From Pseudomonas cremoris (GTDB lineage: Bacteria; Pseudomonadota; Gammaproteobacteria; Pseudomonadales; Pseudomonadaceae): a DNA stretch of 64,000 nucleotides. A model generated the notes under the pieces. The model did not search any database. It was not told the DNA's origin and saw nothing but the letters and a program-made list of their open reading frames with translations. Where the stretch lies: positions 62,001 to 126,000 of the forward strand of contig NZ_JAAXCY010000016.1 of the NCBI RefSeq assembly GCF_014230465.1, written 5' to 3'. Below, one piece after another: positions 1-64,000 of this stretch. The position numbers and the translations under genes are program-made. The first letter of the stretch is position 1, and each line of letters begins with the position of its first letter.

Positions 1-2335
1 AACCCTGCAAGCGTTCAAGCACGTTGGCGAGTGTCCATTGCTGGGCTGTGCGCAGTGCCGTCAATTCTTCCCGGCTGACCGGTACAGACACCGGTAGGCC
101 CGGCCTGGCCCGCAAAGAATAAGCCGTCACTGTACTTGCGCCCCGGGCATTGCGTAGGTAGTCGATAAAGATTTTGCCCACTCGGTTTTTCGGCCCGGAC
201 GTGGCGGTAAAGCGTTCGGGCAGTTGCTTGGCCATGAACTGCGCTATGGCCTTGGAAAACGCCTTGACGGTCTCCCAGCCATCCCGTCGCGCCAGCGGTA
301 CCATAAGATGCAAACCCTTGCCGCCGCTCGTCTTGACGAATACCTCTAGCCCCAACTCATCGAGTACCGACAAGGTCAGTTGTGCAGCCTCGAGCATGGT
401 TTTCCAGGGCAACGCAGGGTCTGGATCAAGGTCGAGTACAAAGTGGTCTGGGGTTTCGATCTTGTCCGTCGTGGCGCCCCAGGTGTGCAGCTCGACGGTG
501 CCCATCTGCACGACACCCTGCAGCGCCTGCGCGCTGTCGATCTCCATCAACCGTGCGTGCCCCGGGTCCAGGCCTGCAGCCAGTTGCTTGATATGGGGAA
601 TTGCAAGGCGTTCAGCATGTTTCTGGAAAAACTGCTCGCCATCGATGCCTTCAGGGGCGCGCAGCAATGACACCGGCCGATGGCGCAGAAACGGCAGGAT
701 CCATTCGCTGATGTCGCTGTAGTACTGCGCCACGTGCTGTTTTTGAGCACCGCTTTGTGAGTCGATAACGCGGTCGGCGTGCGTAATGCTTATCGCAGGT
801 TTAGACGGCTGCTCATGAACAACCTGTGCGAACGGTTTGTCGCTGCGCAGCCCGATAAACGTGGCGTGGCGCACCATGCCCTCACGCGTCCACTCGGCAA
901 ATTGCACTTCACCGACCAATTTGGGCGCTACCCAGCACACGCCCCGCGCCTGTGCACGGGTCAGTGGTTTAGCCAGTGGGGAGGTTTTACGGTCGAGTGC
1001 CGTGAGTTGCGCGTGGACAGTGTCCAGTGAGGCCTGATCAAACCCCGTACCCACCCGTCCGGCATAGGCCAGTCCGGACGCGCCATTCACCGCCAGCAGC
1101 AGCGCCCCGAAGCCACTGCGTGAGCCTTGAGGGCGGGTATAACCGACGATGACGAATTCCTGACGCTGTCGGCATTTGAGCTTGATCCAATCGGGACTGC
1201 GTGTGGACACATACGGGCTGCCCAAGCGTTTACCGACGACGCCTTCCAGGTTAAGCGCGCAGGCGCTTTCAATGATGTCGCGAGGGGGGGCAGTGAAGGC
1301 TTCGGAGAAGCGCAGCAGGCTGTTTTTGCTCGGGGCCAATGCTGACTTGAGTTTCTCACGCCGGGCTTCAATGGGCGCTTGGCGCTGATCCAGCCCATTC
1401 AAGAAGGGCGCATCAAACAGGTAATACACAATGTCCAGGCTGTGCCCACTTTCAAAGGCATTCTGCAGCGCTTGAAAATCCGGTAAGCCGTCGCCATTGA
1501 GGCTGACCATTTCACCGTCGAGCCAGCTGTCCTTGAGCTTGAGGGCACGCACCGCCTTGGCTTGACGCGGCAGCCGTTCGGTCCAGTCGTGGCCATTACG
1601 TGTAAACAACCGCACTTCGCCGGCCTGAATGCGTGCGAGCATGCGGTAACCGTCGAATTTGATTTCGTACTGCCAGTCGCCGTCCGGCGCGTGATCGACC
1701 AACGTGGCCAGTTGCGGCTTCAAGTGTTCTGGAAATGCCTGCTTAGGGTTAACGCGCGTCTTGGTCGCTCCAACGCCAGCCCCGCTGAGCACGCTGTTGG
1801 GCTGGGCCTGGACGATATCGTACTCAGCGCTCGGGCGAGCCTGTGCGTCGTGCTCCTTGATCAACAACCATTGCTCTTTGTCGCCGCTGCCTTTCAGGCG
1901 TGTGCGCACGAGCGCCCAGTCCCCCGACAGCTTCTCGCCGATCAGGCTGAATTTGAGTTTGCCCGCGGCATAGGCCTGGTGGGGATCGCCATGGGGTTGC
2001 CAGACACCACGGTCCCACACGATGACATCTCCAGCGCCATATTGGCCGGCAGCGATATTGCCTTCAAAACCGCCGTAGCTCAGCGGGTGGTCTTCGACGT
2101 GTACGGCCAGGCGTTTCTGGCCAGGGTCAAGGCTCGGCCCCTTGGGGACCGCCCAGCTTTTGAGCACTCCGTCGAGCTCTAATCGGAAGTCATAGTGCAG
2201 GTTGCGCGCATCATGCTTCTGAATCACGAAGGACAGTGCAGTGGCCTTGCGTTTGCCGCTGGGCGCAGTGCCGGAGGGTTCGGCGGTGATATCGAAATCG
2301 CGCTTGCGGTTGTATTCGCTGAGGGGCTTGGCCAT
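1..2335 (-). CDS. ligD: LigD, multifunctional NHEJ DNA ligase (3' end cut by window)
   Basis: This encodes the ATP-dependent ligase D of bacterial non-homologous end joining. About 778 residues are present and the C-terminus runs off the window edge. Reading the minus strand shows three domains in the usual Pseudomonas order. First is an N-terminal 3'-phosphoesterase domain (QKHDARNLHYDFRLELDG). Next is the ligase core with the adenylation motif EIKFDGYR, catalytic Lys at about residue 226. Last is a primase-polymerase domain with the metal-binding motif LDLDPDP. Family members are about 830-850 residues, so only a short tail is missing. The ATG at 2335 lies 3 bases after the ku stop codon, so the two genes should be co-transcribed and probably translationally coupled. 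No frameshift is visible. Confidence 0.95.
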   Translation of the reverse strand, partial: MAKPLSEYNRKRDFDITAEPSGTAPSGKRKATALSFVIQKHDARNLHYDFRLELDGVLKSWAVPKGPSLDPGQKRLAVHVEDHPLSYGGFEGNIAAGQYGAGDVIVWDRGVWQPHGDPHQAYAAGKLKFSLIGEKLSGDWALVRTRLKGSGDKEQWLLIKEHDAQARPSAEYDIVQAQPNSVLSGAGVGATKTRVNPKQAFPEHLKPQLATLVDHAPDGDWQYEIKFDGYRMLARIQAGEVRLFTRNGHDWTERLPRQAKAVRALKLKDSWLDGEMVSLNGDGLPDFQALQNAFESGHSLDIVYYLFDAPFLNGLDQRQAPIEARREKLKSALAPSKNSLLRFSEAFTAPPRDIIESACALNLEGVVGKRLGSPYVSTRSPDWIKLKCRQRQEFVIVGYTRPQGSRSGFGALLLAVNGASGLAYAGRVGTGFDQASLDTVHAQLTALDRKTSPLAKPLTRAQARGVCWVAPKLVGEVQFAEWTREGMVRHATFIGLRSDKPFAQVVHEQPSKPAISITHADRVIDSQSGAQKQHVAQYYSDISEWILPFLRHRPVSLLRAPEGIDGEQFFQKHAERLAIPHIKQLAAGLDPGHARLMEIDSAQALQGVVQMGTVELHTWGATTDKIETPDHFVLDLDPDPALPWKTMLEAAQLTLSVLDELGLEVFVKTSGGKGLHLMVPLARRDGWETVKAFSKAIAQFMAKQLPERFTATSGPKNRVGKIFIDYLRNARGASTVTAYSLRARPGLPVSVPVSREELTALRTAQQWTLANVLERLQG

Positions 2336-2338
2336 GGG

Positions 2339-3172
2339 TCAGGAGGCCTTGGTAGTCTTTTTCGCGGCGGCCTTTTTGACAGGCTTGCCGGCAAGGCTGC
2401 GCTTGAGCAGTTCCGTCAGGTCGATCACGTCGGCTGACTTGCGTTCTTCGCTGCCTTTAACGGTTTCCACGTCCTTGATCTTGCCGGCCTTGGCCTTCTT
2501 CGCCACCAGCGCCATGATTTTTTCCTGAAAGCTGTCGCGGTAATCGCCGGGTTGCCAGTCAGCGCTCATGTCGTCTACCAAGCGTTTGGCCATGTCCAGC
2601 TCGGCCTTTGCCAGGCTGGGTTTGGTCACGTCGCTGGGCAACTCCAACGTGTCCAGGCTGCGCACCTCGGCCGGCCAGCGCAGCATTACCAGCACCAGTG
2701 CCGATTCCAGCGGCATCAGTGCGGCCAAGTGTTGTTTGGTGTGCAACACGACATTAGCGAGGGCAACCTTACGGGTCTTCTTAAGGGTTTCCCTTAGCAG
2801 TGCGTACACCTTGCCACCGCGTTTATCCGGGGCCAGGAAGTAGGGCGTATCGATGTTCTGCAACGGAATCTGATCGCTGGCGACAAACGCGATGATTTCA
2901 ATGGTCTGAGTCGACTTGGGGTGGGCCGAGCGAATCTCCTCCTCGCTGAGCAGCACATAGCGGCCTTTCTCATAGGCGACACCCTTGACGATGTTGTCCT
3001 TGCTGACTTCCTTGCCGGTGGCCTTGTTGATGCGCTTATAGCCCACCGGATCCATGCTGCGCTTGTCCAGCCAGTCAAAATCCACGCCCTGGGCGGACGT
3101 AGCGGACACCAGCGACACTGGGATATGCACCAAGCCGAAACTGATCGCACCTTTCCATATTGCCCGTGGCAT
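2339..3172 (-). CDS. ku: Ku protein, DNA end-binding factor of NHEJ
   Basis: A 277-residue homodimeric Ku-type protein. It binds double-strand DNA ends and recruits LigD. The start MPRAIWKGAISFGLVHIPV is the hallmark beginning of bacterial Ku, and the beta-barrel core follows. The C-terminus is a basic Ala/Lys tail (KPVKKAAAKKTTKAS), typical of bacterial Ku and thought to bind DNA. Length is normal. It is the first gene of the ku-ligD pair. Its promoter should lie in 3173-3356, which also serves the divergent small gene at 3357; I saw no clear operator there. Confidence 0.95.
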   Translation of the reverse strand: MPRAIWKGAISFGLVHIPVSLVSATSAQGVDFDWLDKRSMDPVGYKRINKATGKEVSKDNIVKGVAYEKGRYVLLSEEEIRSAHPKSTQTIEIIAFVASDQIPLQNIDTPYFLAPDKRGGKVYALLRETLKKTRKVALANVVLHTKQHLAALMPLESALVLVMLRWPAEVRSLDTLELPSDVTKPSLAKAELDMAKRLVDDMSADWQPGDYRDSFQEKIMALVAKKAKAGKIKDVETVKGSEERKSADVIDLTELLKRSLAGKPVKKAAAKKTTKAS

Positions 3173-3356
3173 GCCTGAGTTCCTTGAGAAGACGGTGGTC
3201 TTCTGGTGACTCGCCGCAGGCTGTAAAAGTTTCGGCGGGCAGATGCGCGGACAGATTGTGTTACACCTGATGAGAAACTATTTAGTTACCAAAGCCGAAC
3301 CCAGGGCGTAGCGTGTTATCGAAAGCACGTACTACTCGCTCCTGAGAGGCTTTGTC

Positions 3357-3671
3357 ATGAACAGTTGTATGCGTCACGTTGCAGCGCTTGCACTGGCTTT
3401 GGCCTTGGTGCCACTGGCCCAGGCTCAAAGCTTGCCCGGCAGCACCGATTCCAATAACAGCCCGATTCACCGGGCCAACCCTAATAGCATGCAGGGCACC
3501 CAGCCCAGTGCGCCGTCGGTGCGCGGTATCCAAACCGGGCCCACCCCGCGCGCACCGACCGTGGAAAACGGCGGTATCGGCAACAGCTATCCCAAGCGCA
3601 ACCCCGTCCCCAGCCGACCCGCCACTGAAACCAAAGCGCCCACCTATGACGCCAACGGCAATCGCCGGTAA
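3357..3671 (+). CDS. Small secreted Pro/Asn-rich protein, unknown function
   Basis: A 104-residue protein of unknown function. It has a clean Sec signal peptide (hydrophobic AALALALALVPLAQAQS, likely cleavage after AQA). The mature part is low-complexity and polar, rich in Pro, Asn, Ser and Thr, with no Cys and no recognisable domain. GAGAGG lies just upstream of the ATG at 3357; an internal ATG at 3369 would also give a signal peptide. It ends 11 bases before the sugar dehydrogenase gene, so the two are probably co-transcribed. It may be an intrinsically disordered periplasmic or exported peptide. Confidence 0.7.
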   Translation: MNSCMRHVAALALALALVPLAQAQSLPGSTDSNNSPIHRANPNSMQGTQPSAPSVRGIQTGPTPRAPTVENGGIGNSYPKRNPVPSRPATETKAPTYDANGNRR

Positions 3672-3682
3672 GGACTCGCCTT

Positions 3683-4840
3683 ATGTTGCTACGCAAAACC
3701 CTTCTCGCCGCTCTCTGTGCAACCGCGATGTTGCCCATGGCGGCTGTTTATGCGGCTGATGGCCAACAGTTCCCCAGCGAACAAGGCAGCATCACTGCCA
3801 CGGCTATTGCCAAAGGTTTAGACCATCCGTGGGCCGTGGCTTTCCTGCCAGACAAGCAAGGTTTCCTGGTGACTGAACGACCCGGTCATTTACGTTTTGT
3901 CAGTCCGGACGGCAAGCTTTCTGCGCCGTTGACCGGGGTGCCCGAGGTCTGGGCCAAGGGGCAGGGCGGTCTGTTGGACGTGGTGCTGTCGCCGGACTTC
4001 AAGCAGGACCGCATGGTCTACCTCTCCTACGCGGAGGGCGGCGGCAAGGGCGGTACAGCCGGCACAGCGGTCGGGCGCGGGCGTTTGTCGGCTGACCTGA
4101 AAGGCTTGACCGATTTCAAGGTGATCCTGCGTCAGGAGCCCAAGCTCTCCACCGGTAACCACTTTGGTTCACGCCTGGCGTTTGACCGTGATGGCTACCT
4201 GTTCGTGACGCTGGGTGAAAACAACGACCGGCCTACCGCCCAGGACTTGGACAAGCTGCAAGGCAAGGTCGTACGAATCTTCCCCGATGGCCGCGTGCCG
4301 GATGACAACCCTTTTGTTGGTCAGGAAGGCGTTCGTCCCGAGATCTGGTCCTACGGCCAGCGCAATCCGCAAGGCTTGGCGCTGAACCCGTGGAGCGGCA
4401 CGATCTGGGAAAACGAACATGGGCCGCGTGGCGGTGATGAGATCAATATCATCGAGCGTGGCAAGAACTACGGCTGGCCGTTGGCGACCCACGGCATCAA
4501 CTATTCGTTGACGCCAATCCCCGAGGCCCAGGGCAAAACGGTGGAAGGGACGGTGCCGCCGCATCATGTCTGGGAGAAATCACCGGGCATCAGCGGCATG
4601 GCGTTCTATGACGCCGACCGTTTCAAACCGTGGCAGCACAACGTTTTCATTGGCGCACTGGTCAGCCAGGAACTGATTCGACTGCAGTTCGATGGTGACA
4701 AGGTGATCCATGAAGAGCGCTTGCTGGGCGGCTTGAAAGCACGGATTCGGGATGTACGACAGGGGCCGGATGGCTACCTGTATGTGCTGACGGATGAGGA
4801 CAACGGCGTGCTGTACCGCGTGGGATTGAACCAGGATTAG
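3683..4840 (+). CDS. PQQ-dependent periplasmic aldose/sorbosone-type dehydrogenase
   Basis: A 385-residue soluble quinoprotein of the glucose/sorbosone dehydrogenase family (YliI/Asd-like), predicted to oxidise aldoses in the periplasm. It starts with a Sec signal peptide ending near VYAADG. The six-bladed propeller is indicated by family motifs: GLDHPWAVAFLPD near the start, HFGSRLAFDRDGYLFVTLGE, and ENEHGPRGGDEINIIERG, which carries the His, Arg and Asp residues around the PQQ site. No membrane segment is present beyond the signal. It follows the small secreted gene at 3357 and ends directly at a REP palindrome that may act as a terminator. The physiological substrate cannot be fixed from sequence. 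Confidence 0.88.
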   Translation: MLLRKTLLAALCATAMLPMAAVYAADGQQFPSEQGSITATAIAKGLDHPWAVAFLPDKQGFLVTERPGHLRFVSPDGKLSAPLTGVPEVWAKGQGGLLDVVLSPDFKQDRMVYLSYAEGGGKGGTAGTAVGRGRLSADLKGLTDFKVILRQEPKLSTGNHFGSRLAFDRDGYLFVTLGENNDRPTAQDLDKLQGKVVRIFPDGRVPDDNPFVGQEGVRPEIWSYGQRNPQGLALNPWSGTIWENEHGPRGGDEINIIERGKNYGWPLATHGINYSLTPIPEAQGKTVEGTVPPHHVWEKSPGISGMAFYDADRFKPWQHNVFIGALVSQELIRLQFDGDKVIHEERLLGGLKARIRDVRQGPDGYLYVLTDEDNGVLYRVGLNQD

Positions 4841-4990
4841 TGTAGTGAGCGGGCTCGCCCCGCGCTGGGCTGCGTAGCGGCCCTAATTCGGCAAACGCAT
4901 TCTTCCAGAAAGAACTTGATTGCCCGGTTTTGGGGCCGCTTCGCAGCCCAGCGCGGGCGGTGCGACGGTTCGACAAGCCCGCTCACTACA
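4841..4990. repeat. Long Pseudomonas REP-type inverted repeat between convergent genes
   Basis: A 150-bp near-palindrome. The outer arms TGTAGTGAGCGGGC (4841-4854) and GCCCGCTCACTACA (4977-4990) are perfect. The inner arms 4858-4883 and 4932-4957 pair over 26 bases with about two mismatches. It begins on the base after the sugar dehydrogenase stop codon and contains the stop codon of the convergent NTF2-like gene. The folded transcript could terminate both genes. Confidence 0.9.
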
Positions 4991-5465
4991 AACCCAGGTC
5001 GGACAGGCCGGGGTGATCGTCCGGGCGCCGCCCCAGCGGCCAATGGAACTTGCGCTCGCTGTCCTTTATCGGCAGGTCATTGATACAGGCAAAACGATTC
5101 GCCATCAGGCCATTCCCGTCGAACTCCCAGTTCTCATTGCCGTAGGACCTGAACCAATTGCCCGAATCGTCGTGCCATTCATAGGCATAGCGCACGGCGA
5201 TGCGGTTATCGGTAAATGCCCACAACTCTTTGATCAGTCGGTAGTCCAGCTCCTTGGCCCACTTGCGGGTAAGAAAGGCCGCTGCTTGTTCGCGGCTGTG
5301 CACGAATTCGGCCCGGTTACGCCATTGGGTGTCTTGCGTGTAGGCCAGGGCCACACGCTGCGGGTCCCGAGAGTTCCAGCCATCTTCGGCCAGGCGTACT
5401 TTTTCAAGGGCCGATGCGTGGGTAAAGGGTGGGAGTGGCGGGCGTGTTTCGGCAGCAGACGACAT
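4986..5465 (-). CDS. NTF2-like / DUF1348-type small protein
   Basis: A 159-residue protein resembling the SnoaL/NTF2-like fold family formerly called DUF1348 (nuclear transport factor 2 family). Family-like features are an alpha+beta cone with the segments [33 protein letters not shown] and a Trp/Asn-rich C-terminus. An upstream start at 5495 is possible. The ATG at 5465 has GAGG about 9 bases before it and is preferred. It lies 54 bases behind the tetR gene in the same direction, so it is likely regulated by that repressor. Its stop codon sits inside the REP palindrome. The biochemical role is unknown; such proteins often accompany detoxification regulators. Confidence 0.8.
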
Positions 5466-5519
5466 GGGGCGGTACCTCAAAACTATAAGGTTCATCGGGA
5501 GTTGTACGGGGTCGTGCGG

Positions 5520-6083
5520 TCAAAGCTTTAATAGCGTTCGTGCCATGTGTTGCGCGTTATCGGCAGCGGTTGAATCGCCCATCACCAGGGCAACGGTGAT
5601 GGCACCGTCGATCAGGATCAGTAACTGCGCGGCCTGCCGCTCGGCGTCAGCGCTGCCATGTGCCTGGCACAGTTCCAGTGCGTACTCGAACAGCTTTTGT
5701 TTATGCGCCTTGGCCAGCAGCCGTACCGGGTCTTGCGGGTCGCCGGTTTCGCCACTGGTGTTGATGAACGCGCAGCCGCGAAAATCCGCCGAGCCGAACC
5801 AGGCCTTGAGGGCATCGAACAGTGCCAATAGGCGTTCACCGGTGCCTTCGCTGCGTTCAACTTCGCTGCGCAGCCAGTGCATCCAGCGTTCATCGCGGCG
5901 CTGCAGGGCGGCGATCACCAATTCGTCCTTGTTGGCGAAGTAGCGATAAATACTTTTGCGTGAAACACCGGCGGTTTTCACCAGGAAGTCCATGCCGGTG
6001 GCGGCGATGCCATGGCGATAGATCAGCTTCTCGGTGACGTCGAGAATAATGTCGCGGGTTTCACTGTTGGTCATTTCGTTCAT
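5520..6083 (-). CDS. TetR-family transcriptional regulator
   Basis: A 187-residue TetR/AcrR repressor. The N-terminal helix-turn-helix covers roughly residues 10-55, with the family signature GMDFLVKTAGVSRKSIYRYF. The C-terminal ligand-binding region resembles regulators of small reactive-compound detoxification (segment FRGCAFINTSGE). The ATG at 6083 (MNEMTNSETR) is preferred because an earlier in-frame start at 6119 would place the palindromic operator inside the coding region. The operator lies 12 bases upstream, suggesting autorepression and control of the NTF2-like gene behind it. Confidence 0.88.
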   Translation of the reverse strand: MNEMTNSETRDIILDVTEKLIYRHGIAATGMDFLVKTAGVSRKSIYRYFANKDELVIAALQRRDERWMHWLRSEVERSEGTGERLLALFDALKAWFGSADFRGCAFINTSGETGDPQDPVRLLAKAHKQKLFEYALELCQAHGSADAERQAAQLLILIDGAITVALVMGDSTAADNAQHMARTLLKL

Positions 6084-6095
6084 GTTGCTAACAGT

Positions 6096-6109
6096 AGAAC
6101 GATCGTTCT
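6096..6109. promoter_or_regulatory. Palindromic TetR operator
   Basis: AGAACGATCGTTCT is a perfect 14-bp palindrome directly before the tetR start codon. It also lies about 100 bp before pssA on the other strand. Its position and symmetry fit autoregulation by the adjacent TetR protein. A related core (AACGATCGTT) occurs at 63208-63217 upstream of the SDR gene. Confidence 0.75.
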
Positions 6110-6207
6110 TCTTGGTCAATCAACTTTTTCCATGCCCGGCAACGAGACCTGGGCACCCCCATGGTGTAAGCTCGGGGCCTCTTCGGATTCGACCCATTGC
6201 GAGCCTT

Positions 6208-7551
6208 ATGCCGTCGTTCTTCAAACGCTCCCTGTTGCCCAAACTGCGCGGTTTCCCCCTCACTCCCGACGCTATTGACGTGCTGCCCAGCGCCGATGCC
6301 TATCGCCGTTGCCTGCTGGAGAAAATCCCCCAGGCCAGGCGGCGCATCTATATCGTCGCGTTGTACTTGCAGCAGGACGAGGCGGGGCAGGAGATCTACG
6401 ACGCGTTGCACGCCGCCAAGGCCGCACGGCCGGAACTGGAGATCGTGGTGGTGGTCGATTGGCTGCGCGCCCAACGCGGCCTGATCGGCGCCGGCAAGCA
6501 GCCGGGCAACAGCGCCTGGTACCAAGCCATGACCCAGTCACACGCCAGCGAAGTGCCGGTGTACGGTGTGCCGGTGCAAACCCGCGAGCTGTTCGGCGTG
6601 CTGCACCTCAAGGGCTTTGTGATCGATGACACCGTGCTGTACAGCGGCGCGAGCCTGAACAACGTGTACCTGCACAAGTTCGACAAGTACCGTTTCGACC
6701 GCTACCACTTGATCCACAGCCAGCCGCTGGCCGACTCCATGCAACACTTGGTAGAGCACGGCCTGGTGGCGTCAAAGGCGGTGCACCGCCTTGACCTGCC
6801 CAACCCGCCGACCACCCGCAGTTTGCGCAACGACATCGGTGATCTGCGCAGCCGGCTCAAACACGCGGCCTACGACACCACGGCGGGGCAGTTGCCCAAT
6901 GGCCACCTGTCCGTCAGCCCGCTGCTCGGTGTAGGCAAGAACAATCCCCTGAGCCGGGTGATCCTTGAATTGATCGCCAGCGCCCAGCATCAACTGACGA
7001 TCTGCACGCCTTATTTCAACCTGCCGCTGCCGGTAACCCGCGAAATCAACCGCGCCCTGGCGCGCGGGGTGAAGATCGACATCATCGTTGGTGACAAGAC
7101 TGCCAACGACTTCTACATCCCGCCCAGCGAACCATTCAAGGTCATCGCGGCGCTGCCTTACCTGTATGAAATCAGTCTGCGTCGCTTCGCCAAGCGTCAT
7201 CAGCGCGACATCGATAATGGCCAGTTGAACCTGCATTTATGGCACGACGGCGACAACAGCTATCACCTCAAGGGCATGTGGGTCGACCAACGCTACACTT
7301 TGCTCACCGGCAACAACCTCAACCCACGAGCATTCCGCCTCGACCTGGAAAACGCTTTGCTGATCGACGACCCACAGGGCCAGTGGCTAGAGCCACGACG
7401 CACCGAGCTGGCACAGATTTTCCAGCACACCACGCGAATAGAGGGTTACCAAGACCTGCAAACGCTGGTGGACTACCCGGCGGCGGTTGGCAAGTTCCTG
7501 CGGCGAGTCAGCCGGGTGCGGATTGAGCGGTTGCTGTACCGCATTCTATAA
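6208..7551 (+). CDS. pssA: CDP-diacylglycerol-serine O-phosphatidyltransferase (PLD-type)
   Basis: A 447-residue enzyme making phosphatidylserine from CDP-diacylglycerol and serine, the committed step to phosphatidylethanolamine. It belongs to the phospholipase D superfamily like E. coli PssA (451 residues). Two HKD-type motifs are visible: HLKGFVIDDTVLYSGASLNN, and HLKGMWVDQRYTLLTGNNLN near residues 350-370. The start at 6208 (MPSFFKRSLLPKLRG) matches the E. coli protein; longer in-frame starts run into the tetR operator. No membrane segment is seen, consistent with a peripheral membrane enzyme. A strong hairpin follows 20 bases after the stop. Confidence 0.9.
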   Translation: MPSFFKRSLLPKLRGFPLTPDAIDVLPSADAYRRCLLEKIPQARRRIYIVALYLQQDEAGQEIYDALHAAKAARPELEIVVVVDWLRAQRGLIGAGKQPGNSAWYQAMTQSHASEVPVYGVPVQTRELFGVLHLKGFVIDDTVLYSGASLNNVYLHKFDKYRFDRYHLIHSQPLADSMQHLVEHGLVASKAVHRLDLPNPPTTRSLRNDIGDLRSRLKHAAYDTTAGQLPNGHLSVSPLLGVGKNNPLSRVILELIASAQHQLTICTPYFNLPLPVTREINRALARGVKIDIIVGDKTANDFYIPPSEPFKVIAALPYLYEISLRRFAKRHQRDIDNGQLNLHLWHDGDNSYHLKGMWVDQRYTLLTGNNLNPRAFRLDLENALLIDDPQGQWLEPRRTELAQIFQHTTRIEGYQDLQTLVDYPAAVGKFLRRVSRVRIERLLYRIL

Positions 7552-7570
7552 ATCCTGCATACATTGCAAC

Positions 7571-7605
7571 ACTGTAGGCGAAGCGACTAAGACTTCGCTT
7601 ACAGT
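7571..7605 (+). terminator. Hairpin after pssA
   Basis: Arms 7571-7583 (ACTGTAGGCGAAG) and 7593-7605 pair over 13 bases with one G-T wobble around a 9-base loop. No long T-run follows, so it may be a weak or factor-assisted terminator, or a short repeat-type palindrome. Confidence 0.6.
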
Positions 7606-7695
7606 GCGACTTTCTGTGTTCTTAATAGATTGACTGCCTACCGGGCAGGGATGCGCGGCTTTTCCGTCAGGACTCAGCCAGCAGAGGACACTCTC

Positions 7696-10600
7696 ATGTC
7701 ATCCATTTCCTCGTATTCGCCGCCTCCCGAGTTTCGTCAAATTCCCCTTCATTCTGAAGCGCTAACGCTTACTCCTTCATTTGTGCGTCGCACTCGGTCT
7801 ACGGCTGACGAAGCGCCTGTGATTGCGACGCCGACCTGGACCCTTGAAGCGCCTGGCGAGAACGTTAATACCAGCCAGGGCGACACCGTCCTGGCTGGAC
7901 GTTTGAGCAGCGCCGTGAGCAGTGGGCAAGTGCGGGTTAACATTCCCCACGGCAGCAGCCTGGAAAAGGCCTTGCAGCTCTATCGCGACTTGCTTAATCA
8001 ACCGCAGACACTGGACTGGTTTGCGCGCAAAGGGCTGGAATTGGATAGCTTGACCTTGCACAAACACGAGGTGAAGGGCTACACCACCCGCGACGGTGTG
8101 CGCACCGCTGTCGCATTCAGTGCCACCGATGACAGCGGCTGGTGGCAAGCTTCGGCGAAAATGCGCGCCATCCGCGACCTTCTGGACCCCGAAGACAAGG
8201 GGATGCCTTACCTTGATAGCGGCGAATACCAAGTCCCTCTGCATGTCGCAACTTCAGCGTATGACCTGCCAGTAGGAGAAGCGCCGAAGAGTCCGCTGGT
8301 GCTTTCTCCTGCCGTGGCGGCTGGCATGACGGACGTCAGGCGCGTGATTGCCGACCTGGATGAGCGCGCCTTTCTAGCCTCCTTGATGGAGGCGCATTTA
8401 TTGGACATGCCGGCTGATCGCCCGATTGATTGGACGCTGCAGCAGATAAACGTGTCGCCGGCTTCCGCCGAAGGTATCGGGCATCAGGCGCGCTACAACG
8501 TCGACCAGTTGCTCCAATACAAGGGCCTGGGCTCACCCCGGACGGCTGGGGCCTCACGCCACGTCATCGAGTGGTTGCGCGTGGCGTTGCCACCCGCTCC
8601 GGTCGAGGGTGACTACAGTGGGCTAGATGCCAGCCAGCCAGCGCGTGCGCAATGGCGCGCCTTGGAGAGTCCTCCTGGCTCCGTGGGTGGGTTCGAGCTT
8701 TACCATCCCGTGAACATGGGCCGTACCTTCAGCGAAGTGCGCAACGACCTGGTACAACACCTGCGCGATCAGAAGGGCCTGGAACCCGACCTTGCAGGGC
8801 AGGTTGCGACCATCGGGCTGGCCCAGGTTGCCCCGGAGTTCCTGGTGCGTGAAGGGACCGAAGCGACAACGATCGGAACGCCCGCCTGGACCGAACTGCG
8901 CTTGGGGTGCGAGATGGCGGAAGCCGTGGCACCTGGCACCTCGCGAGCATTGAATTCAGAACAGGTCCGTGCGCTGACGACGTTGGTGCCGACCTCTGAC
9001 GAGCAGCGCACGTTGATGCAGGTTCGTGCGTCCCGTGTGCTGCTTGATTGGGCGGTGCTCAACGGAATTGTGTCTGCCAAGCCCCAGGGGCAGCATACGG
9101 CAAGCGACCTGAAGAAGGCTTCCGAGGTATTCAACCGCCAGCGCAGGCTGGCCACGCGGGCGTTCAATATCACTGGCACGCCATTACCAACGCGTAGGCT
9201 GCTGGCCCAGCAAGAGTTGTTAAAAGTGTTCCCGGATAAAAGTGCCCGTCAGTTGGAGGCCATGACGGTCCAGTTGGTCGATGCACAAGAACGCAGAAAC
9301 CTGCGAACCTCCGAACCTCGTACACGCTCACTGATCGATACCTACATGACCGGTGACCTGGTGCCCGGCAAGTGGATATTGAGCAGTGATGTGCCTCCAA
9401 CCGGCCCCGGGCAAGCGTCACGTACGCCCTTTCAATTTCAGAACGATGAAACACTCCCGATGCCCGCGCGCAACAAACTGGACGGGCTGATCCGGCGACT
9501 GCCTGCTTTGGACGACTTACTCAAAACCGCCGTCAGCAAACACCACAACGCGCAGCAAAGAGCATTTGTGACAAAGCTGAAGCTGATGTTCGCCAAGTTG
9601 CCCCTGTCTGACCGCCAACGTATCGAGCTGGGGGCCGTGGACTTGTTTACCCTGCGCAAGAAAACCGGCAAGCAACAGGTGTGGGAATCGGATGATGACC
9701 GTGCCGCAGTCACGGGGCGCCAGGGCACACTGATGCGCGTACTGCATGATCAGGCGGTGACTTACTACGAAGTGCTCAATAGCGGCAGGATTATCCGGCA
9801 TGACGACCCTGCTGCTACGAGCGCGCTCGACAAAGTGGTGCGCGACAAAAGCTACTTGGGGCAATACAAGTTGCAGGGCCAACTTTACATTCGCGGCGGG
9901 CATGATGTGCCGCTGGATTTTGAAGCCTATGCCAGCGGTAGCCAGCCAAGGCCCGGCGTGACGTCGCCGGATGTCATCATCGACCGACTGGGGCGCTATG
10001 TAGAGGCCGGCGCGCTTCCCGCAAATCAGACCCTGGCCACTTTTGTGCCCGACAGTTACCAGTCGGACCGTGTCGAGTTCATTGCGTGTGAGATTGCGGA
10101 ACAGAACTTCTATGAAAGTGCGGAGCAGATGCTCAAAAGGGCCAAGGGGCAATTGCCTGTGGAAAAGAGCCGGGCGGAGCATGCGCGAGATATCAACCTG
10201 CTGACTTCGCTTGTGCCGTTCGTGGGGGCTTATCAGGATTTCGCCGATGGCAATGTCGCCAAGGGCCTTCAAAGCCTGGCCTTGGATGTGGGCGGCGTGC
10301 TGATTGGCGCCGGTGGCCAGGCGCGTAAGTTACTCGGCTCGGCGAAAGCGTTTGCGCTAAGCAGTCTGGCGCCGACTCGTGGAAAGCTGAGCGCTTCAGT
10401 CAAGCCCTGGGCACCCAAAGTGGCATGGTCATGGAATGAGCCAAAGCTCCGATTCAGCGACGCAGCCTTGGATTTTTCAAAGCAGACAGTGCAATTTTTC
10501 AACGCGGTTTTCAACCCTCTGGACGGCTATCCGCGGTTGTTGGGTGCTACATCCCGAGGTTTGGCCAAGCTGCCGAGGCTGACGACCACAACCCCTTTGG

Positions 10601-10716
10601 GGCTGAGTAAAGCCTTGCCTCATCTGGCAATGGCCGAGGAGAAATTGAAGTGTTACTTCCTGGTTGGGACTGGCCTGGTCGATCCAGGCAAGCCACCGGT
10701 AATAAAGTCGGAATGA
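7696..10716 (+). CDS. Giant dermonecrotic-toxin-like protein A (1006 aa)
   Basis: A 1006-residue protein of the large, poorly characterised Pseudomonas group often labelled dermonecrotic toxin-like (DUF6543-like; assigned from memory of the family). The ATG at 7696 is chosen because AGAGGA precedes it; a TTG at 7630 would add 22 residues. No signal peptide is present. It is clearly homologous along most of its length to the protein at 16285, sharing blocks such as GRTFSEVRNDL / GRTLAQVRAAL, APEFLVR, TPAWTELR / SPAWLAFR, LLDWA and the hydrophobic region near residues 860-910 (SLVPFVGAYQDFADGN). Its C-terminus stops soon after that hydrophobic block, so no obvious catalytic effector domain is appended. 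Likely an exported or injected toxin/effector scaffold; the secretion route is unknown and no secretion genes are adjacent. Confidence 0.7.
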   Translation: MSSISSYSPPPEFRQIPLHSEALTLTPSFVRRTRSTADEAPVIATPTWTLEAPGENVNTSQGDTVLAGRLSSAVSSGQVRVNIPHGSSLEKALQLYRDLLNQPQTLDWFARKGLELDSLTLHKHEVKGYTTRDGVRTAVAFSATDDSGWWQASAKMRAIRDLLDPEDKGMPYLDSGEYQVPLHVATSAYDLPVGEAPKSPLVLSPAVAAGMTDVRRVIADLDERAFLASLMEAHLLDMPADRPIDWTLQQINVSPASAEGIGHQARYNVDQLLQYKGLGSPRTAGASRHVIEWLRVALPPAPVEGDYSGLDASQPARAQWRALESPPGSVGGFELYHPVNMGRTFSEVRNDLVQHLRDQKGLEPDLAGQVATIGLAQVAPEFLVREGTEATTIGTPAWTELRLGCEMAEAVAPGTSRALNSEQVRALTTLVPTSDEQRTLMQVRASRVLLDWAVLNGIVSAKPQGQHTASDLKKASEVFNRQRRLATRAFNITGTPLPTRRLLAQQELLKVFPDKSARQLEAMTVQLVDAQERRNLRTSEPRTRSLIDTYMTGDLVPGKWILSSDVPPTGPGQASRTPFQFQNDETLPMPARNKLDGLIRRLPALDDLLKTAVSKHHNAQQRAFVTKLKLMFAKLPLSDRQRIELGAVDLFTLRKKTGKQQVWESDDDRAAVTGRQGTLMRVLHDQAVTYYEVLNSGRIIRHDDPAATSALDKVVRDKSYLGQYKLQGQLYIRGGHDVPLDFEAYASGSQPRPGVTSPDVIIDRLGRYVEAGALPANQTLATFVPDSYQSDRVEFIACEIAEQNFYESAEQMLKRAKGQLPVEKSRAEHARDINLLTSLVPFVGAYQDFADGNVAKGLQSLALDVGGVLIGAGGQARKLLGSAKAFALSSLAPTRGKLSASVKPWAPKVAWSWNEPKLRFSDAALDFSKQTVQFFNAVFNPLDGYPRLLGATSRGLAKLPRLTTTTPLGLSKALPHLAMAEEKLKCYFLVGTGLVDPGKPPVIKSE

Positions 10717-10761
10717 GCGCAAGGGTCACTCATCCAATGGGGATGAGTGACCCCCGGCGCA

Positions 10762-11580
10762 TCAGTTCAGACCCAGCTTGCCACGCAAGGTGGACAAGTC
10801 TTCAGCGAGCGTGTTGACCGGGCCAACCAGGGCTTTGCGGTCGTTTTCCTTGACCTTGTCATAGGTCTCAAAGCCACCGTCCTTGGTCTTGTACTTGGCC
10901 AGAATCTTGTCCACGGTGGCGAAGTTTTTGTCGACCTTGGCCAGGAAGGCCTTGTCTTGTTTCTCGATCTGGCCACGGAACAGGTCGACGATTTTCTTCG
11001 CGCCGTCGATGTTGCCCTGGAAGTCGTACAGGTCAGTGTGGCTGTAGCGGTCTTCTTCACCGGAGATCTTGGTGGCGGCGACTTCTTCCAGCAGCGCGGC
11101 GGCGCCGCCCACGACTTTCTCGGGTGGGAAGGTCAGGCCGTCGACACGGGTCTTGAGGTCGTTGACGTCGGTGTTGAGCTTGGCGGTCAGTTCTTCCAGG
11201 CCTTTGGTGGTGTTCTGCGAGAACAGCACATATTCGATGCGGTGGAAGCCTGTGAAGTCTTCGGCAGTCACGCCTTTTTCGTGGTCATCGACTCGGGAGT
11301 CGATGGAGGCGTCAAGGTCGCTGAACAGTTCGGCGATTGGCTCGATGGACTCATAGTGCACACGGGTCGGCGCGTAGAGCTTTTTGGCGGTAGCCAGGTC
11401 GCCCTTGTTGATGGCGTCGGTAAACGCTTTGGTCTGGGTGACCAGCTCACCGATTTCTTCGGTGACGTAGATCTTGTAGTCCGACACCGGGCCCACCAGG
11501 TCCAGCGGCGCGGTAGCGGCAAACGCTGCCAGCGGTGAAAGGGTCAGCAGCAACGACAACGCGATAGACGACTTTTTCAT
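10762..11580 (-). CDS. efeM: EfeM/EfeO-like periplasmic M75 (imelysin) iron-binding protein
   Basis: A 272-residue periplasmic protein with a Sec signal peptide (cleavage near AFAATA) followed by a single M75/imelysin-like domain. The HxxE motif that defines the family appears as [11 protein letters not shown], and [17 protein letters not shown] is the second conserved block. It lacks the cupredoxin domain of the EfeO at 12927, so it is the EfeM type. It is the last gene of the efe operon, 27 bases after efeB. Predicted role: bind iron in the periplasm for delivery to the EfeU permease. Confidence 0.88.
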
Positions 11581-11607
11581 GGGACGATTTCCGCTCTGGG
11601 GTTTGTT

Positions 11608-12912
11608 TTAGGTATTGGCAGTGGTTTGAGGGTGCGTTGCAGCGAGCAGCGTGCGCCCAATGAAATCCTTGGGCCCCGTGACCCCCGGCAAGGTGAAGAA
11701 GTACCCGCCGCCGACTGGCTTGAGGTATTCCTCCAGAGGCTCGCCGTTGAGCCGGGTTTGCACGCTGATAAAGCCTTTCTCCAGGTCAGCCTGGTAGCAG
11801 ATGAACAGCAGCCCCATGTCCAGCTGACCGTTTTTGTTGACGCCGTTGGAGTAGTTGAACGGCCGACGCAGGATCAGGTTGGCCTGAGTCTGCGGGGTGC
11901 GTGGGTTGGCCAGGCGGATGTGGGCATCGAGCTTGGTCAGCTTGCCTTCCGGGTCCTTGCTGTAGTCGGGAACCTGGGTTTCTTTTTGGCCATCCATGGG
12001 CGCGCCCGTGGTCTTGACACGGCCAATGATGCTTTCTTGCTCTTGCAGCGGGGTACGGTCCCAGCGCTCGACGAAGTTGCGGATGATGCGCACCGCCTGA
12101 TAGCTGCCGTTGGCGGCCCAGGTCGGTTCGTCACTGCCGGGCTGCACCCACACAATCTGGTTCATGGCGGTGTCGTCGTTGGAGTTCGGGTTGGCCGAAC
12201 CGTCACGGAAACCGAGGAAGTTGCGCGCGCTTTGTGCCGGCTCTCCAGGTTTGCTCGGCGCCTGGGGCGGCACGCTGCCTTCCTGCTTCCAGCGCACCAG
12301 CAGCAGGTCGGGCAGGTTTTTCACGATGTCGCGCAGGGCGTGGATGTTGGTGTCCGGCGTGTTGGAGCTGAATTGCAGGCTCAGGTCGCCGTGGCACTGC
12401 GCGGGCTCCAGCGCGTCGTTAGGGAAGCCGACCATGCGAATCAGGCGCTTGGGCTTGGCTTTGGCAAGCCCGAAGCGTTCATCGAACAGCGATTCACCGA
12501 TGGAGACGGTGATGGTCAAGTTATCCGGTGTGACCACTGGCCCGAGGATCCCGGAGTCGGTGGGCGGCAGTTTCGGGTCGACTTGCGGCACGGTGCCGCC
12601 GGTCATCAAAAAGCTGATGCGCTCGTTCAGGGTGCGGAACAAGCGCTCCAGGTCTTCGCGGTCGCTGGCCAGTACGTCGAATGCCACCACCATGCCGCAG
12701 GCCGGGCGTGGCGTGACGATACCGCTTTGGTGTTTGCCGAAAAAGTCGTGATGGTCCTGGGTCTTGTCGCTGCGCGGCGCGGTGGTGACTTGTTCGGCTG
12801 CGGCTGCCATGGCCGGGCAGGTCAGGGTACTCCCGGCGATTGCAGCGCCGGTGGCCGCCATGCCCAGCAGGACACGGCGACGCTGAAGGTTGGTGTGTTC
12901 TGAATCACTCAT
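11608..12912 (-). CDS. efeB: EfeB, Tat-exported Dyp-type peroxidase/deferrochelatase
   Basis: A 434-residue haem peroxidase of the DyP family, exported by the Tat pathway. The N-terminus holds a twin-arginine motif (LQRRRVLLGMAATG) followed by a hydrophobic stretch ending in AMAAAAEQ. DyP features include FLGFRDGSANPNSNDD, which carries the catalytic Asp of the GxxDG-type motif, and the distal segment with conserved Arg. In the Efe system it oxidises Fe(II) and has been proposed to release iron from haem. An alternative GTG start at 12930 would overlap the efeO stop by four bases; the ATG at 12912 gives a standard Tat leader. Third gene of efeUOBM. Confidence 0.92.
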   Translation of the reverse strand: MSDSEHTNLQRRRVLLGMAATGAAIAGSTLTCPAMAAAAEQVTTAPRSDKTQDHHDFFGKHQSGIVTPRPACGMVVAFDVLASDREDLERLFRTLNERISFLMTGGTVPQVDPKLPPTDSGILGPVVTPDNLTITVSIGESLFDERFGLAKAKPKRLIRMVGFPNDALEPAQCHGDLSLQFSSNTPDTNIHALRDIVKNLPDLLLVRWKQEGSVPPQAPSKPGEPAQSARNFLGFRDGSANPNSNDDTAMNQIVWVQPGSDEPTWAANGSYQAVRIIRNFVERWDRTPLQEQESIIGRVKTTGAPMDGQKETQVPDYSKDPEGKLTKLDAHIRLANPRTPQTQANLILRRPFNYSNGVNKNGQLDMGLLFICYQADLEKGFISVQTRLNGEPLEEYLKPVGGGYFFTLPGVTGPKDFIGRTLLAATHPQTTANT

Positions 12913-12926
12913 GTGTGCGGTCGTCT

Positions 12927-14129
12927 TCACTGCAGGCCAGAAAGGCCGAGGGCTGGGTCGATTCCATCGAGTGCTGCGGCCAGAGCCTTGGCCTTGTCGG
13001 CGATCTGCTTGCGCTGATCGGCCGTAACGCTGTCGTAGCGGCTGTACTGACCGTCGACTTTCAAATCATTGAGTTGTGCATCGATTGCGGCGAGCGCAGT
13101 GTCGATTTTTGGCAGCAAGTCGGCGGCGGACTTGACCAGCAGCGGGCGCATCAACTCGACAACCTTGTGGGCGGCCTCCAGGTTGGCGGCAAAGCCATTC
13201 AGGTCGATGTGGCTGTAGCGCTCCTCTTCACCACTGATGGCGCGCACATCCGCCAGGCTATTGAGGTTGCGCACCACGATGCTCACCAGCTGCTCTGGCG
13301 GCAGGGACTGGGCCAACAGCTGCTGCTTGAGCGCGGTGACGTCGGTCACCAGGCGCGCGGCAACCGGGGCCAGGCCGTCGAGGCTGCGTTGCTGGAACAG
13401 GCTATATTCGAGGCGGTGGAAGCCACTGAATGCCGGATCCTGTTCACGCTTTTCGAAGTAGTCGGCACGCGCGTTGATCGCGTTGTCCAGTTCCGCCAAG
13501 CGTTGGGAGGCCGGGGCCAGGCGCTGGTAAGCCTCACGGGCTGGCACGTAAAGCGCCTGGGCTTGGGAGAGGTCGCCGGCGTCGATGGCCTGTTGCAGGG
13601 CAGTGACAGCCTTGACCAGCGCGCTGCCCTGGCCACTCAAGTAAACGCGGAACTCCGACAGTGGGCCGATAAACGCCACCATCGACGGCTTGGCTTTGGC
13701 CTGGGCATCCGACTCGGCAGTTGGCGTGACATGCAAGGTGCCACGCGGGTTGCTCAGCAGGCCACACGTGATCGCGTAGTCGCCGGGCAACAGGTTGGCG
13801 TTGATCACTTGGCTCAGGCCAGGGGCGATATTTTCGCGCTCTTCGATCACGAGCACGCCGTCGAGGATTTCCCATTCCACTGCCCGGTCAGAGCGGTTGA
13901 TGATACGAAAGCTCGCGCGCCCGGCAGGCACGGTCAGTTCATTTGGCTCGCAGGCGTGACCATGGATGGTCACCGCGATTTCATTGTGGTTGGTCTGGCG
14001 CTTGCTCGCGGCCAACTGCGAGGCGTAATAAAACAGGCCACCGGCGGCGATCATCACGACCACCGAGCCCGCCACGGCCCAGCGCAGCGCGCGGGGAGGC
14101 GAAGCCGGTTTAGGGGTTGGGTTGGACAA
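12927..14129 (-). CDS. efeO: EfeO, periplasmic cupredoxin-M75 iron-uptake protein
   Basis: A 400-residue protein with an N-terminal membrane anchor or signal (residues 15-40). Next is a cupredoxin-like domain with HGHACEPNELTVPAG and a C-terminal Cys/Met-type copper site region (YAITCGLL). The C-terminal M75 domain has the motif SGFHRLEYSLF (HxxE) and the block GEEERYSHIDLNGF. The start is a TTG at 14129 with AAGGA about seven bases upstream; no better start is near. It lies 10 bases behind efeU and overlaps or abuts efeB. It supplies iron to the EfeU permease. Confidence 0.92.
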   Translation of the reverse strand: MSNPTPKPASPPRALRWAVAGSVVVMIAAGGLFYYASQLAASKRQTNHNEIAVTIHGHACEPNELTVPAGRASFRIINRSDRAVEWEILDGVLVIEERENIAPGLSQVINANLLPGDYAITCGLLSNPRGTLHVTPTAESDAQAKAKPSMVAFIGPLSEFRVYLSGQGSALVKAVTALQQAIDAGDLSQAQALYVPAREAYQRLAPASQRLAELDNAINARADYFEKREQDPAFSGFHRLEYSLFQQRSLDGLAPVAARLVTDVTALKQQLLAQSLPPEQLVSIVVRNLNSLADVRAISGEEERYSHIDLNGFAANLEAAHKVVELMRPLLVKSAADLLPKIDTALAAIDAQLNDLKVDGQYSRYDSVTADQRKQIADKAKALAAALDGIDPALGLSGLQ

Positions 14130-14139
14130 GGGACGGTCC

Positions 14140-14985
14140 TTACTGGCTGGAAACGGAAGAAGATTCAGAAACAGGCCTGGGCGGCGGCGCGGGCAGGAAG
14201 AACATCACCAGGGCCACCACCAGGTAAATCAGATAGGCGCCCAAGGTGCTGACGGTAGGAGCTTCCTGGTAACCGAACATGCCGGCGAGTACCGAGCCCA
14301 ACGGGCTGTCCATCGGCAACACCGCGCTGAAATCGAACAATACGGTTTGCAAGTGGTTCCATACGCCCGCTTCGTGCAAGGCCTGTACGGAGTTGGCGAG
14401 GATGCCGGCGGCTACCACGAGGATGAACAGGCCGGTCCAGCGGAAAAACGCGCCGAGGTTCAGGCGCATGCTGCCGGTGTAGATCAGGAAACCCACGATG
14501 ATCGCCAGGATCAGGCCGAGCAGGGCGCCAATCGGCGCACCCGGGCCTTCGCTCTGTTGGAACACGGCCAGCAGGAAGAACACGGTTTCCAGGCCTTCGC
14601 GGGCCACGGCGAAAAACACCATGAGGATCAGCGCGGTGACCTGATGCTTGGAACCGGCCAGCGCATGATCAAGGGATTGATGCAGGGAATGCTTGATGGA
14701 GCGCGCTACTTTGCGCATCCAGAACACCATGGAGCTGAGGATGCCCACAGCGACCAGGCCAACGATGCCTTCGAACAGTTCCTGTTGTTTCTGCGGGAAT
14801 TCGGCACTGACCAGTTCCAGGCCACCACCGACCAGCAGGGCCAGGGCGGCGGCGAGAAACACCCCAATCCACACGGCGGGCATCCACTGGCCACGGCCGG
14901 TTTGTTGCAGGTAACTGGCGATAATGCCAACGATCAGGGCGGCTTCAATGCCTTCGCGCAGCATGATCAGAAAGGGAACAAGCAT
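14140..14985 (-). CDS. efeU: EfeU, FTR1-family high-affinity iron permease
   Basis: A polytopic inner-membrane permease of about 281 residues with roughly seven hydrophobic segments. Two REGxE motifs, characteristic of FTR1/EfeU iron transporters, are present: MLREGIEAALIVGI at the N-terminus and AREGLETVFFLLAV mid-protein. The ATG at 14985 (MLVPFLIMLREG) matches E. coli EfeU; GTG 15000 and ATG 14997 are possible longer starts. First gene of efeU-efeO-efeB-efeM. A near-consensus Fur box sits about 40 bases upstream, so expression should rise when iron is scarce. Confidence 0.93.
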   Translation of the reverse strand: MLVPFLIMLREGIEAALIVGIIASYLQQTGRGQWMPAVWIGVFLAAALALLVGGGLELVSAEFPQKQQELFEGIVGLVAVGILSSMVFWMRKVARSIKHSLHQSLDHALAGSKHQVTALILMVFFAVAREGLETVFFLLAVFQQSEGPGAPIGALLGLILAIIVGFLIYTGSMRLNLGAFFRWTGLFILVVAAGILANSVQALHEAGVWNHLQTVLFDFSAVLPMDSPLGSVLAGMFGYQEAPTVSTLGAYLIYLVVALVMFFLPAPPPRPVSESSSVSSQ

Positions 14986-15025
14986 TCGGCACCGCATCAC
15001 GATTAGATAGGATGCTAATTTGTAA

Positions 15026-15044
15026 CATAATGATACTCATTACT
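15026..15044. promoter_or_regulatory. Fur box controlling efeUOBM
   Basis: The 19-bp sequence CATAATGATACTCATTACT matches the Fur consensus GATAATGATAATCATTATC at 15 of 19 positions. It lies in the intergenic region between efeU and the divergent AraC gene, inside the expected efe promoter, so iron-dependent repression is very likely. Confidence 0.85.
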
Positions 15045-15152
15045 AAACAAGCAATCTTGACCTTTTCTGAACTGCGGCTGAACGGTGGTGGCGAAACGCA
15101 AGCCACCTTATGATGCACGCCATTATCTGCGGCAATGAATGCATGATCCCCT

Positions 15153-16169
15153 ATGTCGGAAAAAGACACCATCTCCATCCACCTCGTGCGCGAAGCCTTG
15201 TTGCAGAGCTGTGCGCCGGGCGCCGCCACGGCCGAAGTGCTGGGCAAAGCCGGCATCGACCCGTTGCTGCTGGAGCAGCCTTCTGCGCGGGTGCCGGCCA
15301 CGTCCTACGCGCGCTTTTGGCGCTTGCTGGCGCGGCGCATGGATGATGAGTTTTTCGGCATGGACCCACGCAAGCTCAAGTCCGGCAGCCTGGAATTCCT
15401 CTGTCGCGCGGCGATGGCGCAACCGACCCTGGGTGCGAGCCTGGAAACCGGCCTGGGTTTTCTGTCGTTGATGTTGGAGCGGATGCCTGCGCAATTGGTG
15501 CGGCAGCAAAGCCTGGCTGAAATCGTGTTGTTGGAGCCAGAGCTGGAACCCAAGCGTGCGTTTACCTGCTTTACCTACTGGATGATCGTGCACGGTGTCG
15601 CGTGTTGGCTGGCCGGAAGACGGATTCCGATCCTGGCGGTGGAATTGCGCTGCCCGCAGCCGGACTTCTGCGACGACTACCAGGTGATGTTTTCCGACAA
15701 CCTGCGCTTCGACCGGCCGCGAACCCGCATGATCTTCTCCGCCGATTGCCTGGACCTCCCGGTCAAGCGCAGTGCAGAAGAACTCAAGCGCTTCCTCGCC
15801 CACGCACCGGCCAATATCCTGGTCAAATACCGCGACCCCGACAGCCTGGCGACCCGCATCAAACACAACCTGCGCCAGATGCCCCCCGACACCTGGCCAG
15901 AAACCGACGGGCTGGCCGCCAGCCTGTGCATCTCCGCATCTACCCTGCGCCGCCGTCTGGCGGAGGAGGGGCAGACCTACCAAGGCCTCAAGGACAGCGT
16001 GCGCAAGGAGCTGGCGATCGTGTGGTTGGCGGAACCGCAGATCAGTTTTGCCGAGATTGCGGAGCGGTTGGGGTTTGCTGATACCAGCTCATTCTACAAA
16101 GCGTTTCGTAAGTGGGCAGGGTCCAATCCCGGGCATTACAGAAGTTTGATTCTGGGGGAGCAGGGCTAG
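15153..16169 (+). CDS. AraC-family regulator with arabinose-binding-like N-terminal domain (OruR/ArgR2 type)
   Basis: A 338-residue activator. Residues 1-200 resemble the AraC_binding_2-like sensory domain of the OruR group. The C-terminal 100 residues contain two helix-turn-helix motifs, ending with the canonical signature EIAERLGFADTSSFYKAFRKW. It is divergent from the efe operon but has no iron-specific feature. It precedes the giant toxin-like gene at 16285 by about 115 bases in the same orientation, so it could regulate that gene; nothing in the sequence proves a target. Confidence 0.88.
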   Translation: MSEKDTISIHLVREALLQSCAPGAATAEVLGKAGIDPLLLEQPSARVPATSYARFWRLLARRMDDEFFGMDPRKLKSGSLEFLCRAAMAQPTLGASLETGLGFLSLMLERMPAQLVRQQSLAEIVLLEPELEPKRAFTCFTYWMIVHGVACWLAGRRIPILAVELRCPQPDFCDDYQVMFSDNLRFDRPRTRMIFSADCLDLPVKRSAEELKRFLAHAPANILVKYRDPDSLATRIKHNLRQMPPDTWPETDGLAASLCISASTLRRRLAEEGQTYQGLKDSVRKELAIVWLAEPQISFAEIAERLGFADTSSFYKAFRKWAGSNPGHYRSLILGEQG

Positions 16170-16284
16170 ACGAAGGGTTCTCTGTATGCCGAAACGTCTG
16201 GCTCGGTCCGCAGCGTTATCTTATTCCTCCAGGTTACCGCCCCCGACAACCTGAGCACTCTTGAGCTACAGACGAGTGCACGAC

Positions 16285-19200
16285 ATGTTATCAACCGTTC
16301 CCCGCATTACCCAAGCATCTGGCTCTGGGCGATTTGACCCTCCGCCCTTCGTTGAATCATCGACCGCAGAGCGCTCAGGCCCCGTGGTACGAGATGAACG
16401 CCCCATGGTTTCACCCAGTAAACTCGCCACCGCCGTGTTGGATGCACGTGAAAAAGAACGCTGGCTGGTGGCGATCGAGGCGCGTGCAAACGGCAAAGCT
16501 GACGACACAACACTTGATTTGGAAGACATCCGATTCGACCTGGCGCGGGGCGGCGATCGCGACGTAAGAGAGACGACCGCCCTGCAGTTCTTGCAACAAC
16601 TTTGGCCGCACATGAACGCGCAGAACGCCCCCAGCACGGTTGGGCAGGCGCGCAACTTGATCAAATGGCTACGACATCCGCTGCCGGCGGGCCCGGCAAT
16701 GGGCAATTATTCCGGTGCTTGGCTGGGGGCTCAGGCGCCCTCGCTTTCTGGGTTGCTCCCGCAAGAGCGCCAACAGTTGATCGCGGCGTTCGAACGTGAT
16801 GTAGGGGCTGGCATTCTAAACGGCATACCGTCGACCACCGAGAATATGGATGACCGGATCACCCGGCATCTGCATAGTCATGCGCCGCTCAATCGCTTTC
16901 GCCAGCAAATGTTGCTGTCGGCCATAGGCCATATTGACGCGGGAATGACAACAGTACAGCGCAACCAATTGCTGCTCACTGCGCAGATGCTGCACATCGA
17001 TCCCGAACTGGGCTTACGGAGGAACCATATCGCCGGTTTCGACCTATACGCCCCGGCGAACGCGGGGCGCACCCTGGCGCAGGTCCGAGCGGCACTGGAG
17101 AACCATTTGGTGCGTCACAAAGGCGTACGCCCGGAGGCCGTGCAAGCCACTGCTCACATCATGCTGGCCAATGTCGCCCCGGAATTCCTGGTACGTGACA
17201 TGCCGGCTACGCTGCACATCGGTTCGCCTGCCTGGTTGGCATTCAGGAAAACGGTGGCATTGCTGGAGGAGTCCGCGGCGGGATCTAGTCGCACCCTGAC
17301 GTATGATCAGGTGCTCGAGCGCTCTGCGCTTGAACCACTGACACCTGAGCAAGCCGTGCTTTTTCATGCGGCCGAGACAGACCCTCTGCTCGATTGGGCC
17401 AAAATGCACGGTGTCATCGCGTTACGTGAGGATGATAAATACACCGCCGAGGACCTGAAACAAGCCGCCCAACAGTACCGCGTCTACATCGAGGCAACTC
17501 ATCAGGCAACCACAACACTGAGTACACCGGTGGTTGGCAGGAGAGCGTTGGCCGAGGCCGATCTGAAACGGGTGTTTCCCGGCCGTGACGTCAACAAACC
17601 GGTGCATTTTGTGGAAAACGTGCTTTTTTTTTCGCCGACTCACGATGTGCGCTATCAGCAAAGCCTGGTCGACTTGCACATGATGGGGCTCTTGAAAGAT
17701 GGCAGGTTTGATTCGCTGCTCAATGACGCCTCGCCGATCAGTACGCCGTCTAACAGCCAGTTCGCCCCTGAGTTTGCTGGCCTGAAAGCGCAGTTCTCCA
17801 AGCTGAAGTATTCCAGGCAAATGCTCAATCAAGCGGCCAAGGACAACTCGATCGGGTTCCATAGCGCTATTTCAACTGGCCTGAAGGACATTCTCAGCAA
17901 AATGCCCCACGCAGACAGGGAAGCGCTGGAAACCCAAAAGCTGACCTTTTATCAGGTACAAGCCGAATCGATTGATGGCAAAGGAACGACCGGCAAAAGT
18001 GCGCAAGCGCAATTGGCAGCAGTGCAGGGCCGTTATGGCTTCCTGATCAGCGCAGGAGAAGGAAAAGACGCCAAGTGTTTCGAGTTTTTCCCCATGAGCG
18101 GCGCCTATGTCGAGCGGCCGGAGTTTCTTGCCGCGCTGGACAATGGCGAGGCAGTGGTCCCGAACCTGTGGAATATCCGGATGAAGTCCCATGTCGATGG
18201 CAGCGATGCCGGCGCGTCCGAGATCCAAGTCAGGGCGTTGCGCCAGACACTGCCAGCGGCTTCGGGGTCAACTGCGCCGTTGTCACCTCTTGGCTTTTTT
18301 TCGCCTCGTGCCGAAGCGATTGCACAACACGTTTCCAAGCAGAATCTGGTGTTGAACCTCGATAGTCTCCAGGCTCTAGCCTCAGGCAGCACCCCGCGAG
18401 AAAACTTTGAACAACGCGCCAAACTGGTAGTGAAGACGCTGGTAAACACGCTCATTCCCTTTAAGGCGTGCTACGACGATGTCGTGTCTGGTCGTGTTAA
18501 ACAGGATCTTGGCGCGATGGCGGGGTGCGCCACTGATGCGGTGGCGGCCATCTCCGTGGTTGCGGGAGGCGTCGCTGAAGGGGCGGGCGCCATTGCTCGG
18601 GCGGAGTCTGGGTTTTCCCGGTTGGGGGCGGCCACTCGTGCCGTGGGCTCAATCACTAACGGGCTGTTTAACCCCGTTGCCGGGCTTGCCGAGCCGCTAG
18701 CCAATGCGAGCAAGTGGCTCGAGGAGAAGTCTTTGTTGCGGCTCAGCCGCCGTGAGGGCCCGCTGCGTGACGCCTGGAGAGCGCAACTTGACGAGCAACG
18801 GGCCGGGCGGCCTATGCAAATGCTCCGAGGGTCGCTCAAAGAGGCTGGAACCGTGGGCAAGGAGGAGGCCGTTGCCGCCAACGCCACGCCTGAAACACGT
18901 GCAACACGTGCAGAAGTCAAACAAATGGTGGAGCGAGCGCAGCCCCTGATGGTTTCAAAACTCAACGATGCGCTGCAGGTAATGGCAGACCCGGCACTGA
19001 CTGATGATGTTGATTTTGTGCTCAAGAATTTTCAGGGGATGTCCCCCACACAGGCGCGCAAATTGATGAACTCTCGACTGTCAGGTCTCAAGGCCAAGGC
19101 TGAGGTACTGACGGCGAAAAATGTAAAATTCATGCGTTCGAAAGACCACGATTGGGTTGCACAGGTCAATCCCGAGGATTTCAAGCTAGATCGGTCGGGG

Positions 19201-19845
19201 AAGTTCATTGAAGTGAATATCGACGGTGCCAAACGTTACTACCAGCATTTCGGCTCGAATGAAGGTGCAATGAGCAATGCGCTGATCCACGAGCTGGACC
19301 ACCTTCCAGGCAAGCTGACTCAGGGATCTCTCGATTTTGCGTACCTCACACGGCTGAAAAAGAACGAGGAAAATGCGGCCGGCCTGTTGAACTTGGCGAA
19401 AGGCCATACTGAGCCACAAGCATTCGTGAGTGCGGGAGAGGATGCATCGGCGCTGGTGGGCAAGGCAGGCGTCAACATGTTTGGCTCGCGCGCGGGCAGC
19501 CTGAATGCAGAGTCCACCATGACCAGCGTGGCGTTGCTGGCGCAATTGAAGAACGACCCAGGATTGTTTAAGCAGAACCGCCTAATTATTGAAAATGCGC
19601 TGAATTCATTTGGAGCATCGCCCATCACCGAGCAGGTCCCTATCAAAATAGTCAGCAAACGATCCATCAACACACCTGCGCCAGGGTTGATGTATATGGT
19701 CGATCGGAGCTCCCAGCAGCTGCTCGGTGTATTCAGGCTAATGCAACATCCGCCGGGCTCTATTGATCCGCAGAAGCCACCTACTCAACAGACGGCACGC
19801 AGCCAAGCATTCAAAAGGTATATTCAGGAGCATCTTGTTTTATGA
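16285..19845 (+). CDS. Giant dermonecrotic-toxin-like protein B with C-terminal HELDH metalloprotease-like domain (1186 aa)
   Basis: A 1186-residue homolog of the protein at 7696. It shares the core (HIAGFDLYAPANAGRTL, APEFLVRD, SPAWLAFR, LLDWAKMHGVI) and the hydrophobic block around residues 720-780 (LVNTLIPFKACYDDV). It then continues for roughly 350 residues not found in protein A. That extension contains ALIHELDHLPG, an HExxH zinc-protease motif with His1002, Glu1003 and His1006; Glu and Asp residues downstream could give the third ligand. The layout, a shared carrier with an exchangeable C-terminal enzyme, fits a polymorphic toxin or effector. No signal peptide is seen. The ATG at 16285 is chosen over a TTG at 16261. 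T-runs of nine (17624-17632) and seven (18295-18301) bases lie in the coding sequence. No immunity gene is obvious. Confidence 0.7.
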   Translation: MLSTVPRITQASGSGRFDPPPFVESSTAERSGPVVRDERPMVSPSKLATAVLDAREKERWLVAIEARANGKADDTTLDLEDIRFDLARGGDRDVRETTALQFLQQLWPHMNAQNAPSTVGQARNLIKWLRHPLPAGPAMGNYSGAWLGAQAPSLSGLLPQERQQLIAAFERDVGAGILNGIPSTTENMDDRITRHLHSHAPLNRFRQQMLLSAIGHIDAGMTTVQRNQLLLTAQMLHIDPELGLRRNHIAGFDLYAPANAGRTLAQVRAALENHLVRHKGVRPEAVQATAHIMLANVAPEFLVRDMPATLHIGSPAWLAFRKTVALLEESAAGSSRTLTYDQVLERSALEPLTPEQAVLFHAAETDPLLDWAKMHGVIALREDDKYTAEDLKQAAQQYRVYIEATHQATTTLSTPVVGRRALAEADLKRVFPGRDVNKPVHFVENVLFFSPTHDVRYQQSLVDLHMMGLLKDGRFDSLLNDASPISTPSNSQFAPEFAGLKAQFSKLKYSRQMLNQAAKDNSIGFHSAISTGLKDILSKMPHADREALETQKLTFYQVQAESIDGKGTTGKSAQAQLAAVQGRYGFLISAGEGKDAKCFEFFPMSGAYVERPEFLAALDNGEAVVPNLWNIRMKSHVDGSDAGASEIQVRALRQTLPAASGSTAPLSPLGFFSPRAEAIAQHVSKQNLVLNLDSLQALASGSTPRENFEQRAKLVVKTLVNTLIPFKACYDDVVSGRVKQDLGAMAGCATDAVAAISVVAGGVAEGAGAIARAESGFSRLGAATRAVGSITNGLFNPVAGLAEPLANASKWLEEKSLLRLSRREGPLRDAWRAQLDEQRAGRPMQMLRGSLKEAGTVGKEEAVAANATPETRATRAEVKQMVERAQPLMVSKLNDALQVMADPALTDDVDFVLKNFQGMSPTQARKLMNSRLSGLKAKAEVLTAKNVKFMRSKDHDWVAQVNPEDFKLDRSGKFIEVNIDGAKRYYQHFGSNEGAMSNALIHELDHLPGKLTQGSLDFAYLTRLKKNEENAAGLLNLAKGHTEPQAFVSAGEDASALVGKAGVNMFGSRAGSLNAESTMTSVALLAQLKNDPGLFKQNRLIIENALNSFGASPITEQVPIKIVSKRSINTPAPGLMYMVDRSSQQLLGVFRLMQHPPGSIDPQKPPTQQTARSQAFKRYIQEHLVL

Positions 19846-20179
19846 GTGCGGCGAGCAATCCATTTTTTATATAACGGTGGGTATGGAGTTGGCCTGTGAT
19901 GCTGCTACAGCAAGGGACTAGGAAATAACTTACTGGGTGCTTCATTTGTACTACAGAGCCGTCTTTCAATGTTTTAGGAAGCCGCCGGCTTACCTCAAGT
20001 AATAATTCATGCATAGTCGTCGCCACGGGTCCTACTGTTGAGCTCGGATAACTTTTTCTATGGTCAGCACGTGTCTTCGCAGACGGTGGCGTGCTGCCTG
20101 GAGGGCGGCCTATGTATAAATAAAAAGTCGATGGTTTAAACGCAAATAACTTAATTGTTTAACACGTGAGGTGAGAACC
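19846..20179. other. AT-rich intergenic stretch after the giant toxin-like gene
   Basis: This 334-bp region is richer in A and T than its surroundings. It holds only a doubtful 71-codon reading frame on the minus strand (19811-20026) that overlaps the end of the giant gene. A good ribosome-binding site (GTGAGGTGAGAACC) at its right end belongs to the next gene. No hairpin terminator was recognised with confidence. Confidence 0.5.
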
Positions 20180-20561
20180 ATGAAAAGTTTTTTTGCAATC
20201 CCCTTTTTTGGCGTTGGCGCTGACGTCGTTTCAGGCAAATGCGTTGTGTTTGTATATTACGGAGAGCTTTAGCGGGATTTTGTCACCTAAAGACGAGATT
20301 ACTGCGAATGGCCCATTTTCAATCACATCGGCAGGCGGCTGCGCGGGGGCCAGCATTAATGCAACGATTTCTGCGTCAGGAGCAGGAAGCGCACCTCGGA
20401 TTTATATTGAGCGCGCAGTTGGAAGCGCATGGACGCGCCAAACGTTCGGCATAGGACCCAACGCGTCCTACTCCGGGCCCCATGGCGCTTATCGTGTGGT
20501 GATTGAAAATCCTGAAGCAGTTTCCAAAGCGTATTCAGGAACCGTCAGATACGGTAGGTGA
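20180..20561 (+). pseudogene. Secreted small protein gene interrupted by a T-tract frameshift
   Basis: An ATG at 20180 with a strong ribosome site (GAGGTGAGAACC) opens the frame MKSFFAIPFF, which then stops early. Overlapping it in another frame is LALALTSFQANALCLYI, the second half of a Sec signal peptide, continuing for about 100 residues to 20561. Removing one T from either the run of seven at 20188-20194 or the run of six at 20204-20209 joins them into a perfect signal peptide (for example MKSFFAIPFLALALTSF, then QANA). The mature part is Ser/Gly/Ala-rich, contains two Cys, and is of unknown function. It may be a true frameshift, a phase-variable switch, or a sequencing error in a homopolymer. 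An in-frame TTG at 20193 has no ribosome site. Confidence 0.65.
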
Positions 20562-20617
20562 ACGACAGATGAGAGTGCAAAGTTGGTTTCTTTGCACCTC
20601 ACTTTATCTGATCTATG

Positions 20618-21139
20618 TCACGCTTTTTCGTCTACTGATAAATCATTTTGTGAAGAGTTAATAAAATAGGCGAGCGCGTTAATTGCTTGATTGGCCACAA
20701 TCATTCCCTTTCTCCAAGCCGCAAATCCTGGTTCCTGCTTGGTTTTTTCAGAGTAGCCGTCTAAGGCAGCTGTTTGTTCTTCAAGCCGTTGGTCGAATAA
20801 TGCGATTGCATTGAATTTGACGTCCTTCTCTGCTTGCTTGCCGTCGTGGTCGAACACTCGACGGCCAGCGATGAATACCGTCAAGGCTTCTACATCAATG
20901 AGTTTGTTATCGTAAAGCTTGCTGCCCACTTTTTTTAGGTCGTTGAGGCTGATGTTGGTCATGTCATAGCCTTTCAGAAATTTTTTTAGATCGGCAATTT
21001 GCTCGTCTTTTTTTATGTTTAATGCTTCTGCAGCTTTTGACTCTTCCGTCACCGTAAAGTCAGTGATGACTTTTTTAGGGTTTTGAATGATATAGCCTGG
21101 GCTCGCCTTGCTTTGCGCGGCGGTTGAATTAATGGCCAT
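20618..21139 (-). CDS. Hypothetical 173-residue soluble protein
   Basis: I do not recognise this protein. It has no signal peptide or membrane span, is rich in Lys, Asp and Ala, and is probably mostly helical. The middle (LKKFLKGYDMTNISLNDLKKVG) looks like an amphipathic helix-turn. The N-terminal 25 residues are Ser/Ala/Thr-rich and polar, as in some secreted effectors, but this is weak evidence. The ATG at 21139 is chosen because GGAG lies about nine bases upstream; another ATG at 21154 lacks one. Codon use is more AT-rich than neighbouring genes, consistent with horizontal acquisition together with the region 19846-21200. Confidence 0.65.
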   Translation of the reverse strand: MAINSTAAQSKASPGYIIQNPKKVITDFTVTEESKAAEALNIKKDEQIADLKKFLKGYDMTNISLNDLKKVGSKLYDNKLIDVEALTVFIAGRRVFDHDGKQAEKDVKFNAIALFDQRLEEQTAALDGYSEKTKQEPGFAAWRKGMIVANQAINALAYFINSSQNDLSVDEKA

Positions 21140-21202
21140 CTTGAAAATCTCCATTAATCGAAAGCTACGCCCCTATATATCGACTAAGTCTGCCAACACT
21201 TT

Positions 21203-21238
21203 AAAAAAAGCCCCACGTCCGAATGGTCCGCAGGGCTA
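21203..21238 (-). terminator. Probable intrinsic terminator after oprN-like gene
   Basis: On the minus strand AGCCC (21237-21233) can pair with GGGCT, followed at once by a run of seven T (complement of 21203-21209). The inner stem is imperfect. It lies 40 bases past the efflux operon stop codon, where a terminator is expected. Confidence 0.6.
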
Positions 21239-21278
21239 AAAATTGGCTGGATGCGACCAACCAAAGGAGCGCTTTACA

Positions 21279-22694
21279 TCAATTGCTGCTGGCGACCACC
21301 GAGTCCGGCTGCCAGCCACCACCCAAGGCTTTGTAGATCGCGACGATGCCGCGATACAGGTCCACTTCGGCCTGGGCCTGGGAGTCTTCGGCGGCCAGGC
21401 GTTCACGTTGGGCGTCCAGCAGCACCAAGAAGTCCACCGTGCCTTCGCGATAGCGGATGGCGGCGAGGTCAGCGGCGGCGCGGCTGGATTCGCTTTGGCG
21501 GATCAGCGATACCAAGCGTTGCTGGCGCTTGCCGTAGTCGCTGAACGCGTTCTCGGACTCTTCGAGCGCTAGCAATACTTGCTGCTCGTAGGTCGCCAGC
21601 GCGCCATCGGCTTCGGCATTTGCACCGCGCAAACGCGCGCGCACGCTGCCCAGGTCGAAGGCGGCCCAGGTGATGCTCGGGCCGAGGGACCAGGCGTTGG
21701 CAGCCGCAGAGCCGATCTGCGAACCACGCCCAGCGGTAAAGCCGAGGAAGCCGCTGAGGCTGACCCGTGGGAACAGGTCGGCCTTGGCCACGCCGATCCG
21801 CGCGGTAGCAGCGGCCAATTTACGTTCGGCGCTGAGGATGTCCGGACGACGTTGCAGCAGTTGCCCCGGGTCGCCAATCGGCAACGCCTTGGCAATCGCC
21901 GGCAGGTCTTTGGGGCTCAGGTCCACCGTCAACTTGTCCGGGCGTTGGCCGAGGAGGGTAGCGATGCGGTTACGCTCGCGCACCTGCTCAGCCTGCAATT
22001 GCGGCACGCTGGCTTCGACTGCCGCCAGGCGCGCATCGGCACGTTCCACATCCAACTGATCGCCCACGCCGGCATCGCGCAGGCTGACGGTGATGGTGCG
22101 CGATTCCTGCTGGTTTTTCAGGTTGTCCAAAGCAATGCGTTCGCGCAGTTGAGCACCACGCAGTTGACCGTAAGCATCCACCAGCTCGGCAATCATGGTG
22201 ACTTGCAGTTGGTACAGGTCGGCCTCGGCTACTTGTTGGTCAGCGTCGCTGGCCTCCAGGTTGCGGCGAATACGACCGAACAGGTCCACCTCCCAAGCCA
22301 TGTCCAGGCCTAGGTCATAGCGCTCGCTGTTGACGCGCTTGGTGGTCTGGCCGGGGATCTGCCCCTTGCCCACATCGCTGCTGGCGCGGGAGGTGACCAC
22401 GGGCATGATGTCAGTGGCCACGTCATCACGAATCGCACGGGCTGCCCGCAGGCGGGCAAAGGCCACGCGCAGGTCACGGTTACCGCTCAGCGACTGAGTG
22501 ACCAGTTGATTGAGGGTAGGGTCGTCGAACTGCTGCCACCAGATGCCTTCGTACTTGGCGTGGTCATACTGCTTGGCATCGGCGGCGGCCGTGATATTGG
22601 CCGCCTCCAGCTTCTCGGTTTTGTAGTCCGGGCCTACGGCACAGGCGCTCAGCGCCAGTACCAGCAAACTCGGCAGGAATACTTTCACGCTCAT
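21279..22694 (-). CDS. oprN: Outer-membrane efflux lipoprotein, OprN/OprM (NodT) family
   Basis: A 471-residue TolC-like outer-membrane channel of the RND type I factor (NodT) family. The N-terminal lipobox LSACAVGPDYK marks it as a lipoprotein, typical of OprM/OprN. The rest shows the duplicated coiled-coil structure of the family (LRVAFARLRAARAIRDD; YEQQVLLALEESENAFSDY). It is the last gene of a mexE-mexF-oprN-like operon; the start overlaps the mexF stop by four bases. The symbol is by analogy to the P. aeruginosa pump. Confidence 0.88.
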   Translation of the reverse strand: MSVKVFLPSLLVLALSACAVGPDYKTEKLEAANITAAADAKQYDHAKYEGIWWQQFDDPTLNQLVTQSLSGNRDLRVAFARLRAARAIRDDVATDIMPVVTSRASSDVGKGQIPGQTTKRVNSERYDLGLDMAWEVDLFGRIRRNLEASDADQQVAEADLYQLQVTMIAELVDAYGQLRGAQLRERIALDNLKNQQESRTITVSLRDAGVGDQLDVERADARLAAVEASVPQLQAEQVRERNRIATLLGQRPDKLTVDLSPKDLPAIAKALPIGDPGQLLQRRPDILSAERKLAAATARIGVAKADLFPRVSLSGFLGFTAGRGSQIGSAAANAWSLGPSITWAAFDLGSVRARLRGANAEADGALATYEQQVLLALEESENAFSDYGKRQQRLVSLIRQSESSRAAADLAAIRYREGTVDFLVLLDAQRERLAAEDSQAQAEVDLYRGIVAIYKALGGGWQPDSVVASSN

Positions 22695-25600
22695 TGCTGT
22701 GTCTCCAGCTTCAAGGCCTTGGCCGCTTTGCGTGCTTCGCTGCGCTCCACATAACGACGGATCAGTACGTAGAACACTGGCGTCAGCAACAGACCGAAGA
22801 AGGTCACGCCGATCATCCCGGAGAACACCGCCACGCCCATGGCATGACGCATCTCGGCACCCGCACCGCTGGACAACACCAGTGGCACCACACCCATGAT
22901 GAACGCGAATGAGGTCATCAGGATCGGCCGCAGACGCAGACGGCAGGCTTCCAGTACCGCAGCCAGTGGGTCGAGACCCTCCGCTTGTTTATCCTTGGCA
23001 AACTCGACGATCAGAATCGCGTTCTTACAGGCCAGGCCCACCAGTACGATCAGGCCGATCTGGGTGAAGATGTTGTTGTCACCGCCCGAGATAATCACCC
23101 CGGTGATGGCCGACAGCAGCGTCATCGGGACGATCAGGATCACCGCCAGTGGCAGGCTCCAGCTTTCGTACTGAGCCGCCAGTACCAGGAACGCCAGCAG
23201 CACGCACAGTGGGAACACGAACAGTGCGGTATTGCCCGAGAGGATTTGCTGATAAGTCAGGTCGGTCCACTCGTAGGTCATGCCGTTGGGCAGTTCTTCT
23301 TTCAGCAGTTTTTCAATCGCAGCTTCTGCCTGGCCCGAGCTGTAGCCCGGTGCAGCGTTGCCGTTGATCTCTGCGGTGATGAAGCCGTTGTAGTGCATCA
23401 CGCGGTCGGGACCCGAGGTGTCGCTGACCTTGATGAAGGTCGCCAGCGGGATCATCTCGCCTTTGTTGTTGCGTACTTTCAACTGGCCGATCTGGTCTTC
23501 ATCCAGGCGGAACTGTTGCTCAGCCTGTACGTTGACTTGGTACGTGCGGCCAAAGCGGTTGAAGTCGTTGGCATACAGCGAACCCAGGTAGATCTGCAGG
23601 GTGTCGAAGATGTCGCTGATCGCCACGCCATGGGTCTTGGCTTTTTCGCGGTCGATGGCAGCATCGACCTGTGGCACGTTGACCGTGTAGCTGGTGAACA
23701 AGCCGAACAGCTCCGGTGTCGTGCGGCTCTTGGTGATGACGTTCTGCACCTCTTTGTACAGCTCGTCGTAACCCAGGTTGCCACGGTCTTCGATCTGCAG
23801 GCGGAAACCACCAATCGTACCCAGGCCCTGTACCGGCGGCGGTGGGAAGATCGCCATGTAGGCTTCCTGGATGCTGCTGTACTTGCCATTCAGTGCGCCA
23901 GCGATTGCACCCGCCGACATGCTTGGGTCTTTACGCTGATCAAACGGTTTCAAGGTCACGAACACGATGCCGCTGTTCGGGCTGTTGGTGAAGCCGTTGA
24001 TCGACAGGCCCGGGAACGCCACGGCACTTTCCACGCCCGGCTGTTTCAGGGCGATGTCGGACATGCGCTTGATCACGTCTTCGGTACGGTCCAGGCTTGC
24101 GGCGTCCGGCAATTGAGCGAATGCCACCAGGTATTGCTTGTCCTGGGCCGGTACAAAACCGGTGGGCGTGTGGGCAAAGCCCAGCCAGGTCAGCACCATC
24201 AAGCCGGCGTACAGGAACAGCGCAATACCACTGCCGCGAATCACTCGGCGCACGGTGCCGACGTAGCCATGGCTGGCCTTGTCGAAGAAGCGGTTGAACG
24301 GTTTGAACAACCAGCCACCGAGCAACTTGTCGAGGAACCGCGAGAACGCGTCCTTCGGTGCGTGGTGACCTTTGAGCAATACGGCTGCCAGTGCTGGCGA
24401 CAGGGTCAGGGAGTTGAACGCCGAGATAACGGTCGAGATCGCAATGGTCAAGGCGAACTGTTTGTAGAACTGCCCCGTCAAGCCGCTGATGAAGGCCGCC
24501 GGGATGAACACCGCACACAGCACCAACGCGGTAGCGATGATCGGGCCGGTCACTTCGCTCATGGCTTTTTCAGTGGCGGGGAACGGTTCCAGGCCAAGCT
24601 CGATGTTCCGTTCGACGTTCTCCACCACCACGATGGCGTCGTCCACCACGATACCGATAGCCAGTACCAGGCCGAACAGCGACAGGGCGTTAAGCGAGAA
24701 GCCAAACAGGTGCATGACCGCAAACGTACCGATCAACGATACCGGCACCGCCACCAAAGGAATGATCGAGGCGCGCCAGGTTTGCAGGAACAGGATGACC
24801 ACCAGCACCACGAGGATCAGTGCTTCGAACAGGGTGTGCACCACCGCTTCGATGGAGCCCCGCACGAAGATGGTCGGGTCGTAGACGATGCTGTAGTCCA
24901 TCCCTTGCGGGAAGCTCTTTTTCAGCTCTTCCATCTTGCCGCGGACTTCGTTGGAAATCTCGATGGCGTTGGAGCCTGGACGCTGGAAGATCGGGATCGC
25001 TACCGCCGGCTGGTTGTTGAGCAACGAGCGCAGCGCGTATTGGCTGGAACCCAGCTCTACCCGTGCGATGTCCTTGAGGCGGGTGATTTCACCGTTATCG
25101 CCTGCGCGAATAATGATGTTCTCGAACTCTTCCTCGGTCACCAGGCGACCTTGGGTGTTCACCGACAGTTGGAAGCTGGTGGCATTCGGCGCAGGTTGTG
25201 CACCCAGCGCACCGGCGGCCACCTGACGGTTCTGCTCACGGATCGCATTGACCACGTCGGTGGCGGTCAAATTGCGCGAGGCGGTCTTGTTCGGGTCGAG
25301 CCAGACACGCAGCGAGTAGTCGCCCATGCCGAACAACTGCACGTCACCCACACCGCCCAAACGCGCCAACTCATCCTTCACGTTAAGCAAGGCGTAGTTG
25401 GACAGGTAAAGCATGTCGTAACGCTGATCCGGGGAGGTCAAGTGCACCACCATGGTCAGGTCAGGGGAAGCCTTGTCCACGGTAATACCGATGCGTGTCA
25501 CTTCCTCCGGCAGCTTTGGCTGAGTCCGGGTGACGCGGTTTTGCACCTGCACCTGCGCGTTATCCAGGTCAGTGCCCAGGGCGAAGGTAATAGTGAGGGT

Positions 25601-25870
25601 CAGCTTGCCATCGGCGGTCGACTGCGAAGACATGTACAGCATGTTTTCGACGCCGGTGATGGCTTGCTCCAAAGGGGCCGCCACGGTTTCACCGATGACT
25701 TTAGGGTTGGCACCCGGGAAGTTGGCGCGGACCACCACGGTCGGCGGCACCACTTCCGGGTATTCGCTGATCGGTAATTGGAACAGCGAGATCGCACCGG
25801 CGATCAGGATCAACAGCGACAGCACTGCTGCGAAGATCGGCCGCGAAATGAAGAACTTGGAAAAATTCAT
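22691..25870 (-). CDS. mexF: RND multidrug efflux transporter, MexF-like
   Basis: A 1059-residue HAE1-family proton-driven efflux pump with 12 transmembrane segments. Its first residues (ISLFQLPISEYPEVVPPTV) closely follow P. aeruginosa MexF as I recall it. The proton-relay pair is present in GIVVDDAIVVVENVERN, and the partner Lys in GLACKNAILIVEFAKD. It is in the middle of the operon, 15 bases after mexE and overlapping the outer-membrane gene. MexEF-OprN exports chloramphenicol, trimethoprim and fluoroquinolones in P. aeruginosa. No mexT regulator gene is in the window. Confidence 0.93.
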   Translation of the reverse strand: MNFSKFFISRPIFAAVLSLLILIAGAISLFQLPISEYPEVVPPTVVVRANFPGANPKVIGETVAAPLEQAITGVENMLYMSSQSTADGKLTLTITFALGTDLDNAQVQVQNRVTRTQPKLPEEVTRIGITVDKASPDLTMVVHLTSPDQRYDMLYLSNYALLNVKDELARLGGVGDVQLFGMGDYSLRVWLDPNKTASRNLTATDVVNAIREQNRQVAAGALGAQPAPNATSFQLSVNTQGRLVTEEEFENIIIRAGDNGEITRLKDIARVELGSSQYALRSLLNNQPAVAIPIFQRPGSNAIEISNEVRGKMEELKKSFPQGMDYSIVYDPTIFVRGSIEAVVHTLFEALILVVLVVILFLQTWRASIIPLVAVPVSLIGTFAVMHLFGFSLNALSLFGLVLAIGIVVDDAIVVVENVERNIELGLEPFPATEKAMSEVTGPIIATALVLCAVFIPAAFISGLTGQFYKQFALTIAISTVISAFNSLTLSPALAAVLLKGHHAPKDAFSRFLDKLLGGWLFKPFNRFFDKASHGYVGTVRRVIRGSGIALFLYAGLMVLTWLGFAHTPTGFVPAQDKQYLVAFAQLPDAASLDRTEDVIKRMSDIALKQPGVESAVAFPGLSINGFTNSPNSGIVFVTLKPFDQRKDPSMSAGAIAGALNGKYSSIQEAYMAIFPPPPVQGLGTIGGFRLQIEDRGNLGYDELYKEVQNVITKSRTTPELFGLFTSYTVNVPQVDAAIDREKAKTHGVAISDIFDTLQIYLGSLYANDFNRFGRTYQVNVQAEQQFRLDEDQIGQLKVRNNKGEMIPLATFIKVSDTSGPDRVMHYNGFITAEINGNAAPGYSSGQAEAAIEKLLKEELPNGMTYEWTDLTYQQILSGNTALFVFPLCVLLAFLVLAAQYESWSLPLAVILIVPMTLLSAITGVIISGGDNNIFTQIGLIVLVGLACKNAILIVEFAKDKQAEGLDPLAAVLEACRLRLRPILMTSFAFIMGVVPLVLSSGAGAEMRHAMGVAVFSGMIGVTFFGLLLTPVFYVLIRRYVERSEARKAAKALKLETQQ

Positions 25871-25885
25871 CTTGAGTCGTATCCC

Positions 25886-27127
25886 TTAACCGCGTGGAGT
25901 CGCAACGGCTGCGAGCTTGGGCGCGGTTTTTTCCGGCGCCACTTGCTCCAGGTTGCTGGCTTCAAGCGCTTGTCGTTGTTGGGCCAAGGCGGCGAGGGTT
26001 TCCTTGCTGGCCATCGGAATGGTTTCCGGGGCGACTGGCGAGCCAGGACGCACGCGCTGCAAGCCCTTGACGATAATAGTGTCGTCCTTGTTCAGGCCGC
26101 TGCGCACGATGCGCAAACCTTCGATTTTCGGCCCCAGTTCCACCGAGCGATAAGCCGGCTTGTCGCCTTCCATCACCAGCACGAATTTCTTGCCCAGATC
26201 GGTACCGACGGCTTCGTCGTTGATCAGCACGGCGGAGTAGGTGCCGCTGCCGACCAGCTTCAGGCGTGCATACAAACCAGGGGTGTATTCGCCCTTGCTG
26301 TTGTCGAACACAGCACGGCCACGGATGGTGCCGGTGGCTGGGTTGACCTGGTTGTCGACAAAGTTCATCTGGCCCAGGTGCGGGTTGCCGGTTTCGTTGG
26401 ACAGGCCCAGGTACACCGGGGTGGTCGCGCCACGGCGGCCTTGGCGGGCCAGTTCGGTGTACTTGAGGAACACGCGCTCATCGGCGTCGAAGTAGGCGTA
26501 GACCTTGTCGGTGGAGACCACGCTGGTCAGCGGGGTAACGTCGGCGGTCACCAGGTTGCCGGCAGTGATTTCGGCGCGGCTGACGCGGCCGCTGATCGGC
26601 GAGGTCACGCGGGTAAAACTCAAGTTCAACTTGGCCAGGTCCAACTGCGCTTGAATGCCGGCGACTGCCGCGCGCGCTTCCTGGGCAGCCGTGGTGCGCG
26701 AGTCGGCCAGTTCGGCAGAAATCGCGTTGCTCTGGCGCAGGCGCTCTCCACGTTGGGCTTCGTTATCGCTGCGGGTGGCGGCGGCGCGGGTCTGTTGCAG
26801 TTGGGCTTCAAGACGACGCACTTCAGCCTGGAACGGACGCGGGTCGATCTGGAACAGCAAGTCGCCTTTCTTAACAAGGGCACCTTCGGTGAAGGCCACC
26901 TGGTCGATCTGGCCGGACACGCGCGGACGGATCTGCACGGTTTCGGGAGCTTCGAGGCGACCGGTGAATTCATCCCACTCGTTGACCGGCTGTTCGAGTA
27001 CTTTGGCCACGCTGACCGCTGCAGCTGGCATGGCGGCCGCTTGCTCCGGGGTTTTGCCGCACGCGCTCATCACCACCACGGCCAAAATCGCCAGGGGGAA
27101 GCGCAAATGTTTGAGTGACTGTTCCAT
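25886..27127 (-). CDS. mexE: RND periplasmic adaptor, MexE-like
   Basis: A 413-residue membrane-fusion protein linking MexF to the outer-membrane channel. A lipoprotein signal ends in VMSACGKTP. The barrel-sandwich (lipoyl) half-motifs VQIRPRVSGQIDQVAF and LSFTRVTSPISGRVSR flank a helical hairpin, as in all RND adaptors. ATG 27127 (MEQSLKHLRFPL) matches MexE starts; longer starts at 27136 and 27166 are less likely. First gene of the pump operon. A 17-bp palindrome about 85 bases upstream is a likely regulator site. Confidence 0.92.
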   Translation of the reverse strand: MEQSLKHLRFPLAILAVVVMSACGKTPEQAAAMPAAAVSVAKVLEQPVNEWDEFTGRLEAPETVQIRPRVSGQIDQVAFTEGALVKKGDLLFQIDPRPFQAEVRRLEAQLQQTRAAATRSDNEAQRGERLRQSNAISAELADSRTTAAQEARAAVAGIQAQLDLAKLNLSFTRVTSPISGRVSRAEITAGNLVTADVTPLTSVVSTDKVYAYFDADERVFLKYTELARQGRRGATTPVYLGLSNETGNPHLGQMNFVDNQVNPATGTIRGRAVFDNSKGEYTPGLYARLKLVGSGTYSAVLINDEAVGTDLGKKFVLVMEGDKPAYRSVELGPKIEGLRIVRSGLNKDDTIIVKGLQRVRPGSPVAPETIPMASKETLAALAQQRQALEASNLEQVAPEKTAPKLAAVATPRG

Positions 27128-27211
27128 GAGGTGCATCCGCCAATGTATTTGAGATGGGCGGATCATGCGCGGCGAGGTGCTATGTCACGAATCGAATGAA
27201 GCAAAGGTAAC

Positions 27212-27228
27212 TATCATTCGGAATGATA
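27212..27228. promoter_or_regulatory. Palindromic site upstream of mexE
   Basis: TATCATTCGGAATGATA is a perfect palindrome with eight-base arms around one central base, 85 bases before the mexE start. The site size resembles LysR or TetR/MarR operators. The ATCA core resembles MexT nod-box half-sites, but this is only suggestive. Confidence 0.6.
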
Positions 27229-27237
27229 TAAGCGCTG

Positions 27238-27263
27238 GAAAAGCCCTCTAGCATGGGCTTTTC
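27238..27263. terminator. Hairpin between the mexE promoter and the hisD-like gene
   Basis: GAAAAGCCC (27238-27246) and GGGCTTTTC (27255-27263) form a perfect nine-base stem with an eight-base loop. It has short A and T flanks on both sides and could act as a bidirectional terminator or insulator. No gene ends here, so its purpose is uncertain. Confidence 0.5.
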
Positions 27264-27350
27264 GTTAGGGTGCTATCAATGGCCTTGATGACAAAGCATT
27301 GTTGCACGCAGCGCAATCATCCCTAAATACCGGACCCCCGCCTTATTGGC

Positions 27351-27389
27351 GTGCGTCATTGTGCGTCACATGAATATCCAGTGCGAAAT
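27351..27389 (+). promoter_or_regulatory. Composite direct-repeat operator upstream of the hisD-like gene
   Basis: GTGCGTCA occurs at 27351 and 27361, followed by GTGCGAAAT at 27381: three TGCG cores at 0, 10 and 30 bases, all on one face of the helix. The same arrangement with identical spacing is found at 29814-29852 before the MFS operon (26 of 39 bases identical). It ends 90 bases before the ATG at 27480. Likely bound by a shared regulator, most simply the XRE protein encoded at 28806. Confidence 0.7.
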
Positions 27390-27479
27390 GGTGGGGTCGG
27401 CGCTCCGTACGGAAAATCGACTGCAGTTGCCAGGGCTTGGAGCCTTGGCCGAAGACGCGTCTTTCAACGGGAGCACACC

Positions 27480-28763
27480 ATGATTCAACACCTCAAGACC
27501 GCAAAGCCAGTGGCTGCGCAGGCTGAAATTGCCAGCCAGGTTCGCGACGTCGTGGCGGACATCATTGCCAACGTCGGTCGCCGCGGTGACGCCGCGGTCC
27601 GCGAGTATTCCAAGCAGTTTGACCAGTGGGACCCCGTCAGCTTTCGTTTGTCGGATGAAGAAATCGCCGCCTGTGTTGCCAGTCTCTCGGAGCAGGAAAT
27701 CGGCGATATCAAGTTCGCCCAAGAGCAGGTGCGCCGTTTTGCCCAGGTGCAAAAAGCCGCGTTGGTGGATGTTGAAGTCGAGACGCTGCCGGGGGTGATC
27801 CTTGGGCACAAGAACATCCCCGTTAACTCAGTGGGCTGCTACATTCCCGGCGGCAAATACCCGTTGCTGGCCTCGGCGCACATGAGCGTGCTCACCGCCA
27901 AGGTGGCTGGCGTAAAACGCGTGGTGGCTGCTGCGCCACCGTTTGATGGCCGACCGCATCCGGCGATCGTCACCGCGATGTACCTGGCGGGGGCCGACGA
28001 AATTTATTGCCTCGGTGGGGTGCAAGCCATCGCTGCGCTTGCGTTGGGCACTGATACCTTTGCGCCGGTGGACATGGTCGTCGGCCCCGGCAACGCCTAT
28101 GTGGCGGAGGCCAAGCGCCAGCTGTACGGCAAGATCGGCATCGACTTGATCGCCGGCCCCACCGAAACGCTGGTGATCGCCGACGAAACCTCCGACGCAG
28201 AAATTGTCGTGGCCGACCTGCTGGGCCAGGCTGAACACGGCGTGAACTCCCCAGCGGTGTTCCTCACTAATTGCGCCGCGCTGGCCGATGCGATTCCTGC
28301 CGAGATCGAGCGCCAACTCGCCGTGCTGCCAACCGCGGCCGTTGCTTCGGTGGCCTGGCGTGACTACGGGGAGATCATCTTGTGCGACACGGTGGAAGAA
28401 CTGGTGCAAGAGGCTGATCGGATCGCCTCCGAGCACGTCCAAGTGATGACCCGCGACCCGCTGTATTTCCTGGAGCACATGACCAACTACGGTGCGCTGT
28501 TCCTGGGTGAGCGCACCAACGTGTCCTATGGCGACAAAGTCATCGGCACCAACCACACCCTGCCGACCACCAAGTCGGCGCGCTACACCGGTGGGCTGTG
28601 GGTCGGCAAGTTCATCAAGACGTGTACCTATCAGCATGTGCTGACGGATGAGGCCTCGGTGCTGGTGGGCGAGTACTGCTCCCGTCTCTGCGGTATGGAA
28701 GGTTTCGCGGGCCACAAGGAGCAGGCTGATATCCGCATCCGGCGTTACAAGAAGACCGCTTGA
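27480..28763 (+). CDS. HisD-family zinc alcohol dehydrogenase (HpsN-like, catabolic)
   Basis: A 427-residue NAD-dependent dehydrogenase of the histidinol dehydrogenase family. It looks like the catabolic branch (for example sulfopropanediol dehydrogenase HpsN) rather than biosynthetic HisD, judging by its context. The zinc and catalytic motifs are all visible: [12 protein letters not shown] (Gln/His), [12 protein letters not shown] (catalytic Glu-His), [13 protein letters not shown] (Asp) and [13 protein letters not shown] (His). GGGAG precedes the ATG at 27480. The gene is convergent with the XRE regulator and shares the composite promoter element of the MFS operon. It probably oxidises an alcohol to an acid in two steps; the substrate is unknown. 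No desulfonation genes were found, so DHPS is only one option. Confidence 0.85.
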
Positions 28764-28805
28764 ACCCAACCCTGCTGCCCGCAATGGGCAGCAGGGGCAG
28801 GACTG

Positions 28806-29672
28806 TCAGTCTTGCCCGCCCCAGACAATCCCCGCATTGTCCCCCGTCATATATTCGCGTACCTCGAACGGCAGCGATGCATCCCCCGGCAGCAGCACCG
28901 TGGCCTCGCGCAGGTGACGCTTGCGGATCAGCCCCTTTTCCACATAACCCAAGGTCAGGCGGGTGGAGAACGGTTGCCGGTAAGACGACGACGCCACCCC
29001 CGTGACCAAACCATGCAGAAAACGAATCGGCCGACGATGCTGCGGGGTCAGGATCGAAAAAGTGATCTCGTTACGTTGCTTGCCTTCGAAGTCCACCATG
29101 AACAAACGGTCGCCGAGCAACAGGCAAAATCCGTGGTAGGTGAATGAATAACCGGTCTTGCCGCTGCCATCCTGCAACGGGAAGCGCTCCACTGTGACGT
29201 ACTGCACCATCGAGTCTGCACGGTACAGGCACGTGACCGAACGCAGGATGCGACCTTTATAGATCGACGAGTTGTGATAGCGGTAATACACGCCCAGGTA
29301 GTCGTCCAACCCTTGCACGGAGGCCTTGGCCAGTGGCAGGAAGTGGTTGAACTGCGCCGATGCCCGCAGGCCGATGGGCAATTCGTTCTCGAAGCCCTCG
29401 TAGAACTTCTTGAAGTCCGCCGGCTCACGAAACAGGTCCTCGGCCTCCATCATGAAATAGCGGGCGATCTTCTGCAGGATCTTCTGCGACGGCACATGCT
29501 GGCCGGCCAGGTACTTGTTGAACTGTTGGCGGTTCACATCGATCTTGCGGCACATGTCAGCGACTGACCGGCACGACTCCACCAGCGTGGCGAGGTTTCT
29601 TTGTACGTTGCCTTGCAGGTCACTGCGCACTTGGTGGCGCTCACCATGGGAGGGGGCGGTTACAGCGGGCAT
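28806..29672 (-). CDS. XRE-type helix-turn-helix regulator of the catabolic island
   Basis: A 288-residue protein with an N-terminal XRE-like helix-turn-helix (VADMCRKIDVNRQQFNKYLAG, residues about 35-60). A roughly 200-residue C-terminal domain follows that I do not recognise; it is rich in beta-type segments and could bind a ligand. GAGGAGA precedes the ATG. It lies between two targets, the hisD-like gene (convergent) and the MFS operon (divergent). It is the only DNA-binding protein inside the island and so the best candidate to bind the repeated composite operator. Confidence 0.82.
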   Translation of the reverse strand: MPAVTAPSHGERHQVRSDLQGNVQRNLATLVESCRSVADMCRKIDVNRQQFNKYLAGQHVPSQKILQKIARYFMMEAEDLFREPADFKKFYEGFENELPIGLRASAQFNHFLPLAKASVQGLDDYLGVYYRYHNSSIYKGRILRSVTCLYRADSMVQYVTVERFPLQDGSGKTGYSFTYHGFCLLLGDRLFMVDFEGKQRNEITFSILTPQHRRPIRFLHGLVTGVASSSYRQPFSTRLTLGYVEKGLIRKRHLREATVLLPGDASLPFEVREYMTGDNAGIVWGGQD

Positions 29673-29762
29673 GGGCGGATGTCTCTCCTCAGGTACGGCG
29701 TTTTATCGTTTTTTTCGTACAGTCAATCAGGCGCGAGCTGCGGTTTGCGCATGCTAGATAGT

Positions 29763-29792
29763 CTGCCTGCGAGCGTCTAGCCTCGCAGGCAG
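29763..29792. repeat. Perfect hairpin in the XRE-MFS divergent region
   Basis: CTGCCTGCGAG (29763-29773) pairs exactly with CTCGCAGGCAG (29782-29792) around an eight-base loop. It sits between the XRE start (29672) and the composite operator (29814). It may separate the two divergent promoters or be a binding site; no T-run follows. Confidence 0.65.
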
Positions 29793-29813
29793 CGCCTGTC
29801 GCATGCAGCACAT

Positions 29814-29852
29814 GTGCGTCGGTTTGCGTCACCCACGAGCCAGGTGCGAAAT
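29814..29852 (+). promoter_or_regulatory. Composite direct-repeat operator upstream of the MFS operon
   Basis: GTGCGTC at 29814, TTGCGTCAC at 29824 and GTGCGAAAT at 29844 repeat the layout and spacing of the element at 27351. The element ends 80 bases before the ATG at 29933, similar to the 90 bases at the hisD-like gene. Two occurrences with matched position support a shared regulon. Confidence 0.7.
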
Positions 29853-29932
29853 TGAGCCCGGTGCGTGATCTCTCGATACTCGAAGCCTGAATTCCAATAA
29901 CGAAGGGGCCATAGCCCCTCGACAGGTGAACC

Positions 29933-31192
29933 ATGCTATCGAGCAAACACGACAACTCCCTCGTTACCCCCAGAATCAAGAAAGCGCGGATGGCCACGTT
30001 CGCCGGTTTCATGATCATGGGCGCGCTGTTCTACACCTGGTCGGTGGGGGTGAGTGCGTTTCGCAACCACCTGGGCATGGAAGGTAGCCTTGGCGACCTT
30101 AACTTCGGCATGGTCGCCCTGGGGATTGCCATTGGCGGCACCATCGGCGCCTTTATCGTCGGGCACTTTGTCGACCGCTTCGGCCCGCGCAGCGTTATCC
30201 GTCTTATCTTGCTGGCCTACCCACTGTCACTGATCGCTTTGGGATACGCCTCCGCGTACACCTTCGCGCTGATGTTCGGCTGCGTGCTGGGGGCGTTGCG
30301 TGGCGCCGTGGACACCGCACTGAATGCCCACGGCGTGCAGGTCGAACGCTTTTACCAGCGCTCGATCATGTCGGCGTTTCATGCGTTCTTTTCGTTGGGC
30401 GGGTTTCTGTTTGGCATCCTGGCCAGTTACCTGGCCGGTTTTTCCACCGAAAGCGCGATGATTCCCTTCACCGTCGCCGGCCTGTCCCTGGCACTGCTCA
30501 GCCTGCTGACCAGCCAGTTCATGCTCAGCAAAGACGAGTTGTTGCCTGTGGCCGCCGAACCGGCCAAGGCCACCGCTGCGCCGTTGTCGCGTAATTGGAA
30601 GATCCTGATGCTGATGATCGCGTTCGGCGCACTGTTGATTGCAGGGATGATCAGCGAAAGCTCGGTCAGTGACTGGGGCCAGGAATTCCTGGTACGCGAG
30701 ACCGGCATGACCATCTCCACCGCTGGCCTGGCCATCAGCTTCTTCACCGGCGCAGGGTTTATCGCACGCATGACCGGCGACTGGCTGGCCACCCGCATCG
30801 GCGCGGCGGCGATGGTGTTCTGCTGCGGCGTGATCTCGATCATCGGCATCTTCCTCTCCACCCTCAGCCACTCACCTGTGCTGGGCATGGCCGGTTTTGC
30901 CTTGCTCGGCCTGGGCCTGGCGTGCATCGCGCCACTGATGCTGTCGGCTGCAGGGCGCAAGGACCCGGCCAACTCGGGCCGCAACGTCGGCATCGTCAAC
31001 GGCATCGGCTTTGGCGGCATGCTCGGGGGCCCGGCGATCTATTCCTACCTGGTGAGCACTTATGGGATTGGCGCGCTGTTCTACATGCCGCTGGTGCTCA
31101 TGAGCCTGATCGCCATCTTCGGCCCACTGCTGATGCGCATAAAACCCGATGCCAAGCCATCCAAGCCGGCGCTGTCGGTCACGGCTGAATAA
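29933..31192 (+). CDS. MFS transporter, first gene of the catabolic operon
   Basis: A 419-residue major facilitator protein with about 12 hydrophobic segments and a polar central loop (residues 195-215). The A-motif GHFVDRFGPRSVIR between helices 2 and 3 is intact. Most likely a proton symporter for the pathway substrate, which is probably a polar polyol or organic acid given the enzymes downstream. It is followed by the GMC gene after 17 bases. The composite operator lies 80 bases upstream. Confidence 0.85.
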   Translation: MLSSKHDNSLVTPRIKKARMATFAGFMIMGALFYTWSVGVSAFRNHLGMEGSLGDLNFGMVALGIAIGGTIGAFIVGHFVDRFGPRSVIRLILLAYPLSLIALGYASAYTFALMFGCVLGALRGAVDTALNAHGVQVERFYQRSIMSAFHAFFSLGGFLFGILASYLAGFSTESAMIPFTVAGLSLALLSLLTSQFMLSKDELLPVAAEPAKATAAPLSRNWKILMLMIAFGALLIAGMISESSVSDWGQEFLVRETGMTISTAGLAISFFTGAGFIARMTGDWLATRIGAAAMVFCCGVISIIGIFLSTLSHSPVLGMAGFALLGLGLACIAPLMLSAAGRKDPANSGRNVGIVNGIGFGGMLGGPAIYSYLVSTYGIGALFYMPLVLMSLIAIFGPLLMRIKPDAKPSKPALSVTAE

Positions 31193-31209
31193 CTGCGAGC
31201 GAGACTGAC

Positions 31210-32793
31210 ATGAAGGTATTTCCTGAGGTCATCGTGATCGGCAGCGGTGTGGGGGGCGCAATGACCGCCCGCCGCCTGGCCGAGAATGGTGTGAATGTAC
31301 TGATGCTTGAGCGCGGCGACTGGGTGCCCAAGGAGCCGGACAACTGGCGCGTGGCCTCGGTGTTTTTCGACAAGAAGTACACCGCACACGACACCTGGCT
31401 GGATGCCCGTGGCGAAGCGTTTCGCCCGAGCATTTACTACAACGTGGGCGGCTGCACCAAGTTCTACGGTGGTTCGATGATCCGCTATCGCGAGCGCGAC
31501 TTTGAAGAACTGGTGCACGAGGAGGGCATCTCACCGGCGTGGCCGGTCAGCTACGCCGAATTCGAGCCGTATTACACCCAGGCCGAGCAAATCTTCAAAG
31601 TGCACGGCGACGACAAGGACGACCCGTCAGCACCGTGGCGCAGTGCACCGTATCCGTTTCCCGCCGTGGCCTCGGCGCCTATCGTCGAGGCCATGTGCAA
31701 GGGGATGCGGGCCGCTGGCGCGCGCACCTCGGCCATGCCGCTGGCGGTGAATTATTCGAGCGAAGGCAATTGCACGCTGTGCAAAACCTGCGACGGTTTC
31801 CCGTGCAAGATCTCGGCAAAAATGGAAGCGGAAACTGCGCTGGTGCGCCCGGCCCTGGCCACGGGCAACGTCACGTTGCGTACCAACACCCTGGTCAAGC
31901 GCCTGTTGTTGAGCCAGGACGGCAAGAAGGTCACCGGTGTGGTGGTTGAAACCGACGGCAAGAGCGAAGTGCTCACGGCCAGGCTCATTGTGGTGGCCTG
32001 TGGAGCGGTCAACAGCGCGGCGTTGCTGCTGCGTTCGGCCTGCGACGCCGCGCCCAACGGTGTGGCCAACAGCTCCGACGTGGTGGGTCGCCATTACATG
32101 GCGCATAACCAGACTGCGCTGATGGGGCTGTCGATGCGCCCCAACGACACGGTGTTCCAGAAAACCGTGTCAATGAACGAGTTCTACTTCGGCGCCCCGG
32201 ATTACCCGTATCCGCTGGGGCATGCGCAGATGCTCGGCAAGCTGCAGGGCGGCATGCTGTCGGCCAATGTGCCGTTCATGCCCAAGGCGGTGGGTTCGAC
32301 CATGGCCCGCCACAGCATGGACTGGATCGCCTTCTCCGAAGACCTGCCCGACCCCGAGAGCCGCATTGTGCTCAAGGACGGCCAGATCCAGATGGCGATC
32401 CGGCGCAACAACCTCGGGCCCCATCGGCGCTTCATCAAGAAGCTGGTGAAGCTGCTGCGGGCCAGCGGCTACCCGATCGTGCTGACCAAGCCACTGCTCA
32501 AGCACTCCACGTCCCATCAGTGCGGCACGGTGCGGTTCGGCACCGACCCCAAAACCTCCGCGCTGGACATCTATTGCCGCAGTCACGACCACGCCAACCT
32601 GTTCGTGATCGATGCGTCGTTCATGCCCTCGTCGGCGGCGGTCAACCCGGCGCTGACCATCGCCGCTCAGGCGTTGCGCGCGGCCGAACACATCCTCCAC
32701 ACAGAATTTGGCATCACTCACATCAAGAGGCCTGACGACGTGCAGGCCCAACCCGTATTCATCTACGAAACAGCAGGAGCGCAGCATGACTGA
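31210..32793 (+). CDS. GMC-family FAD oxidoreductase
   Basis: A 527-residue flavoprotein of the glucose-methanol-choline oxidoreductase family. The FAD-binding fingerprint VIVIGSGVGGAMTARRLAE is at residues 7-25. The C-terminal block HQCGTVRFGTDP and the segment SSAAVNPALTIAAQALRAAEHI are typical of the family. A Cys-rich patch (NCTLCKTCDGFPCK, residues about 187-200) recalls sugar/alcohol dehydrogenases of the gluconate-2-dehydrogenase and fructose dehydrogenase type; no cytochrome subunit is present here. It should oxidise a hydroxyl of the substrate. It overlaps the next gene by eight bases. Confidence 0.87.
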   Translation: MKVFPEVIVIGSGVGGAMTARRLAENGVNVLMLERGDWVPKEPDNWRVASVFFDKKYTAHDTWLDARGEAFRPSIYYNVGGCTKFYGGSMIRYRERDFEELVHEEGISPAWPVSYAEFEPYYTQAEQIFKVHGDDKDDPSAPWRSAPYPFPAVASAPIVEAMCKGMRAAGARTSAMPLAVNYSSEGNCTLCKTCDGFPCKISAKMEAETALVRPALATGNVTLRTNTLVKRLLLSQDGKKVTGVVVETDGKSEVLTARLIVVACGAVNSAALLLRSACDAAPNGVANSSDVVGRHYMAHNQTALMGLSMRPNDTVFQKTVSMNEFYFGAPDYPYPLGHAQMLGKLQGGMLSANVPFMPKAVGSTMARHSMDWIAFSEDLPDPESRIVLKDGQIQMAIRRNNLGPHRRFIKKLVKLLRASGYPIVLTKPLLKHSTSHQCGTVRFGTDPKTSALDIYCRSHDHANLFVIDASFMPSSAAVNPALTIAAQALRAAEHILHTEFGITHIKRPDDVQAQPVFIYETAGAQHD

Positions 32794-34600
32794 TACAAAA
32801 AAAACAAAAATGACCGGCGGGCAGATCGTGGTCGAGTACCTCATCCGCGAAAAAGTGCCGTACGTGTTTGGCATTCCCGGGCACGGCAACACCGCGCTGC
32901 TGGACGCCTTTGTCGACCGCAAGTCGGAGATCACCCTGGTGCCAGCGATGCATGAGCAAGGCGCCTCGCACATGGCCGACGGTTTCTACCGCGCCAGCGG
33001 GCAGATCGCGGCGGTGTGTGCGTCCATCGGCCCGGGTGCCACCAACACCTTGACCGGGATCGCGACCGCGTTCGCCGACTCGTTGCCGCAACTGGTGATC
33101 AGCGGCGGCGTGCACACCTACATGCTCGGCAAAGGCGTGTTGCAGGAACTGGATCGCCCCCACGGCGACAACTTCCCGCGCATGGCCGAACCGGTGGTCA
33201 AGCGCTGGTGGCAGCCGGGCACCGTGGCCCAATTGCCGGGCGTGATGACCCAGGCGTTCAACGTGATGCTTGAGGGCCGTCGCGGCCCAACGCTGATCAA
33301 CCTGCCGCAAGATCTGCAAGCCGAATGCGCCGAGATCGAGCTGCCTTCGCCGCAAACCCATCGCGGCCACGGCAGACTGCATGGCGACCCAGCGGACATT
33401 GCCCGTGCCGTGCAGTTGCTATTGTCGGCGGAACGCCCGGTGATCATGGCCGGTGGCGGGGTGATCGCGGCCAACGCCAGCGACGACCTGGTGACCATCG
33501 CCGAGCATGTGGGCGCAGCCGTAACCACCTCGTTCATGGGCAAGGGCTCGATCCCCGAAGATCATCCGCTGTACGCCTGGCCGTGCGGTGACCTGGGCTC
33601 GATTCCGGGCAACGCGATGACCCGCGAAGCTGACGTGATCCTGGCCATCGGTTGCCGTTTCAGCGACCGCATCACGTCTTCGTATCGTCCTGGCGTGACC
33701 TTCGACATTCCGAACAAGACCAAGCTGATCCAGATCGATATTGATGGCTTCGAACTGGGCAAGAACTACCCGGTGGAAGTGGGTATCGTCGGCGATGCCG
33801 GGCCGATCCTGCAGGACCTGCTGGCGGCATTGCGCAACAGTTGCCCCGCGCGGGACTACAGCACCTCGCCGATGTTCCAGCGCTTGCAGCACCTCAAGGC
33901 CAAGTGGGAAGAGCACCTGGCGCCGCTGCGCACCTGCAACCAGTCGCCGATGACCGTGTCCCAGGTGTTGTTCGAAGCCCGCAAGATCCTGCCGCGCAAC
34001 ACCATTGTGGTCACCGACTCCAGCAACCCGCAAAACCAGGTGTTCAACGAGTTTCCGGTGTACGGGCCTAAACAGCACATCACTCCGGGTGGTTTTTCCG
34101 GCATCGGCTTCGCACTGCCGGCCGCCATTGGCGCCAAGATGGGCGCGCCAAACCAGCCGGTGGTTGCCATTTGCGGTGACGGTGCGTTCCTGCAAACCGG
34201 CCAGGAACTGGCGACAGCGGTGATGATGGGCGTTCCGGCGATTTTCCTGATCATCAACAACGGCGGCTGGGGCGCGATCCGCAACCTGCAACTGAACATG
34301 TTTGGTGAAGACCGCGAAATCATCACCGACTTCCGCACCCCGGATGGCGCGTCGTGGGAGGCCAATATCGCCGACTTCGCCAAGTCGCTGGGGGCTGCTG
34401 CCGAGCGTGTGACCGACCCGCTGCAGATCGGCGCCGCCGTGGACCGGGCACTGGCGTCCAACCGTCCGTACGTGATCGAGGCGATGTGCTCCATTGAGCG
34501 GCCGTGGAGCAACATGCACCCGACCGGCTGGTGGGACATCACCGTGCCGGACTACCTCGGCGAGTACCGCGATGAGTACGTGAAGAACCGCGGCTTCTGA
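32786..34600 (+). CDS. Thiamine-diphosphate enzyme of the acetolactate synthase/IolD superfamily
   Basis: A 604-residue ThDP enzyme with the three-domain layout of acetohydroxyacid synthases and of the inositol-ring hydrolase IolD. The catalytic Glu is at about residue 57 in AMHEQGASHMADGFYRASG. The ThDP/Mg motif is CGDGAFLQTGQELAT followed by NNGGWGAIRN. The start at 32786 has CAGGAG nearby and overlaps the GMC stop. Plausible reactions are carbon-carbon bond cleavage of a 1,2-dicarbonyl intermediate or a carboligation. Genes of branched-chain amino acid synthesis are absent nearby, so a catabolic role is more likely. Confidence 0.85.
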   Translation: MTDTKKTKMTGGQIVVEYLIREKVPYVFGIPGHGNTALLDAFVDRKSEITLVPAMHEQGASHMADGFYRASGQIAAVCASIGPGATNTLTGIATAFADSLPQLVISGGVHTYMLGKGVLQELDRPHGDNFPRMAEPVVKRWWQPGTVAQLPGVMTQAFNVMLEGRRGPTLINLPQDLQAECAEIELPSPQTHRGHGRLHGDPADIARAVQLLLSAERPVIMAGGGVIAANASDDLVTIAEHVGAAVTTSFMGKGSIPEDHPLYAWPCGDLGSIPGNAMTREADVILAIGCRFSDRITSSYRPGVTFDIPNKTKLIQIDIDGFELGKNYPVEVGIVGDAGPILQDLLAALRNSCPARDYSTSPMFQRLQHLKAKWEEHLAPLRTCNQSPMTVSQVLFEARKILPRNTIVVTDSSNPQNQVFNEFPVYGPKQHITPGGFSGIGFALPAAIGAKMGAPNQPVVAICGDGAFLQTGQELATAVMMGVPAIFLIINNGGWGAIRNLQLNMFGEDREIITDFRTPDGASWEANIADFAKSLGAAAERVTDPLQIGAAVDRALASNRPYVIEAMCSIERPWSNMHPTGWWDITVPDYLGEYRDEYVKNRGF

Positions 34601-34668
34601 CCCCGCCATCGATTCGCCTGTGTTCAGGGACGAACGCAGGCCTTCATGCACCGCCATAGGCCTGACAA

Positions 34669-35370
34669 ATGACAAGAACCAATCAACAGCGCGAGCTGCA
34701 ATTCAGCGACCAGTTTGTAGCGTGTTACCTGGTCGAAAACGTTAAAGATTTCAAGGTGGAGGGGGGCGTAGCAGTCAACCTCGACCATGCCCCGATGCAC
34801 ATCGGCGGCCCTGTGCCCACTGTGGTGCCTGGCTGGAAATCCACCGTATTGTTCAATGCCGTGATTGCCAGTGCCAACCGTGTTGCGGTGTTTCGCGTGC
34901 GCAGCGAAGTTGACCTGGGCGGCATCGTGCTCGGTGAGTGGGACTGGTTCGGCAACCGCTTCGCCAAGTTCCCGCGCACCACGCCGCTGTACATCTCGCG
35001 CTACGACGAGATTGGCGCTGTGCACCTGGACCCGTATGCATTCGCCAACCAGCGGGCAGAGGCCGTCGACCTGCGCGAATACGGCATCCGCCTGAACCTG
35101 TGGTGGGCGCCGACCAACACCGATTGCTTCCTGCACAACGAGCATCCCTTCCTGGAAATCCACACCCAGATCCACGGTTCGGGGCGTATCCAGAAATTTC
35201 TGGAGCGCGATGAAAACACCCTTTACAAGCAGATCAGCATGGCGCCGGGTTATACCCATGACCCCTTTGTGCATGTCGATAATGCGGGCAACCCGACGTA
35301 CCCCTGGCACCGCTATTGGTCCGATTCGGACGCGATCTGGCTGGCCATCGAATTTCATCCCAAGGCCTGA
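34669..35370 (+). CDS. Uncharacterised cupin-like protein in the catabolic operon
   Basis: A 233-residue soluble protein I do not recognise. No signal peptide is present. Its sequence is rich in Trp, His and Asp. It contains several possible metal-ligand clusters: LDHAPMHIGG near residue 40, CFLHNEHPFLEIHTQIHGSG near residue 155, and GYTHDPFVHVDN. The HxxxxxExH arrangement within NEHPFLEIHTQIHG is reminiscent of a cupin metal site. It lies between the ThDP enzyme and the TIM-barrel isomerase in the same operon (68 and 9 bases apart). By analogy to IolB, a cupin isomerase, it may isomerise a pathway intermediate. This is inference. Confidence 0.7.
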   Translation: MTRTNQQRELQFSDQFVACYLVENVKDFKVEGGVAVNLDHAPMHIGGPVPTVVPGWKSTVLFNAVIASANRVAVFRVRSEVDLGGIVLGEWDWFGNRFAKFPRTTPLYISRYDEIGAVHLDPYAFANQRAEAVDLREYGIRLNLWWAPTNTDCFLHNEHPFLEIHTQIHGSGRIQKFLERDENTLYKQISMAPGYTHDPFVHVDNAGNPTYPWHRYWSDSDAIWLAIEFHPKA

Positions 35371-35379
35371 GGGCGCGCC

Positions 35380-36195
35380 ATGAAGATAGCTGTTGTCACC
35401 TGGACCCTCGGCATCACTGCACCGGAGCAGGTGCTGGCCAAAGCGGTGGCGTTGGGGCTGGACGCGATCCAGTATTCCGGCGACCACCGCGACGCCTGCC
35501 CGGTGAACCTGCGCGAACAGGCACGGCAGGCAGGCATCGCTATCCTGGCGGTCGACCCGATCAACGGTGGGCCGCGGGACCCCGCCCAGGCCACGCCTGA
35601 AGACGCCCTGGCGTACTACCGCAAGGTGGTGGATTTTGCCGCTGCGCTGGGCAATGTCCCGGTCACGCTGCAAGGCCTGTCACTGTGGACGCGCAATTGC
35701 CCCGACGCAGCCTCGGCGCGTGCGCGGTTGCTGGCGTGCTGCAAGACGATTGACGCCTATGCACAAGCACGCGGCGTGCCGACACTGTACGAACCCTGCA
35801 ACCACTTCGAACTGCCGCTGATCAACACGGCGGCCCAATGCCGGGCGCTGATCCGTGAGGTGGGCGGCGACAACCTGCGCATGGTGCTGGACAGCTTCCA
35901 CATGAACATCAATGAACCCGACCCGCTGCAAACCTTGCGCGACCACGCAGGGTTGACGGCGATCTACCACATCTCGGATTCGGGACGCGGGGGTATAGGC
36001 AGCGGCCATATCGATTTCCAGGCGCAGCACCAGGCGTTGATGGCCAACGGGTTTACAGGTGATGTGTCTATCGAGTTGGTGTTGCCCCAATTGTTGCCGG
36101 GGCAATCTCCCGTCAGTGAAGCGGATATGTTGGCGTTGGACACCCAGGTACGCGACAGCGCCAGAAGCTGGCGTGAATACACCTGTAATGCCTGA
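35380..36195 (+). CDS. Sugar-phosphate isomerase/epimerase-like TIM barrel (AP-endonuclease 2 family)
   Basis: A 271-residue protein of the xylose isomerase-like TIM-barrel family. Metal-binding residues are likely the Glu in PTLYEPCNHFELP, the Asp and His in LRMVLDSFHMNINEPDP, the His in IYHISDSGRGGIGSGHIDF, and the Glu in GDVSIELVLP. This family includes IolE inosose dehydratase, hydroxypyruvate isomerase and tagatose epimerases. It ends the island operon, nine bases after the cupin-like gene, and is followed by a REP element. The substrate is unassigned. Confidence 0.82.
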   Translation: MKIAVVTWTLGITAPEQVLAKAVALGLDAIQYSGDHRDACPVNLREQARQAGIAILAVDPINGGPRDPAQATPEDALAYYRKVVDFAAALGNVPVTLQGLSLWTRNCPDAASARARLLACCKTIDAYAQARGVPTLYEPCNHFELPLINTAAQCRALIREVGGDNLRMVLDSFHMNINEPDPLQTLRDHAGLTAIYHISDSGRGGIGSGHIDFQAQHQALMANGFTGDVSIELVLPQLLPGQSPVSEADMLALDTQVRDSARSWREYTCNA

Positions 36196-36203
36196 CGCGG
36201 TTC

Positions 36204-36230
36204 AAATGTGGGAGCGGGCTTGCTCGCGAA
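36204..36230. repeat. Single REP element
   Basis: These 27 bases are identical to one arm of the REP doublet at 42716-42810. The expected partner arm around 36271-36285 is degenerate. It lies just behind the TIM-barrel stop codon. Confidence 0.85.
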
Positions 36231-36273
36231 GGCGGTACATCAGTCAATGAATCTGCCGACTGAGGCACCACCT

Positions 36274-36360
36274 TCACGAACAAAACAGATTGATCAACAG
36301 GTCCGCAGCGATCAACGCCACGGCCACGATGAACAACACGCGCAGGCTCAAGGAAGCCAC
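36274..36360 (-). CDS. Possible 28-residue membrane peptide downstream of rpiR
   Basis: A short frame starting at GTG 36360, directly behind the rpiR stop codon, encodes about 28 residues with one strong hydrophobic span (RVLFIVAVALIAADLLINLF) and a stop at 36274. Such single-span peptides occur in Pseudomonas genomes but often escape annotation. No Shine-Dalgarno sequence is visible and the length is small, so it may be chance. Coupling to rpiR translation would be needed. Confidence 0.35.
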   Translation of the reverse strand: MASLSLRVLFIVAVALIAADLLINLFCS

Positions 36361-36361
36361 T

Positions 36362-37267
36362 TCACAGTGATGCGTTGAGTTCGTCGATCAGCGTCTCACG
36401 GTACTTCAACGCCGATATCGCCTGCTCGCCCAACTTGCCGGCAACCGCGCTCAACAGACCCTGTGCCAGCAACATGAACGCGCACATGCTGTTGCTGAAA
36501 AACAGGCTGTGGTTGGGCACGTAGAAACTGTGCAGCGCCACCTTGGCCAGCGGCGAGCTGGCAGAGTCGGTCAGCGCAATGACCTTGATCCCGTGGCGGG
36601 CAGCGACCTCTGCCGTTGCGAGCACGCTGGGGGTGTAGGGGAAGCAGCTAGACACCACCAATACATCGCCTTCCTCCAGCTGCGCCAGGGCATCGGCCAC
36701 GCCCTGGCGGCTGGAGTCGAGCGCTGCCACATCTGGGCGCAACATGCCCAGGCCGTATGACATGAACAACGCCAGCGAGTTGAACTGGCGCATACCGTGG
36801 ATTCTTATCCGGCGAGCACTGGCCAGCAGTTCGACGCTTTGCACGAAGACGTCGGGATCGACCTGTTCAATCATGCTGACGATATTGGCACTTTCCTGGC
36901 GACCCAGGCGGGTCAGCTGGTTGAGAACGTCCTTGTCCTCGCTGTTGACCACCAGCCGCGAGGCCTGGTCGCTATAGAAGTGCTTGCCTTCGGTAATCTC
37001 CCGCCGGAACACATCCTGCAGCTTGCTGAAACCGCCATAACCCAAGCGCTGCGCCAACCGTGACAGGGTCGAGGCGTTTACGCCCAGCTGCTCCGCCAGC
37101 TCGCTGATCGACGACACCGCCGTGCGTTGCGGGGATTCGATCAGCGCCATCAGGACGCGCCTGGAGCTGCTGCCCAACGCGATGTCGACCTCGCGCCGCT
37201 CGATGGCGGCGAGCAATTGCTTGAGGCCATCCAGCGTGTCGGGAAGTGCAGTCAGGGCTTTATTCAT
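36362..37267 (-). CDS. RpiR-family regulator (HTH plus SIS domain)
   Basis: A 301-residue regulator. The N-terminal HTH_6 domain (SISELAEQLGVNASTLSRLAQRL) is followed by a SIS sugar-isomerase-like sensory domain (residues about 125-270) with the block DVLVVSSCFPYTPSVLATAEVAARHGIKVIALTD. The ATG at 37267 is preferred over an in-frame TTG at 37297. It is the last gene of an operon with the C45 enzyme and the amino-acid ABC importer, and probably controls that operon and the divergent aminotransferase. Confidence 0.85.
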   Translation of the reverse strand: MNKALTALPDTLDGLKQLLAAIERREVDIALGSSSRRVLMALIESPQRTAVSSISELAEQLGVNASTLSRLAQRLGYGGFSKLQDVFRREITEGKHFYSDQASRLVVNSEDKDVLNQLTRLGRQESANIVSMIEQVDPDVFVQSVELLASARRIRIHGMRQFNSLALFMSYGLGMLRPDVAALDSSRQGVADALAQLEEGDVLVVSSCFPYTPSVLATAEVAARHGIKVIALTDSASSPLAKVALHSFYVPNHSLFFSNSMCAFMLLAQGLLSAVAGKLGEQAISALKYRETLIDELNASL

Positions 37268-37301
37268 CAACGGTATCCATGATTGGGTGAGCGCCAAACC
37301 T

Positions 37302-38363
37302 TCATCGACCTGAACAGGCGTCGATCAATGAGCGGTGGACCACGCCTTCGGCATCGGGTTGGTCAGTGTTTGGCCGCGTATAGACGCGCCACTCTACAGT
37401 GTTGGCGCTGATCAGAAAAACGCCGGTTGCCAGGGTGTTTTCATCGTCCGGATCATCCGCTGCGCAACGGTAAACGGGCAGGGCGCCACCTGTCGTGTCA
37501 CGCAGAATCTTCAGCGCTGAATCGGCGTCCAGATCCGCCGTTATCCCGTGCAGCAGTTGGTCGACACACCGCTGCCTGGCACCTGAACTGGCGGTGATGC
37601 GTTGTTCGACCGGGTCCAGCGACAACGACACCAGATGGTTCGAATGCCCAGCCGGCCATTGCACTTCACTGACGTGACTGCCCTCGGCACATGCCTCGAC
37701 ACTGACCACGCGTGCGCTGCCGGCTTGGCCAAAGGTGTGGTGGAAGGCACCGGCGCGACCCGTGCGGGTGACGATACGAATCGCCTCGTCCACACAGGCG
37801 GCGTCCAGGGTTGCACGCGCCAGGATCTGCCGGGGGATGCCGATGGGGATCTGCGTTGGCCGGAGATTGTTCACGGTCGCCACGACGCCGCGCTCGTTCA
37901 CGGCCAGGGTGTGCCCTGGCAGCGAGCCTGGGTAGACGAAACTGGTGAACGCAAGACCTGCTTCGGGTGTGGCATGCAGCAGCGCACAGTGCCCGCGCAG
38001 TTGCGGGAAGCCGTCTTCGTTGTGCGCGATCAGCGTGCCGGTGGGTGTAGGCCCGAAAACGGTGGTGCAGCCGTCCACGCTTTGTGCGTGCACATAGTCA
38101 CCCCGGCAGTTCCACATGAAGACTTCGTCGAGTGGCAACTGCAAGCCATCGGCCAGCCCCTCGATTTCCTGCCAGTAACGCGGGAATTCGTTTTGCACCT
38201 GTTGGCGCATCTGCAAGGCTTTCGGTGTGGTTGCCTGCGCTGCCAGGTATTTCCAGAGTGCGAGCGGGCGCAGGTGCTCAAGCACCGCAGCGCGACCGAA
38301 CACGCCCAAACCGTGGCCAATGGCGTAGGCGCTACCGTCAAGATGGATAGAAGGCAGTGTCAT
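37302..38363 (-). CDS. C45-family acyltransferase/amidohydrolase
   Basis: A 353-residue Ntn-type enzyme of the C45 family (acyl-CoA:6-aminopenicillanate acyltransferase-like). The expected autocatalytic nucleophile is Cys99 in QSVDGCTTVF, followed by GTLIAHNEDGFPQ, the usual Asn-Glu-Asp block. Members cleave or transfer acyl groups on amino-acid or peptide amides. With the polar amino-acid ABC importer and an aminotransferase beside it, it may release amino acids from N-acylated substrates taken up by the transporter. It sits nine bases behind the ATPase gene. Confidence 0.8.
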   Translation of the reverse strand: MTLPSIHLDGSAYAIGHGLGVFGRAAVLEHLRPLALWKYLAAQATTPKALQMRQQVQNEFPRYWQEIEGLADGLQLPLDEVFMWNCRGDYVHAQSVDGCTTVFGPTPTGTLIAHNEDGFPQLRGHCALLHATPEAGLAFTSFVYPGSLPGHTLAVNERGVVATVNNLRPTQIPIGIPRQILARATLDAACVDEAIRIVTRTGRAGAFHHTFGQAGSARVVSVEACAEGSHVSEVQWPAGHSNHLVSLSLDPVEQRITASSGARQRCVDQLLHGITADLDADSALKILRDTTGGALPVYRCAADDPDDENTLATGVFLISANTVEWRVYTRPNTDQPDAEGVVHRSLIDACSGR

Positions 38364-38372
38364 TGCAGCTCC

Positions 38373-39095
38373 TCACGACACGTGTTGCAGAAATTCCCGC
38401 AGGCGGGCGCTGGGTGGGTTGGCGATCAGCTCGGCGGGCACGCCATCTTCGGCAATGCGCCCCTTGTCGATAAAGATCAGGCGCGTGGCGACTTTGCGCG
38501 CAAAGTCCACTTCATGGGTGACGATCACCATGGTCATGCCTTCATCGGCCAGCGACTTCATCACGGTCAGCACCTCGTGGCGCAGCTCCGGGTCGAGGGC
38601 CGACGTCGGTTCGTCGAACAACATCAGCTTGGGCTTTACCGCCAACGCCCGGGCAATGGCGACGCGCTGTTGCTGCCCACCGGACAATTCGGACGGGTAG
38701 TGATTGGCGCGGTCAGCCAGGCCGACCTTGGCCAGCAGCCCGGCGGCGAGCTGCTCTGCTTCCTGGCGGCTGGCACCGCGCACCCGCACGGGGCCAAAGG
38801 CGACGTTCTGCAGCGCGGTCATCTGGGGGAACAGGTGAAACTGCTGGAACACCATGCCGGCTTCCTGGCGAATCAGGCGTTCATCGACCTTGGGGTTGTT
38901 CACCTCAAGGCCGTCGACCATCAGTTGCCCACCGCTGACTTCTTCCAGTTTGTTGATGCAGCGCAACAGCGTCGACTTGCCCGACCCCGAGGGGCCGATG
39001 ATCACCACCACTTCGCCGCTGGCGATGTTGAGGTTGATGTCATGCAGCACCTGGGTACTGCCGAAGTGCTTGGAGACACCTTTGAATTCGATCAT
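38373..39095 (-). CDS. Polar amino-acid ABC importer ATPase (GlnQ type)
   Basis: A 240-residue ABC ATPase. Walker A is [13 protein letters not shown], the Q-loop follows, the signature is [16 protein letters not shown], and Walker B is [14 protein letters not shown]. The start overlaps the permease stop by four bases. It energises the HisM/GlnP-type permease at 39092. Confidence 0.92.
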
Positions 39096-39748
39096 AGGAT
39101 TTTCAACCTCGATTCCATGCGCCGCAGTGCATAGCTCAGCACCAGGGTAATGATCAGATAGATGACGGCGACCGCCGACCAGATTTCCATCGCACGGAAA
39201 TTACCGGCGATGACTTCCTGGCCCTGGCGGGTCAGCTCGGCGACCCCGATAACAATGAACAGCGAGGTGTCCTTGATGCTGACAATCCATTGGTTGCCCA
39301 GCGCCGGGATCATGCGCCGGAACGCCAGCGGGGCGATGACGTAGCGCAGGGTGTCGCGCTTGGACAGGCCCAACGCCAGCCCGGCTTCGCGAAACCCACG
39401 GTTGATCGACAGCACCGCGCCGCGGGTAATCTCGGCGATGTAGGCGCCGGAGTTGAGCATGATGGTCACGACAGCCGCCGTGAACGGGTCAATGCGCACC
39501 GGCACCATCATGGGCAGGGCGAAGTAGATGAACATGACCTGCACCATGATCGGGGTGCCACGGATCAATTCGATGAAAACAAGCGCAACACGGCTGCTGA
39601 TAAAACCGCCGTAGGCGCGGGCAAAGCCCGCGACCACGCCGATGACGGCGCCACCGATCAGACCCAGGATCGAAATCCACAAGGTCAGTTTGGCGCCTTC
39701 AAGCAGGACCGGCAGCGCATCCCAAATGGCGCTCCATTGGAAATGCAT
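39092..39748 (-). CDS. Polar amino-acid ABC importer permease (HisM/GlnP type)
   Basis: A 218-residue permease with about five membrane spans. The EAA-type coupling loop is [21 protein letters not shown] single permease gene is present, so it probably works as a homodimer. It lies 30 bases behind the binding-protein gene. Confidence 0.9.
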
Positions 39749-39778
39749 GCTGAATTCTCTATGGGTGAAAGACGGGGG

Positions 39779-40522
39779 TTATTGCGGATCGGTGCCGAAC
39801 CACTTGCGGTAGATCTGCGCATAGGTGCCGTCTTCACGGAGCTTCTTCAGCGCCGCGTTGACCGGTTCGCGCAGTTCGCTGCCCTTGGGAAAGGCGATGC
39901 CGTATTGCTGGGCAAGCATCTGCGGGCCAACCGCTTTTACCTGGCCTTCACCGGCGGTCTTGATGTAGTACAGAACGTTCGGCGTGTCGTGCATGGCGGC
40001 GTCGACGCGGCCAGTGCGCAGTTCCAGGTAGGCGTTGTCGATATTGGGGAATTGGCGCAGGTCGCTGGCCTTGAGGTTGGCCTTGGCGTAGTCGGCCGAT
40101 GATGTGCCGCTTTTCACGGCCAGGGTCTTGCCGGCGATATCCGCTTCACCTTTGATGGTGTCGTTGTCGCTTTTGACCATCAATAGAAAACCGCTGTCGT
40201 AGTAACCGTCGGAAAAGTCGATGGCTTGCTTGCGCTCTTCCTTGATGGTGATGCCGGCTAGCGCCACATCGACGTTATGGGTTTGCAGGGCAGGGATGAT
40301 GCCGTTGAAGTCCATGGGCTTGAGCTGGTAGGTCACCCCCATTTCCTTGGCAATCGCCGCCCACAAATCAATGTCGAAGCCCACGTATTCGTTGCCTTGC
40401 TTGAACTCGAAAGGCACGAACGCTGTGTCGGTGGCCACCAGCAATTCCTTGCTCGCAGCAAAGCTGCCAGAGGCGGTGGCCAATGCCATTACCGCCAGTG
40501 AAACCTTCAGAAAGTTCTTCAT
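39779..40522 (-). CDS. Periplasmic amino-acid binding protein (SBP family 3)
   Basis: A 247-residue secreted binding protein. The ATG at 40522 gives a signal peptide ending in ASGSFAASK. Family-3 motifs include [34 protein letters not shown] and [15 protein letters not shown]. It resembles GlnH/lysine-arginine-ornithine type proteins. First gene of the importer operon (SBP, permease, ATPase, C45 enzyme, RpiR). Its ligand is unknown; an amino acid or N-acyl amino acid is plausible. Confidence 0.9.
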
Positions 40523-40674
40523 GCATGTTTTCTCTTCAGGGGGATACAGGCCCCAGGGCAAACCTGGGGCAGTGGGGATAGCGGCAGTCAATTTTTCGAG
40601 CGATTCATAACGATTCACTCCACTGTTTTTGTTGTTAGCCCGGCTAGCCACCTGAGAGAGGAGGCGCACGATAT

Positions 40675-40692
40675 TTTTGCTGTTTCGCAAAA
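40675..40692. promoter_or_regulatory. Inverted repeat in the importer/aminotransferase divergent region
   Basis: TTTTGC (40675-40680) and GCAAAA (40687-40692) are six-base inverted arms with six bases between, inside an AT-rich intergenic stretch with further TTGCA/TGCAA words at about 40715-40760. Position and symmetry fit an RpiR-type operator shared by both directions. Confidence 0.5.
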
Positions 40693-40778
40693 TATACATG
40701 CATTTATTGGTTATGCAAAAAATAATTGCATTTAAAATTCGTGCACCTATTATTTGCAAAACCCTCCGGAGCGGCACC

Positions 40779-42107
40779 ATGAGCCACGTCTTTCATCGCA
40801 GCCTCACACAGCGCTATCCCACCGCCATTCAAGGTGACGGGCCTTACCTGATCGACAGCGACAACCGTCGCTACCTGGATGCCAGCGGCGGGGCTGCAGT
40901 GTCGTGCCTGGGCCATAGCGACCCCGAGGTGATCGAGGCCATACGCAAGCAGGTCGGGCAGTTGGCGTATGCGCATACCTCGTTCTTCACCACGTCGGTG
41001 ATGGAAGAGCTGGCGGACTTCCTGGTGGCCCGCGCGCCGGAAGGCATCGACTCGGTGTATTTCGTTTCAGGCGGCTCGGAAGCCATTGAAGCGGCACTGA
41101 AACTGGCCCGCCAATATTTCGTCGAGATCGGCCAGCCTCAGCGCAAACACCTGATTGCGCGGCGCCAGAGTTATCACGGCAATACCCTGGGCGCCTTGGC
41201 CACCGGCGGCAATGAATGGAGGCGCAAGCAGTTCGAGCCGCTGCTGATCGGCGTCAGCCACGTCAGCCCTTGCTACGCTTACCGCGAGCAGCAAGCGGGG
41301 GAAAGCGGCGAGGCCATGGGCGTGCGCCTGGCGGCGGAACTGGAAGCAGAAATTCTGCGGTTGGGTGCTGAGAACGTCATGGCGTTTGTGGCCGAGCCAG
41401 TGGTTGGCGCGACCTTGGGGGCTGTCACCGCCGTGCCGGGCTACTTCAAGCGCATTCGTGAGGTGTGTGATCGCCACGGCGTATTGCTGATCCTCGATGA
41501 AGTCATGTGCGGCATGGGACGCACCGGCACTTTGTTTGCGGCGGAGCAGGAAGGCATTACGGCCGATCTGATCACCGTCGCCAAAGGCCTGGGGGCGGGT
41601 TACCAGCCCATCGGCGCAACGTTGGTCAGCCAGAAAATCCGCGACGCCATCGCCAACGGCTCGGGTTTTTTCCAGCATGGTCATACCTATATCGGCCACG
41701 CCACCGCGTGTGCGGCAGCACTGGCGGTGCAAAAAGCGATTGAGTCGCGAGGCTTGCTGGCCCGCGTCAATCAGTTGGGTGACGGCTTGCGCGCGCGCCT
41801 GCAAGGGAGCTTGGGTGATCATCCGCACGTCGGCGATATACGCGGTCGCGGGCTGTTCCAAGGGATCGAGCTGGTGGCCGACCGTGACAGCAAGGCCGCA
41901 TTTGATCCCGCGCTCAAGTTGCATGCCAAGCTCAAGCAAGCGGCCATGGCTGAAGGCCTGATGTGCTACCCCATGGGCGGCACCCTTGACGGGCAGCGCG
42001 GCGATCACATCCTGCTGGCGCCGCCGTTTATTCTTGAGGACCATCACCTCGATGAAATCGCTGGCAAGCTCCTGACCGCGATCAACACCACCTTGAAAAA
42101 ACTCTGA
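40779..42107 (+). CDS. Class-III PLP aminotransferase
   Basis: A 442-residue aminotransferase family protein (omega-amino acid type). The start at 40779 has CGGAG upstream. Visible motifs are [17 protein letters not shown] for phosphate binding, [14 protein letters not shown] with the PLP-binding Asp, and [15 protein letters not shown] with the Schiff-base Lys. Substrate unresolved. Divergent from the amino-acid importer operon, so it may process the imported amino compound. It is followed by a CMD-family gene after 12 bases. Confidence 0.88.
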
Positions 42108-42119
42108 GGGAACCCTGCA

Positions 42120-42683
42120 ATGGCAATCCAATCGCGCCTTGGCACGTTGACCGACGCAACCATGGACGACGCGCAGCGCGCGGTGCTCAAGGACATCCTG
42201 GCGGGGCCGCGAGGTAACCTCGACGGGCCTTTCCTGGCGTGGATCCACAGTCCGGAACTGGCCAACCATGCCCAGCGGCTGGGTGCATTCTGCCGTTATG
42301 GCACCCGGCTGGAGTTGCGCCTGACGGAGCTCGCCATCCTGTTTACTGCTGCCTGGTGGCAATCCCAGGCCGAATGGCAGATTCACGCGCCTATCGCGCG
42401 TTCGGCAGGGGTGAGTGATGCGGTGATCGCCGCCCTGCAACAGCAGACGGAACCGCCGTTCACGCAAGAAGACGAACGACTGGTGTACCGGCTGGGCAAG
42501 ACGATGTACGAGACGCGGCGAATCGACGATGCACTTTATGCGCAGGCGATTGAAGCGTTCGGTGAGCCCGCAGTGGTCGAATTGGTGGGGGTTTTTGGCT
42601 ATTACGCGCTGGTGGCGATGACCTTGAATGTGTTCGCTGTAAGGCGTGACACCGACGCCCCCCTGCCTTTTGCAGAACCATAG
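42120..42683 (+). CDS. Carboxymuconolactone decarboxylase-family protein
   Basis: A 187-residue protein related to the CMD/AhpD fold family. The region LRLTELAILFTAAWWQSQAEW corresponds to the conserved helical active-site region, but the CxxC of AhpD-type reductases is absent; a His lies in WQIHAPIA. It is probably a hydrolase or decarboxylase-like enzyme rather than a peroxidase. Co-transcribed with the aminotransferase. It ends shortly before a REP doublet. Confidence 0.75.
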   Translation: MAIQSRLGTLTDATMDDAQRAVLKDILAGPRGNLDGPFLAWIHSPELANHAQRLGAFCRYGTRLELRLTELAILFTAAWWQSQAEWQIHAPIARSAGVSDAVIAALQQQTEPPFTQEDERLVYRLGKTMYETRRIDDALYAQAIEAFGEPAVVELVGVFGYYALVAMTLNVFAVRRDTDAPLPFAEP

Positions 42684-42715
42684 TTACCCGCGCGATATCA
42701 GATACAACTCGGTCG

Positions 42716-42810
42716 AAATGTGGGAGCGGGCTTGCTCGCGAAGGCGGTGAATCAGCTAAATATGCATCGGCTGACACATCGCTTTCGCGAGCAAGCCCGC
42801 TCCCACATTT
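42716..42810. repeat. REP doublet (BIME-like) between convergent genes
   Basis: Arms 42716-42742 and 42784-42810 are perfect inverted copies of 27 bases, separated by 41 bases. The arm matches the single REP at 36204-36230. It lies between the CMD gene and the convergent ABC operon and could act as a transcription stop or mRNA stabiliser. Confidence 0.92.
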
Positions 42811-42824
42811 GAATCTGATCATTC

Positions 42825-44447
42825 TCAGGCAGCGGTGGCGGTGGTTTGCTGGCCAGGGATAGCCGCAATCAATTCGCGGGTGTAGTCGCTGGCCGGGTGG
42901 TTGAAGATACGTTCCACCGTGCCTTGTTCCACCACCTTGCCATTGCGCAGTACCAGCACCTCATGGGCAAAGTTGGCCACCACCGACAGGTCATGGGACA
43001 CCAGCACATACGCAATACCCATGTCCCGTTGCAGCTCTTCGAGCAGGTCGAGGATGTGCGCTTGTACCGACACATCCAGCGCGCTGACCGGTTCATCCAA
43101 CAGCAACAGGTCTGGCTTCAACGCCAAGGCGCGGGCGATGGCCACCCGTTGGCATTGGCCGCCGGACAATTCGCGTGGCAAACGATCGAGGAAACTCACC
43201 GGTAAATGCACACGGCTGATCAACTCCCGCGCTGCGTGTTCAAGGGCGGGGCCCTTGAGCAGGCCGAACGAGACCAGCGGTTCGACAATACTTTCGAACA
43301 CGGTAAAACGCGGGTCGAGCGCGGCGAAGGGGTTTTGCTGCACTAATTGCAGGCGCTGGCGCAGCGGGCGGAAGTCGCGCCAGCTCAGGTGGGTGACGTC
43401 TTGCTGTTCGAACCAGACTTGGCCCTGGGTAGGTTTTTCCAGGCCGAGGGCGATGCGCAGCGCGGTGCTTTTGCCTGAGCCGGACTCACCGACAATCGCC
43501 AGCGTCTGGCCGGGGTATACCTCGAAGTTCAGGTTTTCCAGGGCCACGAACGTGTTGTCTTCACCCTTGACCTTGGGCAGGGCAAAGGTCTTGCCGACGT
43601 TTTTCAGGCTCAGGATCGGTTCTTCCATCGGGTCGATGCGAATCAACGGTTCGCGGCGCTTGGCGAACGTCGGTGCCGCAGCAATCAGCGCCCGGGTGTA
43701 GTCATGCTGCGGCGCAGTGAGGATCTGCCGGGGCGGGCCTTGTTCCACCAGCTCGCCGTGTTGCATCACCAGGATGCGGTCGGCGCGATCGGTGGCCACG
43801 CCCAAGTCATGGGTGATGATCAGCAGTGAAATGCCACGCTCGCTGACCAGGCGCTGCAGGTGATCGAGGATCTTGCGCTGCACCGTCACATCGAGGGCGC
43901 TGGTGGGCTCGTCGGCGATGATCAGCCGCGGGTTGCCGGCCAATGCGATGGCGATCAATACGCGTTGGCGCATGCCGCCGGACAGCTCATGGGGATACTG
44001 GCGAGCGCGCAATACCGGTTTGTCGATGCCCACCTGTTGCAGCAGCTCGACAATATCGGCATCGACGGCGGGGTAGCGCTTGCCCTTGGCCAGGATCAGC
44101 GCTTCAGCAATTTGCTGGCCGATGCGCAGCGTCGGGTTGAGGCTGACCATCGGGTCCTGCGGCACCAGGCCCACGGTACGACCGCGCAGTGCACGCTTCT
44201 GGCGTTCGTTGGCGTGGGTCAGGTCGTTGCCGTCCACCCACAACTGGCCGGCGCTGATCTGCGCCGTGTCCGGCAGCAGGCCGAGAATCGCGTTGGCCAG
44301 GGTGGACTTACCTGAGCCGGACTCGCCGACAATCGCCACCGTTTCACCTCTGGCGATGGCAAACGACAACGCGCGTACCGCGTGATTGACCTGCCCGTTG
44401 GTGCGGTAGCTGACACTGAGTTGGCGAACATCCACTAAAGCGTTCAT
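42825..44447 (-). CDS. Fused DppD/DppF-type ABC ATPase
   Basis: A 540-residue protein with two complete ABC ATPase domains, equivalent to DppD and DppF joined. The first has Walker [17 protein letters not shown], signature ELSGGMRQRVLIAIALAG and Walker [12 protein letters not shown]. The second repeats the set with [33 protein letters not shown] and LLDEPVSALDV. ATG 44447 has GAGGAG upstream and overlaps the permease stop by four bases. It powers the importer encoded upstream. Confidence 0.92.
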   Translation of the reverse strand: MNALVDVRQLSVSYRTNGQVNHAVRALSFAIARGETVAIVGESGSGKSTLANAILGLLPDTAQISAGQLWVDGNDLTHANERQKRALRGRTVGLVPQDPMVSLNPTLRIGQQIAEALILAKGKRYPAVDADIVELLQQVGIDKPVLRARQYPHELSGGMRQRVLIAIALAGNPRLIIADEPTSALDVTVQRKILDHLQRLVSERGISLLIITHDLGVATDRADRILVMQHGELVEQGPPRQILTAPQHDYTRALIAAAPTFAKRREPLIRIDPMEEPILSLKNVGKTFALPKVKGEDNTFVALENLNFEVYPGQTLAIVGESGSGKSTALRIALGLEKPTQGQVWFEQQDVTHLSWRDFRPLRQRLQLVQQNPFAALDPRFTVFESIVEPLVSFGLLKGPALEHAARELISRVHLPVSFLDRLPRELSGGQCQRVAIARALALKPDLLLLDEPVSALDVSVQAHILDLLEELQRDMGIAYVLVSHDLSVVANFAHEVLVLRNGKVVEQGTVERIFNHPASDYTRELIAAIPGQQTTATAA

Positions 44448-45343
44448 CGCGGGTTCTCCTCGAAGGTACGGGCGATATGGTTGAGGCTGAACACCACGGC
44501 CACCAGGAACAAGCCCGGCAGCAGCGACACCCAAGGCGCGGTGATGAGGAAATGGCGGCCGTTGGCGATCAGCGTGCCCCATTCGGCGGCCGGGGGCACA
44601 GCGCCAAAGCCGAGAAAGCTCAGCCCCGCCGTCGCAAGAATCGCGGCGCCGAAATCGAGTGTCGCCAACACCGCCACCGGGCCCCAGGCGTTCGGCAGGA
44701 TGTGCAGCAGCAAGGTACGTCCCCAGCTCGCGCCTCCCAGGCGCGCGGCTTCCACATAGGGCAAGGTCTTGACCCGCAGCACCTCGGCGCGGGTGGTGCG
44801 GGCGAACCCCGGAATAATGCCGACACCCACCGCGATGGCCACCGGCACCGTGCCGAAACCGATGGCGGTGACAATCGCCAAGGCCAACAGCACGCCAGGC
44901 AACGCCAGCAACACGTCGACAAAACGCATGATCACCGAGTCGATACGTCCACCGGCAAACCCCGACAAAATGCCCAGCCCCAGCCCGCCCACCAAGGCAA
45001 TCCCCACCGCCAGCGAGGCCGCGAGCATTGACAGGCTGGCGCCGTAGACCACCCGCGTGAACAGGTCGCGGCCCAGCTCATCGGTGCCGAACCAATGCGT
45101 TAGGTTGGGTGCGCGCAGCTTGTCGACGGGGGAGGTGGCGTAGGGATCGAAGCCCGTCAGCAGGTGCGGTGCCACGGCTGAGGCCAGCGCGAATAACACC
45201 AGCAGCAGGGCCAGGCTGAAACCGGGCCGTCGCAGCAACGGCAGCAGCACTGCCGACGCGCGCTGCAGGCGGCTGCGGCGGCGCCACAAAGGATGACTGG
45301 CCGGGATGGCTTTGCCGTGCAGGTTTTGCTGGAGGATGGTCAT
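44444..45343 (-). CDS. ABC permease, DppC type
   Basis: A 299-residue permease with the DppC layout: cytosolic N-terminus, membrane spans and the EAA-like loop YVEAARLGGASWGRTLLLHILPN. It follows the DppB-like gene by three bases. Forms the channel with that partner. Confidence 0.9.
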   Translation of the reverse strand: MTILQQNLHGKAIPASHPLWRRRSRLQRASAVLLPLLRRPGFSLALLLVLFALASAVAPHLLTGFDPYATSPVDKLRAPNLTHWFGTDELGRDLFTRVVYGASLSMLAASLAVGIALVGGLGLGILSGFAGGRIDSVIMRFVDVLLALPGVLLALAIVTAIGFGTVPVAIAVGVGIIPGFARTTRAEVLRVKTLPYVEAARLGGASWGRTLLLHILPNAWGPVAVLATLDFGAAILATAGLSFLGFGAVPPAAEWGTLIANGRHFLITAPWVSLLPGLFLVAVVFSLNHIARTFEENPR

Positions 45344-45346
45344 GAT

Positions 45347-46297
45347 CTACGACACCTTTGGCGTGTGGGAAATACGCGGGTCGAACCAGGGGTAGAGCAG
45401 GTCGACCAGCAGGTTCACCAGCACAAACGCCGCCGCAGACACGGCGACAATGGCCAGCACCACCGGAATGTCCTGGCGCAGCACCGCTTCTTGGGCGAGA
45501 CGGCCAATACCGGAGCGGGCGAAGATGGTTTCCACCAGCACCGCCCCGGACACCGTGTTGCCCACCTGCAAGCCGATCAGGGTGAGGATCGGCAGCGCAG
45601 CGTTCTTGAACCCGTGCCGCGCCTGCACCTGGCCACGGCTGAGGCCCTTGGCATAGGCGGTGGCGATATAGGACTCCTTCCACACGCCCTGGAAACTGCG
45701 TTGCAGCACCTGGGCGTACACCGCTGCACTTGGAATGGCCAGGGTCACCGCCGGTAGGATCAGGCTTTCAAAGCCCTTGCTGCCGGTCGCCGGAAACCAA
45801 CCCAGGCCAAAGGCGAACACCTGGATCAGCAGCAACCCCATCCAGAATACCGGCACCGAGAAACCCAGGGAGGGCAGGCGGGTCAACGCTTTTTTCAACG
45901 GTTGCCAGCGGATATAGGCGGTCAAATACGCCAGGCCGATACCACCCAGCAGTGACAACACAATGGCCAAGCCGGCTAGCGACAGGGTTTGCGGCAGCCG
46001 CTCCACCAGCAACTCAGCCACTGGGCGGTTCAGCGAAAGCGACTGGCCGAAGTCACCCCGCAACGCGCCCCACAGCAGGTCGAAATATTGTTCGAACACG
46101 CCTTTGTCCAAGCCGTAATAGGCGCGCGCCTTGGCCAGGTCTTCCACCGACAGCGAGTCGGCTTCCATGCCCGAAGCGCTGAGCATCAGCGACAGCGTGT
46201 CACCCGGCAGCAGGTACAGGATGAAGTAGGTGATGCTGTAGGCCCCCCACAACACCACAAGCGCTTGCCCGACCCGACCGATCACATAGCGGCTCAT
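45347..46297 (-). CDS. ABC permease, DppB type
   Basis: A 316-residue permease with about six spans. It has the characteristic long periplasmic region after helix 1 and the loop SYIATAYAKGLSRGQVQARHG. Its start overlaps the binding-protein stop by four bases. Confidence 0.9.
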   Translation of the reverse strand: MSRYVIGRVGQALVVLWGAYSITYFILYLLPGDTLSLMLSASGMEADSLSVEDLAKARAYYGLDKGVFEQYFDLLWGALRGDFGQSLSLNRPVAELLVERLPQTLSLAGLAIVLSLLGGIGLAYLTAYIRWQPLKKALTRLPSLGFSVPVFWMGLLLIQVFAFGLGWFPATGSKGFESLILPAVTLAIPSAAVYAQVLQRSFQGVWKESYIATAYAKGLSRGQVQARHGFKNAALPILTLIGLQVGNTVSGAVLVETIFARSGIGRLAQEAVLRQDIPVVLAIVAVSAAAFVLVNLLVDLLYPWFDPRISHTPKVS

Positions 46298-47922
46298 GGC
46301 GTGCCGATCTCAATATCGCCCAGCAGCGCGAAGCCTTCGGCGGTCCAGCGGAAGTTCTTCACTTTGGCCGAGGTTGCCGCCTGCCACACACGCTCGTAGA
46401 TCGGGAACGCCGAGCTTTCATCGATCAGCAAGTCCTGCAGGTCGCCATACGCCGCTGCGCGTTGCTGGCTTTGGGTGGCGGTGATGCCGGCATCGAACAA
46501 GGCCTTGGCTTTGTCCAGCACCGCAGGCGTGTAGGTGTTGGTTGCGACGGTGGAGCTGTTAGCGCTGCGTGGGTCGAGGATGGTTTGCAGAATGATCGGG
46601 TCGGCGCGGGTCATGTAGTTGATGGTCAGGTCGTAGTTGCCGGCGGAGTTGTTGGCCACCCATTCGGCACGGGTCACCACGCTGAGTTTCAACTCGATGC
46701 CGACTTTGCGCAGCTGGTCCTGGATCAGCACGTCGCCAGCGGTTTCCGCCGGGCTGATGTTGTAGCTCAGGCTCAGGCGCTTGCCGTTTTTCTGCCGGTA
46801 GCCGTCTGCGCCCTTGGCCCAGCCGGCTTGCTCGAGCAATTGCTCGGCACCTGCGGGGTCGTAGGCAAGCTTGTCCGCCTGGCTTTTGAAGTAGGGCGTG
46901 GTCACATCGAACACACCTTGCACCACCGGGAACTCGGCGTTGTACACGGTGCTGGCGTAGCTCTTGCGGTCGATGGATTTCTGCACGGCCAAGCGCACGT
47001 TCTGGTCGGCAAGCACGCGCTCACCACGCGTATTGGGGAACAGGTTCAGCGATGGGCCCGGCAGCGAGCGGCTCTGAATGGTTGCGCCCTTGGACTGGAA
47101 CAGTTTCAAGTCGACTTCCGAGAACGGGTTGCGTGGCCACAGGATGTCGGCCTTGCCTTGCAGGAACAGGCCGTTGCGCACGCTCTCTTCGGGGATGTAG
47201 GTGACGTCTACGGCATCCAGGTGCGCTTCGCCCTGGTTTTTCATATTCGCCGACGCCCAGGCGTAGCCTTTGCGCTTGGTCAGGTGCGCACCGACTTCCG
47301 GGGTGTAGCTCTCCAGTACGAACGGGCCGGTACCGATGATCTTGCCCAGCGAACGCTCCTTGACGGTGAGGGCGTAGGACGCCGGTGCAAGGATCGACAA
47401 GTTGGTCGTGGAAGTGGCTTGCAGGAAGCCGGCGTTAGGTTTGTTGAGCACCAGCTTGACGGTGAAGTCGTCGACCACTTCGGCGTGGTCATAGCCCGCC
47501 AGGTAAGTCGCACCAAAGGTCGCCGGCAACTCGGTGGCCAGGGCCTTGTCACTGTCGAACGCGGTTTTTACTGCCTTGGCATCGAAACGCTCGCCATTGC
47601 TGAACGTCACGTCCTCACGCAGGTGAAAGGTGTAGCTAAGTGCGTCGTCACTCACTTCCCAGCTTTTGGCCAGCCAGGGAATGATCTTGCCGGTGTCCGG
47701 GTCTTGGTCGGTCAGGGATTCGGCGACGTTGCGCAGCAGCACGCGGTGTTCCAGCCAATAGACCTGGAAGGGGTCGATGCTGACCAGGATGGTGTTGTCG
47801 CCGAAGAACGCGATGTTCAAGGTCTTGTTCGCCTGGGTGTCGTTACCCGGAGAACACGCGGCCAGGCTCAAGGCCAGGGCACAAGGGGCCAGCAGACGGC
47901 TCATCAAGTTGGAGGTATTCAA
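46294..47922 (-). CDS. ABC substrate-binding lipoprotein (family 5, DppA/OppA type)
   Basis: A binding protein of about 536-542 residues with a lipobox (LSLAACSPGN), so anchored to the inner membrane. Family 5 features include SLTDQDPDTGKIIPWLAKSW near the N-terminus and the block SYTFHLREDVTFSNGERFDA. The TTG at 47922 has GAGGG seven bases upstream; the ATG at 47904 has no ribosome site but gives a more standard leader. It lies 44 bases behind the TonB receptor gene. Ligands of this family include peptides, nickel chelates and glutathione; the TonB partner suggests a substrate too large for porins. Confidence 0.88.
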   Translation of the reverse strand: MNTSNLMSRLLAPCALALSLAACSPGNDTQANKTLNIAFFGDNTILVSIDPFQVYWLEHRVLLRNVAESLTDQDPDTGKIIPWLAKSWEVSDDALSYTFHLREDVTFSNGERFDAKAVKTAFDSDKALATELPATFGATYLAGYDHAEVVDDFTVKLVLNKPNAGFLQATSTTNLSILAPASYALTVKERSLGKIIGTGPFVLESYTPEVGAHLTKRKGYAWASANMKNQGEAHLDAVDVTYIPEESVRNGLFLQGKADILWPRNPFSEVDLKLFQSKGATIQSRSLPGPSLNLFPNTRGERVLADQNVRLAVQKSIDRKSYASTVYNAEFPVVQGVFDVTTPYFKSQADKLAYDPAGAEQLLEQAGWAKGADGYRQKNGKRLSLSYNISPAETAGDVLIQDQLRKVGIELKLSVVTRAEWVANNSAGNYDLTINYMTRADPIILQTILDPRSANSSTVATNTYTPAVLDKAKALFDAGITATQSQQRAAAYGDLQDLLIDESSAFPIYERVWQAATSAKVKNFRWTAEGFALLGDIEIGTP

Positions 47923-47966
47923 TGGTTTGCCCTCGTATGGCGATTCGGGTGCGTGGGAGGTTGGGA

Positions 47967-50393
47967 TCAGAAGTCGTAGGCCAGCTTGGTGTACCAGTAG
48001 CCGCCGCCGGGGTAGAACGGCGGGTTGCCGTAGGCCGCCAGGCCCAGGTTGCTGTAGACGGCGTGCTTGTCGGGGCGCACGTCGAAGATGTTGGTGCCGC
48101 CGATGCTCACCGTCAGGCTGTCGACGAAGGTGTAGCTGACGTCGAGGTCGGTGATCCATTTGGCGCCAAAGCTGCGGTCGCCGCTGGGGTTGACCGCGAG
48201 GGTCTTGACCGAGCCGTAGCGTGCGGTTTGCAGGTTCACTGCCAGGTCCGAGACCTTCCAGTTGGCCCCCAAAATCCATTTGGTCTTGGGCGAGGCATCG
48301 GTGAGGTCGCCTTCGCGGTCGCGGCCTACCAGGGTCACACCTGAGTTAGCCAATGCTGCCGGGGTATCGCGGCTACCTTCGATGGTCGTTTTGTTCCAGT
48401 TGAAACCCAGGCTCCAGCGCACATCGCCCCAGGCGTCCAGCGGCGTGGTGTGGTCGGCGACCACGTCCAGGCCTTTGGTGCGGGTGTCGAAGGCGTTGGT
48501 GTAGTAGTTGACCCAGGTGCCCGAAGGCACGCCTTGCGCGGTGAGGATCGAGTTGATGGCGCCGTTGCCACGGTCATAGATATTGCTGGTGAGCGCGATT
48601 CGGTCGTCGATGTCGATCAGGTACGCGTCGGCGGTGATGCTGGTACGCGGCGCGGGTTGCCAGGTGAGGCCCAGGCCGAGGTTGCGCGATTTTTCCGGCT
48701 TGAGGTCATCGCCGCCGAGGGCCTTGGCCAGGTTGCTGCCGGATGGGGTCAGGCGCGTCACTGCCGGAACCACGTTGCCGTTGGCGTCGATTGCCACGCG
48801 GTTGTCGGCCACGGTGTAGCCGATCTGGGTCAGCGATGGCGCACGGAAACCGGTGCCCACGGTGCCGCGCACGGCCACGGTGTCGGTCAGCTCATAACGC
48901 GAGTTCACTTTCAGGCCAAAGGTGTTGCCCGAGTCATCGTCGTAATGCTCGATGCGGCCGGCGAGGTCGAGAAACCAGCGCTCGGTCAGGTCAAAGCCCA
49001 GGTCCAGGTAGCCCGCGTAGTTATTGCGGATCAGGCTCACCTCGTCTTCCGGGCGAATCGTCACCGCCGCTTGCGCGCCCGAAGCCGCTGGGTAAGTGCC
49101 GGTGATATACGCCTCGCGGTCACCGGCGAAGGTGCTGAAATGCTCCCAGCGATGTTCCAGCCCGGCCGACACCTGCACCGGCGACGTCAGGTTGAACAGG
49201 CTGTCGTAGCGGCGGGTGAAGTCGAGGTTGTTCACCCATTGCTCAAAGCGAAAGGTTGCCAGGTTGTCGAATTTGGTCGGTGACGCAGTGCCCAGGGACG
49301 GGTTGATGTTCAAGTCGCTGGAGTGGTGCACATTGTTGCGCCCGTAGGTGGTGCTCAGGTCCCAGTTCCAGTCGGCGACCTGGCCCTTTCCGCCGAATAG
49401 CAATTGGTAGTCGCGGTCCTTGATGTTGTTCAGCGGGAAGTAACCGTCGGGGAATACCTCGGGCACCGCCGCCGTGCCGGTGGGCAGGCGGAAGTAGTTG
49501 GCGGCTTCGGCATCGCGCTCGCCGTAGGTGGAGAACGAGTACAGCGTCAGGTCTTGCAGCGGTAGCTCGGCGTTGTAGGCCAGGTTGAAGGCCTTGAGGT
49601 CGGGGTCGCCGTTCTTGATTGCCACGCGGTCCCAGGCCGCTTCCTTTGCCGGGTCATTGAAGGCTCTCACGCTGCTGTCGGCCTTGTCGTTCCACGACGC
49701 GCTGCCACGCTTGCGCGCATCGGCGGAGAGGTGAAAGAAGCCGCCCTGGCCAAGCTCGAATCCCTGGTCACCGGCCACCTTGATGGTTTCGCCCTGGCCG
49801 GAATACAGCTGGCCGTAGCTGGTTTCCAGGTGGCCGCCGCTCTTGGTGTTCTTGAGGATGATGTTGATCACACCGGCCACCGCATCAGAACCGTACTGTG
49901 CGGCAGCGCTGTCTTTGAGCACTTCGATATGGTCCACGGCGCTGACCGGGATCAGGTCGATGTCCACCGCGTTTGCACCGCTGTTGTCGATGGAGCCGCG
50001 CTGGCCGGTGGCGCCGTTGTGGCGACGCTTGCCGTTGACCAGCACCAGCGTATACGCGGGGCCCAGGCTGCGGTTGCTCAACGGGCGCGTCACCGAGTTG
50101 TAGCCGGCGATATTGGTGCCGAAGTTGAACGACGGCAGCAGCTTGGCAATCGCCTCCGAGAGCTCGGCGCGGCCAGTCTTGAGCAACTGGTCACTGTTGA
50201 TCACGTCAATTGGTGCCGGGCTGTCCGCCACTGTGCGCTCCTGGCCACGCAGGCCGGTGGAGATCACGGTGACAGTGTCGAGTTTGGCGTCTTCGGTTGC
50301 TGCATCGGCAAAGGAGGGCGTTACGGCTAGCAGCAGGGAGCTGGTCAAGAATGACAGGTGAAACCTGGTGAAGGGGTAGGTGGTGTCGGGCAT
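47967..50393 (-). CDS. TonB-dependent outer-membrane receptor
   Basis: An 808-residue receptor with a signal peptide ending in SFADAATED. A TonB-box-like segment (LDTVTVIS) and a plug domain follow (KDSAAAQYGSDAVAGVINII is the conserved plug block). The barrel ends in an aromatic C-terminal residue (KLAYDF). The gene leads the operon with the DppABC/DF-like importer. This makes a complete outer- and inner-membrane uptake line for one ligand, which cannot be named from sequence. No sigma/anti-sigma pair is adjacent. Confidence 0.9.
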   Translation of the reverse strand: MPDTTYPFTRFHLSFLTSSLLLAVTPSFADAATEDAKLDTVTVISTGLRGQERTVADSPAPIDVINSDQLLKTGRAELSEAIAKLLPSFNFGTNIAGYNSVTRPLSNRSLGPAYTLVLVNGKRRHNGATGQRGSIDNSGANAVDIDLIPVSAVDHIEVLKDSAAAQYGSDAVAGVINIILKNTKSGGHLETSYGQLYSGQGETIKVAGDQGFELGQGGFFHLSADARKRGSASWNDKADSSVRAFNDPAKEAAWDRVAIKNGDPDLKAFNLAYNAELPLQDLTLYSFSTYGERDAEAANYFRLPTGTAAVPEVFPDGYFPLNNIKDRDYQLLFGGKGQVADWNWDLSTTYGRNNVHHSSDLNINPSLGTASPTKFDNLATFRFEQWVNNLDFTRRYDSLFNLTSPVQVSAGLEHRWEHFSTFAGDREAYITGTYPAASGAQAAVTIRPEDEVSLIRNNYAGYLDLGFDLTERWFLDLAGRIEHYDDDSGNTFGLKVNSRYELTDTVAVRGTVGTGFRAPSLTQIGYTVADNRVAIDANGNVVPAVTRLTPSGSNLAKALGGDDLKPEKSRNLGLGLTWQPAPRTSITADAYLIDIDDRIALTSNIYDRGNGAINSILTAQGVPSGTWVNYYTNAFDTRTKGLDVVADHTTPLDAWGDVRWSLGFNWNKTTIEGSRDTPAALANSGVTLVGRDREGDLTDASPKTKWILGANWKVSDLAVNLQTARYGSVKTLAVNPSGDRSFGAKWITDLDVSYTFVDSLTVSIGGTNIFDVRPDKHAVYSNLGLAAYGNPPFYPGGGYWYTKLAYDF

Positions 50394-50718
50394 ATCGAGA
50401 AGGATCCCTTAAGCCTGGATCAGGCGGCTGGTGGTCGGATGTGCGTCCTCCACCAGGTAAGGGGTCGGTCTGTGATGTGAAGATATTCCTATAAAAAACC
50501 TGAGTGAAAGTCTTTTTTGGAATAAGCTAATTATTATAAATTGTTATCTTATAGGTGCTTAAGATCATCTATTTTTATTTAATGTGCGTGCCACTTCCGT
50601 ATTAATCCCAGGTGCCCAAGCCCTTTCTCTTTGGTCGTGTAGGGCCTCGTTGCGTTGGACGGCGGCGGGCGCGGCTGCAATTCTGCATAGCGCTCCCTCA
50701 CAAACAAGGACGCTCGCC
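50394..50718. other. AT-rich divergent promoter region of the TonB operon
   Basis: A 325-bp gap between the TonB receptor and the small membrane protein. It contains an AT-rich segment 50475-50580 with the inverted words TATTCC (50484-50489) and GGAATA (50519-50524), and CCTATAA (50488-50494) and TTATAGG (50549-50555). These could be binding sites for a starvation regulator. No Fur box of the quality seen at 15026 was found, so iron control is not indicated. Confidence 0.5.
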
Positions 50719-51123
50719 ATGCTCGGTTACTACGCCCACTACAGCCAGTACTACATCACGGTGCTGATGCTCACCACCACGTTGTTTTTTGCCTTGCCGA
50801 TCTTTGTTGCCCCCATCACCTGGGCGCGCCTCATGGGCTGGACGATTCCCGAGCATCAGCATCTGGCGATTTATTTTGGCCGGTGCCTGGGGGCGTTCAT
50901 CCTGGTGATAGAAGTGGCGATGTTGCGCTCAGCCACCACTGGCACCAGCTTCAGTTACGCGTTCGATCTGCTGTTTGTGGTGTTTTCGCTGATGTTTGTC
51001 GTGCATGTGTATGGCGCGCTGAAGCGCATCCAGCCGATTTCGGAAACCTTGGAGATCGGGTTTTGGATGCTGTTGTTTGTGCTCAACACGGTGTTCTATC
51101 CAGGGACATCTATCGTCCTGTAG
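50719..51123 (+). CDS. Small four-helix inner-membrane protein, unknown function
   Basis: A 134-residue protein with about four hydrophobic segments: TVLMLTTTLFFALPIFV, LGAFILVIEVAML, LLFVVFSLMFVVHVYG and GFWMLLFVLNTVF. AAGGA lies upstream of ATG 50719. No family recognised. It is convergent with the LysR gene, whose stop lies eight bases away. No conserved charged motif is obvious. Confidence 0.7.
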   Translation: MLGYYAHYSQYYITVLMLTTTLFFALPIFVAPITWARLMGWTIPEHQHLAIYFGRCLGAFILVIEVAMLRSATTGTSFSYAFDLLFVVFSLMFVVHVYGALKRIQPISETLEIGFWMLLFVLNTVFYPGTSIVL

Positions 51124-51130
51124 GGGCCGC

Positions 51131-52042
51131 TCATTGCAGGAAGAAGTGCTGTTTGATCGACTCCAACAGCAGTGACTTGACCACCTGCAGCGTGCTGTCG
51201 TGTTTGCTGCCGACGCGCATGCCCAGTTCAAGTTCGTAGGACGGCATAGGCACCGGGCAGGGGAAAATCCGCAGCGTGGTGATTTTTTCCATCGCGCGTG
51301 CGGCATGGGTGGGCACGGTTGTGATCAGCGTTGAGCCGATCAGCAAAAACGGTACTGCGGCGAAGTGTGAGGTCGAGGCCTTGACCGTGCGGGTCAGGCC
51401 GACACTGTTCAGGCCTTCGTCGACGATGCCTATATAACCGCCAGAAGACACCAGCAGGTGCGGACGTTGCGCGTAATCCTGCGCTGTTTGCGGAATGGGG
51501 TTGTCGGCATCTGCAACACACAGGTAGTTGCCCCTGCCGAGGCGGATCCTGGTGATCAGTTGCGACGACAGGCCGCCCGCCGAAATCGCGATGTCTATTT
51601 TCTGCCCCATGAGCATGTCTTGTACGACGCCGCTGTGGGTTTGCCGGAAAATGATACGCAGCCCCGGCAGGCGTTCTTCCACGACCGAAAGAATCTGCTG
51701 CCCCAGTGCTATTTCGCTGTCATCCGACAGCCCGATGGTGATGGTGCGGCCCTTCACTTGCTGGCCACCGGATGATAAGGCCAGCGCCAATCTGCAGCGG
51801 TTGATTGCCTCTTCTATCAACGGGTACAGCTCGTTCGCGCGCATGGTTGGCCGCAGGCCGCGGCCGGTTCGCTCAAACAGCGGGTCTGCGTAGATGTCCC
51901 TCAAGCGAGCGAGTGAGGCACTGACGGCCGGCTGGGTGACACCGAGCCTGATAGCCGCACGGCTGGCACCGCCTTCTTCGATCAGGGCAACGAAGACTCT
52001 CAATAGATTGAGGTCGACCGTTTCGATATCAATGTGATTCAT
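51131..52042 (-). CDS. LysR-family regulator
   Basis: A 303-residue LysR regulator. The N-terminal winged helix is LNLLRVFVALIEEGGASRAA followed by GVTQPAVSASLARLRD. A periplasmic-binding-protein-like effector domain follows (residues 95-300). Its target is unclear: no divergent enzyme gene adjoins it, and the next gene in front (52211) is a cell-wall lipoprotein. Confidence 0.9.
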   Translation of the reverse strand: MNHIDIETVDLNLLRVFVALIEEGGASRAAIRLGVTQPAVSASLARLRDIYADPLFERTGRGLRPTMRANELYPLIEEAINRCRLALALSSGGQQVKGRTITIGLSDDSEIALGQQILSVVEERLPGLRIIFRQTHSGVVQDMLMGQKIDIAISAGGLSSQLITRIRLGRGNYLCVADADNPIPQTAQDYAQRPHLLVSSGGYIGIVDEGLNSVGLTRTVKASTSHFAAVPFLLIGSTLITTVPTHAARAMEKITTLRIFPCPVPMPSYELELGMRVGSKHDSTLQVVKSLLLESIKQHFFLQ

Positions 52043-52210
52043 ATCAGATAGCCTGGATTGCGTGTTGATCTATATTCTAGCAGCCGTAAAAATGGCCTAC
52101 CAAACGATTTGTAGTTCATCGCGAATAACTGATGGGCAAATACTTTGTCGTTGGAAAGTATGTGTTAGTGCGAGGGGTCGATAAAAGGCATTAAGGCCTG
52201 AGGCATAACG

Positions 52211-54267
<2,057 letters not shown>

Positions 54268-54302
54268 GTTCGCCCGCTATTTATAGACACTAAGAGTGAG
54301 TA

Positions 54303-56213
54303 ATGACGGACTTGATTAACCTGAATGACCAGCAGAAAGAAGCTGACGTCATAAACGGGAGGATAATCGCAAGTGCAGTACTGGTCATGGTGCTCTCCCT
54401 GGCGTTAGTTATCCGACTGTATGCACTACAGGTGACACAACATGATTACCAGGTTTCGGTGGCGGAGAAGAACAGGGTTCATTTGCGGCCGATCGTTCCA
54501 GCGCGCGGTGTTATTTATGATCGCAATAAAGCAGTGCTGGCTAAGAATACGCCGGTCTTCAACCTGACCTTGAGCCGTGAACTGGCCGGCGATACAGACG
54601 CGGTAGTCGATAACCTGGCCAGGATCCTGGACCTGACGCCCGCTGAAAAGAGCCGCATCGAGAAAGACCTGCGCCATGCAAGAAGGGCCTTCGAACCCGT
54701 TACGCTGATGCTGGACCTCAGCGAAAAGCAGATCGCCTTAGTGGCCGTGAACCAGTTCCTGTTGCCGGGTGTTGAGGTTCAACCGCAGTTCCTGAGGGAA
54801 TACCCACTTGGGGAGCACTTTGCCCACTCGGTCGGTTATGTGGGGCGGATTAACGAGAAGGAGTACCGCAGCCTTGATCCGGCCAAATACCTCAGAAGCC
54901 AGCTGATCGGCAAGACCGGCATCGAGCGTTTTTATGAAACCGCGTTGCATGGCCAGATGGGCTTTGAAGAAGTCGAGACCAATGCACAGGGCAGGGTGAT
55001 GCGCGTGCTGCGCCGCCACAATCCGGTCGATGGGGAGGACATCGTGCTGACCCTCGACGCGCAACTGCAACGTGCAGCCGAGGAGGCCCTGGGTGACCGG
55101 CGCGGTGCGGTGGTCGCGTTGGAGCCTGCTACCGGTGAGGTGCTGGCAATGGTCAGCCGGCCCAGTTTCGATCCCAATCCCTTCGTCAAAGGTATCTCCA
55201 CCCACCGTTACGCCGCGTTGCGGGACTCCGCCGATATGCCGCTGTTCAACCGGGTGCTGCGCGGGCTCTATCCACCGGGCTCGACCATCAAACCGATGGT
55301 GGTGGTGGCTGGGTTGGACAGTGGCGTCACAACCCCGACCAGCCGGGTGTTCGACCGGGGGTATTACGAGCTGCCGAACTACAAGCATAAATACCGTAAC
55401 TGGAACCGCGCAGGGGACGGTTGGGTGGACATGTACGACGCGATCATGCGTTCCAATGACACGTACTTCTATGACCTGGCCCACAAGCTGGGTGTCAGGA
55501 GGCTACACAGTTACCTCAGCGAATTTGGCCTGGGGCAGAAGGTCTCGATGGATATGTTCGAGGAGTCTGCGGGGTTGATGCCGTCCCCAGAGTGGAAGCG
55601 TTCTACCCGTCGCCAACAGTGGTACCCCGGCGAAACTCTGATCCTGGGCATCGGCCAAGGCTATATGCAGGTCACCCCGTTGCAGTTGGCCCAGGCCACC
55701 AGCCTCATCGCCAATCGAGGGGTGTGGCAACGGCCGCACCTCGCGTTGTCGGTTGGCGGCAGACCGCCAATAGATTCCAGCCCTATGCCCAACATCGTTC
55801 TGGGCGACCCGCGCATTTGGGATCAAGTCAGCGATGGCATGCAACGGGTGATGCACAACCCCCGTGGCGTTGGCCGAGGCGCTGCCAGAGGCGCGCAATA
55901 CCGGATCGCGGGAAAAAGCGGCACCGCCCAAGTGGTCGCGATCAAGCAAGGCGAACGCTACAACCGCAATCAGACCCGCGAGCGGCATCGTGACAATGCC
56001 CTGTTTGTTGGCTTTGCGCCTGCCCAGCGCCCGGCCATCGTGGTCGCGGTAATGATCGAGAACGGTGAGGCCGGTGCTCGGGTCGCCGGCCCGGTTGTAA
56101 GGAAAGTCATGGATGCCTGGCTGCTGGACGCCAGCGGGCGTTTGAAGCCGCAGTTTGCCGAGCCGGCTGCCGTTGGGGCGCGCTCGAACAAGGCAAGTAC
56201 CAGCGCGACATGA
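54303..56213 (+). CDS. MrdA-like class B penicillin-binding protein (accessory PBP2)
   Basis: A 636-residue elongation-type transpeptidase. One membrane span (ASAVLVMVLSLALVIRLYAL) is followed by a PBP2 dimerisation domain (VPARGVIYDRNKAVLAKN). The transpeptidase motifs Ser327-T-I-Lys, Ser384-Asn-Asp and Lys538-Ser-Gly-Thr are all present. No rodA or rlpA gene lies beside it, unlike the canonical mrdA locus. Probably co-transcribed with the FtsI-like and PBP1-like genes. Confidence 0.88.
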   Translation: MTDLINLNDQQKEADVINGRIIASAVLVMVLSLALVIRLYALQVTQHDYQVSVAEKNRVHLRPIVPARGVIYDRNKAVLAKNTPVFNLTLSRELAGDTDAVVDNLARILDLTPAEKSRIEKDLRHARRAFEPVTLMLDLSEKQIALVAVNQFLLPGVEVQPQFLREYPLGEHFAHSVGYVGRINEKEYRSLDPAKYLRSQLIGKTGIERFYETALHGQMGFEEVETNAQGRVMRVLRRHNPVDGEDIVLTLDAQLQRAAEEALGDRRGAVVALEPATGEVLAMVSRPSFDPNPFVKGISTHRYAALRDSADMPLFNRVLRGLYPPGSTIKPMVVVAGLDSGVTTPTSRVFDRGYYELPNYKHKYRNWNRAGDGWVDMYDAIMRSNDTYFYDLAHKLGVRRLHSYLSEFGLGQKVSMDMFEESAGLMPSPEWKRSTRRQQWYPGETLILGIGQGYMQVTPLQLAQATSLIANRGVWQRPHLALSVGGRPPIDSSPMPNIVLGDPRIWDQVSDGMQRVMHNPRGVGRGAARGAQYRIAGKSGTAQVVAIKQGERYNRNQTRERHRDNALFVGFAPAQRPAIVVAVMIENGEAGARVAGPVVRKVMDAWLLDASGRLKPQFAEPAAVGARSNKASTSAT

Positions 56214-56269
56214 GCGGCCACCTGCAAGGTTCACTTTCACATTCAAGTCTGTCACTGAGGAAATAACGG

Positions 56270-58591
56270 GTGCGAGTCATTAAATACCTGGGGTGGGGCG
56301 TTCTCGCGTTGTTGAGCGTGATGCTGCTCGCGGCAAGCGGTTCGTACCTGTATCTGCTGCCGCAACTACCGGACGTGGAAACCCTGAAAGACGTTCATCT
56401 CCAGGAGCCGCTGCAAATATTGACCAGGGACGGGAAATTGATCGCCGAATTTGGTGAAGTGCGACGGATCCCCATCGCCAGCCCAGATATTCCGCCCAAC
56501 TTCCGATCGGCTTTCCTGGCCGCCGAAGACGGCAACTTCTATCACCATGCCGGTGTTGACCCCGCCGGCTTGTTGCGGGCGGCGGTTCAACTGCTCAAGA
56601 GCGGTCACGTTCGATCTGGGGGAAGCACCATTACCATGCAGGTGGCGAAGAACTTTTTCCTGAGCCGCGAACAGACCTTCTCGCGCAAGTTGACCGAGAT
56701 TCTCTTGGCATTGCAGATAGAGAGAAGCTTGAGCAAGGACGAAATTTTCAACCTGTACGTCAACAAAATTTATCTGGGCAAACGCGCCTACGGAATCGTC
56801 GCGGCGGCCAAGGTGTATTACGGCAAGCCGGTTTCGCAGTTGACGTTGGCCCAGGTAGCAATGATTGCCGGACTGCCGAAGGCGCCATCGCGCTATAACC
56901 CGATCAATAATCCTGCCAGGGCCAAACAGCGTCGCGACTGGATTCTTGGCCGCATGCATGAGTTGGGCAGCATTGACGCCGCTGACTACCAAGCGGCGCT
57001 TAACGAGGACGTTGACGCCCGCTACCACGCGCCGGAGCCCGAGGTCGAAGCACCTTATATTGCTGAAATGGCCAGGGCGCAAATCGTCCGCAGGTTGGGC
57101 GAGGACGCCTACACGCAGGGCTTGAGTGTGGTTACGACGGTCTCGAGTTCATTGCAGACGGCGGGTAATGCCTCACTTCAAAAAGGCTTGAAATCCTATG
57201 ACAAAAGGCATGGTTATCGCGGGCCTGAAGGGCATATCACGATCACGGCGAACGCCCCGTGGTTTGAACAACTCAACCATTACCCTTCGCTTGGCGGCTT
57301 GAAAGCCGTCGCTGTTACCGGGGTATCTGACCAATCCATCAGCGTCGTCGACCAGGCCGGGCAGGAGCAATCGGTAGCTTGGGCGAGCATGCAATGGGCG
57401 CGTCCGTTTATTGGCAGCAATGCGCTTGGGCGCGTGCCTGGGCGACCGTCGGATGTGGTCAAGCGCGGGGACGTTATTCGTGTGGAGGCGCAGGGCAATC
57501 AACTGAGTTTCAGCCAGGTTCCCAAGGCCCAGGGCGCGTTGGTTTCCGTAGATCCGGAAGACGGGGCAATACAAGCGCTGGTAGGTGGCTTCGACTTTCA
57601 ACAGAGCAGTTTCAACCGCGTGGTACAAGCCAAGCGCCAACCCGGGTCGAGCTTCAAGCCGTTTATCTACTGCGCTGCACTCGACAATGGCTATACACCG
57701 GCCAGCATCGTCAACGATGCACCTATCGTGCTGGGGGATGATTACTCTGGGCCTACATGGCGCCCGCAAAATGAAAACCGCACCTTTCTCGGCCCCATAC
57801 GTTTGCGCGAGGCACTCAATCGCTCAAGAAACATGGTGTCGATCCGCCTATTGCAAGCGATGGGCGTGGATAAAACCGTCGACTACATAACGCGCTTTGG
57901 CTTTGACCCACAGGACCTGCCGCGCAACCTCTCACTGGCGTTGGGAACTGCCTCGGTGACCCCCATGGACGTGGTGGCGGGCTGGAGTGTCTTTGCTAAC
58001 GGCGGCTTCAAAATCACGCCGTACTTCATTGACCGAATCGAAGACAGAAAGGGGCAGGTCATCTTCAAAACCACCCCAAGCGCCGCCCCGAGCGAACAAA
58101 ACCCGACCCCCGAGGTTGTCGCGAAACAGGTGGTCGATAGTCGCACCACTTACCTCCTGACCAGCATGCTTCAAGACGTGGTCAAAAGAGGCACCGGCCG
58201 CGCCGCTGCTGCCATGCATCGCCCTGACATCGCAGGCAAGACCGGCACCACCAACGACGCTAAAGACTCGTGGTTTACCGGCTATAACGGTCGTTTGGTC
58301 ACCAGTGTCTGGGCCGGGTTCGACCAACCCGAAAGCCTGGGACGACGGGAGTGGGGCGTTACCATCGCACTGCCGATCTGGATGGACTACATGACAGCGG
58401 CACTCGCCGGAACACCTGCCTACTCCCAGCCCGAACCTGACGGGATCGTGAGGCGGCGCATCGCAGTGCAAGACGCCAGGGCTGCGAGCCGCTCGGAAAT
58501 GGAAGTCTTCAGGAGTGACAATGTTCCGCCCTCCGACCCTTCAATCGACAGTTCCCAGGGTGTACCGCAGACGTTGCAAGAGCTGTTTTAG
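56270..58591 (+). CDS. Bifunctional class A penicillin-binding protein (PBP1-like)
   Basis: A 773-residue protein with an N-terminal anchor and a glycosyltransferase domain. The catalytic Glu86 is in AAEDGNFYHHAG, with the family block GGSTITMQVAKNFFLS. An OB-like linker and a transpeptidase domain follow, with Ser460-x-x-Lys (SSFKPF), Ser-Arg-Asn, and Lys657-Thr-Gly-Thr. GTG start at 56270 with GAGGA upstream. It completes a set: one glycan polymerase plus elongation- and division-type crosslinkers. Confidence 0.9.
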   Translation: MRVIKYLGWGVLALLSVMLLAASGSYLYLLPQLPDVETLKDVHLQEPLQILTRDGKLIAEFGEVRRIPIASPDIPPNFRSAFLAAEDGNFYHHAGVDPAGLLRAAVQLLKSGHVRSGGSTITMQVAKNFFLSREQTFSRKLTEILLALQIERSLSKDEIFNLYVNKIYLGKRAYGIVAAAKVYYGKPVSQLTLAQVAMIAGLPKAPSRYNPINNPARAKQRRDWILGRMHELGSIDAADYQAALNEDVDARYHAPEPEVEAPYIAEMARAQIVRRLGEDAYTQGLSVVTTVSSSLQTAGNASLQKGLKSYDKRHGYRGPEGHITITANAPWFEQLNHYPSLGGLKAVAVTGVSDQSISVVDQAGQEQSVAWASMQWARPFIGSNALGRVPGRPSDVVKRGDVIRVEAQGNQLSFSQVPKAQGALVSVDPEDGAIQALVGGFDFQQSSFNRVVQAKRQPGSSFKPFIYCAALDNGYTPASIVNDAPIVLGDDYSGPTWRPQNENRTFLGPIRLREALNRSRNMVSIRLLQAMGVDKTVDYITRFGFDPQDLPRNLSLALGTASVTPMDVVAGWSVFANGGFKITPYFIDRIEDRKGQVIFKTTPSAAPSEQNPTPEVVAKQVVDSRTTYLLTSMLQDVVKRGTGRAAAAMHRPDIAGKTGTTNDAKDSWFTGYNGRLVTSVWAGFDQPESLGRREWGVTIALPIWMDYMTAALAGTPAYSQPEPDGIVRRRIAVQDARAASRSEMEVFRSDNVPPSDPSIDSSQGVPQTLQELF

Positions 58592-58596
58592 CGCCT

Positions 58597-59190
58597 TTAC
58601 TCCCGTGGCCAACACCTGAGGGCATGCCGCGCCAGCGCAAGCAGTTCCTGTTCGCCTGCGCCGTCGCGGGCCCGGACCGACATGCCTTGCAGCACCATCA
58701 GATAGAAGCTGGCCATTTCGCTCGCGCTGGCATGACTTGGCACATCACCTTCATCAATGCCCCGCCGAATACGTTTTTCGATCAGGTCCAAGACGTTGTT
58801 GCGTAGCGCAATGATGCATTGGTCCAGGGGCGACTCGGCGGGGGTGTTGACCCGCGCACTCATCAACATGCAACCCAGGGGGCGATCAGGCCGCGTTTGC
58901 TGTTTGGCGGCACCCATTAGCATGTAGTTCACTGCGTCGTAGGCGGTAGGGGTGCGTGCTAGCAGCGGTTCCAGTTCCAGGCCTGGGCGGTGCATGTAAC
59001 GGTCAAGTGCTTCAAGGTACAGGTGGTGCTTATCACCAAAGGCCGCATACAGGCTGGGCGCGGTAATGCCCATTTCACCCGTGAGTACGCTGATCGAGGT
59101 GGCGTCATACCCGTGCCGCCAGAACACGTCCATGGCCAGGTCCAACGCCTGGGTTCGGTCAAATGAGAGGGGGCGGCCGGTTTTGCGCAT
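58597..59190 (-). CDS. TetR-family regulator
   Basis: A 197-residue TetR-like repressor with the N-terminal recognition block GEMGITAPSLYAAFGDKHHLY. The C-terminal part resembles the TetR_C-type domain of fatty-acid or xenobiotic regulators. Two related palindromes lie in the divergent region to the enoyl-CoA hydratase gene and are likely its operators. It is convergent with the PBP cluster; the two stop codons are only a few bases apart. Confidence 0.87.
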   Translation of the reverse strand: MRKTGRPLSFDRTQALDLAMDVFWRHGYDATSISVLTGEMGITAPSLYAAFGDKHHLYLEALDRYMHRPGLELEPLLARTPTAYDAVNYMLMGAAKQQTRPDRPLGCMLMSARVNTPAESPLDQCIIALRNNVLDLIEKRIRRGIDEGDVPSHASASEMASFYLMVLQGMSVRARDGAGEQELLALARHALRCWPRE

Positions 59191-59211
59191 GTGTGATCCC
59201 GTCGAAGTTTC

Positions 59212-59225
59212 ATAGCGACCGCTAT
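59212..59225. promoter_or_regulatory. TetR operator, first copy
   Basis: ATAGCGACCGCTAT is an inverted repeat of six-base arms with two central bases, 22 bases before the tetR start. Together with the copy at 59267 it brackets a TTGACG -35-like word at 59235-59240. Confidence 0.7.
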
Positions 59226-59266
59226 TAAATTCCCTTGACGGTGGTTTCGTAAAGCGCCTAGTGTTT

Positions 59267-59282
59267 CATAGCGATCACTATG
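59267..59282. promoter_or_regulatory. TetR operator, second copy
   Basis: CATAGCGATCACTATG shares CATAGCGA with the first copy and has outer five-base inverted arms. It lies just behind a possible -10 (TAGTGT, 59259-59264, 18 bases from TTGACG), where a bound repressor would block the hydratase-gene promoter. Confidence 0.7.
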
Positions 59283-59384
59283 TAACTCGATCCGAGCTGC
59301 TTGAGCGTGAAGCAGCGGCGGGCATGGGACATCGCAATACGCGACGCACAGGGCTGAGCGACCACTATCAGGTAGGGGCTACAC

Positions 59385-60203
59385 ATGTCAGAGCTGACGC
59401 AATTCACGATTACCGAACAGTCCGCCGCTTATTGGCGTGTAACGTTCAACAACCCGCCCATCAATTTGGTTAACCCCGAGACCATTCTTGAGTTGCAGGA
59501 CATTGTCGGGCGCATAGAAGCAGCACCTGAATTGGCGGTAGTGGTGTTTGACAGTGCGCATCCAGATTTCTATTTTGCCCGCTACGACCTTTCAAGGGCC
59601 GCCGAAACGCCCATCGCACCGGGCCCTACCGGTTTGCCTGCGTGGATCGACCTGACCACGCGTCTGCAGCAGTCATCGGTGATCAGCATTGCCTCGGTAC
59701 GCGGCAGGGCAAGAGGGGCGGGTAGCGAGTTTGCATTGGCCTGCGACCTGCGCTTTGCGAGCGTCGAGCGCGCTTTTTTTGGTCAGCCGGAAGTGGCTGC
59801 GGGCGTGCTGCCAGGCGGCGGGGCCATCGAGCGACTGCCGACGCTTGCCGGTCGGGCTAGAGCACTGGAGATCATCATCGGCGCGGATGATTTTGATGCC
59901 CTGACCGCTGAGCGTTATGGCTGGATCAACCGTGCCTTGCCGGACGCCGAACTGGATGCTTTTGTAGACCAGTTCGCACACCGGATCGCCAACTTTGATC
60001 GGTTTGCGATTGGCGAGGCCAAGCGGTTGGTCAACCGTACGACGTTGGCGCAACCGCAAGCGCTGCTGGAAAGCCAGACGTCATTCCTCAAGGCGGTGCA
60101 ACGGCCTGAGGTGCGTGAGCGTGGGCTGAAAGCACGCAATGTTGCGGTTGAAGCCGGAGCGGATTTTGAACTGCGCCTGGGGCACTATTTGGGCAAGGTG
60201 TAA
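59385..60203 (+). CDS. Enoyl-CoA hydratase/isomerase family protein
   Basis: A 272-residue crotonase-fold protein. Both catalytic Glu positions are present: GSEFALACDLRFAS and FGQPEVAAGVLPGGG. The first oxyanion-hole segment is unusual (DFYFARYDLS instead of the common AGADI pattern), so activity on a non-standard acyl-CoA is possible. Probably repressed by the divergent TetR. A perfect bidirectional terminator follows. Confidence 0.85.
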   Translation: MSELTQFTITEQSAAYWRVTFNNPPINLVNPETILELQDIVGRIEAAPELAVVVFDSAHPDFYFARYDLSRAAETPIAPGPTGLPAWIDLTTRLQQSSVISIASVRGRARGAGSEFALACDLRFASVERAFFGQPEVAAGVLPGGGAIERLPTLAGRARALEIIIGADDFDALTAERYGWINRALPDAELDAFVDQFAHRIANFDRFAIGEAKRLVNRTTLAQPQALLESQTSFLKAVQRPEVRERGLKARNVAVEAGADFELRLGHYLGKV

Positions 60204-60213
60204 GCCTTTTTAG

Positions 60214-60239
60214 AGGGCGTGCAGTTGGCTGCACGCCCT
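60214..60239. terminator. Bidirectional terminator between hydratase and ligase genes
   Basis: AGGGCGTGCAG (60214-60224) and CTGCACGCCCT (60229-60239) form a perfect 11-base stem with a four-base loop, 11 bases after the hydratase stop and 13 bases from the ligase stop. Confidence 0.85.
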
Positions 60240-60251
60240 TGCCCGTGACGC

Positions 60252-61847
60252 TTAGTGCGCGGTGCGCAGGTCCTTACGCAATATCTTCCCGGCCAGTGAT
60301 TTGGGCAGTGACTCAACGAAGGTGATATAGCGCGGCACCTTGTAGGCGGTCAGGCCGGACCGGCAGTGCGCCTTTAACTCATCGACCGTCACGGCCTCAC
60401 CAGGGGCGCGGGGCACGGCGAAAAGGTGGGGCACCTCACCCGAGCGCTCGTCGGGCACACCGATACAGGCGCACTCGAGGATGCCCGGGTGGCTGGCTAC
60501 CACGTCTTCGATCTCTTTGGGGTACACGTTGAAGCCCGACACCAGGATCATGTCCTTTTTACGGTCAACCAGATGCATGAAGCCATCCTCGGCCACCGTC
60601 ACGATATCGCCGGTCTTGAACCATCCGTCATCGGTGAAGGCTGCGCGCGTTTCTTGCGCATTTTGCCAATAACCTGCGAACACCTGCGGCCCTTTGACCT
60701 GCAGCTCTCCCGAGGCCGAAGCGGTTACGGCTTGGCCTTGATCATCCACCACACGTAACGCGGTAGAGGGCATGGCAATGCCGATGCTGCCGTTACGTCC
60801 GCGTGGGTTGAACATCATGCACGGTGACGTTTCGGTCAGCCCATACGCTTCAGTGATGGGCGCGCCACCGGCGGCGATCCAGCGCTCCACCACCGGTTGC
60901 TGCACCGACGCACCGGCACCGATCACGGCGTAGGTTGTGCTGAAATCCACGGTGTGCAGTTGAGGGTCTTCCACCAGGCTGTTGAACAGCGTGTTGACGC
61001 CCATGAACATGTCGAACGGTGCGCGTTTCAGTTCATTGATGACCGAGGTCGTGTCCCGTGGGTTCGGCACCAGCCGCAGGTTGGCACCCAGGGAAATGGA
61101 CATCAGTGCGACCGACATCGGGTAGACGTGATAAAGCGGCAACGGCAAGACGATTGCAATCGGATGGGCGATATTCGCGGGCGTGAACCACAACAGAATC
61201 ATTTTCAAACTGGCACCGACACTGCGATGGGTGAGCACCGCGCCTTTGGACACGCCGGTCGTGCCACCGGTGTATTGCAGGAACGCAATATCGGTAGGCG
61301 CCACCTCTGTCGGCACCGCAGTGACCTGGTCCCTGAGGGCCCTGGCGAACGGCGACGCGTGCTCGCTATCGACCTGCTCAAGCAGCCCAAGAACGGGCGT
61401 CGCCAGCACCTGCTGGACCGAAGTGTGTTCGATCACCTGCTCAAGCGTGGTCAAGAACGGCTCGGCAATCACGATGCTACGGGCACCCGAGTCCTTCAGT
61501 TGATGGGCAAGTTCGCGGGGCGTGTACAGCGGGTTGACGTTGACCACCACCATGCCGGCTTGAATCACACCGGCCAGCGCGATCAGGTAGGGCAGGCTGT
61601 TGGGCATCATCAGCGCGACGCGATCACCGCGTTGCAACCCGCTTTGATGCAGGTAAACGGCGAAGTTGTTTGAGTGCCGGGCCAGTTGTGCATAGCTCAG
61701 TGTTTCGTCAAGGCAGGTGGCGGCGATTCTTTGTGGGTAGCGAGCGAAGGATTGCTCAAGGGTGGTGATCAGTGTGTCGTGCTCACCCAGTTCAAGCGTA
61801 TCGGGAAAGCTGGCGGGGTAGGCCGGATGCCTGGCGTGCGGGTCCAT
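60252..61847 (-). CDS. Long-chain acyl-CoA ligase (FadD-like AMP-binding enzyme)
   Basis: A 531-residue AMP-forming acyl-CoA ligase. The P-loop-like motif is FLQYTGGTTGVSKGAVLTH, the adenylation block is TEAYGLTETSPCMMFNP, and the C-terminal Lys-containing motif is PKSLAGKILRKDLR. Substrate probably a medium- or long-chain acid. It lies 56 bases behind the DsbA-fold isomerase gene, so the two are likely one operon. Confidence 0.88.
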   Translation of the reverse strand: MDPHARHPAYPASFPDTLELGEHDTLITTLEQSFARYPQRIAATCLDETLSYAQLARHSNNFAVYLHQSGLQRGDRVALMMPNSLPYLIALAGVIQAGMVVVNVNPLYTPRELAHQLKDSGARSIVIAEPFLTTLEQVIEHTSVQQVLATPVLGLLEQVDSEHASPFARALRDQVTAVPTEVAPTDIAFLQYTGGTTGVSKGAVLTHRSVGASLKMILLWFTPANIAHPIAIVLPLPLYHVYPMSVALMSISLGANLRLVPNPRDTTSVINELKRAPFDMFMGVNTLFNSLVEDPQLHTVDFSTTYAVIGAGASVQQPVVERWIAAGGAPITEAYGLTETSPCMMFNPRGRNGSIGIAMPSTALRVVDDQGQAVTASASGELQVKGPQVFAGYWQNAQETRAAFTDDGWFKTGDIVTVAEDGFMHLVDRKKDMILVSGFNVYPKEIEDVVASHPGILECACIGVPDERSGEVPHLFAVPRAPGEAVTVDELKAHCRSGLTAYKVPRYITFVESLPKSLAGKILRKDLRTAH

Positions 61848-61903
61848 GATTCACTCCTGTTGTCATTGTATTTATTGGCAGGTGAGAAGAGGTGTGTGCG
61901 GCT

Positions 61904-62488
61904 TCAGGCGAGCGCTTCCTCCACAAAATCCAGGCGGTCCTGGCCAAAGAACATCTGGTCGCCCACGAAGCAGGTCGGCGCACCAAATACGCCGCGTTCC
62001 AGCGCTTCGTCGGTGGTGCTTCGCAGTTGTGCCTTGACGTCCGGGCTATTGGCCAATGCCAGGATTTCGTCGATGGAAAAACCTGCGCGTATCAACGTAC
62101 GGCCAATCAAGGCAGGTTCGTTGAGGTTCAAGGCGTCAATCCACAGCGCGTCAAACAGCGTTTTCAGTAAATGCTCGAACCGTTCAGGTTGGTGCATCTG
62201 CACGCCGGTCACCGCCCGCATCAGCTGCAAGGTGTTGACAGGGAAGTGTGGGTTCATCACCAACGGCACGCCGTAGCGCTTGGCGAAGCGCCCCAGGTCG
62301 ATACCCGAATGGCGCCCCTTGACCGGCACGGCGGCGGGGGATGCGTTGCCAGTTGCCTGGAAGATAGCGCCCAGTAGCATCGGCCGGAAAACCAATTCGG
62401 CTCCTTTTGCCGCGCAGATTTTTGGCAACTGCGTCCACGCCAGATAGGACGCCGGACTGCCCACATCGAAGAAAAATTCAACCTTCAT
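61904..62488 (-). CDS. 2-hydroxychromene-2-carboxylate isomerase-like DsbA-fold protein
   Basis: A 194-residue thioredoxin-fold protein of the GST kappa/2-hydroxychromene-2-carboxylate isomerase group. The N-terminal MKVEFFFDVGSPASYLAW carries the catalytic Ser of the family, and the C-terminal GVFGAPTCFVGDQMFFGQDR is diagnostic. It lacks the CxxC of DsbA. Such enzymes occur in aromatic degradation, but no dioxygenases are nearby, so the role here may be different. A TetR operator lies in its promoter. Confidence 0.85.
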   Translation of the reverse strand: MKVEFFFDVGSPASYLAWTQLPKICAAKGAELVFRPMLLGAIFQATGNASPAAVPVKGRHSGIDLGRFAKRYGVPLVMNPHFPVNTLQLMRAVTGVQMHQPERFEHLLKTLFDALWIDALNLNEPALIGRTLIRAGFSIDEILALANSPDVKAQLRSTTDEALERGVFGAPTCFVGDQMFFGQDRLDFVEEALA

Positions 62489-62515
62489 GCAAACCCCTCG
62501 CTCATAGAAAAACCA

Positions 62516-62530
62516 TCGTTTACTAAACGA
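62516..62530. promoter_or_regulatory. Palindromic operator between isomerase and tetR genes
   Basis: TCGTTTACTAAACGA is a perfect 15-base palindrome in the 88-base divergent region, 28 bases from the isomerase start and 46 bases from the tetR start. It likely allows the TetR protein at 62577 to control both directions. Confidence 0.75.
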
Positions 62531-62576
62531 ACGTTATGCTACTGTTTCAGCTCTGTCAAACCGCCGGTCCGGGCTC

Positions 62577-63149
62577 ATGCGCTATTCAAAAACACACAAA
62601 GACGAGACACGTCTCAAGCTGCTCAACAGCAGCCGGGCGATCACCAAAAAGGGTGGCTTCAGCGTCACCAGCGTCGACACATTGATGTCGGCGGTGGGCA
62701 TGACGGGTGGGGCGTTCTACAACCACTTCCCGTCCAAGCAGGCGTTGTTCCAGGCGGTGATCGAAGAGGAAGTGCAAAACAGTCGGGAGATGCTGGCCGG
62801 CGATGAAAACTCTTCCGACGATCACGTCATCAAGTGGCTGCGCAAATACCTGAGCGTGTCCCACGCCTTGCACCCTGACGACGGCTGCGTGCTGCCGACG
62901 CTGGGCCCGGAAATTGCCCGGTCGGGCCCCGAAGTGCGTTCGGAGGTAGAGGCTGCTGTGACGGGCATTCAAAAGGCCTGGAGCGCGCGCACTTCCGACG
63001 GTGACGCTGCATGGGCAGTTATCGCGCAATGCATTGGCGCGCTGGCGTTGGCACGCATGGTTGAGAGCGAAGAAACCCGCGAGGAAATCCTCCAAGCCAA
63101 CCTGCGCGTCATCGAAAAACACCATCTGCACACGCCCGACGACCAATAA
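62577..63149 (+). CDS. TetR-family regulator
   Basis: A 190-residue TetR/AcrR regulator; the recognition block is MSAVGMTGGAFYNHFPSKQALF. The C-terminal domain resembles regulators of nucleophile- or lipid-responsive genes (short Cys-containing segment DDGCVLPTLG). Divergent from the isomerase-ligase operon and 84 bases ahead of the SDR gene; it likely regulates both. Confidence 0.88.
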   Translation: MRYSKTHKDETRLKLLNSSRAITKKGGFSVTSVDTLMSAVGMTGGAFYNHFPSKQALFQAVIEEEVQNSREMLAGDENSSDDHVIKWLRKYLSVSHALHPDDGCVLPTLGPEIARSGPEVRSEVEAAVTGIQKAWSARTSDGDAAWAVIAQCIGALALARMVESEETREEILQANLRVIEKHHLHTPDDQ

Positions 63150-63207
63150 ATAAGCGTGCAACGGGCGCCTTGACCGGCGTTGGGGGTGAGCGTATGTTTT
63201 ATAAAAA

Positions 63208-63217
63208 AACGATCGTT
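63208..63217. promoter_or_regulatory. Short palindrome before the SDR gene
   Basis: AACGATCGTT is a perfect ten-base palindrome 16 bases before the SDR start codon. It contains the same core as the 14-base operator at 6096-6109, hinting that a TetR of that type binds here. Confidence 0.55.
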
Positions 63218-63233
63218 CACCAAAGGAGCTGCA

Positions 63234-63971
63234 ATGTCCAATCCAACCGAAAACAAGGTCGCGTTGATCATCGGCGCGGGTGATTCCACCGGCGGTGCCA
63301 TCGCCAAGAAATTCGCCGCAGAAGGCTATATCGCCTGTGTCACACGCCGCGACGCCGACAAGCTGCAACCGCTGGTCGACAGCATTCGCGAGCAGGGTGG
63401 TGTGGCTCATGGCTTTGCATCCGATGCGCGCAAGGAAGAAGCAGTGATCGCGCTGGTTGAACAAATCGAAGCGCAAATTGGACCGATCGAGGTGCTGGTG
63501 TTCAACATTGGCGCCAATGTGCCCTGCAGCATCCTGGACGAGACGGCGCGCAAATATTTCAAGATTTGGGAAATGGCCTGCTTCTCGGCGTTTCTCAATA
63601 CCCGCGAGGTGGCCAAGCGCATGGTGACCCGCCAGCGCGGTACCATCCTGTTCACCGGTGCCACCGCTGCGTTGCGTGGCGCCGCTAATTTCTCGGCCTT
63701 CGCCGGCGCCAAACACGCGCTGCGCGCCTTGGCGCAAAGTGCTTCGCGAGAGCTGGCGCCGCAGAACATTCATGTCGCACATGTGGTGGTCGACGGTGCG
63801 ATTGACACCGACTTCATCCGCACCCAATTCCCCGAACGCTACGCGCTCAAGGATCAGGACGGCATCCTCAACCCGGCACACATCGCTGACAACTACTGGT
63901 ACCTGCACACGCAACCACGCGATGCCTGGACCTTCGAACTCGACCTGCGCCCGTGGATCGAGAAGTGGTAA
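63234..63971 (+). CDS. SDR-family protein lacking the catalytic tyrosine
   Basis: A 245-residue short-chain dehydrogenase/reductase fold protein. The cofactor motif is a variant of GxxxGxG (GAGDSTGG), and the NxG block is present as NIGAN. At the catalytic position the usual YxxxK is replaced by Phe156-Ala-Gly-Ala-Lys160, and the preceding Ser is also not evident (segment TGATAALRG). It may be inactive, use another residue, or belong to a divergent SDR subfamily. AAAGGAG precedes the ATG at 63234. Nothing but 29 bases follows in the window. Confidence 0.85.
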   Translation: MSNPTENKVALIIGAGDSTGGAIAKKFAAEGYIACVTRRDADKLQPLVDSIREQGGVAHGFASDARKEEAVIALVEQIEAQIGPIEVLVFNIGANVPCSILDETARKYFKIWEMACFSAFLNTREVAKRMVTRQRGTILFTGATAALRGAANFSAFAGAKHALRALAQSASRELAPQNIHVAHVVVDGAIDTDFIRTQFPERYALKDQDGILNPAHIADNYWYLHTQPRDAWTFELDLRPWIEKW

Positions 63972-64000
63972 ACCCCTGGGATTTGCCGGCCCCGTTCATA

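Follow-up and report, generated by a model that had tools for sequence, protein, structure and literature searches.

What compound might be broken down by the gene cluster at positions 27351-36195 of a 64,000-nt stretch of the Pseudomonas cremoris genome (the window; GCF_014230465.1, NZ_JAAXCY010000016.1 positions 62,001-126,000), and how is the cluster controlled? Profile scans confirmed the gene order and protein families given in the original prediction. On the forward strand, the gene for a HisD-like Zn/NAD alcohol dehydrogenase (27480..28763; cofactors assigned by homology) is separated by that of an XRE-type regulator, which lies on the opposite strand (28806..29672), from an operon encoding an MFS transporter, presumably an importer (29933..31192; profile matches), a GMC flavin oxidoreductase (31210..32793), a ThDP-dependent enzyme of the acetolactate synthase/IolD superfamily retaining the ThDP glutamate (32786..34600), a double-cupin protein termed P6 (34669..35370) and a TIM-barrel protein of the isomerase/epimerase family (AP_endonuc_2; 35380..36195; profile matches). 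The HisD-like reading frame had been started at GTG 27351, overlapping the first base of the upstream element described below; ATG 27480, with GGGAG ahead of it, is the likelier start. Our queries consisted of the HisD-like protein without its first Met and the ThDP enzyme with one extra N-terminal residue (ATG 32786), which should leave the results unaffected. The designation of the locus as an island is supported by its sporadic distribution (P6 is present in 2 of 298 Pseudomonas genomes) but not by its composition, the GC content of 0.615 giving no island signal against 0.598 for the whole window. A search of open-licence PMC papers for the gene set found none, and among the matches listed for the related enzymes and sugars there was likewise no paper on this cluster.

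The HisD-like gene and the MFS operon are preceded by copies of the same composite element, at 27352..27391 (TGCGTCA, TGCGTCA and TGCGAAATGG) and 29815..29854, respectively, both on the forward strand and both found as well in genome G001. As originally described, the two copies carry TGCG cores at offsets 1, 11 and 31, and the 26 of 39 identical bases are those of the best-matching 39-mers when the 200 bases ahead of each start are compared (25/39 when counted from the first TGCG, 26/40 over forty bases); for the best 39-mer, 300 dinucleotide-shuffled pairs yielded a mean of 20.9 and a maximum of 24 matches. The distance from element end to ATG is likewise nearly equal, with 88 bases for the HisD-like gene (27480) and 78 for the MFS gene (29933). 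Sites in other genomes were scored by the number of shared bases (out of 26), and those at least 75% identical to another were removed, reducing 121 sites to 38 at 20/26, 98 to 27 at 21/26 and 71 to 16 at 22/26. The consensus reads TGCGTCA-N3-TGCGTCA-N13-TGCGAAATTG. A -10 box follows the -35 hexamer at a spacing of 17 bases in the majority of non-redundant sites: the A and T of the -10 hexamer occur at this spacing in 23 of the 38 sites, compared with a mean of 1.4 and a maximum of 6 at other offsets. This -10-like hexamer argues that the element is, as judged from its sequence, a predicted promoter, in which two TGCGTCA sites lie upstream and a third site touches the -35. Within the window, promoters are predicted on the forward strand at 27389..27417 for the HisD-like gene (-35 TGGTGG, 17-base spacer, -10 GAAAAT, transcription start near 27424), from the spacing common to these 23 sites, and at 29852..29880 for the MFS operon (-35 TTGAGC, 17-base spacer, -10 GATACT, transcription start near 29887).

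The proposal that both transcripts form one regulon under the XRE protein is well supported by co-occurrence of element and regulator, albeit at the level of sequence. A search of Pseudomonas genomes retrieved the element in 19 of 298, exactly those whose match to the XRE protein is strong (E at most 3.5e-70, identity 43-100%; the match ranked after them has E 1.2e-34 and 33%), that is, in 19/19 strong-XRE genomes versus 0/279 others. Of the 147 Pseudomonas genomes matching the regulator, 128 possess weaker matches only and none of these carries the element; a backward-pattern control gave 0 sites in every row of the Pseudomonas genomes. Lack of conservation in orthologous loci, which had been named as an outcome that would speak against the regulon, was tested for, and conservation was found instead. 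The element recurs in Paraburkholderia and alphaproteobacteria beside an XRE gene of the same kind. In two locus sets, sites of at least 20/26 accompany 38/48 and 17/17 XRE-containing loci, versus 1/144 and 0/51 in shuffled sequences. On the other side, 10 of the 48 XRE-containing loci have sites of 18-19/26 only, and of 32 loci with no XRE gene in range, 5 possess a site of at least 20. In one genome (G244) the element precedes the HisD-like gene even though ~217 kb separate that gene from the XRE gene. The genes behind the elements in 26 selected loci encode hisD, MFS, ThDP and P6 proteins, a second TIM barrel, a second GMC, GFO proteins and transporters.

The regulator itself contains an N-terminal HTH of the Cro/C1 type and a C-terminal predicted beta-barrel, and its model matched no structure at E up to 0.001 in Foldseek. 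On the strength of the co-occurrence, the XRE protein would bind the repeated TGCGTCA sites and, given that the third site touches the -35, would most likely act as a substrate-responsive activator via its C-terminal beta-barrel. This pairing of regulator and promoter occurs in gamma-, beta- and alphaproteobacteria and can be used to search for further pathway members.

As for the enzymes, the suggestion that the set follows the logic of inositol catabolism without being composed of iol enzymes was borne out. The iol route proceeds through oxidation, a TIM barrel, a cupin and a ThDP enzyme, and an oxidoreductase, a TIM barrel, a cupin-fold protein and a ThDP enzyme are grouped here too; unlike in the iol system, HisD-like and GMC enzymes are added and no scanned member is of equivalog level. 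The ThDP enzyme scores 293.5 bits against the IolD equivalog TIGR04377 (cut-off 715), all nine window proteins scanned fall short of the iol equivalog cut-offs, and no GFO or inositol dehydrogenase IolG is present among them. The GMC protein, whose nearest solved structure is the fructose dehydrogenase large subunit, resembles fructose and glucose dehydrogenases more closely than pyranose oxidases (60.5 bits against the pyranose oxidase model, cut-off 544.9), which counts against an anhydrohexose substrate. The HisD-like protein scores above the cut-off of the biosynthetic HisD model (TIGR00069, 444.2 bits, cut-off 243.8) and possesses the motif G-K-Y-P-L in place of the G-S-A-P-L of biosynthetic HisD (PMC11382572). 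Its best PDB match is HpsN (E 6e-117), a sulfopropanediol 3-dehydrogenase of the same HisD family. However, the HpsN motif G-R-Y-A/S-H is replaced by G-[KQR]-[YF]-P-[LM] in 62/62 covering loci (some overlapping within one genome), and the sulfonate-binding histidine (His126) is absent. The motif sets apart a third HisD-like class.

The protein originally called cupin-like, P6, is a double cupin according to its predicted model. It has no Pfam (E up to 0.001) or NCBIfam match, and neither its sequence (E up to 1) nor its family profile (E up to 10) detected any PDB sequence; the link to fungal aldos-2-ulose dehydratase/isomerase (AUDH, PDB 4A7K/4A7Y/4A7Z) therefore rests on fold and on the neighbourhood of distant P6 homologues. 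In fold comparison the predicted model corresponds to the AUDH double-cupin region: Foldseek places AUDH (E 2e-7) slightly ahead of other cupins by E-value and distinctly so by TM-score and coverage. With an E-value limit of 1e-3, 549 relatives make up the P6 family (80 of 84 loci were kept in the locus set). Eight metal-like residues (H156, H159, E163, H165, T166, Q167, H214 and E228) are each retained in the 56-57 cluster P6 proteins with at most one exception, and in 23/23 distant ones. An AUDH propeller lies within 3 kb of distant P6 genes in 11 of 23 loci, adjoining in 9, and the one propeller tested matches PDB AUDH with E 2.5e-71. Unlike AUDH, the P6 of P. cremoris resides in an apparent catabolic operon and has no seven-bladed propeller (PF22301) in the 64-kb window. 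Whatever the substrate, this relationship offers a lead to the function of an unannotated protein family. Beside a cyanobacterial P6 (L061) we also observed a GH31 gene; its 'glucan lyase' label is unproven, since alpha-1,4-glucan lyase comes second after maltase-glucoamylase among PDB matches.

Compared with the cyclitol or sugar acid envisaged at first among the possible substrates, an anhydrohexose or 2-keto-sugar is favoured by the evidence, which points away from a sulfonate. Our preferred reading, which we hold tentatively and at slightly under an even likelihood, is an XRE-controlled regulon through which a sugar of the 1,5-anhydrohexose type is degraded oxidatively by inositol-like logic. 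The MFS protein would import such a pyranose (1,5-anhydroglucitol, 1,5-anhydrofructose or a close analogue) and the GMC enzyme would convert one of the ring hydroxyls to a keto group. The TIM barrel and P6 could then epimerise the product and bring about the elimination and tautomerisation that yield an ascopyrone-like enolone, in effect a masked cyclic 1,2-dione; the ThDP enzyme would cut the C-C bond between the two carbonyls, as IolD does with a cyclic dione, and the HisD-like enzyme would oxidise a terminal aldehyde or CH2OH, the resulting acid entering central metabolism, no fixed order of these last three steps being implied. The narrower version, an aerobic 1,5-anhydroglucitol/1,5-anhydrofructose pathway as the oxygen-ring analogue of inositol catabolism, with a stand-alone AUDH-type cupin, ThDP cleavage of an ascopyrone-like dione and an XRE protein with an avidin-like sensor barrel, is doubtful. 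Should the cluster prove to be an anhydrohexose pathway, it supplies candidate enzymes.

Cluster relatives bear on this reading in both directions. GFO proteins of the 1,5-anhydrofructose reductase (AFR) family, known from the Sinorhizobium morelense route, occur in 33 of 57 proteobacterial loci, 8 of them at 40% or more, and the GFO of a representative relative is nearest to the reductase itself (E 1e-25). In three authentic reductase operons the SBP and ABC genes belong to families also seen in the cluster relatives, and two of the operons contain a GMC gene. On the other side, these operons lie apart from the cluster loci and lack the element, the window has no AFR relative, and P6 is missing from most of the Pseudomonas genomes that carry the regulator. 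Some relatives encode a GH3, an aspartase-like enzyme or ABC transporters labelled spermidine-like, all beyond the simple scheme. In the part of the source available, the published 1,5-anhydrofructose route runs through reduction and then an unidentified P450-like enzyme, and the anaerobic routes of gut bacteria for the same proposed substrate class (glycyl-radical YbiW/PflD) through phosphorylation and an oxygen-sensitive radical enzyme (PMC12441222); no glycyl-radical family was detected in the nine window proteins scanned.

An unlikely alternative is that glycosides or levoglucosan-type sugars are degraded by 3-keto chemistry, the GMC or a GFO enzyme oxidising C3 and the TIM barrel eliminating the aglycon to give 2-hydroxy-3-keto-glucal for P6, the ThDP and the HisD-like enzymes. 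GH3 genes and a levoglucosan-dehydrogenase-like GFO (293 bits, cut-off 650, in one representative) in some relatives agree with it, as does the levoglucosan pathway LgdA-B1-B2-C, in which LgdB1 and LgdB2 bear the annotation sugar phosphate isomerase/epimerase, a family also found in cluster relatives, and the intermediate is 1,5-anhydro-D-erythro-hex-1-en-3-ulose (PMC7676230), by our own comparison the 4-hydroxy analogue of ascopyrone M. Neither GH3 nor GFO, however, occurs among the nine proteins scanned in the window, and the known route, as described in that paper, reduces 3-keto-glucose to glucose with four enzymes and without a ThDP step (PMC7676230); the ThDP and HisD-like steps are extra here.

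A cyclitol route, starting from a deoxy-, O-methyl- or amino-inositol and proceeding through oxidation and dehydration to cleavage by the ThDP enzyme, is improbable: it shares the iol logic and the IolD match, but the iol cut-offs are unreached, the P6 fold is that of AUDH cupins, from an enzyme of pyranoses, and the HisD-like step suggests a CH2OH group that plain inositols lack. Distinctly improbable is a glucosone (aldos-2-ulose) route, with the GMC enzyme as pyranose 2-dehydrogenase and P6 acting on dehydrated osone as in cortalcerone formation. AUDH is named after aldos-2-ulose and the pyranose oxidase model gives some score; yet this score is far below its cut-off, cytosolic C2 oxidation of glucose would compete with ordinary glucose use, and the AFR-family reductases of relatives point to anhydro forms. 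Sulfonate (DHPS) catabolism, suggested by HpsN as the nearest solved structure, is rejected on the absent HpsN motif, its probability being very small.

C-glycoside deglycosidases are encoded by a gene set of GMC, TIM barrel and DUF6379; this candidate was rejected because P6 matches neither DUF6379 (the beta subunit) nor any other Pfam family at the threshold given above.

The cluster genes of G001 (locus L084) appear split. This is not read as gene loss, because the adjoining RND gene is also fragmented (mostly 97-100% identity), and an assembly with indel errors is the likely cause.

The HisD-like gene (27480-28763, start codon ATG at 27480) and the MFS-GMC-ThDP-P6-TIM operon (29933-36195) flank the XRE regulator gene (28806-29672), which lies on the strand opposite to the HisD-like gene, and the same composite element, whose three TGCG cores are placed at offsets 1, 11 and 31, is found upstream of both the HisD-like gene (27352-27391, forward strand) and the MFS gene (29815-29854, forward strand). 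When the 200 bases upstream of the two genes are compared, the best-matching 39-base pair has 26 identities, against a maximum of 24 in 300 shuffled pairs, and the distance from the element end to the start codon is 88 bases for the HisD-like gene and 78 bases for the MFS gene, so that both the duplication and the nearly equal spacing claimed in the original prediction are borne out. A longer reading frame begins at the edge of the element with GTG 27351, which is an improbable start of the HisD-like gene. The C-terminal domain of the XRE regulator has no match in Pfam and is predicted to form an avidin- or calycin-like eight-stranded barrel.

Conservation of the element was scored over only the 26 bases common to both window copies, a site being counted at 20 or more. 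Such sites were found in 38 of the 48 loci from the P6-family search that possess an XRE relative (1/144 in shuffles of the same loci), in all 17 Pseudomonas XRE loci scored (shuffles, 0/51) and in 5 of the 32 loci without XRE in range (shuffles, 0/96). The ten XRE-containing loci under the threshold score 18-19, and the five element-bearing loci without XRE in range (L042, L044, L045, L049 and L081) are all proteobacterial; here the cluster may extend past the fetched stretch. The suggested search of other Pseudomonas genomes was run over the whole sequence of 298 genomes, using the pattern TGCGTC-N4-TGCGTC-N14-TGCGAAAT and permitting one mismatch. It retrieved 19, and these are exactly the 19 whose XRE relative is strong (43-100% identity, E 3.5e-70 or better). 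A further 128 genomes contain only weaker XRE matches (E 1.2e-34 or worse) and lack the element. The reversed pattern, used as a control, had no occurrence in any row of the scan. The probability of this overlap would be 2e-30 if genomes were independent; since they are not, we take it as very strong rather than at that value. In one genome (G244), the element is retained before a HisD-like gene ~217 kb away from the XRE gene, which argues for regulation in trans. The proposal of one regulon under the XRE protein is thus supported by the shared distribution, and the two transcripts very probably belong to it.

The P6-family search yielded 84 loci, of which 80 were kept. The complete set of HisD-like, XRE, GMC, ThDP and P6 (a double-cupin protein, 34669-35370, forward strand) is present in 36 of them, including Pseudomonas aylmerensis; most of these loci are from the orders Rhizobiales and Rhodobacterales. 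Their companions, in varying combinations, are a sugar-type ABC transporter, an oxidoreductase (GFO) of the 1,5-anhydro-D-fructose reductase or another family, a second TIM barrel, a choline-dehydrogenase-like GMC and sometimes GH3 or aspartase-like genes. P6 is rare in Pseudomonas (2/298 genomes). Sixteen further Pseudomonas genomes lack P6 but possess an XRE relative (85-87% identity), and in the fetched stretches of 11 of these a HisD-like gene (87-91%) adjoins a different enzyme set. One P6-free version (L116:9967-11058) encodes, downstream of the element, a short ThDP protein of 363 aa that matches the N- and C-terminal ThDP domains and gives no match to the central one. The cofactor-activating Glu is kept in all 69 ThDP-relative alignments covering that position (92 alignments in total). 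Among solved structures, the HisD-like protein is closest to HpsN, the sulfopropanediol 3-dehydrogenase. All 62 HisD-like loci covering the motif carry G-[KQR]-[YF]-P-[LM], whereas, according to passages of PMC11382572, HpsN has G-R-Y-A/S-H and HisD G-S-A-P-L at the same place.

We tentatively read the cluster as serving the oxidative breakdown of a 1,5-anhydrohexose-type sugar by a logic like that of inositol catabolism; in this pathway P6 would act on an enolone. The nearest rival, glycoside or levoglucosan-type 3-keto chemistry, would likewise have P6 act on an enolone; by our own comparison, the key intermediate of the levoglucosan-type route, as it appears in passages of PMC7676230, differs from ascopyrone M solely in the 4-hydroxyl group. 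With regard to the 1,5-anhydrohexose reading, the GFO protein of a representative alphaproteobacterial cluster (L033) has 1,5-anhydro-D-fructose reductase as its nearest solved structure (E 1e-25), and proteins of this family occur in 33 of 57 proteobacterial loci (at least 250 aligned columns), eight at 40% or more. A search of 10 genomes gave reductase orthologues (69-86% to 2glx) in three, in operons (L160, L161 and L162) that are separate from the cluster and lack the element; solute-binding and ABC families are common to both, and GMC is present in two of the three. All three orthologues adjoin sugar ABC genes; in L160 the neighbours also include an enoyl-CoA hydratase, a CoA-transferase and, by Pfam, a DUF993 protein, and L161 and L162 resemble it by eye. 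These neighbourhoods do not look like the published Rhizobiaceae 1,5-anhydrofructose route, given in passages of a 2025 review (PMC12441222) as a reductase plus an unidentified P450; the same passages have 1,5-anhydroglucitol degraded by anaerobic glycyl-radical routes and call an analogous oxidative pathway for this compound undescribed. Among the matches listed in the open-licence PMC literature there is no publication on this gene cluster; the enzyme families are known, and we did not find their combination or the role of the cupin reported among those matches.

The adjoining region 36236-42709 encodes an RpiR regulator, a C45 acyltransferase-like protein and ABC and solute-binding genes. 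Blastn detects no counterpart of it at this position in either of the two relatives compared: the flanks are joined directly in L084 and separated by ~1.5 kb of other DNA in L004. In L084 (G001, the nearest genome compared), the hisD, XRE, GMC, P6 and RND genes are near-identical in sequence and fragmented, which likely reflects assembly errors.

In Xenorhabdus (L083:8792-12020), a WecB-like UDP-GlcNAc 2-epimerase (351 bits) immediately precedes a P6 homologue and a propeller of the kind known from fungal aldos-2-ulose dehydratase, and P6 neighbours in L074 and L076 have N-termini which, read from sequence, are similar to it; speculatively, this protein might carry out an elimination from a UDP-sugar to an anhydro-ketose. 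In Oscillatoria princeps (L061:8414-14023), the gene after the propeller and P6 encodes a GH31 protein of 1029 aa, similar in length to alpha-1,4-glucan lyase, which is its second-best PDB match.
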